Below, piece by piece: positions 1 to 39,807 of a stretch of DNA of 39,807 bases (position 1 is its first letter; every line of letters starts with the position of its first letter). Below the pieces are notes generated by a model that worked only from the letters and a program-made list of their open reading frames with translations, was not told where the DNA came from and ran no database searches. Made by a program: the position numbers and the translations under genes. Origin of the DNA: Planctomycetota bacterium (lineage in GTDB: Bacteria; Planctomycetota; UBA1135; GCA-002686595); assembly GCA_021730845.1 (NCBI GenBank), contig JAKFYL010000181.1, forward strand, positions 1 through 39,807, written 5' to 3'.

Positions 1-718
1 GCGCATCGCGCGCGGCGGCGCGCAATTGAACGAAGATGGCTGCCACTTGGGCCGGCGCCAGGCCCCCATCCAGCAGCACCTGGCGGGCGCGCTCGACGGC
101 TTGCTCCGATTCCGGCGCCGCGGCTGCCGGATGCTCCGGTTCCTCGAAGAACATCAGCTCCAGTTCGGACTGCAGGACGCGCACGACGCCGCGGCGCGCC
201 AAATGCGCGGCCTGGGCGTCCTTGCGCAAAGCCGCCAGCAATTTCGCGTTGCGGAACGCCGCCATGGCGCGCGAAGCGCAATACAACTGATCTCCGATCG
301 GGTACACGCGTCCCACGAGCACGTCGCCGACTTCGACCGGGGGCAGAAACCTCGATTGCACGAGCGGCACTTCTCCCCCACCAAACAGATCCCGCGCCCA
401 AGCGCCTTGGCCCGCGCGCACGGAGGTGACTTCGAGAATGGCCGGAAACGACTCGCGCAATGCTTGGCGCAGGTCTGCGTCCAAGTTGGATTGGACGCCC
501 GTCACGGCACTTTCGATCGGCAGGCATTGGAGCGCTGGACTGGGACGCTCGAGCAAGAACCACTCGGCGTGGCTTTGCACGCGGCGCATGTCGGCGGCGT
601 CCTGGCCGCCGAAGTGCTCCCAACTGGCCACGAAATCCGCGCGCGTCGACGGATCCAGGAGCAACTGTTCGAGCAAGTCATGCAGTGCTCGATCAATCGA
701 TTCGGGAGCCAGGGCCAT
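1..718 (-). CDS. Hypothetical protein, 3' end cut by window edge
   Basis: An uninterrupted reading frame starts at the ATG at 718 (MALAPESIDRALHDLLEQLL) and is still open at the left edge, giving at least 239 residues. The visible part is mixed alpha/beta with no signal peptide or membrane segment. A central stretch reads EVGDVLVGRVYPIGDQLYC and is followed by a helical, Ala/Arg-rich region. I do not recognise the family. The gene begins 9 bases after the stop of the gene at 728-1207 on the same strand, so the two are probably co-transcribed. It is likely real because the frame stays open with GC-rich third positions. Confidence 0.72.
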   Translation of the reverse strand, partial: MALAPESIDRALHDLLEQLLLDPSTRADFVASWEHFGGQDAADMRRVQSHAEWFLLERPSPALQCLPIESAVTGVQSNLDADLRQALRESFPAILEVTSVRAGQGAWARDLFGGGEVPLVQSRFLPPVEVGDVLVGRVYPIGDQLYCASRAMAAFRNAKLLAALRKDAQAAHLARRGVVRVLQSELELMFFEEPEHPAAAAPESEQAVERARQVLLDGGLAPAQVAAIFVQLRAAARDA

Positions 719-727
719 GGAGCGATG

Positions 728-1207
728 TTAGCTTTCTTTGGGGCTGGTCGTTTCGAGCCAGTCGGCAGGCCAGAAAAGCCGCACTTGGCGCGCATCCGCC
801 TCCAGCAAGCAATGGCAATGCTGTGCGTCCAGCGTCCAAGTCACCGCGACCAGCGGGCCGCCATCCAGCGCTAGGTCCAACAGTGCGGCCGCCAGTTCGC
901 GTGCCAGCGCCGGGTCGGCGCGCGCCGACAAGTTGGCCGAATCCAAACCGGCGAATAGGAAGCGCATCGTGGGATGCGCGTGGCGGGCTGCGGCCTGGGT
1001 CAGTTGCATGGCCCAGCGAAGTCCCTCGCGTTCCGCGCGCGGCGCAAGGGACTCAGTGCCTTGCAAGAGCGCGAACAGCCAGCCCGTGCGCCGCAAATCC
1101 AAGGCCAATTCGCCGCCATTGGCTGCTTCGTCGGCTTGGGGCTGGGTTCCGGCGCGCGCGGTCCAATCGGCAATTTCGCGCAGCAATTGTGCCCACAGAC
1201 CCGTCAT
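728..1207 (-). CDS. Hypothetical protein, about 159 residues
   Basis: The frame from the ATG at 1207 (MTGLWAQLLREIADWTARAG) runs to a TGA at 728. An in-frame ATG at 1264 would add 19 residues of low-complexity sequence and would overlap the promoter of the divergent riboswitch gene, so I prefer the inner start. Neither start has a clear Shine-Dalgarno sequence. The product is mostly helical in the first 100 residues and then has beta-like segments (LVAVTWTLDAQHCHCLLEAD, followed by QVRLFWPADWLE). No family is recognised. It is followed at once by the gene ending at the window edge and lies divergent to the B12-switch unit. Confidence 0.6.
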   Translation of the reverse strand: MTGLWAQLLREIADWTARAGTQPQADEAANGGELALDLRRTGWLFALLQGTESLAPRAEREGLRWAMQLTQAAARHAHPTMRFLFAGLDSANLSARADPALARELAAALLDLALDGGPLVAVTWTLDAQHCHCLLEADARQVRLFWPADWLETTSPKES

Positions 1208-1231
1208 GGCCCGGCTGGAGGGCGCCTGTGC

Positions 1232-1260
1232 TTGACCGTGGCGAACGGGGCTGCTAGGTT
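1232..1260 (+). promoter_or_regulatory. Promoter of the cobalamin-riboswitch transcript
   Basis: TTGACC at 1232-1237 and TAGGTT at 1255-1260 are separated by 17 bases, close to the sigma-70 consensus. GC immediately precedes the -10 box, as at other promoters here. Transcription would start near 1267, just before the riboswitch aptamer. Confidence 0.7.
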
Positions 1261-1267
1261 CCATGCA

Positions 1268-1485
1268 TTGACAACTTACCGCGACGCCAGCTGAGGGAAG
1301 CAGGTGATGAATCCTGCGCGGTCCCGCCACTGTAAGTCGATTGCTTCAAAGTCCAAGGCACTTGGCGGTGCGCCACGAGCGCGCTGCGGGCCACGGGCAA
1401 AGCGTTGGTCCCTCGCAGGGACTTGGCGCGGCCTGGAAGGTCTGACTGTTTGAAGTTGCCACGACGAGCCAGGATACCCGCTTGC
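1268..1485 (+). promoter_or_regulatory. Cobalamin (B12) riboswitch aptamer
   Basis: Hallmarks of the cobalamin aptamer appear in order. AGGGAAGCAGGTG (about 1293-1306) is followed by the GCGG-CCCGCCACTGT core (CCCGCCACTGT at 1323-1333), then a long variable region (about 1334-1460), then the B12-box segment GAGCCAGGATACC at 1466-1478. These match the conserved pattern of the family, which binds adenosylcobalamin or related corrinoids and usually represses downstream genes. The exact 5' and 3' limits are approximate. The gene controlled is at 1655, about 170 bases downstream. A small hairpin (GGACCT at 1500-1505 with AGGTCC at 1513-1518) follows the aptamer. Confidence 0.9.
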
Positions 1486-1589
1486 GCCGCACTTCCTCCG
1501 GACCTCGAACGAAGGTCCCAGAAGAGCGCGCTCATGGCGTGCTTGGCTACTAGCCGCACGCGAATCGATCGCTGGCGCGACTAAGTCTG

Positions 1590-1654
1590 GGAAATTCCTT
1601 CGTCCGCGGTCCGGCTAGCCCCGAACGCCGACGCAGATCGGCCAAGGAATTTCC
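1590..1654 (+). promoter_or_regulatory. Shine-Dalgarno sequestering inverted repeat (riboswitch expression platform)
   Basis: GGAAATTCCTT at 1590-1600 is the exact reverse complement of AAGGAATTTCC at 1644-1654, which ends one base before the ATG at 1655 and contains the AAGGA ribosome binding site. Pairing would give an 11-bp helix closing a 43-base loop and hide the whole initiation region. No U-rich intrinsic terminator is visible in the leader, so control of translation is the simplest model. How the aptamer chooses between the two states is not evident from sequence alone. Confidence 0.75.
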
Positions 1655-2953
1655 ATGCAAAGCGTGTTCTCTCTTGCGCACCGTGCGCGTTCCGTAGTTT
1701 GTGTGTTGGGACTGATGTCGGTCCCGTTGTTCGCCCAGGCACCCGTCGTGGCTCCTGGATGGACGGCCCCATCGATCTCCAGCCCTGCTCCGTTCTCGGC
1801 CTTTTGCACACTGCAGAATGGGGACCTGGTCACCTTCGACGGCCAATTCGTCGACCGCTGGAGCGGCGATGGCAGCGTGTATCTGGGCTCGCTCGGTTCC
1901 CTTCCCAATGCCACCTTCGCGGGCTTCGCCTTGCCTACGCCGGATGGCAGCAGCGTCGTCCTGGGCGAAACCGTGTTGAGTGGAGCAGGCAACTTGCACC
2001 GCGTGAACCTTGCCAGCGCGAGCATCCAGCACGTGGCTTCCTTGCCGCTGGTGTACGACGCCGAATTCGCCCCCAGTGGCAAGCTGCTGGTGAGCGCCAG
2101 CACCACAGGACTGGACAACGATCTGCTTTCCGTCGACGTATTCACGGGAGTCGTCACGCAAGTCGGGCAGGTCAGCGGCCCGTCGGGCCCCCTAGCCGTT
2201 TCGCCCAGCGGCGATTTGTACTACGCCACGCAGGTGTACAGCTTCCCGCCGCCCGCTGGGTCGACGAGCGTCGTGACTTGGAGCGCCGCTCAGGTCGCCA
2301 ACGGGGGTCTGAACGATGCGAATGCGACGCTGGTGGCGGCCAGCTTCGATGGCGGAAGCGCTCTGGCGTTCGACCCGATCGGGGGCGGCGTGTACTTGGG
2401 CGAAACCAACTTCGGTCTCAACGTGAATCGGATCCGAGCCGTTTCGCCGCTCAGCTCCCCCATCGTGGTCGACTCGACGCAGTACGTCAACCAATTCGAG
2501 ATTCTGATCGGATCCTACCCGGCGAGCTTGGCCGCCTACCAGCCGGGCAGCGGTATCAACTTGCGTTACAGCCGCGGAGGTTTCGACATCGACCGTCTCA
2601 CGCCGGCGCGCCCGGCGTTGACGGTATCGGGACCGGGGACCATGGGCATGGGACAGGTCAACTTCCAGATCACGGGCGGCCCGCCCGCGGGAGTATTTCA
2701 GGTAACCGCGTGCCCGCAGTCGGCGCTGCTGCCGACGGAAGTTCCGATCCAGTTGCCGACGTTCTTGCTGCATACGACGTTCAACTTGAGCGTTACTCGG
2801 CGCGTGGCCACGGGGTTCGCGCTCGATGCCAATGGGCAAGGTACGTTCTCGATCTTCAATCCCGGCACACTGCAAGGCCAGTGGGCCTTTCAGTTCTTCG
2901 CAGGCGAAGTGTTCCCGGATTTCCTCGGTTCTAGCAACGTGGTTTCGTTTTGA
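1655..2953 (+). CDS. Exported beta-propeller-like protein under B12 riboswitch control
   Basis: The product has 432 residues and starts at the ATG at 1655, 6 bases after AAGGA. The N-terminus is a Sec signal peptide: Arg at 10 and 12, a hydrophobic core (VVCVLGLMSVPLF) and likely cleavage after AQA near residue 30. There is no lipobox. Residues about 45-320 contain repeated beta-strand blocks with phrases such as GDLVTFDGQFVDRWSGDGSV and GGVYLGETNFGLNVNRI, resembling YncE/NHL/SMP-30-like propellers. The last 110 residues form a separate beta-rich domain. I do not recognise a named family. The cobalamin riboswitch upstream implies production when B12 is scarce. By analogy with BtuG, a surface propeller that binds B12 in Bacteroides, corrinoid capture is a possible role, but this is inference. 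The gene at 2962 follows within 9 bases. Confidence 0.85.
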   Translation: MQSVFSLAHRARSVVCVLGLMSVPLFAQAPVVAPGWTAPSISSPAPFSAFCTLQNGDLVTFDGQFVDRWSGDGSVYLGSLGSLPNATFAGFALPTPDGSSVVLGETVLSGAGNLHRVNLASASIQHVASLPLVYDAEFAPSGKLLVSASTTGLDNDLLSVDVFTGVVTQVGQVSGPSGPLAVSPSGDLYYATQVYSFPPPAGSTSVVTWSAAQVANGGLNDANATLVAASFDGGSALAFDPIGGGVYLGETNFGLNVNRIRAVSPLSSPIVVDSTQYVNQFEILIGSYPASLAAYQPGSGINLRYSRGGFDIDRLTPARPALTVSGPGTMGMGQVNFQITGGPPAGVFQVTACPQSALLPTEVPIQLPTFLLHTTFNLSVTRRVATGFALDANGQGTFSIFNPGTLQGQWAFQFFAGEVFPDFLGSSNVVSF

Positions 2954-2961
2954 ACCAGCAA

Positions 2962-4686
2962 ATGAGCGTTCGACTGCCGCGGGCTAATGCCCGCGGTGCC
3001 ATGATCCTGGCGGCGCTGGTTGCACCGGCGCCGCCGCTGGCGGCCCAACTGGGCCCCCTGCAGACGCTTCCCGCCGGCGCCGCGCTCGAGCGCCATGGCT
3101 CGAGCCTTGCCAATGTGGGCGACTTGGACCTGGACGGCATCGCTGACGTCGCCATAGGCGCGCCGCTTTCGAGCCAACACGCAGTCGAAGCAGGACTCGT
3201 GCGTGTCTACTCCGGCGTTACCGGCGCGCTGCGCTTCACGATTTACGGCGCTTCGTCGCTGGACCACTTTGGCTGGGCGGTGTCAGCGGCCGGAGATTGG
3301 AACCAAGACCAAGTCCCGGACATCGCCGTGGGCGCTCCCGATGCGGACTACATGGGGCCCGATTCCGGAGCCGCCTATGTGTATTCGGGTGCCGACGCAA
3401 GCCTGATTCGTGTCTTGCCCGGACTTGCCGGCGGCGGCCGGCTGGGTACGAGCTTGGCTCGCTCGGGCGATTTCAACGGCGACGGCGTGGAGGATCTCCT
3501 GGTGGGCGCACCGGACGCGTCCGGCACCCATGCCAAGCAAGGCTGGGCAGGGATTTTTTCCGGGTCCGACGGCCAAGTCGTGTGGAGTGTTGCCGGAGCC
3601 GCGACGGGTGACCGACTCGGAACCGCGGTTGCCGCGGGTTTCGATTTCAATTCGGACGGAGTGAACGACTGGCTGATCGGAGCGGATCAAGCAGGACTGA
3701 GTTCGGGGCTCGTGCAGTTGTACTCGGGCGTCGGCGCAGGCGTGCTCCTGTTTCAGTGGGAAGGCGCGCAACCTCTGTCGCGCTTTGGAGCGAGCCTAGC
3801 CGTGGTTGGAAACTTCGATGGCGCCGGAGCCATCGATTGCGCCGTGGGCGCGCCGCTCGATAGCAGCCTCGCCCCCAGCGCCGGAGCGGCCGTCGTGCTG
3901 GATCTTGGAACCAAGGCGCAACTGGCGCAGTGGCGCGGCGTGCAGACTGGCGAGCAATTCGGCCACGCGGTCGCTGCCGCCGGGGACGTGGACCAAGATG
4001 GACTGGACGACGTCGCGGTCGGTGCGCCCAGCGTGGATGTTTTCGGATCGACCTCGGGGAGTGTGCGCGTATTCCGCGGTGGGGCGAACACGTTGCTTGC
4101 GCGGCACGTGGGCAGCGGCGGCGGCGAGCGCTTCGGCTCGGCGCTGGTGTGCGCCGGCGACGCTAGCGGCGACTCCGTGCCCGACCTTTGGATCGGCGCG
4201 CCCAAGTCCGATCACTCTTTCCCCGACGGCGGATCGGTGCACTTGATGTCCGGTGCGGATTCTTCGCCCTTTGTGTACTGCGCAAGCAAACCCAGTGCCC
4301 AAGGATGTACGCCCATGATCGGTTGGCTCGGCAGTCCCACGCTTTCGGGCGCGGATGATTTCTTCGTGACGGCCGGCAACGTGCCCAATGAGCAAGTGGG
4401 CCTTGCGTTCCACGGACCAGCGTCCCAAGGGACGCCATTTCTGGGTGGCAAATTGTGCGTCGCCGCCCCGATCGAGCGCGAAGCCCTGGCGTTTTCGGGA
4501 GGCAATTCGGGCCAGCCGGATTGCTCGGGCGCATTTGCGACCCACCTCTCCCATGCGGCCATGACCGGCAACGCGTGGAGCCTGGGGCAGCACGTGTACG
4601 CGCAATACTGGCTGCGCGATCCGCTGCACCCCGATGGAACGGGCGTTGGACTTTCGAACGCGCTCGCGTTCGTGGTTGGGCCCTAA
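2962..4686 (+). CDS. Exported FG-GAP (integrin-alpha type) seven-repeat propeller protein
   Basis: The product has 574 residues from the ATG at 2962. A TTG at 2950 overlapping the previous stop is also possible. No Shine-Dalgarno is visible, so translation may be coupled to the gene ending at 2953. A signal peptide is present (hydrophobic MILAALVAPAPPLAAQ). Seven FG-GAP repeats follow, each with a calcium-loop-like D-x-D/N-x-D-G segment and a closing VGAP/IGAP: GDLDLDGIADVAIGAP, GDWNQDQVPDIAVGAP, GDFNGDGVEDLLVGAP, FDFNSDGVNDWLIGAD, GNFDGAGAIDCAVGAP, GDVDQDGLDDVAVGAP and GDASGDSVPDLWIGAP. Residues about 437-574 form a Cys-containing C-terminal domain shared with the protein at 30163-31821. Position makes it the second gene of the B12-controlled unit. 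The ligand is unknown. Confidence 0.87.
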   Translation: MSVRLPRANARGAMILAALVAPAPPLAAQLGPLQTLPAGAALERHGSSLANVGDLDLDGIADVAIGAPLSSQHAVEAGLVRVYSGVTGALRFTIYGASSLDHFGWAVSAAGDWNQDQVPDIAVGAPDADYMGPDSGAAYVYSGADASLIRVLPGLAGGGRLGTSLARSGDFNGDGVEDLLVGAPDASGTHAKQGWAGIFSGSDGQVVWSVAGAATGDRLGTAVAAGFDFNSDGVNDWLIGADQAGLSSGLVQLYSGVGAGVLLFQWEGAQPLSRFGASLAVVGNFDGAGAIDCAVGAPLDSSLAPSAGAAVVLDLGTKAQLAQWRGVQTGEQFGHAVAAAGDVDQDGLDDVAVGAPSVDVFGSTSGSVRVFRGGANTLLARHVGSGGGERFGSALVCAGDASGDSVPDLWIGAPKSDHSFPDGGSVHLMSGADSSPFVYCASKPSAQGCTPMIGWLGSPTLSGADDFFVTAGNVPNEQVGLAFHGPASQGTPFLGGKLCVAAPIEREALAFSGGNSGQPDCSGAFATHLSHAAMTGNAWSLGQHVYAQYWLRDPLHPDGTGVGLSNALAFVVGP

Positions 4687-4726
4687 TCCGGTCGGCAGGC
4701 AACGCGCTCGGGCCCACTGTGCAGCG

Positions 4727-4812
4727 TGGTGCCGGGGAGGGGACTTGAACCCCTACTCCCTTGCGGGAAATGGATTTTGAATCCATCGCGGATGCCATTT
4801 CGCCACCCCGGC
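4727..4812 (-). tRNA. tRNA-Leu (anticodon CAA)
   Basis: This 86-base class II tRNA has acceptor strands GCCGGGG and CCCCGGC, discriminator A and an encoded CCA. The anticodon stem ATGGA/TCCAT closes the loop TTCAAAA, giving anticodon CAA for UUG codons. The extra arm is long (TCCCGCAAGGGAG), as expected for leucine. It lies between the FG-GAP gene and dapB, on the opposite strand to the former. Confidence 0.95.
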
Positions 4813-4856
4813 AAGTTGTCACCCCGATGCGCCTCAAAGCCGCGCCGGGGCCGCAG

Positions 4857-4864
4857 AGTGTAGC
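4857..4864 (-). promoter_or_regulatory. Candidate -10 element for tRNA-Leu(CAA)
   Basis: Read on the minus strand this is GCTACACT, which fits the recurrent GCTAnnnT form. The nearest -35-like hexamer (TTGCTG, 4883-4888) is 20 bases away, so only the -10 is reasonably supported. Confidence 0.4.
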
Positions 4865-4915
4865 GTCCGCGCGCGCGCACTGCAGCAAGGCCCCAAGGCC
4901 GTGCGAGGTCTGTTC

Positions 4916-5650
4916 CTAGGCTGGTGCGCTTTCCAAGGCCGCTTCCAATCCAAACGCAACGCCGTTGGCGCGGGCCGCGTGGTGCAGGGCCAGAATCAGT
5001 CCCGGCCCGAAAGCAGCCGGCCCCCCCATGTCGTGGCGCAGCGTGAGCGTCTCTCCCGGGCCGCCGAAGATCACTTCTTGGTGGGCGTACATACCTGGCA
5101 AGCGTACGGAGTGGATCGGCACGGGGCCGCGCTCGGTGACCGACTGCGCGCTTTCGGCCTGGACCTGCCGGCGTGCCTTGTCCAAGAGGCGCGCTGTTTC
5201 CAGTGCCGTGCCGGATGGCGCGTCGCGCTTTCGGTCGTGGTGCAGCTCGATGATCTCGACGGCTGGAAAATGCCGCACCAGTTGCTGGGCCGCGCGCAGC
5301 ATGAGCAGCACGCCCAAGCTGAAGTTGGGCACGACGATGCCTCCCAGCCCGCGCCTCTTGGCGAGTGCGTCCAGTTCGCTCGCCTGGGCGGGCGAGACGC
5401 CCGACGTCGCCACGACGACACGCAAACCGGCTTCCAATGCCAGGCGCGCGTGCTCGAACCCAAGCCCGGCACGCGTCGCTTCCACGAGCACTTTGGCGCG
5501 CGAATGCGCAAGCCGCGCCGGCCAATCGTCGCCGGAGTGAAAGCCTTCGGCGAGCGTGAAGTCGTTGCGTCCTTCCAGGTGCTGGCAAACAAAGCTCCCG
5601 AGCCGGCCGCGGGATCCGAGCACAGCGACCGGCACCCCCGCCGGGCTCAT
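4916..5650 (-). CDS. dapB: 4-hydroxy-tetrahydrodipicolinate reductase
   Basis: The product has 244 residues, the usual family size. It catalyses the NAD(P)H-dependent reduction step of the diaminopimelate/lysine pathway in the cytoplasm. The N-terminus has the nucleotide-binding GSRGRLG loop (GxxGRxG) at residues about 11-17. The catalytic signature HHDRKRDAPSGTA is complete, with the conserved His pair, Lys and the DAPSGTA substrate loop. GGPGETLTLRHD near the C-terminus is also typical. The start ATG at 5650 overlaps the ddl stop codon as ATGA, indicating translational coupling. Diaminopimelate and D-Ala-D-Ala are both peptide components of peptidoglycan, so the pairing makes metabolic sense. 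Confidence 0.93.
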   Translation of the reverse strand: MSPAGVPVAVLGSRGRLGSFVCQHLEGRNDFTLAEGFHSGDDWPARLAHSRAKVLVEATRAGLGFEHARLALEAGLRVVVATSGVSPAQASELDALAKRRGLGGIVVPNFSLGVLLMLRAAQQLVRHFPAVEIIELHHDRKRDAPSGTALETARLLDKARRQVQAESAQSVTERGPVPIHSVRLPGMYAHQEVIFGGPGETLTLRHDMGGPAAFGPGLILALHHAARANGVAFGLEAALESAPA

Positions 5651-6774
5651 CGGCGCTCTCCCGTCCGCGGACCGGCAAGGCTCGTCACGTCGTTCACTGC
5701 TTGTCCCAAGATCCACAGGCACAAGCTGCGGAAGTTCAGTCCGGCCGCGGCTGCTTCCTTGGGCAGCAAGGAGCGCTCGGTCATGCCCGGCAGGGTGTTG
5801 GTCTCCAGGTACATGGGGCTGGCGGCGCCGTGCGCAACGCGCACGATGAAATCGCTGCGCGAGTAGCCCTTGCAGCCCAGGCCCGCGTGGATGCGCCGGC
5901 TGGCTGCTTGCACGCTTTCCACGGCTGATGCGTCTAGCGAGCGCACGGGGCAATACTCGCTGGCGCCGGAATCGGAGTACTTTTCGACATAGTCGAAAAA
6001 CGTCGCGCTGCGCGGCTGGATTTCGATGGGCGGCAAGGCGGTGGCACTCGCTCCTTGTCCGAGCACGGCGCAGGACACTTCGATGCCTTCGATGCGTTCC
6101 TCGATCAAGAGATCGTCGCCGTCCTGCTCCCGATCTTCGGTCGGGCTCGCAAGCTGTGGCGTCATATCGCGCCATGCCTGTTGCAACTCGCATTCGAGCA
6201 AGCGCGCGGCCTCCAGCTTGCCGGCGCCGGGAGGAGGTGCCACAACGCGGGTTCCAACGGAAGACCCCCCGCGGCGCGGCTTGATCACCCAGCCGCTGCT
6301 AGACATGCCAAGCGCTCGCTGGCAAACCGTCGCCGCAGCGGCGCGCCAGTCGTCCAAGGAACAGAGCAGTCCTGCGGGGACCGCGAGCCCCAGCGCTGCG
6401 GCGACTTGGCGTGCGGCGAGTTTGTCCATGCACACGGCCGAAGCTGCGACTCCGCTGCCGGTGTAGCGCGCGCCAGCGCATTCCAGGAGCCCCTGGATCG
6501 TTCCGTTCTCTCCGCGGCCGCCGTGCAAAGCGAGAAACCAAACATCCATGCGGCCAAGTCGCGCCAGGGCCGCGGCTCCATGCATGGGGACACCCTCCAC
6601 CAGCCAGCGGCCGCGCGCGTCGATTTCGATCTGTTCCACGCGCTTTGGTCCGGCCGCCTCACCTTCCTTGGGTGCGCTCGAGAGCGCCTTGGTGATGGCC
6701 GCCGCGGAGCGCAGTGACACCTCGCGCTCCAAGGAGTCCCCTCCCGCGAGCACACCTACGCACAGGTGGCTCAA
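5647..6774 (-). CDS. ddl: D-alanine--D-alanine ligase
   Basis: About 375 residues, an ATP-grasp ligase that makes D-Ala-D-Ala for peptidoglycan. Family signatures are present: LHGGRGENGTIQGLLE (consensus HGxxGEDGxxQG), YTGSGVAASAVCMDK, the ATP-binding VIKPRRGGSSVGT, and the C-terminal ETNTLPGMTERSLLPKEA with metal-binding Glu and Asn. The first ATG lies well inside the conserved N-terminal domain, so a non-ATG start is needed. The TTG at 6774, 9 bases past the upstream stop, gives LSHLCVGVLAGGDSLEREVS, whose GGxSxExEVS pattern fits the family. An acidic insert (PTEDREQDGDD) sits in the central region. It is coupled to dapB through an ATGA overlap. Confidence 0.9.
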   Translation of the reverse strand: MSHLCVGVLAGGDSLEREVSLRSAAAITKALSSAPKEGEAAGPKRVEQIEIDARGRWLVEGVPMHGAAALARLGRMDVWFLALHGGRGENGTIQGLLECAGARYTGSGVAASAVCMDKLAARQVAAALGLAVPAGLLCSLDDWRAAAATVCQRALGMSSSGWVIKPRRGGSSVGTRVVAPPPGAGKLEAARLLECELQQAWRDMTPQLASPTEDREQDGDDLLIEERIEGIEVSCAVLGQGASATALPPIEIQPRSATFFDYVEKYSDSGASEYCPVRSLDASAVESVQAASRRIHAGLGCKGYSRSDFIVRVAHGAASPMYLETNTLPGMTERSLLPKEAAAAGLNFRSLCLWILGQAVNDVTSLAGPRTGERR

Positions 6775-6782
6775 GTCGCCAT

Positions 6783-8189
6783 CTAGTTGCAGCGGTACCA
6801 ATGGCCACCCCCGATGTGCGCCGGATCCTTGGCCATTGCGCGGAACTCGTAGAGGTCCTCGGCATACAGCGGATCGACTTCGATGGCCGGCAAGCCTTGC
6901 GGATCGGTTGGTGGCGGAGCCTTGCCAGCCGCCTTTGCCCAGGAAGCAAACATGAGCTGCATGTCGCGCCGCGTGGAAGCCGGCGAATCGTCGCCCGTCT
7001 TGTTCTTGACGGGACTGAACTCCAGCCTGCGCTCCACCTCCAGCACGACGCTGCGCGGCGAGCGTGCCAAGGCATCGAAAACGAAGGTCTCGAACTTCAC
7101 GCCCTCTTTTTCGCACATGCGGCCTTGCTCGTAGGCCGGCATCTTCTTGCGCGCCAAGTGCCACGGCAATTGCAGACCGCCAGCGGTCAGTTCGGCGGCG
7201 AAATCCACGTCGATGGCGTGCACAGCGATGTTTCCGGCGCCAAAGCGCAAGCTTCCGTCGCCGTGGCGCGACTCGCGCAGGGAGGCAGGCAGGTCCGAGT
7301 ACTCGATGCAGCCCATCTTGCCTTGCACGCGCGCCAGAATTCCGACCTTTTCGTGCGCATCGCGCTTGCTCACGACTTTGCTGGACATGCGCGCGCCCGC
7401 GAGCTGATGGAGTCCCAAGAAAAGCGGATCGGCCGGTCGCGCCAGCGGGTTGTCCACTTGGAAATAGGACAGGCACTCCAGCCCGCGCGCGCGCGCGTCC
7501 GCCAAGGCTCCGCTGCGCGCAAATGCCTCCAGGGAACCGCCGTGACCATCGGGCGCTAGGAACAGCTTGCTCGGCCCGGCGCGCAAGATCTTGCCCGCTT
7601 CGTCGACGGCGGGGATCATGGCTTGGGAAAAGAAACGCACGTCGTCCTTGGCGAGACCAAAATGGGCGTGCGCGGCGAAGAAGTCGCGCGTGGCGCGGTC
7701 GTTGCCCGGTGAAGTCATGACGTACCACACCGGCGCGAAGCCGTGACGTCGTCCAGCGGCCAGGAGTCGCCGGGCGTGAATTTCGAACAGCGACCAGCCA
7801 CTCAACGGTCCGATCGGAAACGTGCCCTTGGGTGCTTCGAAACCAAGGCGCGAGGCTTGGCCTCCGGCTACTACGAGGAACCCGATCTTGGAGCCGGCCA
7901 AGGCTTTGGCTCCGCGACTTCGAGCTTCCTGGGCTTGCCGCTCTTGGTCCGGCGTGCGGACCAAGGGAAAACACTCGGGCGCTTGGATTTCGTCGCTGGC
8001 CAGGTTGCCGGTGTGCGCGCTCTGGCCCAAGAGTCGCGTTTGCGCGGCCATCAACTCGAAATCTACGCGCTCGAGCTCGGCCAAGAAGCGCGCACGATCC
8101 GTCTCACTGATGTGATCCCAATCCTCGAACAAATGCTCCTGACCCGCTTGGCGAGCCACGGAGCGCAGGCGCTCGGCATGAGCCGACAT
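6783..8189 (-). CDS. UDP-N-acetylglucosamine/UDP-sugar pyrophosphorylase, UAP1-like
   Basis: The product has 468 residues. It belongs to the large UDPGP family typified by eukaryotic UAP1, which makes UDP-GlcNAc (or a related UDP-sugar) from UTP and a sugar-1-phosphate. The nucleotide-binding loop VVAGGQASRLGFEAPKG near residue 105 matches the family consensus GGxGTRLGxxxPKG, with Ala-Ser replacing the Gly-Thr pair. Downstream motifs include KLFLAPDGHGGSLEAF, SYFQVDNPLARPADP and FGAGNIAVHAIDVDF, corresponding to the PDGNGG, DN and GN-H elements. The start ATG at 8189 has GGAGGAG upstream. The setting beside ddl and dapB suggests a role in wall precursor supply. UDP-glucose or UDP-GalNAc specificity cannot be excluded. 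Confidence 0.87.
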   Translation of the reverse strand: MSAHAERLRSVARQAGQEHLFEDWDHISETDRARFLAELERVDFELMAAQTRLLGQSAHTGNLASDEIQAPECFPLVRTPDQERQAQEARSRGAKALAGSKIGFLVVAGGQASRLGFEAPKGTFPIGPLSGWSLFEIHARRLLAAGRRHGFAPVWYVMTSPGNDRATRDFFAAHAHFGLAKDDVRFFSQAMIPAVDEAGKILRAGPSKLFLAPDGHGGSLEAFARSGALADARARGLECLSYFQVDNPLARPADPLFLGLHQLAGARMSSKVVSKRDAHEKVGILARVQGKMGCIEYSDLPASLRESRHGDGSLRFGAGNIAVHAIDVDFAAELTAGGLQLPWHLARKKMPAYEQGRMCEKEGVKFETFVFDALARSPRSVVLEVERRLEFSPVKNKTGDDSPASTRRDMQLMFASWAKAAGKAPPPTDPQGLPAIEVDPLYAEDLYEFRAMAKDPAHIGGGHWYRCN

Positions 8190-8221
8190 GTTGCGCTCGA
8201 TCTCCTCCCCGCAGGCCTTGC

Positions 8222-8569
8222 TCAGGCCACGGTCTGTTTGCTGGCGTCCATGGACAGAGTCTCAAGCACGTCCTTGAGCAGATCCTGCATGGCTTGTTGG
8301 CGCTTTTCCAGGCGCAATTGTCGGGACACCAAGCGTTCGACAATGGGCGGCAACACGGCCTGACGCACGTAGTTGTTGATCATGTTGATGATCTCCGCTC
8401 GATTGGCGTCGGGCAGCTTGTTGAAGTGGAAGTGGATTTTCTGGGTCAGCACTTCTTCCGTTACGTGGAGACACTCCGTGGTCAGCTCCTCGACACTGCG
8501 TCGATCGTGTTCCGAGTGAAACACCTGGACCTTGTAGCGGTGCAACAGTTCTTGGAATTTCTGATGCAT
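8222..8569 (-). CDS. Small helical protein of unknown function, 115 residues
   Basis: The frame starts at the ATG at 8569 (MHQKFQELLHRYKVQVFHSE), preceded by AGAGGG at a good distance. The chain is charged and predicted largely alpha-helical, with no membrane segment or signal. The segment DANRAEIINMINNYVRQAV and the Gln/Arg-rich helix after it could form a coiled coil or a helical bundle. No family is recognised. It sits between fabF (101 bases upstream) and the UAP1-like gene (32 bases downstream) on the same strand, so it is probably part of the fatty-acid/wall operon. A regulatory or adaptor role is only a guess. Confidence 0.75.
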   Translation of the reverse strand: MHQKFQELLHRYKVQVFHSEHDRRSVEELTTECLHVTEEVLTQKIHFHFNKLPDANRAEIINMINNYVRQAVLPPIVERLVSRQLRLEKRQQAMQDLLKDVLETLSMDASKQTVA

Positions 8570-8670
8570 GATTCCCTCTAGTTGGGGGTCGCGGAAGAGA
8601 AGCGAGAGATGGTTGCAGCCGCCGAGCGGGGCCACAAGGTCCATACTACCACAGGCCAGCAGCCCCCTGG

Positions 8671-9912
8671 TCAGTCGACTTGCCCGACCAAAAGGGACAC
8701 GTTGTGGCCGCCAAAACCCAGCGAATTGGACAGCGCGTTGCGCACGCGCATTTCGCGCGCCGCGCCCGGCACGTAGTCCAAATCGCACTCCGGGTCGGGG
8801 TGCTCCAGGTTGCGGGTTGGGTGCACGACTCCGCGGCTCACACTCAAGGCCGTTGCGACGAGTTCGATGGCCGCCGAGGCGCCCAAAAGATGCCCGACCA
8901 TCGACTTGGTGGAACTGATGGCCAGTTTCCGCGCGTGGCTGCCAAACGTTAGTTTCAAGGCGCGCGTTTCGATGGCATCGTTGTACTTGGTACTGGTGCC
9001 GTGGGCGTTGATGTAGTCCACCTGATCGGGGTTGACCCGTCCGTGGCGCAGGGCTTCCTGGAACGCGCGCGCCGGACCACTGCCATCCTCGCGCGGCGCC
9101 GTGATGTGGAAGGCGTCGTCCGTGGAACCATAGCCCTTGACTTCGCAGTACACGCGCGCGCCGCGCGCCTTGGCGCGCTCGAGTTCCTCGAAAATCAGCA
9201 CGCCGCAACCTTCTCCCATCACGAAGCCGTCGCGTTCGGCATCGAAAGGCCGCGATGCGGCGCTGGGGTCGTCGTTGCGCGTCGAGAGGGCCTTGGCCGA
9301 GCAGAAGCCGGCGAGTCCCAGGCGCGTCGTGGCCGACTCGGCTCCGCCTGTGACGACCAAGTCGGCGTCCCCCATCTGGATTGCACGCCAGGCCATGCCC
9401 ATGGCGTGGCCCGCGGAGGCGCAGGCGCTGGAAGTCGTGAACGTCGTGCCCAGGATGCCGTTCTCGATCGCCACTTGGCCGGAGACAGCATTGGCCATGA
9501 TGCGCGGGATGAAATGCGGGCTCACGCGCCGCGGCCCCTTTTCCAGCATGGCCAGAAACTGTTCCTCGATGCCCGTGATGCCGCCGATGCCCGTGGCCAA
9601 GATGCAGCCATAGCGTTCGCGTTGCGGCTCGGGTTGCGAAGCCAACTCCAAGCCGGCGTCTCGCAAAGCCTCGCGCGTCGCGACCAGCGCCCACTGTGTG
9701 AACGGATCCAGCTTGCGCAGGTCCATCACGCCAAAGTGCTTGGCCCCATCCCATTTCACGTTGGCCGCGAAGCGCACGGGGTAGTCGCTGACGTCGAACG
9801 AAGTGATCGGACCCATGCCGCTTTCGCCGCGGAGCATGGCCGCAAACGACGTTTCCACGTCGTTTCCAAGCGGGTTGATTGTACCTAGCCCTGTGATGAC
9901 AACGCGTCGCAT
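8671..9912 (-). CDS. fabF: Beta-ketoacyl-ACP synthase II
   Basis: 413 residues, standard for FabF. The enzyme condenses malonyl-ACP with acyl-ACP in fatty-acid elongation. The start MRRVVITGLGTINPLGN is canonical and 19 residues of an upstream in-frame extension were discarded. The thiolase-fold triad is intact: the nucleophilic Cys in TSSACASAGHAMG, and the two His in NAHGTSTKYNDAIE and STKSMVGHLLGAS. The C-terminus has the usual NSLGFGGHNVSLL. It lies downstream of acpP in a run of fatty-acid genes, all on the same strand. Confidence 0.96.
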   Translation of the reverse strand: MRRVVITGLGTINPLGNDVETSFAAMLRGESGMGPITSFDVSDYPVRFAANVKWDGAKHFGVMDLRKLDPFTQWALVATREALRDAGLELASQPEPQRERYGCILATGIGGITGIEEQFLAMLEKGPRRVSPHFIPRIMANAVSGQVAIENGILGTTFTTSSACASAGHAMGMAWRAIQMGDADLVVTGGAESATTRLGLAGFCSAKALSTRNDDPSAASRPFDAERDGFVMGEGCGVLIFEELERAKARGARVYCEVKGYGSTDDAFHITAPREDGSGPARAFQEALRHGRVNPDQVDYINAHGTSTKYNDAIETRALKLTFGSHARKLAISSTKSMVGHLLGASAAIELVATALSVSRGVVHPTRNLEHPDPECDLDYVPGAAREMRVRNALSNSLGFGGHNVSLLVGQVD

Positions 9913-10026
9913 GGACTCTTGGCTGTGCTCCTTACTGTCACCGCGCCTTCGTGAAAGCGCTCTGGCCACTCTTGCTGCGTCGTTCCCGTAGAAGCCGTCG
10001 CGCCGGAAATTGGGAGGCGGCCGCTG

Positions 10027-10275
10027 TTAGCACTTGCCTTGGATGTAGTCGATCGCCGCACCAACGGTCTGGATGCTTTCGGCATCTTCGTCGGGAATGG
10101 AAATCTCGAATTCGTCTTCGAATTCCATCACCAGCTCGACGGTGTCGAGCGAGTCCGCGCCCAGGTCGTTGATGAACGACGTTTCACGCGTGACCTTGTC
10201 GGGCGTCGCGCCCATCTGGTCGCAAACAATCTTGATCACGCGCTCTTCGATCGAGGGGTTCGTCACCGGTGCCAT
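10027..10275 (-). CDS. acpP: Acyl carrier protein
   Basis: 82 residues, starting at [20 protein letters not shown]. The phosphopantetheine site is the Ser of [12 protein letters not shown], and helix II/III acidity ([15 protein letters not shown]) is typical of ACP for binding FabF, FabG, FabD and FabH. GGAG directly touches the ATG at 10275. The protein carries growing acyl chains. Gaps of 114 bases to fabF and 134 to fabG are the widest inside this cluster, so an internal promoter or processing site is possible, but no clear one was identified. Confidence 0.96.
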
Positions 10276-10409
10276 CTCCGTACCTAACGAGGGGAGCTCT
10301 TGGAAATCTAGCCCTGGCGCTCCTGCCGATCCTGGCTTGGCCCTAGGGGCCGCAACCAGCAAAGGACATGAGCCGCGCTCGGGCCGGTCAAGCTCATGCG
10401 CGTGCTACC

Positions 10410-11165
10410 CTACAAACTGAGGCCGCCGTCCACCACTAGGACTTGCCCAGTGATCCAGGCCCCGGCTGGACCAACCAAGAAATCCACGGCCAGGGCCACG
10501 TCTTCCGGGCTGCCCGCGCGGCCCAGGGGCGTAGCCGCCAGCAATTCGGTTCTTGCTTTTTCGTCCAGTTGGCCGGTCATATCCGTGGCGATGAACCCCG
10601 GGGCGACGGCGTTCACGCACACCCCGCGAGAGGCCAGTTCCTTGGCCGTGGACTTGGTCAATCCGATCAGGCCGGCCTTGCTGGCCGCGTAGTTTGCCTG
10701 GCCGGCGTTGCCCGTCAGACCCACGACGGAGGCGATGTTGACGATGCGACCCGAGCTCTTCATCAAGGGCCGTGCGGCGGCCTTGAGGAACAGGAATGCG
10801 CCCTTGAGGTTGACGGCGATCACGCGATCGAAATCGTCCTCGCTCATGCGCAAAAGCAGCTGATCGCGCGTGATGCCGGCGTTGTTGACCAGGATGTCCA
10901 GGCCCCCCAGCTCCTTGGTGACTTGGCTCACCAGGTCCGCCACGGCCGCGGCCTGGGTCACGTCGACTCCGAAGCGCAGCACCTTGGCGCCCAGGTCCTG
11001 GCACTCCTTGGCGGCCGGCTCCAGGCCTTCGCTCGTGGTGGCCACCAAAGCCAGCGTTGCGCCGCGTCTGGCGAGCTGCACGGCAATGGCTCGGCCGATG
11101 CCGCGCGAAGCACCGGTGACCAAGGCCACCTTTTTTTCGAGGAATCGTTCGCTTGCAGGCTGCAT
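10410..11165 (-). CDS. fabG: 3-oxoacyl-ACP reductase
   Basis: 251 residues, a short-chain dehydrogenase that reduces 3-oxoacyl-ACP with NADPH. The cofactor loop is VTGASRGIGRAIA near residue 16. NNAGITRD is present, as are the catalytic Ser (NIASVVGLTG) and the YxxxK pair (ANYAASKAGLIGLTK). The C-terminal PGFIATDM is typical. The ATG at 11165 was chosen because the upstream in-frame sequence is the overlapped end of fabD. FabD ends 35 bases upstream, so the two are co-transcribed. Confidence 0.96.
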   Translation of the reverse strand: MQPASERFLEKKVALVTGASRGIGRAIAVQLARRGATLALVATTSEGLEPAAKECQDLGAKVLRFGVDVTQAAAVADLVSQVTKELGGLDILVNNAGITRDQLLLRMSEDDFDRVIAVNLKGAFLFLKAAARPLMKSSGRIVNIASVVGLTGNAGQANYAASKAGLIGLTKSTAKELASRGVCVNAVAPGFIATDMTGQLDEKARTELLAATPLGRAGSPEDVALAVDFLVGPAGAWITGQVLVVDGGLSL

Positions 11166-11200
11166 CCGGTGCTCTCGTGTCAGGTCCGCCCAGGTAGGGC

Positions 11201-12133
11201 TCAGTTGGCTTTGGTCGCGTCCACCAGGTCGGTTGGCGTCGCCACGCTGCGCACGCTTCGATCCGGAGCAATTTTTCCCATCAGGCCGGCCAGCACCTTG
11301 CCCGGGGCGGGTTCCAGGAAGGCCGTGACGCCCAGGGCCAGCGCGGTGTGCATCGATTTCTCCCACAGCACACTGGCGCATACTTGTTCCGCTAAGAAGC
11401 GCCGAATCTGGTGCGGGTCACTGACCTGCTCGCCGGTGACGTTGGTCACGAACGGAATCGCCGGCGCTCGGATCGGTATCGTGCGCAGCGCTTCCTCCAA
11501 GGCTGCTTGCGCCGGTTGCATGCAGCGCGAGTGGAAGCCGCCGGCGACGACCAATCGACGCGTGCGCTTGACTCCGTGATCCTTGGCCGCAGCCTCGAGC
11601 GCATCCAGCGCCGCGAGTTCGCCGGCCACGATGATCTGCCCGGGGGCATTGAGGTTGGCGACCGAACAGATCCCGTGCTTGCTGGCAAAGGCGGTCAAGC
11701 TGCGCGCCTGCTCTTCGCTGGCGCCCATCAAACTGGTCATGGAAGACGGGCAAGCCTCGCTGGCCTGCTGCATGGCGCGTCCACGCAGCGCCACGAGCCG
11801 CACGGCATCCTCGAATGCCAGCGCTCCCGCAAACCACAGCGCGGTGTACTCGCCCAGCGAAAGGCCGGCGGCCAGGGGCGCCCGGCGCGGATCCAGGCCG
11901 CGCTCGATCAGGACTTCCACCACGCAAGCGCTGGTGGTGAAAATGCCCGGCTGGGCGAGGTCCGTGCGGTGGATGTCCTCGCCGCGATTCCAGCACGCAT
12001 CTTCCAGCGACCAACCCAGCGCCGCGCTGGCGCGCGCAAACGTCGCCCGCGCCTTGGGATAGGCCTGGCACCAATCCTGACCCATGCCACAAGACTGGGC
12101 ACCTTGACCGGGAAACAGCAGCGCCTCGTTCAC
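11201..12133 (-). CDS. fabD: Malonyl-CoA:ACP transacylase
   Basis: 310 residues from a GTG at 12133 (VNEALLFPGQGAQSCGMGQD). It loads malonyl groups onto ACP. GQGAQ is the N-terminal signature. The nucleophile is the Ser of AGLSLGEYTALWFAG, where the usual His before Ser is Leu. The second catalytic His is in GGFHSRCMQPA. An unusual Trp and Cys content in the first 60 residues is not a concern. It lies between fabH (51 bases upstream) and fabG. Confidence 0.94.
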   Translation of the reverse strand: MNEALLFPGQGAQSCGMGQDWCQAYPKARATFARASAALGWSLEDACWNRGEDIHRTDLAQPGIFTTSACVVEVLIERGLDPRRAPLAAGLSLGEYTALWFAGALAFEDAVRLVALRGRAMQQASEACPSSMTSLMGASEEQARSLTAFASKHGICSVANLNAPGQIIVAGELAALDALEAAAKDHGVKRTRRLVVAGGFHSRCMQPAQAALEEALRTIPIRAPAIPFVTNVTGEQVSDPHQIRRFLAEQVCASVLWEKSMHTALALGVTAFLEPAPGKVLAGLMGKIAPDRSVRSVATPTDLVDATKAN

Positions 12134-12183
12134 TTTGCCGACACTCCTTGGTCGATTGGACTGAAGAAAAAAATCTTGGAGGG

Positions 12184-13173
12184 CTACCAGCGCACCAACG
12201 TGCCGCCCCAGGTCAAACCCGCTCCAAAGGCCACTGAAATCAACAACTGACCCGGTTTCAAGCGTCCTTGGCGCACGGCTTCGTCGAGCGCAATCGGCAC
12301 CGAAGCAGCCGACGTGTTGCCGTAGCGATCGATGTTGATCATGGCCTTGTCCAGCGGCCAGCCCACGCGCTCCATGGCCGCCTCGATGATGCGGCCGTTG
12401 ACTTGGTGCGGCACGATCAATCCGATTTCCTCGTAGCTGTGGCCCTCGGCCATGGACTCGATCAATTCGGCCATCTTGGTGACCGCGAAGCGGAACACAT
12501 CGCGCCCTTTGAGTCGGATGAAGTGCTCCTTGCGATCGACGGAATCGTGGGTGGGCGGCACGAGCGAACCGCCGCCGCGCATGTGGATCAGATCGAACGA
12601 AGAACCGTCCGCGCCCAGCGTGGTCTTGAGGATCTCGCCCTGCGCACGTTCTTCCAAGGGTACGAGCACGGCCGCACCGGCGCCGTCGCCGAACAGGATG
12701 CAGGAAGTGCGATCCTCCCAATCCAAGAAGCGCGACAGAGTTTCGGCGCCGATGACCAGCACGCGTTTGGCGCGGCCCGCGGCGATGAACGCCTCGCCCG
12801 TGTGCAGGGCGGTCAAGAAACCCGTGCACGCCGCGGCTACGTCGAAGGCGCCGGCATTCTTGCAGCCCAATTGGTTCTGCACCAAGCACGAGCAGGAGGG
12901 CAACAAGTAGTCTGGCGTGAGCGTGCCGACCACCACCAGATCGATTTCCTCGGGGCTGACTCGGGCGGCTTCCAGGGCGCGCCTTGCCGCGCGGACGCAC
13001 ATGTCCGAGGTGGCTTGGCCGTCGGCGGCGAAGCGGCGTTCGCGGATGCCGGTGCGCTGCACGATCCACTCGTCCGAAGTATCGACGAGCTTGGCGCAGT
13101 CTTGGTTGGTGAGCACGCGCTCGGGTGCGTAGCAACCCGTGCCGGCTATACCAACGCGAACGCGAGACGTCAT
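12184..13173 (-). CDS. fabH: Beta-ketoacyl-ACP synthase III
   Basis: 329 residues. It starts fatty-acid synthesis by condensing an acyl-CoA primer with malonyl-ACP. The catalytic Cys is in FDVAAACTGFLTALHTGEAF, the His in IVPHQVNGRIIE and the Asn in DRYGNTSAASVPIAL; the C-terminal GAGLTWGGTLVRW is typical. TSDEWIVQRTGIRERR is the characteristic N-terminal stretch. The ATG at 13173 (MTSRVRVGIAGTG) fits the family. About 177 bases separate it from plsX, with no obvious terminator. Confidence 0.96.
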   Translation of the reverse strand: MTSRVRVGIAGTGCYAPERVLTNQDCAKLVDTSDEWIVQRTGIRERRFAADGQATSDMCVRAARRALEAARVSPEEIDLVVVGTLTPDYLLPSCSCLVQNQLGCKNAGAFDVAAACTGFLTALHTGEAFIAAGRAKRVLVIGAETLSRFLDWEDRTSCILFGDGAGAAVLVPLEERAQGEILKTTLGADGSSFDLIHMRGGGSLVPPTHDSVDRKEHFIRLKGRDVFRFAVTKMAELIESMAEGHSYEEIGLIVPHQVNGRIIEAAMERVGWPLDKAMINIDRYGNTSAASVPIALDEAVRQGRLKPGQLLISVAFGAGLTWGGTLVRW

Positions 13174-13350
13174 GCGGAGTGCAAAGGCGGGCCTAGTACC
13201 GGACCGCGGCCCGATCTTAGCGGCAGGCGAGCGCCCCCCCAAGCGTCTGCTTGCGCGCAAACAGGCCGTGGCACGAAATCCGGCGCGTCCTTGCGGAGCA
13301 GGTGGCCGAGCCGTACCCGTCTGACGCGCTGTGCCGCATGCGCCTGGCGA

Positions 13351-14391
13351 CTAGGCCACGCTTCCCGGCGGAGCCAGTTGGGCCACACCGGCCACGATGT
13401 GCTGATTGACCCCGCTATCCAAGGCGCGCTGGGCTTGGCGCAGTGCGTTGGCCACGGCCGACCTGTCGGAGCGGCCGTGCCCCTTGACCACGATGCCGTT
13501 GACCCCCAGCAGCAGTGCGCCGCCGTACTCGGCGTAATCGATGTGGGTTTGGATGCGGCGCAGTGTAGTCGGCGCAATGGCCTGGGCGTCCTGCTTGCAC
13601 TCCTTGACGACCATGCCGAGCAGGAACACCGAGAAACTCTCGAGCAGTTTCAAGGCGACGTTGCCGGTGAAACCGTCGGTTACCACCACGTCCGCGGCGT
13701 TGGCGAAAATGGTATTGGCTTCGATGTTGCCCACGAAGTTCCGCGCAGCACCCTCGATCATCGGGTAGGCCTCCTTGAGCAGGTCCGTACCCTTGCCCGG
13801 CTCGGAACCGATGTTGAGCAGGCCCACGCGCGGCTCCTTGATTCCCAAGCAATCGCGGGCATAGACCGAGCCCATGAGCGCATATTGGGCCAAATGTTGG
13901 GGCTTGGGGGCGGCGTTGGCGCCCATGTCGAGCAGCGTGACCGGCGTGCCCGTGAGTTCCAGGGTCACGGCGATGGCTGGTCGCTTGACACCTTCCAGGG
14001 TGCCAAGTCCGAGCGTCGCGGCCCCGACCATGGCCCCCGTGTTGCCCATGCTGACCACGGCGCCGGCGCCGCCCTTGGCGACCAGACCGACGCAAACGGC
14101 GATCGAGGAATCGGGCTTGGCGCGCAGGGCCTGTGCCGGGGATTCGGCCATGCCGATGACTTGGCTGGCAGCTTGGATCTGGAATCCCGGGTTGCCGCCG
14201 CGCGCGTTCAGCTCGCGCTCGATCAGGGCCGGGTCGCCCACCAGTACGATGCGCTGGGCCGGCACGTGCGACACGCCTTCGTAGCGCCGCGAAACGGACT
14301 CCGGATTGGCAGCGGCGATAGCACCTTCCAGGGTTGCAGCGGGGGCGTGGTCGCCACCCATCACGTCCAGCGCGATCTTCTTGGAACTCAT
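13351..14391 (-). CDS. plsX: Phosphate acyltransferase PlsX
   Basis: 346 residues. PlsX converts acyl-ACP to acyl-phosphate for phospholipid synthesis. The N-terminal ALDVMGGDHAP is diagnostic. GNTGAMVGAATLGLG, GIKEPRVGLLNIGSEPGKG and VTDGFTGNVALKLLE are further family segments. The start at 14391 has GTGGAGGC immediately upstream. It follows rpmF by 62 bases, the common bacterial rpmF-plsX-fab order. Confidence 0.96.
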   Translation of the reverse strand: MSSKKIALDVMGGDHAPAATLEGAIAAANPESVSRRYEGVSHVPAQRIVLVGDPALIERELNARGGNPGFQIQAASQVIGMAESPAQALRAKPDSSIAVCVGLVAKGGAGAVVSMGNTGAMVGAATLGLGTLEGVKRPAIAVTLELTGTPVTLLDMGANAAPKPQHLAQYALMGSVYARDCLGIKEPRVGLLNIGSEPGKGTDLLKEAYPMIEGAARNFVGNIEANTIFANAADVVVTDGFTGNVALKLLESFSVFLLGMVVKECKQDAQAIAPTTLRRIQTHIDYAEYGGALLLGVNGIVVKGHGRSDRSAVANALRQAQRALDSGVNQHIVAGVAQLAPPGSVA

Positions 14392-14453
14392 GCCTCCACG
14401 GGGCTACTCATGGCAGCCCCCTTTGGTCCGCGAGCCTAGCGTTTGCGTCGCGA

Positions 14454-14666
14454 CTAGAAAGCGTCGCGAACGAAAACTTCCATCGGCTGGTCCTTTTCGT
14501 TGCCCTTGCGCACCAGCCCGTAGTAACCGCAGTTCTCGCACACACGGTGGCGGCGCACCAAGGCGCCGCAGCGGCCGCAATGCTCGGAGACATGGGCCTT
14601 GATCGCGTCGTGGGAGCGACGGATACGGGTGCGGGTATTGGAGTGGCGTCGTTTGGGATTGGGCAT
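14454..14666 (-). CDS. rpmF: Ribosomal protein bL32
   Basis: 70 residues starting MPNPKRRHSNTRTRIRRSHD, slightly longer than the usual 56-65. It has the zinc-ribbon Cys pairs CGRCG and CENCG seen in the Cys-containing (C+) form of L32. The C-terminus (GLVRKGNEKDQPMEVFVRDA) is slightly extended. It is the first gene of the rpmF-plsX-fab operon; the ATG at 14666 lies about 20 bases after the -10 box. Confidence 0.93.
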   Translation of the reverse strand: MPNPKRRHSNTRTRIRRSHDAIKAHVSEHCGRCGALVRRHRVCENCGYYGLVRKGNEKDQPMEVFVRDAF

Positions 14667-14686
14667 GGCAATTCTGGAAAGGGCGA

Positions 14687-14716
14687 ATCCTAGTGCCGCC
14701 AAGGGGGCAGTGTCAA
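14687..14716 (-). promoter_or_regulatory. Promoter of the rpmF-plsX-fab operon
   Basis: On the minus strand, TTGACA (14716-14711) and TAGGAT (14692-14687) are separated by 18 bases, the best sigma-70 match in the window. The predicted start near 14680 leaves a leader of only about 14 bases before rpmF. A strong promoter suits a ribosomal-protein-led operon. Confidence 0.78.
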
Positions 14717-14759
14717 CGCGCCGGCCCCCCGGCTTCCCGGCCCGAAGGACGGGCGAGTA

Positions 14760-17444
14760 TCAAGAACGCAGCTTCTCCAGCAAGATTTCGCGGCCGCGCG
14801 CCAGCGCCGCGGGAATCTGACTCGGATCCGTGCCTTGCCCCTGGGCCAAGTTCGGCCGGCCCCCACCCCCACCGCCGAGCATCTTGGCCAGGCTGCCGGC
14901 CAGTTCGCCAGCCTTGAGGCCCTTGGTCAGGGCCGCGCCCTCGCAAGCGGCGATGACCGCAGGCTTTTCGCCTTCGCGACCGAACAGAACCAAGGTCAAG
15001 TCCTTGGTCTTGGCCTTGGCGCGGGCGGCCAGTTCCCCCAGCCCCTCCAGGTCCAGCTCGGGCAAATCCAGAACCGCAAAGTGCACCAGGGATTGCTGCT
15101 CGAGCGCGGCTTCCAGGCGTGCGAACACTGCGCCGACATCGGCCTTGGCGGCCTGGGCGGTTTTCTTGCGCGATTCTTTGAGTTCTTCTTGGAGTTGTTC
15201 GATGCGCGCCCCCAAATCCTCTGGGGCAGCCTTGAGCCGCTGCGCGGCGTCTTGCAAGGCGCGGCGCTGCGCTTGCACGAAGGCCAGTGCGCTGGGCCCA
15301 GTGAGCGCTTCGATGCGGCGCACGCCGGCGGCAACGGCGCGCTCCATCGTGATCACGAAGGGACCGATCTCGCCCGCGGCGCGCACGTGCGTGCCGCCGC
15401 ACAGCTCCATGGACCAACCGCCGACGTCGAGCACGCGCACCTGGCTTTCGTATTTTTCGCCGAACATGGCCAACACGCCGCGCGCCTTGGCCTGGTCCAG
15501 GTCCTCGATCGTGGTGCGCACGACCGGGTTCTCGCCGATCTTTTCGTTGACCAGGGCTTCGATGCGCTCCAGGTCCTTGGCCTCCACGCCCTTGGGGTGG
15601 GAAAAGTCGAAGCGCAAGCGATCCGGGCCGACATAGGAGCCTTGCTGCGCGACGTGCGACCCCAAGACTTCCTTGAGCGCGCGCTGGAGCAGGTGTGTCG
15701 CGGTGTGGTTTTTCTTGGAGAGCTCGCGCCGCGCGCGGTCGACGCGGGCGCGCACGCTCTGTCCAGCTCGTCCCGGGCCGCCGCGAGTGAACTCTCCCAG
15801 ATGCACGAGCACGCCGCCCAAGCGCGTGACTTGGCTCACGCGGAAGTCCCAACTTCCTCCGACTTCGACCAAGTCGCCCACATCGGCAACTTGGCCGCCG
15901 CTCTCGGCGTAGAATGGACTTTCCTCGAGCACCACGGCGTACTGCGCTTCGCCCTTGGCGGACGTCGCTTGCAGGTGCACCAAGCACGACTTGGTGACCA
16001 ATTCGAGCGCGCTGGCGTCGCCGGCGTGATAGGTCGATTTCGTGGGCGGCAAGCCAGCCAGGAGTTCGGCCGAGAGCGACTGCTTGAACCTGCCCTCGGA
16101 GCGGCTGACTTCCCGATGCGCTGCGCGCGAACGATCCCAGCCGGCTTGATCGAGTTGCCAGCCGCGTTCTCGCAACATTTGCGCCACCAGGTCCTCGGGA
16201 AACCCGTACGTGGAGTACAGCTCGAAAGCCGCCGCGCCCTCGAGTTGCTTGCTGGGAACGGCGCGGTGCTTCTCCAGCAACTGGTCGAACACCACCAAGC
16301 CGCGATCGAGCGTCGCGCCAAAGGCCTCTTCCTCGGCTTGGATCACCAGGCTCACGTGCGCTTGGCGCTGGGCGATTTCGGGGAACGCCTGGCCGAGCAC
16401 TTCGACCACGCTCGGCACCAAGCTGTGCACGAAAGGCCGCTCCAAGCCCAGCGATTGCCGGCCAAAACGCGCGGCGCGGCGCAACAATCGCCGCAGCACG
16501 TAGCCGCGGCCGTCGTTGCTGGGCAAGACGCCATCGGCGATGGCCACGGTCAGTGCGCGGGCGTGGTCGGCGATCACGCGAAAGGCGATGTCGCGCTTGG
16601 GGTCGCTGCCGTAGCGGTCCTTGGTGTGTCTGGCCAAGGCTTCGAACAGCGGCGCGAACAGATCGGTGTCGTAGTTGGAGGTCTTGCCTTGGAGCACACC
16701 AAGGACGCGCTCGAAGCCCATGCCCGTATCGACATGCTTGGCCGGGAGTTCCTTCAAGCTGCCGTTGTCCAAGCGGTTGAACTGCATGAACACGTTGTTC
16801 CACAGTTCGACGAAGCGTTCATTGCCCGCATTGACACCGCGCGCGCGATCGGCGCCGTCGCGAGGATCGCAGCCCTTGGCCCCACGGTCGATGTGGATTT
16901 CCGTGCACGGACCGCAGGGGCCCGTATCGCCCATTTCCCAGAAGTTGTCCTTGCGTCCAAAGCGCAAGATATGGCTGGGATCGATGTTCGTGCGCGAGCG
17001 CCATATGTCCTCGGCTTCCAGGTCCGCCGGCAGGCCGTCTTTCTCGTCGCCGCCAAAGACCGTGACCCAGATGCGCTCGGAGGGCAGCTTCCAGGCCTTG
17101 GTCAAGAGTTCCCACGACCAAACGATCGCATCCTGCTTGAAGTAGTCGCCAAAGGACCAATTGCCGAGCATTTCGAAGAAGGTGTGGTGGTAGGTGTCCA
17201 CCCCCACTTCCTCGAGGTCGTTGTGCTTCCCGGAAACGCGCAAGCACTTTTGCGAGTTCACCGCGCGGGTGTAGTTGCGCTTTCCGGTTCCAAGGAACAC
17301 GTCCTTGAACTGGTTCATGCCGGCGTTGGTGTACAGCAACGTCGGGTCGTCCAACGGAGCCACGGGGCTCGAGCGCACGAATTCATGGCCGCGCGCCTTG
17401 AAGAAGTCGATGTAGTCTTGGCGAACTTGGTGGGAGTTTCTCAC
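14760..17444 (-). CDS. alaS: Alanyl-tRNA synthetase
   Basis: 894 residues from a GTG at 17444 (VRNSHQVRQDYIDFFKARGH), matching the usual N-terminus; the frame continues upstream without homology. It charges tRNA-Ala and edits Ser/Gly mischarging. Order of parts: aminoacylation domain with FFEMLGNWSFGDYFK and GYVLRRLLRRAARFG, editing domain with the zinc site HTATHLL and CGGTHV, a helical linker with coiled-coil character (LQEELKESRKKTAQAAKADV) and the Gly-rich C-Ala domain (KMLGGGGGGRPNLAQGQG). Length is standard. It ends 93 bases before rpmF. Confidence 0.96.
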   Translation of the reverse strand: MRNSHQVRQDYIDFFKARGHEFVRSSPVAPLDDPTLLYTNAGMNQFKDVFLGTGKRNYTRAVNSQKCLRVSGKHNDLEEVGVDTYHHTFFEMLGNWSFGDYFKQDAIVWSWELLTKAWKLPSERIWVTVFGGDEKDGLPADLEAEDIWRSRTNIDPSHILRFGRKDNFWEMGDTGPCGPCTEIHIDRGAKGCDPRDGADRARGVNAGNERFVELWNNVFMQFNRLDNGSLKELPAKHVDTGMGFERVLGVLQGKTSNYDTDLFAPLFEALARHTKDRYGSDPKRDIAFRVIADHARALTVAIADGVLPSNDGRGYVLRRLLRRAARFGRQSLGLERPFVHSLVPSVVEVLGQAFPEIAQRQAHVSLVIQAEEEAFGATLDRGLVVFDQLLEKHRAVPSKQLEGAAAFELYSTYGFPEDLVAQMLRERGWQLDQAGWDRSRAAHREVSRSEGRFKQSLSAELLAGLPPTKSTYHAGDASALELVTKSCLVHLQATSAKGEAQYAVVLEESPFYAESGGQVADVGDLVEVGGSWDFRVSQVTRLGGVLVHLGEFTRGGPGRAGQSVRARVDRARRELSKKNHTATHLLQRALKEVLGSHVAQQGSYVGPDRLRFDFSHPKGVEAKDLERIEALVNEKIGENPVVRTTIEDLDQAKARGVLAMFGEKYESQVRVLDVGGWSMELCGGTHVRAAGEIGPFVITMERAVAAGVRRIEALTGPSALAFVQAQRRALQDAAQRLKAAPEDLGARIEQLQEELKESRKKTAQAAKADVGAVFARLEAALEQQSLVHFAVLDLPELDLEGLGELAARAKAKTKDLTLVLFGREGEKPAVIAACEGAALTKGLKAGELAGSLAKMLGGGGGGRPNLAQGQGTDPSQIPAALARGREILLEKLRS

Positions 17445-17535
17445 GTGTGGGTCCCCGTTTGGGGGACGGCTAGTGTAGGCGTGCGCGAGCAGCGTTCCCA
17501 CTGGGGAGGCTCTTGGGAAGCACAGCGGAGCGATC

Positions 17536-17563
17536 GCACGAGAAGCTCCTTGGCCTCTCGTGC
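17536..17563. other. Perfect 8-bp inverted repeat between recA and alaS
   Basis: GCACGAGA at 17536-17543 and TCTCGTGC at 17556-17563 flank a 12-base loop. It lies about 90 bases upstream of the alaS start and 84 bases past recA. It could be a transcript 3'-end structure, an alaS leader hairpin or an operator; no U-tract follows on either strand. Confidence 0.45.
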
Positions 17564-17616
17564 TCCGAGTCGGGACCCGCCAGTTGCGCCTTTGCGCTCA
17601 GGTCTGGGTGCGCAGC

Positions 17617-17646
17617 GGCTTGCCGCGCGCTTGCGCGCGGCAAGCC
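17617..17646 (-). terminator. 14-bp GC hairpin touching the recA stop codon
   Basis: GGCTTGCCGCGCGC (17617-17630) and GCGCGCGGCAAGCC (17633-17646) form a perfect 14-bp inverted repeat with a 2-base centre. The last base of the recA stop codon is immediately adjacent. There is no U-tract, so it may be a U-less intrinsic terminator or an mRNA 3'-end stabiliser. Confidence 0.6.
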
Positions 17647-18885
<1,239 letters not shown>

Positions 18886-18943
18886 GGTTTTGGGCGGCTA
18901 GTGGTTGTGCTTGGGACGGTTCGAAGGGTGGTCGGGTTTTGTT

Positions 18944-18960
18944 AGGGTAGCGCGATTGTA
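18944..18960 (-). promoter_or_regulatory. Candidate -10 elements upstream of recA
   Basis: On the minus strand two elements occur in tandem: GCTACAAT with TACAAT at 18960-18955, and GCTACCCT with TACCCT at 18949-18944. Both are 59-75 bases before the recA ATG. No good -35 was found at the right spacing, so which one is used is open. Confidence 0.5.
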
Positions 18961-19135
18961 GCCCCACCCGGGCCGCAAGAAAGGCCCTAGGGCAAGAAAT
19001 TCCTGGGCGCTGCACGGGGCCGCCGGACGGCCCGCGCGCGCCCCCAAGGACCTGGGCGTTCCAGCGGGCGCGCCGGTTTCCCTGGAGCGGGCATCGAAGC
19101 TCCATGGAAGACCCAGAGAACCCTTGCCGCGGGCC

Positions 19136-20038
19136 TTAGCCCCCCACCAGCTCGAGCAACTCGTTCATGCGCGATTCGATCTTCGAGCGCGTCACATGCC
19201 GCAGGCCGTCCACCGAAAAGCTCTCCACGCAGTAGGAGGCGGTCACGGTTCCGTATTGCATGGCGCGCCGCAAGGTGCGCGGTTCCGTGGAATCCGCGCT
19301 CGCTACCCAACCCATGAAACCGCCCGCGAAGGAATCGCCCGCGCCGGTGGGATCGCGCACTTCGACCACGGGATAGGCCGGCAGCGCAAAGCGCATGCTC
19401 TCGCCGATCAAGAACGCTCCGTGTTCCCCTTTCTTGAGCAACACGTAGCGCGGGCCGAGCTGGCGCACGGCCAAGGCCGCCTTCAGCAAATTGCGCTCGC
19501 CGGTCAAGAGGCGCGCTTCCTCGTCGTTGAGCACGATCCCGTCCACGCGCGCCAGCACCTGCAGCAACTCCTTGCGCGCGTGCTCGATCCACAAGTTCAT
19601 GGTGTCGGCCACGGTGAAGCGGCGCTGGTCGCACTGTTCCAACAGGGCCAGTTGCACGCGTGGCTCGGCGTTGGCCAGGAACACGTAGTGCGACTTGCGC
19701 AAGTTCGTTGGCAATTTCGGTTGGTACCCCACCAGCACGTTCAGGTCGGTCGAAAGTGTGGTGCGCGTGTTCCAGTCCGACTCGTAGCGGCCCGACCAGC
19801 GAAAGGTCTTGCCGGCGGGCACGCGCTGGACCCCGCTGGTGCCGATGCCGCGGCCGAGCAGCTCGTCGAGGTAACGCTGCTCGAAATCCGCGCCGATCAC
19901 CCCGACCAGTTCGACCGGCACGAACGGCGCGGCCGCCAAACCGCAGTACACCGCCGATCCGCCGAGCACGTTGTCGCGTTTTTCGAACGGAGTTTCTATG
20001 GAGTCATAGGCCAGCGTGCCAAGGATGCAAAGGCTCAT
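19136..20038 (-). CDS. PfkB-family carbohydrate/nucleoside kinase
   Basis: 300 residues from the ATG at 20038 (MSLCILGTLAYDSIETPFEK). The upstream in-frame Arg/Pro-rich sequence was not used. PfkB kinases phosphorylate sugars or nucleosides such as ribose, fructose or adenosine. Evidence includes the N-terminal GGSAVYCGLAAAPFV, and the C-terminal DPTGAGDSFAGGFMGW, which carries the anion-hole GAGD with catalytic Asp. VLNDEEARLLTGE is also typical. The substrate cannot be assigned; the segment TFRWSGRYESDWNTRTTLST resembles the planctomycete ribokinase/sugar-kinase group. It stands alone, with gaps to recA and the membrane gene. Confidence 0.88.
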   Translation of the reverse strand: MSLCILGTLAYDSIETPFEKRDNVLGGSAVYCGLAAAPFVPVELVGVIGADFEQRYLDELLGRGIGTSGVQRVPAGKTFRWSGRYESDWNTRTTLSTDLNVLVGYQPKLPTNLRKSHYVFLANAEPRVQLALLEQCDQRRFTVADTMNLWIEHARKELLQVLARVDGIVLNDEEARLLTGERNLLKAALAVRQLGPRYVLLKKGEHGAFLIGESMRFALPAYPVVEVRDPTGAGDSFAGGFMGWVASADSTEPRTLRRAMQYGTVTASYCVESFSVDGLRHVTRSKIESRMNELLELVGG

Positions 20039-20126
20039 CGGATCGGTGTGCTTGGAGGGGGACTGTGGACGAAAGAGAATCTGTGGATCAGGGCTGCGCG
20101 TGGGGCGCGGCCACGAGTTGCGTCGT

Positions 20127-21419
20127 CTAGGTTCGCGAGACTTGGCTGGCCGCGCGCCATTCGCTGCGCGCATTGGGCGCCAGCAAGAACAGGCCGCAGA
20201 AAAGGCCCGTGCACAAGAGCAGGATGCGGTAGGTGACGCTGACCGCGATGCCCAAGGAACTGCTGGCGTCGAACAGGTCGAAGAGCGAGCCGAAAATGTA
20301 CTCTCCTACGCCCCATCCGCCCGGGGCCAGCGGCACGGCGCTGGCCGTATTGCCGATCGACACGATCACCACGTACTGCGCCGTGCGCAAGATGTCCTCG
20401 CCGAAAGCATGGCCAAGGATCACGAACGTGGCCACGACGAAGAAGTGGTTGACGAAGGACAGCAGCACGGCCCACGTCACTTGGGGCTTGCGCTTGGAAT
20501 ACAGCAGGACAGCGCTGTCGATTTGGCGCAGCAGCGCGCCGACTTTGCCCAAAGGCAGGCGCCCCTGCAGGCGGTCCACACCCAAACGCCGGCGCAGCGT
20601 TTGGCTGCAGTACGCAAAGGTGCAAAGGCCGGCCGCCACGAGCAATCCCGCCAGCGGCAAACGCAGGGATGCCAGCCGCTCGCCGGCCATCAAGGCGGCG
20701 ATGCAACCTAGGACCAGCAGAGCCCCTAGCCCAATGATCCGGTCGACGAAGACCGAGACGGCCGCCGCCGTGCGCCGTTCGGGATGCTCGCGCGCGGCGA
20801 GCACCGCCTTGACCCAATCGCCGCCGGTGAGCCCGGGTACGACCAGGTTGAAGAAGAATCCCAGCGCCGTCAGGCGTAGGGCTTGGAACCAGGGCGTCGG
20901 GCAATCTGCCGCGCGCAGCAAGGTCCACCAACGCGCGCTGGTCACAAGCACGCTGGCCACGATGCAGCCAAGTGCGAGCGCCAAGCCGCTTCTCTCTAGG
21001 CCGCGAAACACGCGCTTCAAACTTGGACGCCACTCGAATGTGCTGGCAGCGCCTGAGGAGTCCTTGGAACGCTGGGCCTGAAAGACGCCGTCCACTTGAG
21101 GAAGCGGCGGCAGCTGCTTGGCATCGGGCGCCGGCACGAAGCCCACTTGCATTGCCTTCCAATCGCCCTGAATCTCGCCCTCGATGGTGTGCTGCTTGCC
21201 ATCCACTTGCCACGAGAGCTGATCCGAAAGTGGCAACACGCGCGCCACCAAGTAGAAGATCAACGCCAGGAGCAGAAGGCGGAGTGCCAGCTTGCCCCAG
21301 CGCCGGGAAGGCGGCTGGAGCGCATCGGGCGCGCGCTGGGGAGGGCTTGGCGGCGCCTGCGGCGCGCCGATCACAGCGGGGTCAGCCGGGCGCAGGTCGG
21401 ACGGGGGCGGGATGGGCAC
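20127..21419 (-). CDS. Polytopic membrane protein, lysylphosphatidylglycerol synthase TM-domain/UPF0104-like
   Basis: 430 residues from a GTG at 21419. A Pro-rich cytoplasmic N-terminus (about 40 residues) precedes the first membrane segment (LALRLLLLALIFYLVARVL). A soluble insert (about 65-130) precedes further membrane helices, for example LALALGCIVASVLVTSARWW, ALGFFFNLVVPGLTGGD and PLAGLLVAAGLCTFAYC. The motif NLVVPGLTGGDWVKA and the C-terminal VPLAPGGWGVGEYIF are the recurring glycine-rich features of the MprF-TM/AglD/UPF0104 family. Family members act in lipid modification or lipid-linked sugar transport; the exact job is not assigned. The lipoprotein gene ends 14 bases upstream, so they share a transcript with tkt. 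Confidence 0.82.
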   Translation of the reverse strand: MPIPPPSDLRPADPAVIGAPQAPPSPPQRAPDALQPPSRRWGKLALRLLLLALIFYLVARVLPLSDQLSWQVDGKQHTIEGEIQGDWKAMQVGFVPAPDAKQLPPLPQVDGVFQAQRSKDSSGAASTFEWRPSLKRVFRGLERSGLALALGCIVASVLVTSARWWTLLRAADCPTPWFQALRLTALGFFFNLVVPGLTGGDWVKAVLAAREHPERRTAAAVSVFVDRIIGLGALLVLGCIAALMAGERLASLRLPLAGLLVAAGLCTFAYCSQTLRRRLGVDRLQGRLPLGKVGALLRQIDSAVLLYSKRKPQVTWAVLLSFVNHFFVVATFVILGHAFGEDILRTAQYVVIVSIGNTASAVPLAPGGWGVGEYIFGSLFDLFDASSSLGIAVSVTYRILLLCTGLFCGLFLLAPNARSEWRAASQVSRT

Positions 21420-21432
21420 AGAACCGTACAGC

Positions 21433-22707
21433 TTACGGTCGGCCCGGCTCCTCTACCTGGCCATGCTCCTGGTACCACTGAAAAGCGGCCTCTTCGCGCA
21501 GTCCGGTGATCTCGCCGTTCGTGGCTCGCTCCAAGGCCCGCATGGCCCACGTGCGTACTTGGCCGTCCGGGCTTTGGACCGCGAGCTTGAGCATGCCTTG
21601 GATCCAATCTCGGCGTTCGCGCTCGGATGCTGCCTCCGGCAAGCCGTGGCGCTTGAGCGCGCGCAGGCCGGCGACGGTCACCGACTCCGGCTCGAGTTCC
21701 TCCAGACCGGCCGTCATGAGCTCGCGCAAGAAATCCGCTCCCCGCGCGAGCGCGCTCGCCTCCACGGCCGCGGCGCGCACCCGCGCCCAAGCGGGATCCG
21801 TGGCCCCATCCATGGCCGGCGGGCCGGCGAGCCCTGGATCCGAGCCGCTTTGGTCGCGACCGTCTTCCCGCAGCGCACGCGCCAAGGCAAAGCGTACGCA
21901 GCGGCGCTCCAGATCCAGCGCCAAGGCCAGCGTCGGTGCAAAACGCGCATCGCGTTCCCATGCATGGCCGCACACCAGAGTCAAGCCCTGCAAAGCGCGC
22001 AGCGCGCCATCTAGATCGAGTTCGAGCTGCGCCAGCGCCTGGCAAGCCGCCGGCAAATCCTCCGCAACAGCGGCCGAGACGGACGCCTGGTCGGCGGACT
22101 GCTCCGGGAAACCGAAATCCGCTTGCCATGCCGGATTGCTCGCCAGTTGCGCCTCGCGCGCTGCCGTCCGCGCGACGACCAGGAGCGCATCGCGCACTTG
22201 TTCGGGTGAGGCCGCGCTACTGGCCGCAGGTTCCGCTGAAAAGGTGCCGCTGCAATCCAGGCGCCGGCCCACGCGCCCCAGCTCGATCACCGCGCGTTCC
22301 CGCGACAGGGTCCACGGGTCGCGCATGGCGATGCGCGTGCACCAAGCAACCAGCAAGGCCTGCTCGCGCGGCGAGGCCGGTTTGGATCGCGCTAGGCCGA
22401 GCAAATTCTCCAGGCACGTCTGCGGCGGATTCTCGACGCGCTTGGGAGCCGGCGCGGATTTGGATTGCGGCGATTGGCGCAAGGAGCGCAGCAACTCCCG
22501 CACGGCGAAACTCGACTCGCTGACCAGTTCGGCCTCGCGCACGTGGAGGCCGCCTTCATCGTGCAGGTTCTTCAAGTTGTAGACGCGGGCGTCGAAGGAT
22601 CGGCACCCGGCCAGGCTCAGCGCCGCCAGGACCGCCCCCCGACGCGCGCGCGCGCCGAGGGCCTGGCCCATCTGGCGCAAGGACAGATCGCGTTGGCTCT
22701 GGCTCAT
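21433..22707 (-). CDS. Lipoprotein with HEAT-like helical repeats
   Basis: 424 residues from the ATG at 22707. A type II signal peptide ends in the lipobox LAGC, with Cys at residue 35. The mature protein is Ala-rich and alpha-helical, with HEAT-like helix pairs in the C-terminal part ([17 protein letters not shown]). The family is not recognised. The start codon overlaps the tkt stop as ATGA, so it is translationally coupled to transketolase. It is followed by the UPF0104-like membrane protein. It is likely anchored to a membrane and exposed outside the cytoplasm. Confidence 0.78.
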
Positions 22708-24761
22708 CGAGCGCCGCTTTCCCCGGTCGTCTGGCATGCAAGGCATGCCTTGGCCGTCGCCACGATGTTTTCGACCGTGAAACCGAGCTTGGCCAGCACG
22801 ACTTCCCCAGGGGCTGACGCACCGAAGCGGTCCAGGCCCAGCGCGACACCCCCATCACCGGTCCAGCGCTGCCAGCCGAAGGTGCTACCCGCTTCGACGG
22901 AAACGCGCGCGTGCACTTTGGGCGGGAGCACCGAATCTTGCCAGGCGCGATCTTGCGCTGCGAACAGACTCCAGCAAGGCATGGATACCAAGCGCGTGCG
23001 CATGCCGGCGCGCTCGAGCTCGGCGCGCGCCTTGGCCGCCAACTCCACTTCGGAGCCCGTGGCGATAAGAATGATCTGCGGACCCGCGCCGCTCGCTTCT
23101 TGGAGCACGTACGCGCCGCGCGCGACGCCCTGCTCGGAGCGCTCGGGCGAGCCATCGACCACGCTCAGCTTTTGGCGCGATAGCACGAGCGCGCAAGGAG
23201 TGGATTGGGACTCCAAGGCATACTTCCAAGACCAATTGGTTTCATTGGCATCCGCAGGGCGAAAAACGTGCAAGTTGGGCATGGCGCGCAGGGCCGCCAA
23301 GTGTTCGACCGGTTGGTGCGTGGGGCCGTCCTCACCGACGGCGACGGAGTCGTGGGTCCACACGCATATCAGCGGGAGCTTGGCCAGCGCCGCGATGCGC
23401 ACCGCTGGCCGCATGTAGTCGGAGAACACGAAGAAAGTCGAAACGAACGGCCGCAATCCGCCGTGGTACAGGATGCCGTTGCCGATTGCGCCCATGGCAT
23501 GCTCGCGCACGCCGAAGCGCAGATTGCGACCGGTGCCGGCGCGTCCGTCGAAATTGGGGCTGCCCGCGATCGAGGTCTTGGTGGAACTGGAAAGGTCGGC
23601 GTCGCCGCCCATGAGTTCGGGCACGATCGCCGCCAAGGCGTTCTCGGCCTTGCCGCCGCTGTCGCGCGTGGCGGCCGCGCTGCCAACGGCCTGGCGCGGC
23701 AAAGCGGCCGCGGCCTTGGCGGAAAAATCGGCCGGCATGCGACCCTGCATGCGGCGCTGGAACTCCTTGGCCAGCTCGGGGAACTCCTTTTCATAGGCCG
23801 CGAATTTCGCTCGCCACTGGACGTGGGCCTGACCGCCGCGCTCGCTTGCCTGGCGGAAGTGGGCCGCCGCCGCGGCAGGAATGTGGAACTGCAGCTTGGG
23901 ATCGAATCCCAAGCGTTCTTTCGCCAACGCCACTTCGGCCGCTCCCAGCGGGGCGCCGTGGGCCTCGCTCGTGCCTTGGCGGTTGGGGGCTCCGTAGCCG
24001 ATGGTGGTCTTGACCACGATCAAGGAAGGCTTGCTGGCTTGCGCGCGCGCGGCTTCCAAGGCCTTGACGATGCCGCGCACGTCCGTGTCGCCATCGCGCA
24101 CTTCTTGAACGTGCCACCCATAGGCGCGGTAGCGCGAGCTCACGTCTTCGGTGGAAAAACACAAGCTCGTCGGACCATCGAGCGAGATCGAGTTGGAATC
24201 GTACAAGTACACCAACTTGGAAAGGCCCAAATGGCCGGCCAGCGACGCGGCCTCGGCCGAGATCCCCTCCATCAAGTCGCCGTCGGACACCAAGGCGTAG
24301 GTGTAGTGGTCGACCAGCGTGTGTCCGGGGCGATTGAAGGCCGCGGCCAGCGCGCGTTCGGCGATGGCCATGCCGACTGCGTTGGCCGTGCCTTGGCCTA
24401 GGGGGCCCGTCGTTGCTTCGACGCCGACCGTATCCGCGCTTTCGGGATGCCCGGGAGTCTTGCTGTGCCACTGGCGAAAGCGCTTGAGCTCGTCCAGCGG
24501 CAAGTCGTAGCCGTACACGTGCAGCAGGGCATACAGCAGCATGCTGCCGTGCCCGGCCGACAAGACGAAGCGATCGCGATCCGCCCACTTGGGAGCGCGT
24601 GGATCGTGTTGCAGCACGTGTTGCCACAGCGCGTAGGCCATGGGAGCTGCCCCCATCGGCAGGCCCGGATGACCTGACACCGCTTGTTGCACAGCGTCGA
24701 TGGCCAGCGTGCGCAAGGTATTCACGCACACCGAATCCACGTTTTGTTCCAGCACGGCCAT
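22704..24761 (-). CDS. tkt: Transketolase
   Basis: 685 residues. It transfers two-carbon units in the pentose phosphate pathway with thiamine diphosphate. Evidence includes the N-terminal [18 protein letters not shown], the [18 protein letters not shown] segment, the ThDP motif [20 protein letters not shown], and HGAPLG. C-terminal motifs such as [19 protein letters not shown] are present. The ATG at 24761 is preceded by AAGGAG. Its stop overlaps the lipoprotein start (ATGA). Confidence 0.96.
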
Positions 24762-24887
24762 GCAAGTCTCCTTCCGCTCGATCGAGAGCTGAGCTTCCTT
24801 CTTGGGGGGTGCAGCGCGCCGGGGGGCTTAGCGCGACTGCGGTGCGCCTAGATTGCCAGACAAGCAGCGCGGGGCAAGCAGGAAAGG

Positions 24888-25241
24888 TGGAGGCGGCGGG
24901 AATCGAACCCGCGTCCCGGAACTCGTTCGTTCCAGGCGTCTACGTGCGTATCCGGCGCAGTGTGTCTCGTCCCAAGGCGACTCGGCCGGCGTGGTGCCCA
25001 GGACCAGCCCCGGTTTGGTTCTCGTTGGTGCGCCCCGGGGCGGAACGCAGCCAACCAGCCCGCAAGTGGCGTTTCCACCAGGCCGCAGGCGAGCCCGATG
25101 GGAACGGCGACCTATTTAACTAGGCCGCGAGAGAATAGTTTTCGGCATGTAATGCCTTCCCAAGAGGATTGACAGGGTGACTTGAGGTCCCTGGCACGCA
25201 GCCCGGAGGTCTCGAAAACCGGTCGAAACCGGTGCGCCCCC
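24888..25241 (-). ncRNA. ssrA: Transfer-messenger RNA
   Basis: About 354 bases. The 5' acceptor strand GGGGGCG pairs with the 3' CGCCTCC, with one G-U pair. The tRNA-like end has GCGGG TTCGATT CCCGC as T-arm. CCA is not encoded: the genome reads A-CC-T, so CCA must be completed after transcription. The tag frame ends A-E-N-Y-S-L-A-A at the TAG at 25122-25120; upstream codons GCA TTA CAT would give ALHAENYSLAA, but the resume codon is not certain. SmpB is encoded just upstream on the same strand. Confidence 0.92.
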
Positions 25242-25257
25242 GATCCTGAACCCGCGC

Positions 25258-25285
25258 ATCCTAGCACGAGAGCATAGCCTTCCAA
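25258..25285 (-). promoter_or_regulatory. Promoter of ssrA
   Basis: On the minus strand, TTGGAA (25285-25280) and TAGGAT (25263-25258) are 16 bases apart, with GC directly before the -10. The mature tmRNA 5' end is at 25241, consistent with processing by RNase P. Confidence 0.6.
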
Positions 25286-25290
25286 AGGGG

Positions 25291-25770
25291 CTACTGGCCG
25301 CGCCGGGCGCGGGAAGTCGCGCGGTCCATTTCGCGCCGATCCTCGCGTTCGCGCGTGGCTTGGCGCTTGTCGTACTCGCGCTTGCCGCGCGCCAGCGCAA
25401 GCAGCAGCTTGGCGCGCGAGCCCTCGAAATACATGGAAAGCGGCACCAGCGTGAAGCCGCGCTCCTTGACCTTGTCTTGCCAGCGCAGCAATTCGCGCTT
25501 GTGCAAGAGGAGCTTGCGCTCGCGCAGGGGCGCGTGGTTGTGCACGTTGCCCTGGGTGTATTCGGCGATGTGCGCGCCGATCAAGAACAGCTCGCTGCCG
25601 CGAAAGTGCGCGTAGGCCTGATCCAGGGTCGCCTTTCCGCCACGTAGGCTCTTGACCTCGGTGCCCGTCAGGACCAGGCCGCACTCGACCTCTTCCAAGA
25701 TCTCGTAATCGTGGCGCGCGCGACGATTTTGGGCGATATGCCGCCGCGCGCTCTTTTCGGCCTTGGACAT
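25291..25770 (-). CDS. smpB: SsrA-binding protein SmpB
   Basis: 159 residues, normal size. SmpB binds tmRNA and brings it to stalled ribosomes. Evidence includes the conserved IAQNRRARHDYEI start, GLVLTGTEVKSLR, GAHIAEYTQGNVHNHAPLRE and the C-terminal basic tail (ARGKREYDKRQATRERE). It is followed by ssrA on the same strand, the common arrangement. Start at 25770 (MSKAEKSARRHIA) agrees with the family. Confidence 0.96.
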   Translation of the reverse strand: MSKAEKSARRHIAQNRRARHDYEILEEVECGLVLTGTEVKSLRGGKATLDQAYAHFRGSELFLIGAHIAEYTQGNVHNHAPLRERKLLLHKRELLRWQDKVKERGFTLVPLSMYFEGSRAKLLLALARGKREYDKRQATREREDRREMDRATSRARRGQ

Positions 25771-25789
25771 GGGGCACGATCCTAGTGTG

Positions 25790-25819
25790 TTGACCGGGGC
25801 CCCGCCTGGCCGCTACCTT
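25790..25819 (+). promoter_or_regulatory. Promoter of tRNA-Leu(CAG)
   Basis: TTGACC at 25790-25795 and TACCTT at 25814-25819 are 18 bases apart, with GC before the -10. The tRNA begins 28 bases after the -10 box. Confidence 0.7.
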
Positions 25820-25846
25820 CTTCCTCCTGTTTCGCTAAGCGCCCAA

Positions 25847-25934
25847 GCCCGGGTGGCGGAATTGGCAGACGCGCATGGTTCAGGTCCATGTTCCCTTAAC
25901 GGGAATGGGGGTTCGATTCCCCCCCCGGGCACCA
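25847..25934 (+). tRNA. tRNA-Leu (anticodon CAG)
   Basis: 88 bases including encoded CCA. Acceptor GCCCGGG/CCCGGGC, anticodon loop TTCAGGT giving CAG for CUG codons, and a long variable arm (TTCCCTTAACGGGAA) of class II leucine tRNAs. CUG is expected to be the major leucine codon in this GC-rich genome. Confidence 0.96.
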
Positions 25935-25936
25935 AC

Positions 25937-26035
25937 TCAGAACGATCCGTCCTCGGGATAGCCGTGGATGGCGACCAGCAGCAGCACTCCGCCCAGCACC
26001 GCGGCGATGATCAGGATCCACATCCAAAGCGGCAT
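25937..26035 (-). CDS. Predicted 32-residue single-pass membrane miniprotein
   Basis: A frame from the ATG at 26035 encodes MPLWMWILIIAAVLGGVLLL followed by VAIHGYPEDGSF. It is one hydrophobic segment with a short polar end. It lies 22 bases downstream of rsmG on the same strand and ends next to the converging tRNA-Leu(CAG). No clear Shine-Dalgarno is seen. The hydrophobic composition and clean stop favour a real small protein, but no family is recognised. Confidence 0.45.
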   Translation of the reverse strand: MPLWMWILIIAAVLGGVLLLVAIHGYPEDGSF

Positions 26036-26057
26036 GGCTCGAGGTGACTCGCTCTGC

Positions 26058-26903
26058 TCAGGATTGGCTGCCGGGAGCGCGGTACACCAGGATCGCACGC
26101 TTGCCCATCTCGCCGGGTAATTCGTGTTCCCACACGGTGTCAAGCCTAAAGCCCAGGCGCTCGGCTTCCCGTTCGGCGGCGCGCGTCTCGCGCGACCAGG
26201 CCGGGCCTTTGAGCATCACCAGGTCACGGATCGAGTGCTTGACCTTGCGCAAGAGGCGCACGTTTTCGCGCACGGAGGAGATCGAGCGCATGACCACCAT
26301 GTCGTAGCGATTCTTTTGCAAGTGGTCCTCGCCGCGCGCCGCGATGGCGGTGGCATTGGCCAGACCCAGTTGTCCCAGGCACTCCTCCAGGAACACAGCG
26401 CGCTTTTGCATCGAATCGACCAAGGTCACGCGCGTTTGGGAATCGGCCAGCGCCATGGGAATGCCCGGATAGCCAGCCCCCGAGCCCAGATCGAGCACGC
26501 GCTTGCCGGTCAAAGGCAAGAGCCGCGTCGCGCGCCACGAGTCCAGCACGTGTTTGGCGGCCACCTCGCGCGGTTCCAGGATGGCGGTCAGGTTCATGCG
26601 CTGATTGCCTTGCAGCACCAGCAGCGCGTGCTCTGCAAAGCGATCTAGCAGCGCCGGCGCGACTTCCTCGGCCTCGAAAGCCCAGGTGATGGCCGCGCGC
26701 AATTCGTCCAAACTGGGTACGGGTTTGTCGGCGTGGAGCAGCGTCGCGTCCGGGTCGACGACCTTGGCGCTGGGACGACCGGGGCGAGCAGCGTCGCGGG
26801 GCGCAGGCGAGGTGGAGCTGTCCGTGGGATCCGCGGATCGCACGTCCCGAGGGTCCGGTTGCGAGGCATTCTGGGGGTCTTTCCCGGGCGGGATCTGGGT
26901 CAT
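26058..26903 (-). CDS. rsmG: 16S rRNA (guanine-N7) methyltransferase RsmG
   Basis: 281 residues, longer than the usual 200-240. It methylates G527 of 16S rRNA. SAM-binding motif I is DLGSGAGYPGIPMAL, with MNLTAI and GLANATAIAARGED as further family segments. The first 65 residues are a Pro/Ser/Asp-rich low-complexity extension without homology, so the real start might be internal. It begins 12 bases after the mature tRNA-Trp end and may share its transcript. Confidence 0.92.
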   Translation of the reverse strand: MTQIPPGKDPQNASQPDPRDVRSADPTDSSTSPAPRDAARPGRPSAKVVDPDATLLHADKPVPSLDELRAAITWAFEAEEVAPALLDRFAEHALLVLQGNQRMNLTAILEPREVAAKHVLDSWRATRLLPLTGKRVLDLGSGAGYPGIPMALADSQTRVTLVDSMQKRAVFLEECLGQLGLANATAIAARGEDHLQKNRYDMVVMRSISSVRENVRLLRKVKHSIRDLVMLKGPAWSRETRAAEREAERLGFRLDTVWEHELPGEMGKRAILVYRAPGSQS

Positions 26904-26914
26904 CTTCGCTCCCG

Positions 26915-26991
26915 TGGCAGGCCAGGAGGGACTCGAACCCCCAACCTACTGATTTGGAATCAGTCGCTCTAACCATTAGAGCTACTGGCCT
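26915..26991 (-). tRNA. tRNA-Trp (anticodon CCA)
   Basis: 77 bases with encoded CCA. Acceptor AGGCCAG/CTGGCCT, discriminator G, and anticodon loop TTCCAAA giving CCA for UGG. D-arm GCTC/GAGC and T-arm loop TTCGAGT are normal. rsmG starts 12 bases downstream. Confidence 0.95.
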
Positions 26992-27010
26992 AGCGCGATT
27001 GTCTTCAGGG

Positions 27011-27039
27011 AGCGTACTTCGCCCGGTGCTTGAGGGCAA
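27011..27039 (-). promoter_or_regulatory. Promoter of tRNA-Trp
   Basis: On the minus strand, TTGCCC (27039-27034) and TACGCT (27016-27011) are exactly 17 bases apart. The tRNA 5' end is at 26991, about 20 bases after the -10. Confidence 0.55.
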
Positions 27040-27121
27040 GTCACGCTGCGAGGAGTAGGATGGAGCCGGCTCACAACGAAGGCGCACGACCTAGCCCACT
27101 TTGGGGGATGTTTTCACGAGG

Positions 27122-28570
27122 ATGACCACGGAATCGCGCGGTGACGCGCACCAAGGCGATGCGATCGCCAGCCGGCGGTCGGTCGCACCGACTGCCCCGG
27201 CCCTTGCCCCCACCGTCGTGCCGGCCGAAGGCATCGCCTGGTCCGATCTGGATCAGGACGCCCTGCGGGTGCTCTCGCGCCTCTCCCGCGCGGGAGCGCA
27301 AGCCTATTTGGTGGGCGGCTGCGTGAGAGATCTGCTCCTGGGTCGCAAGCCCAAGGATTTCGATGTGGCGACCTCAGCCCATCCGCGGCAAATCAAGAAA
27401 CTGTTCCGCAACGGACGCATCATCGGCCGGCGCTTCAAATTGGTGCACGTCACCTACGGCGTGCGCGTGATCGAGACGGCGACCTTTCGGCGCGAGCCCG
27501 CGCGCACGGAATTCGAACAGGACTTGCTTATTGTCGAGGACAACGAGTTCGGAACCGCCGCCGAGGACGCCCTGCGCCGCGACTTCACGATCAACGCGCT
27601 GTTCTTGGATGTCGCCGCGCAAGACGGCGAGCTGCGCATCCTGGACTATGTGCAAGGCTTGCCGGACATCGAGGAAGGCATCCTGCGCACCATCGGCGAC
27701 CCCAGCGTGCGCATGGCCGAGGATCCGGTGCGTATTCTGCGCGCGGTCAAGTTCGCGACTCGGCTCGGGTTCCGCATCGAAACGAGCACTTGGCAAGCCA
27801 TGTGCAGCCACGCCAAGCAACTCGAGCGCTCGGCCAAGCCGCGCGTTTTGGAGGAAATCTGGCGGCTCTTGCGCTCGGGAACGGCACTGGGAGCCGTGCG
27901 CATGCTGCGAGCTTGCGGCGCGCTGTCCGTGATCTTGCCCCCCATCGACCAATTCCTGGGCGCTAGCGACGATCCCGACCCGGCCGCCCACGATCGCGCC
28001 GACAGCTATTGGCGTTTGCTCGAGGCCCTGGACGCAAACGTGCACCAGGGCGCCGCCCCGTCGACGGCCGTGCTGCTGGCGGTCTTGTTCTTGCGCCTGG
28101 TCGAGCGCGAAAGCGATCCCGCGACGCGCACTCTGGAAGGTCCGCCGGGCGACTTGGGCCTGGTGTTCGACGAAGTCGTCGGCGAATTCGCCGCCAGCGC
28201 GCGCATTCCGCGGCGCGAATTGAGCCAAGCCCGGCGCATCGTACTGGTGCAACGCCGCTTCACGCAGCCCGCGAGCAAGCGCTTTCGGCCGCTGTGGTTC
28301 GTGCGATCGGAGGAGTTCCCCGAGGCGCTGCACTTGTTCCAATTGCGCTCCATGGCCTGGGGCCAGGGCTGGGACGTGTACGAGGCGTGGGTCGAGCGCG
28401 CCGAGCGCGCCAAGACGCTGACTCCTGAGGAAGTTGAGGGGCTTGCGCCCAAGACGCGCCGGCGGCGGCGCAGGCGCGGCGGCCAGGGCCGCGGCGCGGA
28501 ACAGGGAGCCGGGGAAGGCCAGGGCGAGCAGGAAGGGGAAAGCGATGCCGGGGGAAACGATTTCGGCTAG
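27122..28570 (+). CDS. pcnB: Poly(A) polymerase / CCA-adding-type nucleotidyltransferase
   Basis: 482 residues from the ATG at 27122; a TTG at 27101 would add 7. It belongs to the class II nucleotidyltransferases and probably polyadenylates RNA. LVGGCVRDLLLGRKPKDFDVAT contains GG and the catalytic DxD, RRDFTINALFLD is the second metal region and GDPSVRMAEDPVRILRAVKF is the nucleotide-recognition block. The RRxxxxxxRFTQPASKRFRP segment resembles PcnB. The C-terminus is very basic and then Gly/Glu-rich (RRRRRRGGQGRGAEQGAGEG), probably an RNA-binding tail. CCA addition is an alternative, relevant because ssrA lacks an encoded CCA. Confidence 0.9.
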   Translation: MTTESRGDAHQGDAIASRRSVAPTAPALAPTVVPAEGIAWSDLDQDALRVLSRLSRAGAQAYLVGGCVRDLLLGRKPKDFDVATSAHPRQIKKLFRNGRIIGRRFKLVHVTYGVRVIETATFRREPARTEFEQDLLIVEDNEFGTAAEDALRRDFTINALFLDVAAQDGELRILDYVQGLPDIEEGILRTIGDPSVRMAEDPVRILRAVKFATRLGFRIETSTWQAMCSHAKQLERSAKPRVLEEIWRLLRSGTALGAVRMLRACGALSVILPPIDQFLGASDDPDPAAHDRADSYWRLLEALDANVHQGAAPSTAVLLAVLFLRLVERESDPATRTLEGPPGDLGLVFDEVVGEFAASARIPRRELSQARRIVLVQRRFTQPASKRFRPLWFVRSEEFPEALHLFQLRSMAWGQGWDVYEAWVERAERAKTLTPEEVEGLAPKTRRRRRRRGGQGRGAEQGAGEGQGEQEGESDAGGNDFG

Positions 28571-28628
28571 CGGACGGGCGCCCACTGGTGCAAGGCTGGG
28601 GTAGATTTTCAAAGATCCGCCCGCGGGG

Positions 28629-28642
28629 GGCCCTTTTGGGCC
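28629..28642 (+). terminator. Small GC hairpin downstream of pcnB
   Basis: GGCCC-TTTT-GGGCC at 28629-28642 is a perfect 5-bp stem with a tetraloop, about 60 bases past the pcnB stop. No U-tract follows. The rest of the 250-base gap to 28824 shows nothing I can assign. Confidence 0.3.
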
Positions 28643-28823
28643 AGTCGATGGGAACACAGGCGCCTGTGCTAGCGCAGGCTGGCCATGTTGTTTTCGTGTC
28701 CGGCGGCCCACGCGGCCGGGCCCCTCGCGGAGCCTGATCCTTCGGGCGGTCGATCGCGGTCCGCATGTGGACTCCTGGTGCGGGCTTTGAATTTGCTCCG
28801 CACGTGTCAAGATCCACCTGATC

Positions 28824-30044
28824 ATGTGGGCTCTTGCCAAGTGGTCAGCACCCAAGGCGGTGCTGGCACCGCTCGCCGCCGCGTTCCTGCTCGGTCCGGC
28901 CGCGGCCATGGGGCCGGTTTCGATCCAATCCAAGTCGGGCAAATCGGAAAAGCCAGCCAAATCCAATGCGCCGGTTCTGGATCCCAAGGAAATCAGCCTG
29001 CGCGAGAAGCTGCGCAAGCAGTGGGACGGACTGTCGCAGGCTGGCCGCGAAGAGGTCATCGCGCGCGTCGAAGGCGAGAGCCAAAGCATGGGACTTCTTG
29101 CGATCGCACTGGAAAAGCGCGCCGTCGAGACGCTGGCCGTCGACCCCAGCTACTTGGAAGCGGCGGGTGTGCAAATCCAGTTCTACGACCCCAAGCTGCA
29201 CGCGCCCGGAGACCCGATTCCGCGCCGGCGATTGGACGTGAAGGACCCGGCCGCGGCGGCGGAATTCGAGCGCCGCACCCGGGCCGATCCGCCGCGCGAG
29301 GATCCGCGCGCGTGGGTCTACGACTGGGGCAAGCGCGAAGTGCACAGGCTCCCATCCGCCGGCACCAAGGAACACCTTTTCGAGATGTTCGTGCGCGGAT
29401 TGCCTGCGCGCGCCGATCTAGCCGAAGCGGCCATGCTGTGCGCGCTCGACCAAGGCGCGGCGCAAAAAGAACTGGGCGCATTCGCCCACGCGTACACCGA
29501 TCGCAGCGGCAACGTATACCCTGGTTTGACCCTGTACGACGTGTGGTCCAGCGGCAGCGCCATGGAAATGCCGGACGTCGACGTGCTGGGCATCATCCAC
29601 GACGTGCACGGCGAATGGGATCGCTGGCGAGCGCCCATGCCGGACACGCAGCACGAGGCGGTGTATGCGGTCGTGGCCAAGGACTTCGCGCGTGCCAAGC
29701 GCTACCGTGCGCTGCGCCAAGCCCTGGCGCATGTGTATCTGCAAGGCGAGCCGATGCTGCGCGAAGGCCAGGGGCCGGCGCGGCGCAGGCTGCACGGGCT
29801 GTGGGTCGAATTCCAGAACGATGCCGCCGCGCTGTCCGGCAAACTCCCCGGCCCTGAGGATCTGGACGAGTTCTCCGCGTCTTGGACCGAGACCTTCGAG
29901 GAAGATTTCAAGCGCCTTGGCGAAGCCGACAAGCGCATCGATGCACTAGCAGCCAGTCGCAAAGCCATTCAGGGGCTCCTGAGCGCCGCGCTCTCCGATC
30001 AAGCACGCATCGAAGCCAAGGCCAAGGCCAAGGTCGTGCGTTAA
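28824..30044 (+). CDS. Exported protein of unknown function
   Basis: 406 residues from the ATG at 28824. The N-terminus has a signal peptide with Lys at 6 and 11, a hydrophobic core (AVLAPLAAAFLLG) and a likely cleavage after PAAA or nearby. The mature protein is rich in charged residues and has a conserved-looking central part (SGNVYPGLTLYDVWSSGSAM followed by EMPDVDVLGIIHDVHGEWDR), then a helical C-terminus ending in an Ala/Lys stretch (RIEAKAKAKVVR). The frame is strongly coding, but I recognise no family. There is no adjacent gene within 100 bases on the same strand. Confidence 0.78.
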   Translation: MWALAKWSAPKAVLAPLAAAFLLGPAAAMGPVSIQSKSGKSEKPAKSNAPVLDPKEISLREKLRKQWDGLSQAGREEVIARVEGESQSMGLLAIALEKRAVETLAVDPSYLEAAGVQIQFYDPKLHAPGDPIPRRRLDVKDPAAAAEFERRTRADPPREDPRAWVYDWGKREVHRLPSAGTKEHLFEMFVRGLPARADLAEAAMLCALDQGAAQKELGAFAHAYTDRSGNVYPGLTLYDVWSSGSAMEMPDVDVLGIIHDVHGEWDRWRAPMPDTQHEAVYAVVAKDFARAKRYRALRQALAHVYLQGEPMLREGQGPARRRLHGLWVEFQNDAAALSGKLPGPEDLDEFSASWTETFEEDFKRLGEADKRIDALAASRKAIQGLLSAALSDQARIEAKAKAKVVR

Positions 30045-30094
30045 GGCGATCGGCTGGCGACGAGAAGGGCAGACCACCTAATCCAAGGAAACAG

Positions 30095-30131
30095 CTAGAC
30101 TCTCGGACGCTTGGAGTGCGCCCGCTCCAAG
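30095..30131 (+). promoter_or_regulatory. -10 element and 5'-leader hairpin of the 30163 gene
   Basis: TAGACT at 30096-30101 is preceded by GC, as at other sites here. No good -35 is visible. A perfect 7-bp hairpin (CTTGGAG at 30110-30116, CTCCAAG at 30125-30131) lies at the expected start of the transcript. AAGGAG precedes the ATG at 30163. Confidence 0.4.
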
Positions 30132-30162
30132 TGCGCCTTGTCTCGCTTCAAGGAGTTGCTGC

Positions 30163-31821
30163 ATGAAGAGAGTCGACTTGATCGCGCCGCTCCTGCTTGT
30201 CCTTTCCAATCATGCGATCGCCGGCGGAGTTCCGGGCGCAGCGCTCGGCGAGGAGCCCACCTCCCCATCCGTCGCGGGCGACGTGCGCAAAATTGGTGCA
30301 ATTGCGTGCCAGCCATCTTGGCAGTCGATTTCACCGGGACTACCAGAAGTCCGCGGACCCGTGTACGCGATCACGGTTTTTGATGATGGATCCGGACCTG
30401 CGATGTACTTTGGCGGAAACTTCGTGTCCGCGGGCGGTGTAGCCGCGAATCGTATCGCCAAGTACGACGGCGCGACTTGGTCGGCGCTCGGCAGCGGCAT
30501 GAACTCCGCCGTCCTGGCTCTCCACGCTTTTGACGACGGCTCTGGTCCAGCGCTTTATGCGGCGGGATATTTCAACACAGCAGGCGGAGTCCCTGCGTCG
30601 AAAATTGCGAAATGGAACGGTTCCACCTGGTCACCGCTGGGAAGCGGTTTGAACGACGACGCTTTGTGTCTCGATGTATTCGACGACGGTTCCGGGCAGG
30701 CACTCTTCGTGGGCGGTTATTTCAATTGGGCCGGTGGAACGACAGCCAGAAGCGTCGCAAGATGGAACGGAGCTAGCTGGTCCGCGCTTGGTGCAGGTAT
30801 TGATGCCTTCGGGTATTCACCATATGTAGCTGCACTTGAGGTGTACGATGACGGTTCAGGTCCGGCCCTATGCGCTTCGGGACTGTTTTCGAAGGCTGGC
30901 GGCCAGCCAGCGAAGAACCTTGCGCAATGGAATGGCCAAAACTGGAGTGAGTTGGGGGGAGGGTCGGTGTACGGAGTCGAAGCGCTAGAAGTCTTCGACG
31001 ACGGGTCGGGCCCGGATCTCTACGCCGCGGGTAATTTTCCTACGATGGGCGGACCATCTACTGCGAAAGGCATAGCTAGGTGGAACGGCTCGTTCTGGTC
31101 GAAGCTCGGGAGTGGCGTGGGAGGCAGCTTGTGGGCGATTACAGTCTTCGACGACGGTTCCGGTCCAGCGCTCTTTGTTGGCGGCAAATTTAACATCGCT
31201 GGCGGCTTGTCGGCAAAGAACGTTGCCAAGTGGGATGGTGCCGCTTGGTCAACTCTAGGGCACGGAGTAAGCAACTGGGTGTTCGCGTTGCACGGTTTTG
31301 ATGACGGCTCGGGACCGGCACTGTTCGTGGGTGGAGACTTCTTCGTCAGTCCTGCTGGCGATCCGTTTCTCGCCAAATGGGTTGGTTGTCCTTGCAGAGG
31401 GTCCCTAGCGACGTACTGTACGGCACTCGTTTCCACGAGCGGTTGCAGCCCGGCGCTTCGCGCCGCTGGCTCACCGATTCTCGCGAACCCAGCCGGCTTT
31501 AGCGTTGCTGGCATGCAACTGGAACCCGATCGCTACGGAGTATTGGTTTTCGGGACCACAGGCCCAAGCGGCGCGCCGTTTTCTGGCGGGACCTTGTGTG
31601 TCCAAGCGCCCTTGTACAGCCTCGCTATCAAAAACTCCGGTGGAGTGGGCACTTGCGCCGGTTCGCTTAGCTACACGCTCGCGGATTACCTGGCCCATCC
31701 AAGCGGCGGTCCGCTGGTAGTTGCCGGACAAGTCGTCAACAGCCAAGTGTGGTTTCGCGATCCGGCAGCGGCGCAATCCGTTGGGTTGAGCGATGGGCTG
31801 GAATTTTCGGTTTGCCCGTGA
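30163..31821 (+). CDS. Exported seven-repeat propeller-like protein
   Basis: 552 residues. A signal peptide (KRVDLIAPLLLVLSNHAIAG) starts at 30163 with AAGGAG upstream. Seven degenerate repeats of about 48-55 residues follow from residue 65, each with a V/A-FDDGSGPALYxxGxF core, AGGxxAxxIAKWNG and WSxLGSG. Together they suggest a seven-bladed propeller. Residues about 415-552 form a C-terminal domain with Cys, similar in layout to the end of the FG-GAP protein at 2962-4686. Codon choice looks more A/T-tolerant than in neighbours, which could mean recent acquisition or rapid change. Function unknown; extracellular binding or display is plausible. Confidence 0.85.
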   Translation: MKRVDLIAPLLLVLSNHAIAGGVPGAALGEEPTSPSVAGDVRKIGAIACQPSWQSISPGLPEVRGPVYAITVFDDGSGPAMYFGGNFVSAGGVAANRIAKYDGATWSALGSGMNSAVLALHAFDDGSGPALYAAGYFNTAGGVPASKIAKWNGSTWSPLGSGLNDDALCLDVFDDGSGQALFVGGYFNWAGGTTARSVARWNGASWSALGAGIDAFGYSPYVAALEVYDDGSGPALCASGLFSKAGGQPAKNLAQWNGQNWSELGGGSVYGVEALEVFDDGSGPDLYAAGNFPTMGGPSTAKGIARWNGSFWSKLGSGVGGSLWAITVFDDGSGPALFVGGKFNIAGGLSAKNVAKWDGAAWSTLGHGVSNWVFALHGFDDGSGPALFVGGDFFVSPAGDPFLAKWVGCPCRGSLATYCTALVSTSGCSPALRAAGSPILANPAGFSVAGMQLEPDRYGVLVFGTTGPSGAPFSGGTLCVQAPLYSLAIKNSGGVGTCAGSLSYTLADYLAHPSGGPLVVAGQVVNSQVWFRDPAAAQSVGLSDGLEFSVCP

Positions 31822-31894
31822 GCTGCAGCAAAACCGGAAAATTATCCTGATGAGAGTACCTCCTCGACTCCTTGCCTGATTCCACGCTATCGGG

Positions 31895-33142
31895 CTACCC
31901 CGCTTGGATCGAGAGGGAATCTTCCGCGGCTTGCAAATCGGAACTGCAGGGCGCCTGGTCGTCGTCGCGCTCCAGCCACCCCGCGGGCAAGGCGACTTTT
32001 TGCGTGCGCGAGCCCTTGGCGCGCGAAGAGCGCAGGGCGGGCACGGGAAACGGTTCGCTTGCGTCTAGCGCTTGCAGAGCGCGGTCCAAGTCGTCCAGCG
32101 AGTGCAAAGCACCCAAATTGCCGCGCAAGCGCGCCGAGCCGGCAAAACCCTTGGTGTACCAATCGACCCACTTGCGCACTTGCAGGAGTCCCATGGCCGG
32201 CCCCAAGAACTCGACCAGCGCCTGCGCGTGGGCGCGCAAGACGTTTGCGACTTCCCCCATCTTGGGCGGATGCGCTGGTTCGCGGCCGTCGAAGACGCTG
32301 GCCAGTTCCGCAAATAGCCACGGCCGTCCCAGGCACCCGCGGCCGACGATGACGCCGTCGCAGCCGGTTTGGCGCATCATTTCGAGCGCATCCCAGCATT
32401 CCCAGATGTCGCCGTTGCCTAGCACGGGAATCTTCACCGCTTGCTTGAGTTCGCCGATGGCGTTCCAGTCGGCGGTTCCCGAATACAACTGCGCCGCCGT
32501 GCGCGCGTGCAGGCCGACAGCCGCGCAACCTTCCTCCTGGGCCACTCGGCCCGCCGCCAAGTACGACAAGCGCTCGTCGTCGATGCCTGTGCGAAGCTTG
32601 ACCGTCACCGGAACGTCGCCCGCCGCGCGCACCATGCTGCGGATCAAGTTCGCCAGCAAGCGCGGCCGGTGCGGAATGGCCGCGCCGCCGCCGTTGCGGG
32701 TGACTTTCGGCACCGGGCAGCCCAGATTCAAATCGATGTGGTCGACACCTTGATCGACCAAACTCCCCACCATGGCCCCCACTTCCACGGGATTGGAGCC
32801 ATACACTTGCACCGAACGCGGATACTCATCGGGCGCGGAACTGGAAAGCAAGAGCGTGCGCGCGTGGCCCTGCAAATACGCGCGCGCGGTGATCATCTCG
32901 CACACGTACAGCCCGGCACCGTAGGTCCGACACAGGCGGCGGAACGGCAAATTGGTGACCCCCGCCATCGGCGCCAGTACGACCGGCGGCCAGAGCGCGA
33001 GCTGCTTGAGCCCCAGCGGGCCAAATTCTTTGGCCTTGGCGACGGGCGTAGCCGCGTGTTTGGCGCTGCACACGCGCGCGGGCAGGGCGCTGCGGTGCTG
33101 CTCTGGTTGCCCAGAGTCCACATTCTGCTCGTCGCCGTTCAT
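31895..33142 (-). CDS. dusB: tRNA-dihydrouridine synthase
   Basis: 415 residues from the ATG at 33142; the longer frame upstream is Ala/Gly-rich overlap with the previous gene. It reduces uridine to dihydrouridine in tRNA D-loops using FMN. LAPMAGVTNLPFRRLCRTYG is the FMN-binding start; the catalytic Cys is in DLNLGCPVPKV; GNGDIWECWDALEM and GRGCLGRPWLFAEL are phosphate-binding elements. The last 70 residues are an extension without homology. The start overlaps the stop of the upstream gene (ATGA). The subtype (B versus A/C) is inferred from the NLGCPVPKV form only. Confidence 0.92.
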   Translation of the reverse strand: MNGDEQNVDSGQPEQHRSALPARVCSAKHAATPVAKAKEFGPLGLKQLALWPPVVLAPMAGVTNLPFRRLCRTYGAGLYVCEMITARAYLQGHARTLLLSSSAPDEYPRSVQVYGSNPVEVGAMVGSLVDQGVDHIDLNLGCPVPKVTRNGGGAAIPHRPRLLANLIRSMVRAAGDVPVTVKLRTGIDDERLSYLAAGRVAQEEGCAAVGLHARTAAQLYSGTADWNAIGELKQAVKIPVLGNGDIWECWDALEMMRQTGCDGVIVGRGCLGRPWLFAELASVFDGREPAHPPKMGEVANVLRAHAQALVEFLGPAMGLLQVRKWVDWYTKGFAGSARLRGNLGALHSLDDLDRALQALDASEPFPVPALRSSRAKGSRTQKVALPAGWLERDDDQAPCSSDLQAAEDSLSIQAG

Positions 33143-33729
33143 CGCTCGCGCGGCTCGCTGCCATCGGTCGGCGCCGGCACCGGCGCCGGCACCGGCGGCG
33201 GTGCCGACGATTGCGGCGCCGGCGCGGCTGATTGAGCTTGGGTCAAAAGCGCCAGTTTTTCCGGCGGCAGCGGCAATCCACCCGCTTGGGCCTGGTCCTT
33301 TGTCTTGGTCTGGGTCACCAAATTGCCACTGCCCAGCTGCACCCATTCGGTTTCCAGCGCGCCGCTGGCGTCAAAGCGCGCGGCGCGCAGGCCCGATGGC
33401 GTGCGCAGCCAATGGTCGCCGTCTTCTTCCAGGGCCAGATCCCAGCGACCGACCTCGGACTCCAGGCCCTCGTGCATGCGCAGCACGAAGAAGCGGCCCG
33501 CTTTCTGCGTGTGCGCCAGCAGCATGGCGGTCGTGACGCTGTCCACGTCCAGTGCGACGATGGCTTCTTTCGTCGCCTTGGTGTCGATGAAGGCCCCGTC
33601 GCCGCGGCGTTCGACGCGCCAGGATCCGCCGACTTGCAGTCCGCGCGAGCGAAGCTCATGGCCGCCCGAGATCGCGCGCACTTCGAAGCGTTCGAATTGG
33701 CCGTCGACGATGCGCTGCATCACGTGCAC
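33139..33729 (-). CDS. Hypothetical protein with Pro/Ala-rich tail
   Basis: 196 residues from a GTG at 33729 (an ATG at 33720 would remove 3). The first 140 residues look beta-rich, including FEVRAISGGHELRSRGLQVG and GRFFVLRMHEGLESEVGRWD. The last 30 residues are Pro/Ala repeats (PPPVPAPVPAPTDGSEPRER) encoded by a GC-rich tandem stretch around 33170-33205. No signal peptide was identified and no family is recognised. It begins 6 bases after the amidohydrolase-like gene and overlaps dusB by 4 bases, so the three form an operon. Confidence 0.68.
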   Translation of the reverse strand: MHVMQRIVDGQFERFEVRAISGGHELRSRGLQVGGSWRVERRGDGAFIDTKATKEAIVALDVDSVTTAMLLAHTQKAGRFFVLRMHEGLESEVGRWDLALEEDGDHWLRTPSGLRAARFDASGALETEWVQLGSGNLVTQTKTKDQAQAGGLPLPPEKLALLTQAQSAAPAPQSSAPPPVPAPVPAPTDGSEPRER

Positions 33730-33735
33730 CGTGAG

Positions 33736-35403
33736 TTACCCCATGGCCGGACCGGCAGACGGCCGATAGCGCCGGCCGCAAAATGCCAGCGCCCCGCTGG
33801 GTTCGCGCACCACCGACCAGCGTTCGCCGGCCAGGCGCCCCACGCTGGACTGGGTTTCACTGTAGCCCGAAATCAACACGGTTCCTTCCGGCTGCTCGGG
33901 CGCAGGGATCGACAGCGGTGCGCCGAGCGCCGCGCGCTGCCGCGTGTTCTCCTCGCGCAGTTGTTCGAGTCGCTGCTCAAGGTCGGCGCGCGTGAGCAGC
34001 TTGCCGCGCACGATCACGAACTCGACCTCTGCCAAAGCCGCGCTGGAGAGCGACGGATCCTTGCGCAGCGCCACGACGCTCGCCAGCGATCCCGCGCTCA
34101 AGGTTCCCAGGTCGGAGCGCTGCCACACCTTGGCCGCCGCCGAAGTCGCCAGTTCCAACGCCCGAGCGGGAGCGATACCTGCGCGCTCCCATTCCTGCAG
34201 CTCGTCGATCAGACCGCGGCCGGGAGCGAGCCAAGCGTGCGGGGCCCCGCTGCCCGGCACGAGGCGCGCGCCGGCGGCGTCCAGGCGTCGCACCAGCTCG
34301 CGTTGCACGCTGAGCGCGCGCTCCAAGCGCTGCCTTTCAGCGCTGGTGATCGTGACCTTGCGGCCGGCGAGTTCCGAGCTCCACAGCGCGGACCAGCGCG
34401 GATCCAAGTGATCCAGCGTGAAAGCTTGGCGCGCGGGGTCTTCGAGCAAGCGCGCCAAGGCCCGCAGTGCGGGCACGATCGCTTGGCGCGCGGCGCCGGC
34501 CTTGGCGATGCGCTCTTGGAGCGGAGAACGGTCGAAGTCCGCGAGTTCCAGCTCATCCCAGTGTTTGCCCGCGGGCAAGAACGCATCCAGGAACACCAGG
34601 CCGTGTCCTTTGTGTTGCAGCACGTCATCGAGGGTGGCCGCGCGCGGGAGCGGGCCGAACACCAAGAGCGGCGGCAAGACAACTGGCTCTTTGTCGGGTT
34701 CGGCCGGCAGCGGTTCGGGATGCGCCGCCAGTTCGAGCAAGCGCCGCCAAGGCTCGACGCCGATCCCCGCTTGGAAGGCGAGGAAGTCGGCTTCCGACTC
34801 GCGCAGCAAACGCACCTGATGCTCGACGTCGTGTGCCGAGCGCACGACCGCCGACAACGGCGCCGCCGGTGGGTCGCCATCGAGCACCGCTATCGCGCTG
34901 CGGATTTCGGGCATCGGGGACGAGGGGCTGGCTGCGTGCGCGCGTGCATCCAGCACGCGCCCAGGATCGCCACCGTGATCGAACAGCGTGAGCACACCGG
35001 CCGCGGTGTAGAGCGCGGCTTGCCCGGCGTCGAAATAGCAGTAGCTGTCGATCAGGCCGGGAATCAAGTACAGACCGGTCGCATCGACGCGTTGCAGGTC
35101 TGCGCGCTGCTCGGGCGAGGCGCTCGGCTCGGCGATGCGGCGCCCCTGGATCCAAAGCGTTTCTGGGCTGGCGGTCACGCCGAGTCCGGGTCGGTGCAGG
35201 CGGGCGCCTTCGATCAGGAGCGTCGGCTGAGCGCTCGCTTGGCTGTCCGGCGCGGCGGGTTTTTCTGTACCCGGCTGCGAAGATTGGGCCCCAGGATCCG
35301 CCTTTGGTGCTGCGGCTGGAGCTGCCTGGAGCGCAGTCCAGGCGCAGATCCACAGGCCGGAAAGTCTCGGCGACGCAGCGCTAGTGCAAAGGCGTGTCTT
35401 CAT
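33736..35403 (-). CDS. Exported amidohydrolase-like protein with degenerate metal site
   Basis: 555 residues. A weak signal sequence (LSGLWICAWTALQAAPAAAP) is followed by a Pro/Ala/Gln linker and then an amidohydrolase (imidazolonepropionase-related) layout. TLLIEGARLHRPG gives the beta-sandwich start and GLYLIPGLIDSYCYFDAG the first metal-site segment. The C-terminal ARALELATSAAAKVWQRSDL and GTLSAGSLASVVALRKDPSL are typical. However, the expected PGLID-x-H-x-H is SYCY, and the later Asp of the usual T-D-A/S site appears as GSGAPHAW. The catalytic metal site is therefore probably lost. A linker of paired Leu/Glu residues (LEQRLEQLREENTRQR) near 500 suggests a coiled coil. The role may be binding rather than catalysis. 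Confidence 0.8.
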   Translation of the reverse strand: MKTRLCTSAASPRLSGLWICAWTALQAAPAAAPKADPGAQSSQPGTEKPAAPDSQASAQPTLLIEGARLHRPGLGVTASPETLWIQGRRIAEPSASPEQRADLQRVDATGLYLIPGLIDSYCYFDAGQAALYTAAGVLTLFDHGGDPGRVLDARAHAASPSSPMPEIRSAIAVLDGDPPAAPLSAVVRSAHDVEHQVRLLRESEADFLAFQAGIGVEPWRRLLELAAHPEPLPAEPDKEPVVLPPLLVFGPLPRAATLDDVLQHKGHGLVFLDAFLPAGKHWDELELADFDRSPLQERIAKAGAARQAIVPALRALARLLEDPARQAFTLDHLDPRWSALWSSELAGRKVTITSAERQRLERALSVQRELVRRLDAAGARLVPGSGAPHAWLAPGRGLIDELQEWERAGIAPARALELATSAAAKVWQRSDLGTLSAGSLASVVALRKDPSLSSAALAEVEFVIVRGKLLTRADLEQRLEQLREENTRQRAALGAPLSIPAPEQPEGTVLISGYSETQSSVGRLAGERWSVVREPSGALAFCGRRYRPSAGPAMG

Positions 35404-35435
35404 GGAGAGGCTACTTAGGATACAAAGGGATCCTC

Positions 35436-36629
35436 GTGGCTAGCGAAACTCGAACCAGCGCCGAGTCCATTCCCACCGTGCAGGTGAGCGAAGGCGAGCG
35501 CCTGACTGGCCCGTGGATCTTCGCGCGGCAGGTGCGCCAAGTGCGCGGCGCCAAGGACGGCGATCTGGTCGAAGTGCACGACGAACGCGGCCAATTCCTG
35601 GCCCACGCGCTGTTCAACTCGTACTCGGACATCCGCTTGCGTGTGCTTTCGCGCGGCAAGAAGAGCGATCTCGCTCAGACGCGGCCGTTCCTGCTGCGCG
35701 CACTGGCGAGCGCTGATCGCCTGCGGCGCAAGGTGTTGCGCCTGGAAGAGCACGGGGACACCTATCGCGTGGCGCACGCCGAGGGCGACGATGTATCGGG
35801 ACTCATCGTCGATCGGCTGGGCGAGTGGCTGGTGTGCGAGTACCACTCGCTGGGGTTTTGGCGCCTGCGCGACGACGTGGCTTATGCCCTGGGCCAGTTG
35901 TATCCCAAGGCGCAGATCCAACATCGCATGCCGGCCCATGCGGCGCGAGCGGAAGGCATCGAGCCGCCCGCTCCCACCGAAAGCGGCGCAGCGGCGACCT
36001 TGGTCGAAAACGGATTGTCGTTTCATTTTCTGCCCGGCGAGGGCCACAAGACCGGTTGGTTCTGCGACCAGCGCGACAACCGCGCGCGCGTCGGCCGCTT
36101 GGCGGCTGGGCGCGATGTGCTCGATCTGTTCTGCAACGCGGGCGGATTCGCGCTGCAAGCGGCCAAGGCCGGCGCGCGCAGCGTGACCGCAGTCGATTTG
36201 GACGAAAAAGTCCTGGCGCGGGCGCGGCTTTCGGGAGAGCGCAACAACCTCCAGGTCAACTGGCGCCACGCCGACGCGTTCGACGTCCTGCGCGAGGCAT
36301 GCACAGCCAGCGCGCGACCGGGCTTGATCATCGTCGACCCGCACAAGCTAATCCCCTCCAAGCAAGCCGAAGAGGACGGCATGCGCAAGTACCGCGACTT
36401 GAACACGCTGGCGCTGTCGGCAGTGCGCGAGGGCGGTCTCGTGGCGAGCTTTTCCTGTTCGGGCCTGCTAGCCGAGTCGGCCTTCATCGGCCTATTGTTT
36501 CAATGCGCGCGCCGCGCCGGGCGCGGGGTGCGCCTCCTGGAGCGCTACGAAGCCGGGCCGGACCACCCCCAGCGTCCCGATTTCACACGCTCCCGCTACC
36601 TGAAGGGAGCGCTTCTGGCTGTCGATTGA
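35436..36629 (+). CDS. rlmI: RlmI-like 23S rRNA (cytosine-C5) methyltransferase
   Basis: 397 residues from a GTG at 35436, preceded by AAAGGGAT. The N-terminal PUA-type domain (PWIFARQVRQVRG, DLVEVHDERGQFLAHALFN) is followed by the Rossmann methyltransferase. Motif I is DLFCNAGGFALQAA and the catalytic Cys is in FSCSGLLAESAF. VDPHKLIPSKQAEED corresponds to motif IV, where the family usually has DPPK; here the second Pro is His. The C-terminal LERYEAGPDHPQRPDFTRSR and YLKGALL match RlmI. It is probably a C1962-type methyltransferase. A divergent promoter lies in the 32-base gap to the amidohydrolase-like gene. Confidence 0.88.
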   Translation: MASETRTSAESIPTVQVSEGERLTGPWIFARQVRQVRGAKDGDLVEVHDERGQFLAHALFNSYSDIRLRVLSRGKKSDLAQTRPFLLRALASADRLRRKVLRLEEHGDTYRVAHAEGDDVSGLIVDRLGEWLVCEYHSLGFWRLRDDVAYALGQLYPKAQIQHRMPAHAARAEGIEPPAPTESGAAATLVENGLSFHFLPGEGHKTGWFCDQRDNRARVGRLAAGRDVLDLFCNAGGFALQAAKAGARSVTAVDLDEKVLARARLSGERNNLQVNWRHADAFDVLREACTASARPGLIIVDPHKLIPSKQAEEDGMRKYRDLNTLALSAVREGGLVASFSCSGLLAESAFIGLLFQCARRAGRGVRLLERYEAGPDHPQRPDFTRSRYLKGALLAVD

Positions 36630-36636
36630 GCCTTGC

Positions 36637-36653
36637 CCGATCGGTTCGATCGG
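36637..36653 (+). terminator. Hairpin after rlmI
   Basis: CCGATCG-GTT-CGATCGG at 36637-36653 is a perfect 7-bp stem, 7 bases past the stop codon, followed by another imperfect GC hairpin. No U-tract follows. Confidence 0.4.
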
Positions 36654-36960
36654 CCCGGGCTGCGGCCGGGGCCCGTGCGAGCAGCTGGCGCGGAAGAAGC
36701 AAGTGCAATGGGAAGCCGCCCGCGCTAGACTGCCGGTCACCAAACTCGCCCTCGCGGATCTTCCCTAGCTGGTCGACTTCCGCGGCCCATGTTCGGCCGT
36801 GGTTCGTTCAGCCCCAAGAAGCTCCGCGAGGGCGCGTCCGTACCCGGGAATCTTCCCGGTTCCAATTTGGGGACTGACCTTTGTGCGCCAGGCGTGGTCC
36901 TGACGGGGTCCGGCCCCTTCTGCCGCAGATCGACCCGCCGTTCCTTTGGAGTTGAGCCCC
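36654..36960 (+). promoter_or_regulatory. Long leader/intergenic region upstream of the GreA-like gene
   Basis: No gene is seen here. GCTAGACT (TAGACT at 36726-36731) is a candidate -10, placing the start about 225 bases before the ATG at 36961. The leader contains a perfect repeat CCGGGAA-TC-TTCCCGG at 36844-36859 and CGGCC-CATGTT-CGGCCG-like pairing near 36784-36798. No known riboswitch or leader-peptide motif is recognised. TGGAG lies 9-13 bases before the ATG. Confidence 0.4.
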
Positions 36961-39135
36961 ATGAGCCTCGCAGCACTGGCCACTGAAGACAATTGGCAAG
37001 CGTTCGACGAAGCCTGGGCGCGCATGATGGAGAGCGAGGGCGACCTTGCGGACCTGCTCACGGCCCTGGAAATCGTGGCCGTCAAGCGCCGCATGGCGCG
37101 TTGCCTGCCCAGCGTGCGCGACCACGCCGCCAAGTTGGCTTCCGGCGGCCGCGCGGAAGATGCGGCCGCGTTGATCGGCTGCGCCTTGCGCGGCGGCGGG
37201 TCTCCGGGAGAGTTGCAAGATCTGTTGCTGGAGTACGCGAGCAAGGCCTGGTCCGGCCAGGACTGGTGGATTTCCTACACGGAAATCGCCGGATTCACTT
37301 CCGGCGCTGCGGACATCCGCCGGGCGTGGACCTACTTCGACGACATGCGCAGCTACAAGGAGGGCGCGGTCGTGTTCCACGCTTCGGGCTGGGGTACGGG
37401 TGTGGTCGAAGTCGTCGAACCGATGCAGCAGGAAGTCGTGGTGCGCTTCCAAAGCGGCAAGAGCGATCGCTTTCCGCTGCGCTCCGCGGTCGAAATTTTC
37501 GAGCGTTTGCCCGACACGGACTTGCGCGCCCAGAGCCTGCGCGACCCCAAAGCCGTGCGCGCGCGCTTGAAGGACGAGCCGCTGGAGATCCTGCGCGCGA
37601 TTTTGCTCCGTTACGGCGGCAAGGCCAGCAACGTCACCCTGCGCAATGCCTTGCAGCAGATCGGAATTGACGGCGGCGCATGGAATGCGTGGTGGAAGAA
37701 GACCCGCCTGCTCGCCGAGAACAGCGAGTGGTTCCGGGTTTCGGGCAACGCCACGCGGGCGGAAATCGAGCTCTTGAAGCGCGCCCTGGATCCCGTGGCG
37801 AGCCTGAAGAAGCAGTTGCAGAACGCGCGCAATCTCAAGGACGCCATGACGCGTGTGCGCGATTTGTTCGGCAACGCGAATTTGGAACCAGGGCTGAAGG
37901 AGGCCGGGCTGGAGGCCATGAGTTCCCTGGCCGCGGACCCCAAACAAGGCCTCGATCAACGCTTGGCGGCTTGGATGATGCTGCGCGAGCATCGCAAGGA
38001 AACGCCGGCCGAAATGTTGGCGCTGCTGCGCGCGGCCGCCGCCGAGCCCGATCCCAAGGATCCCTCGAACGCGCCCAAGCTGTGGTCCATCCTGCAGCAG
38101 ATTCCCGGCGCGCGCGAACAGGAAGCCGCCATCGCGATCTTGGAAGAAGTGCTCGGCGAAAACTGGGCCAAGAGCGCGGTCAAGCAATTCCAGCACGCTC
38201 CGCCCGGCATGGTGCAGCCGCTTCTGGAGCGCCTGCGCGCCGCCAAGCTCGACAACGAGTTGCGCCAGGAATACGTGGGGCTGCTCGCGCGGCCGTTGCG
38301 CGCGCCGTTCGCATTGATCGCGCTCGCCAAGTCCTTGGAAGAATCGGGCAACGACAAAGGGCTGCCCACCGGTGTGCAGCGCGCCATGGCCCTGCTCGAA
38401 CTGGCCGTGCACCTGGAAGAAGCCAAGCGCGGCAATACGCTCTGGGCCAGGGCCCACCAGCGCCTTTCGGATTTGCTCGTCAAGGGCAATCCGCCGCTCT
38501 TGCGGCGCTTGATGGCCGATGCCCAAGGCCCTGCGCTGCGCTCGCTGCGCGGCGTTCTGCAGCGCGGGATCGACGACCGCATCAACGACCTGCTCGGCGA
38601 GATCGCTTTGCAAGGCGGCGTCGACTTGGTGCGCATGGAAGCGGTTCCGTTCTGGAAGGAAGACAAGATCTGGACCACGCGCGCCGGACTCGACCGGCGC
38701 GACGCCGAACTGCGCGAAATCAAGCAGGTCAAATTGCCACAAAATGCCGATGCCATCGGACGCGCGGCGGCCTACGGCGACTTGTCCGAGAACTTCGAGT
38801 GGGCGCAAGCCATCGAGGAGCAGCGCCAGCTCACGACCACGGCTTCGACCATCGAGCAGGAACTGCGCAAGGCCAGCTTGCTAGAGAACGCGCTCATCCC
38901 CGAGGGCATCGCCGCGCCGGGCACCAAGGTCACCTACAAGGAAACCAAGACCGGCATCGTGCACACCGTTTCGATCCTCGGGCCGTGGGACTCCGGCGAG
39001 GGGATGGTTTCGTACCGTGCGCCCCTGGCGGCGGGCATGCTCGGGCTGCGGGCTGGCCAATCGGCGGTGCTCGAACTGCCCAGCGGCCAGCTGGCGGTCG
39101 AGCTGATTTCCGTGTCGCCGCTGGCGCAACTGTAA
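36961..39135 (+). CDS. greA: Long GreA-type transcript-cleavage factor
   Basis: 724 residues, while typical GreA has about 158. The first 540 residues are helical and Ala/Leu/Glu-rich, without recognisable motifs. The C-terminal 170 residues contain the GreA coiled-coil tip (AYGDLSENFEWAQAIEEQRQ), retaining the acidic Asp and Glu used to stimulate RNA cleavage by RNA polymerase, followed by the FKBP-like domain (GTKVTYKETKTGIVHTVSIL). Chlamydial GreA proteins are similarly long (about 715 residues), so this looks like a PVC-type architecture. The start at 36961 (MSLAALATEDNWQAFDEAWA) has TGGAG upstream. The long N-terminus may bind RNA polymerase or nascent RNA. Confidence 0.86.
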   Translation: MSLAALATEDNWQAFDEAWARMMESEGDLADLLTALEIVAVKRRMARCLPSVRDHAAKLASGGRAEDAAALIGCALRGGGSPGELQDLLLEYASKAWSGQDWWISYTEIAGFTSGAADIRRAWTYFDDMRSYKEGAVVFHASGWGTGVVEVVEPMQQEVVVRFQSGKSDRFPLRSAVEIFERLPDTDLRAQSLRDPKAVRARLKDEPLEILRAILLRYGGKASNVTLRNALQQIGIDGGAWNAWWKKTRLLAENSEWFRVSGNATRAEIELLKRALDPVASLKKQLQNARNLKDAMTRVRDLFGNANLEPGLKEAGLEAMSSLAADPKQGLDQRLAAWMMLREHRKETPAEMLALLRAAAAEPDPKDPSNAPKLWSILQQIPGAREQEAAIAILEEVLGENWAKSAVKQFQHAPPGMVQPLLERLRAAKLDNELRQEYVGLLARPLRAPFALIALAKSLEESGNDKGLPTGVQRAMALLELAVHLEEAKRGNTLWARAHQRLSDLLVKGNPPLLRRLMADAQGPALRSLRGVLQRGIDDRINDLLGEIALQGGVDLVRMEAVPFWKEDKIWTTRAGLDRRDAELREIKQVKLPQNADAIGRAAAYGDLSENFEWAQAIEEQRQLTTTASTIEQELRKASLLENALIPEGIAAPGTKVTYKETKTGIVHTVSILGPWDSGEGMVSYRAPLAAGMLGLRAGQSAVLELPSGQLAVELISVSPLAQL

Positions 39136-39215
39136 CGACCTACCGGTCCTAAAGCCTTTGCGCGCAAGGAATTGAGGCTGTTCGGCGCAATCTAGCTGGG
39201 GCCCTGTTTTCGGTG

Positions 39216-39246
39216 GCTATGGTTATAACATCATGATAATCTGATT
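39216..39246 (+). promoter_or_regulatory. AT-rich promoter/operator before the ArsR fusion gene
   Basis: In otherwise GC-rich DNA, 39216-39246 is AT-rich and contains GCTATGGT (TATGGT at 39218-39223), a TTATAA palindrome and the 8-base palindrome ATCATGAT (39231-39238). The region overlaps the predicted transcription start, so it is a likely site for autoregulation by the encoded ArsR protein. Confidence 0.5.
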
Positions 39247-39249
39247 CGT

Positions 39250-39807
39250 GTGTTGGCCGACGCCTCTCTGCCGTCCTTGCTGCGCCTCTTGGGCGACCCC
39301 ACCAGGTTGCGTGTCCTGGCCGTGCTCGAACGCCAGGAGCTGTGCGTGGGCGACTTGGCGCGCGTGCTAGCCAGCGCGCAAAGCCGGATCTCCAACCATC
39401 TCAAGCTGATGCGCGCCGGCCAGCTCCTGGCGGAGCGCCACGAAGGCAAGAACACGTACTTGCGGGCGCAGATTTCCCCCGCCGGTCCCCTGACTTCCGG
39501 ACTGTGGACCAGCTTGCGCGCGCAGGTCGCGCAACTGACCGAGCACGCCGGCGACGTGGCGCGGCTAGAAGCGCTGCGCGAAGAGCGCGAGGGCAAGGAG
39601 CGCGCGTTCTTCGATTCCGTGGCCGCGGATTGGGACAAGCTCGGGACCGACTTCTCGAGTGGACAAGCGCGGCAACGCGCCTTGGCGCAACTCTTGCCGC
39701 AGGGCCTGTGCATCGCCGACCTGGGCTGCGGCACGGGCTACTTCTCGCGCGCGTTGCTCGGCTTGGTGAGCCAAGTGATTTGCGTGGATCGATCGCCGGC
39801 CATGTTG
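39250..39807 (+). CDS. ArsR-family regulator fused to a methyltransferase, 3' end cut by window edge
   Basis: The frame opens at a GTG at 39250 and is still open at the right edge (186 residues). A winged helix-turn-helix of the ArsR type (LLRLLGDPTRLRVLAVLERQ, then SRISNHLKLMRAGQLL) occupies residues 1-85. A second domain begins at about 120 with ERAFFDSVAADWDKLGTDFS. Its SAM-binding motif I is IADLGCGTGYFSRALLG. The usual metal-binding ELCVC of ArsR is ELCVGDL, with one Cys missing, so a non-metal ligand is more likely, for example SAM or S-adenosylhomocysteine as in ArsR-type SahR regulators. The rest of the methyltransferase is outside the window. Confidence 0.82.
   Translation, partial: MLADASLPSLLRLLGDPTRLRVLAVLERQELCVGDLARVLASAQSRISNHLKLMRAGQLLAERHEGKNTYLRAQISPAGPLTSGLWTSLRAQVAQLTEHAGDVARLEALREEREGKERAFFDSVAADWDKLGTDFSSGQARQRALAQLLPQGLCIADLGCGTGYFSRALLGLVSQVICVDRSPAML

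Follow-up and report, generated by a model that had tools for sequence, protein, structure and literature searches.

The closest described counterpart of the locus analysed here is BtuG, a B12-binding β-propeller that is controlled by a riboswitch, encoded beside btuB and found in B12-scavenging organisms (PMC6143338). BtuG (DUF5074, PF16819; PDB 3DSM) is a seven-bladed surface lipoprotein and has been reported from Bacteroidetes only (PMC6143338). Riboswitch-controlled loci can also encode BtuH and BtuJ, accessory exported surface proteins that bind B12 (PMC8941943, PMC13398666), and their family, DUF4465, occurs in the planctomycete Mucisphaera as well (PMC13398666). A literature search, covering few subscription papers, returned no description of B12 acquisition from outside by planctomycetes, nor of a system such as that set out below. 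The window, the whole 39,807-nucleotide stretch of planctomycete DNA that was analysed, resembles the BtuG arrangement in that an exported β-propeller is encoded in a unit preceded by a cobalamin riboswitch (Table 1).

Table 1. Features of the window and of other contigs (L, locus handle) referred to in the text.
Feature	Position	Strand	Remarks
Cobalamin riboswitch aptamer (RF00174)	1271-1499	+	51.9 bits, gathering 31.5; model 1-189 complete
Candidate anti-ribosome-binding-site segment, GGAAATTCCTT	1590-1600	+	exact 11-nt complement of 1644-1654
Ribosome-binding-site region, AAGGAATTTCC	1644-1654	+	maskable by 1590-1600 through the same 11-nt complementarity
Exported protein, 432 aa	1655-2953	+	signal peptide ~1-28, predicted six-bladed propeller 49-325, C-terminal β-sandwich 333-426
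C-terminal β-sandwich of the 432-aa protein	2651-2950		
Exported FG-GAP-repeat protein	2962-4686	+	PF01839, E 1e-30
tRNA gene (anticodon CAA by eye)	4730-4812	-	downstream of the riboswitch-propeller unit
BtuF/BtuC/BtuD-like operon of the same genome	L136:6811-9820		on another contig
Companion exported family A3, ~345 aa	L033:6315-7346 and homologues	+	no Pfam match; alignment A3
Third exported propeller-like kind	L074:458-1705; L032:3332-4405; L088:3830-5266	-; +; +	weak WD40/NHL/PQQ signals
tRNA-adjacent TonB-dependent receptor genes	L213:3612-5804; L214:5945-8317; L215:7389-9431		

The first-pass annotation described a clear promoter and a cobalamin aptamer in the leader, and the two halves of this claim fared differently. 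The aptamer belongs to RF00174, its covariance-model score lying well above the gathering threshold across the whole element, and it is the sole match found in its genome (4.4 Mb, 88% complete). Both genes upstream lie, by eye, on the minus strand, placing the riboswitch in a divergent intergenic region. A scan yielded no consensus promoter, and the TTGACA motif at 1268-1273 runs into the aptamer match at its 5′ end. Between the end of the aptamer and the start of the propeller gene lie 155 nt, and here an 11-nt segment is the exact complement of the ribosome-binding-site region, a pairing reached by none of 300 shuffles, which suggests translational control through a local candidate expression platform. 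Among relatives a ribosome-binding-site complement was found at p≤0.05 at just 4 of 36 loci, and such masking was rejected as a family-wide platform.

The protein encoded directly behind this leader carries a signal peptide of the signal-peptidase-I type, as read from its sequence, with no lipobox cysteine, so that the earlier description of an exported, propeller-like protein lacking a lipobox is upheld. Neither Pfam nor NCBIfam gave a family match, and its homologues matched entries there only weakly and sporadically; the protein is the founder here of a family that has no annotation in either database. A search with the single protein returned three named records, each titled 'Planctomycetota bacterium'. 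An AlphaFold2 model built with 37 homologues (pLDDT 93.0, pTM 0.88) predicts six four-stranded blades, a count made on the order of strands assigned by DSSP, followed by an eight-stranded C-terminal sandwich. The D-A loops, which form one face of the predicted propeller, are more conserved (0.519) than the propeller overall (0.445), and 9 of 228 circular shifts reach the loop value; the strongest conserved motif, GPSGP, lies in one of these loops and NYDA in another. Such a face is compatible with ligand binding in the predicted fold, and leaves the ligand unnamed.

Searched alone, the C-terminal domain weakly matches many further exported proteins encoded in these genomes, close to the ends of sequences that are otherwise unrelated, and it may serve the lineage for sorting or anchoring. 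In some distant homologues the match is limited to the propeller part, and one of these (in genome G148) ends in a PEP-CTERM-like tail. Because this tail takes the place of the sandwich, the latter probably serves for anchoring or sorting; the propeller would then form the conserved core, with a tail that looks like a sorting module open to exchange.

The likeness to BtuG drawn by the first-pass annotation does not extend to the predicted number of blades. Unlike the seven-bladed BtuG, the planctomycete propeller has six blades by prediction (model pLDDT 93), and the best 50 Foldseek matches listed include propellers of many functions with no BtuG among them. Unlike the BtuG lipoprotein, the window protein has no cysteine at the signal cleavage region, the alignment shows none there either, and no btuB was recognised next to the propeller gene in the loci examined. 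PF16819 matched none of the 37 propeller homologues and nothing in the window's own genome, with three weak matches in 60 relatives, and the propeller profile retrieved no BtuG entry from the PDB at E≤1, nor did it reveal a sequence relation to BtuG or to any known B12 binder. Membership of the BtuG family is therefore rejected on sequence family, blade number, lipobox and btuB linkage. BtuH and BtuJ are jelly-roll folds, unlike the predicted propeller, and DUF4465 matched neither the propeller homologues nor the companion family A3 described below.

The same riboswitch-propeller pair, looked for in other planctomycete genomes, is common. In 61 related genomes we found 86 RF00174 matches, distributed over 57 genomes, and 49 single-domain copies of the propeller, 43 of which lie on the same strand as an RF00174 element and 56-320 nt (median 118) behind it. 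An element of this type stands ahead of the propeller gene in 43 of the 61 genomes, the propeller being in each the first same-strand gene behind the switch, and the unit is present in 31 of the 37 genomes of the window's own family. The other six copies have no riboswitch directly in front. In G049 and G055 the copy is the second gene of a tandem pair that stands behind a single riboswitch, in G028 and G015 it starts where the contig ends, and in G038 it comes after the companion gene at a contig start, leaving a divergent copy (G007:C68) as the clear counter-example. As the surroundings of the own-family genomes are partly syntenic through shared ancestry, these genomes weigh less than their number. 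An even sample of 294 genomes drawn from the phylum contains the propeller family in 32. Twenty loci lie outside the order, and with two that begin at contig starts left out (G285:C610 and G148) 18 are assessable; 15 of them, spread over seven other families, have the riboswitch directly in front. In a further locus (G285:C481) the riboswitch precedes the companion gene and then the propeller, and the remaining two (G112 and G255:C3) have no riboswitch in front. In these other families the neighbouring genes differ and the riboswitch-propeller pair stays. Separately, two long frames of 683 and 634 residues (L171 in G016 and L172 in G027) each hold two separated halves of the propeller profile and lack a riboswitch; by sequence they are best read as divergent or enlarged paralogues.

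The second gene of the window, for an exported FG-GAP protein as first annotated, is probably co-transcribed with the propeller gene, and the proposal that the two form one B12-controlled unit is plausible here by spacing alone; it does not carry over to relatives, since G012 is the only genome, among those whose loci were retrieved, to have an FG-GAP homologue close to the propeller, and there an inverted gene separates the two. The FG-GAP gene was accordingly rejected as a conserved partner. As had been noted, no BtuB, BtuF, Cob, MetE or Nrd gene is recognised adjacent to the unit in the window. Like the window, several relatives (L092, L144-L146, L167, L168) have a tRNA gene at a comparable position downstream, which indicates that gene order is conserved within the family.

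Co-occurrence of the propeller with B12-related genes in other genomes, on which the first-pass annotation had made its case depend, is found. In G023 the riboswitch, the propeller, CobT (PF02277, E 8e-87) and CobS (PF02654, E 5e-44) follow in a row, and in G195 the propeller gene lies behind a BtuF-like gene (PF01497) at a distance of 63 nt, an order repeated in G236. Further riboswitches in the genome set precede BtuF-like or BtuC-like genes, and those of G043 and G047 precede, by eye, cobO-type and then transporter genes. The genomes thus hold BtuFCD importer and CobT/CobS genes, several of them behind the same kind of riboswitch or adjoining the propeller; BtuFCD serves a cytoplasmic-membrane step and CobT/CobS cytoplasmic ones, and the propeller would act earlier than either.

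Riboswitches of the set also precede other exported proteins. The companion family A3 is present in 12 of the 61 genomes and in 11 of these follows a riboswitch, while the twelfth member is at the start of a contig, ahead of a propeller. The family immediately precedes the propeller in G285, G038 and G148 and is its neighbour in G026 and G049, and in the set searched it occurs only with riboswitches or with a propeller of the window type. Its structure model is poor (pLDDT 50) and was not relied on. A3 weakly matches the LIC_13355 family lipoprotein of Leptospira (NF033170, E 1e-9 to 2e-16), scoring 37.8 and 60.1 bits where the cut-off is 120, which points to a distant relation at most; the paper characterising LIC_13355 makes no mention of B12 (PMC11891782). 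A third, propeller-like kind of exported protein stands behind riboswitches in G010, G020 and G039, where the first propeller was not found full-length.

CbiC, used as a single marker of corrin-ring synthesis and scored in draft genomes, is absent from all 61 related genomes and was found in 7 of 14 control genomes, so planctomycetes with the riboswitch-propeller pair appear, from their gene content, unable to make B12 themselves. The window's own genome nonetheless encodes 13 B12-binding matches, including radical-SAM and corrinoid-protein types, and a fragment with a match to the activation domain of methionine synthase. On another contig it carries a BtuFCD-like operon with no detectable riboswitch ahead of it, whose NCBIfam scores fall below the equivalog cut-offs, so that we infer its substrate. 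For the outer-membrane step, a single TonB plug domain was found in the same genome, at the end of a contig, and none of the 61 genomes lacks such a domain. Eight sampled TonB receptor loci have no riboswitch, and the receptors were rejected as riboswitch-linked partners. In the loci examined, no TonB receptor or BtuB-type gene could be recognised as a neighbour of the propeller; the large divergent upstream genes that were tested as BtuB candidates encode cytochrome c554/TPR, HEAT-repeat, DAHP-synthase or unannotated proteins. In G017, G011 and G035 the sole TonB-dependent receptor gene found adjoins a tRNA gene, and this receptor could be the missing outer-membrane partner.

We consider the most likely function of the unit, with good though incomplete confidence, to be riboswitch-repressed extracytoplasmic capture of corrinoids for uptake, BtuG-like in role but not by a BtuG. 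The reading gains strong, if indirect, support from the pairing conserved across families, the cobT/cobS and btuF-like links, the absence of CbiC and the genome's own B12-binding proteins, and the propeller is probably an undescribed B12-capture protein unrelated to BtuG by sequence. When cellular corrinoid is low, the riboswitch would permit the exported propeller to be made, and when it is ample, corrinoid would bind the leader RNA and turn production off. The signal peptide would secrete the protein, which would be kept outside the cytoplasm, at the cell surface or in the periplasm, with the sandwich as its probable anchoring or sorting module. One conserved face of the propeller may then capture corrinoids, and the cargo would cross the outer membrane, possibly via one of the few TonB-dependent receptors, to reach a BtuFCD-type importer. 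Of the corrinoid capture system of a different type foreseen by the first-pass annotation, the capture idea is strengthened by the cross-family pairing, the B12-gene links and the lack of CbiC, but the FG-GAP protein is not a conserved part of it.

Other readings have to be set against corrinoid capture. The propeller may be B12-regulated and yet not bind corrinoids, serving instead some other need that arises when B12 is short, for example another cofactor or a metal, adhesion to neighbours that produce B12, or enzymatic activity outside the cell. Propellers bind many ligands, the best 50 Foldseek matches listed are generic ones, and cobalamin riboswitches also control B12-independent substitutes; we nevertheless think this unlikely, though it is the strongest of the alternatives, as the informative neighbouring genes belong to B12 salvage or transport and A3 is confined, in the set searched, to riboswitches and the propeller.

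Corrinoids might also be the ligand but be met in the periplasm rather than captured outside, with the propeller partnering BtuF, remodelling corrinoids or storing them. A signal peptide lacking a lipobox and the gene order with btuF-like and cobT-cobS genes would suit such a role, whereas the PEP-CTERM-like tail in G148, and a C-terminal domain weakly common to many exported proteins, point to display or sorting over a soluble periplasmic protein, and we regard this alternative as improbable. That the pairing is an inherited neighbourhood without function, the riboswitch serving another gene or being a relic, would fit the partly conserved gene order within the family; it is very hard to reconcile with a pair that persists in other families despite different neighbours, and with the 43 genomes in which no other same-strand gene comes between the switch and the propeller.

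The riboswitch-propeller pairing thus recurs across many planctomycetes and is more than one odd locus. Whether it extends to a widespread planctomycete corrinoid scavenging system, in which a six-bladed propeller and a LIC_13355-like family, each under cobalamin riboswitches, arose apart from BtuG and BtuH/BtuJ and are not encoded with BtuB, is in our judgement evenly balanced. If corrinoid capture is correct, another phylum would have brought a propeller into corrinoid capture under riboswitch control independently of BtuG, two unannotated protein families would gain a directly testable function, and there would be a molecular handle on competition for B12 among free-living bacteria that lack corrin synthesis.
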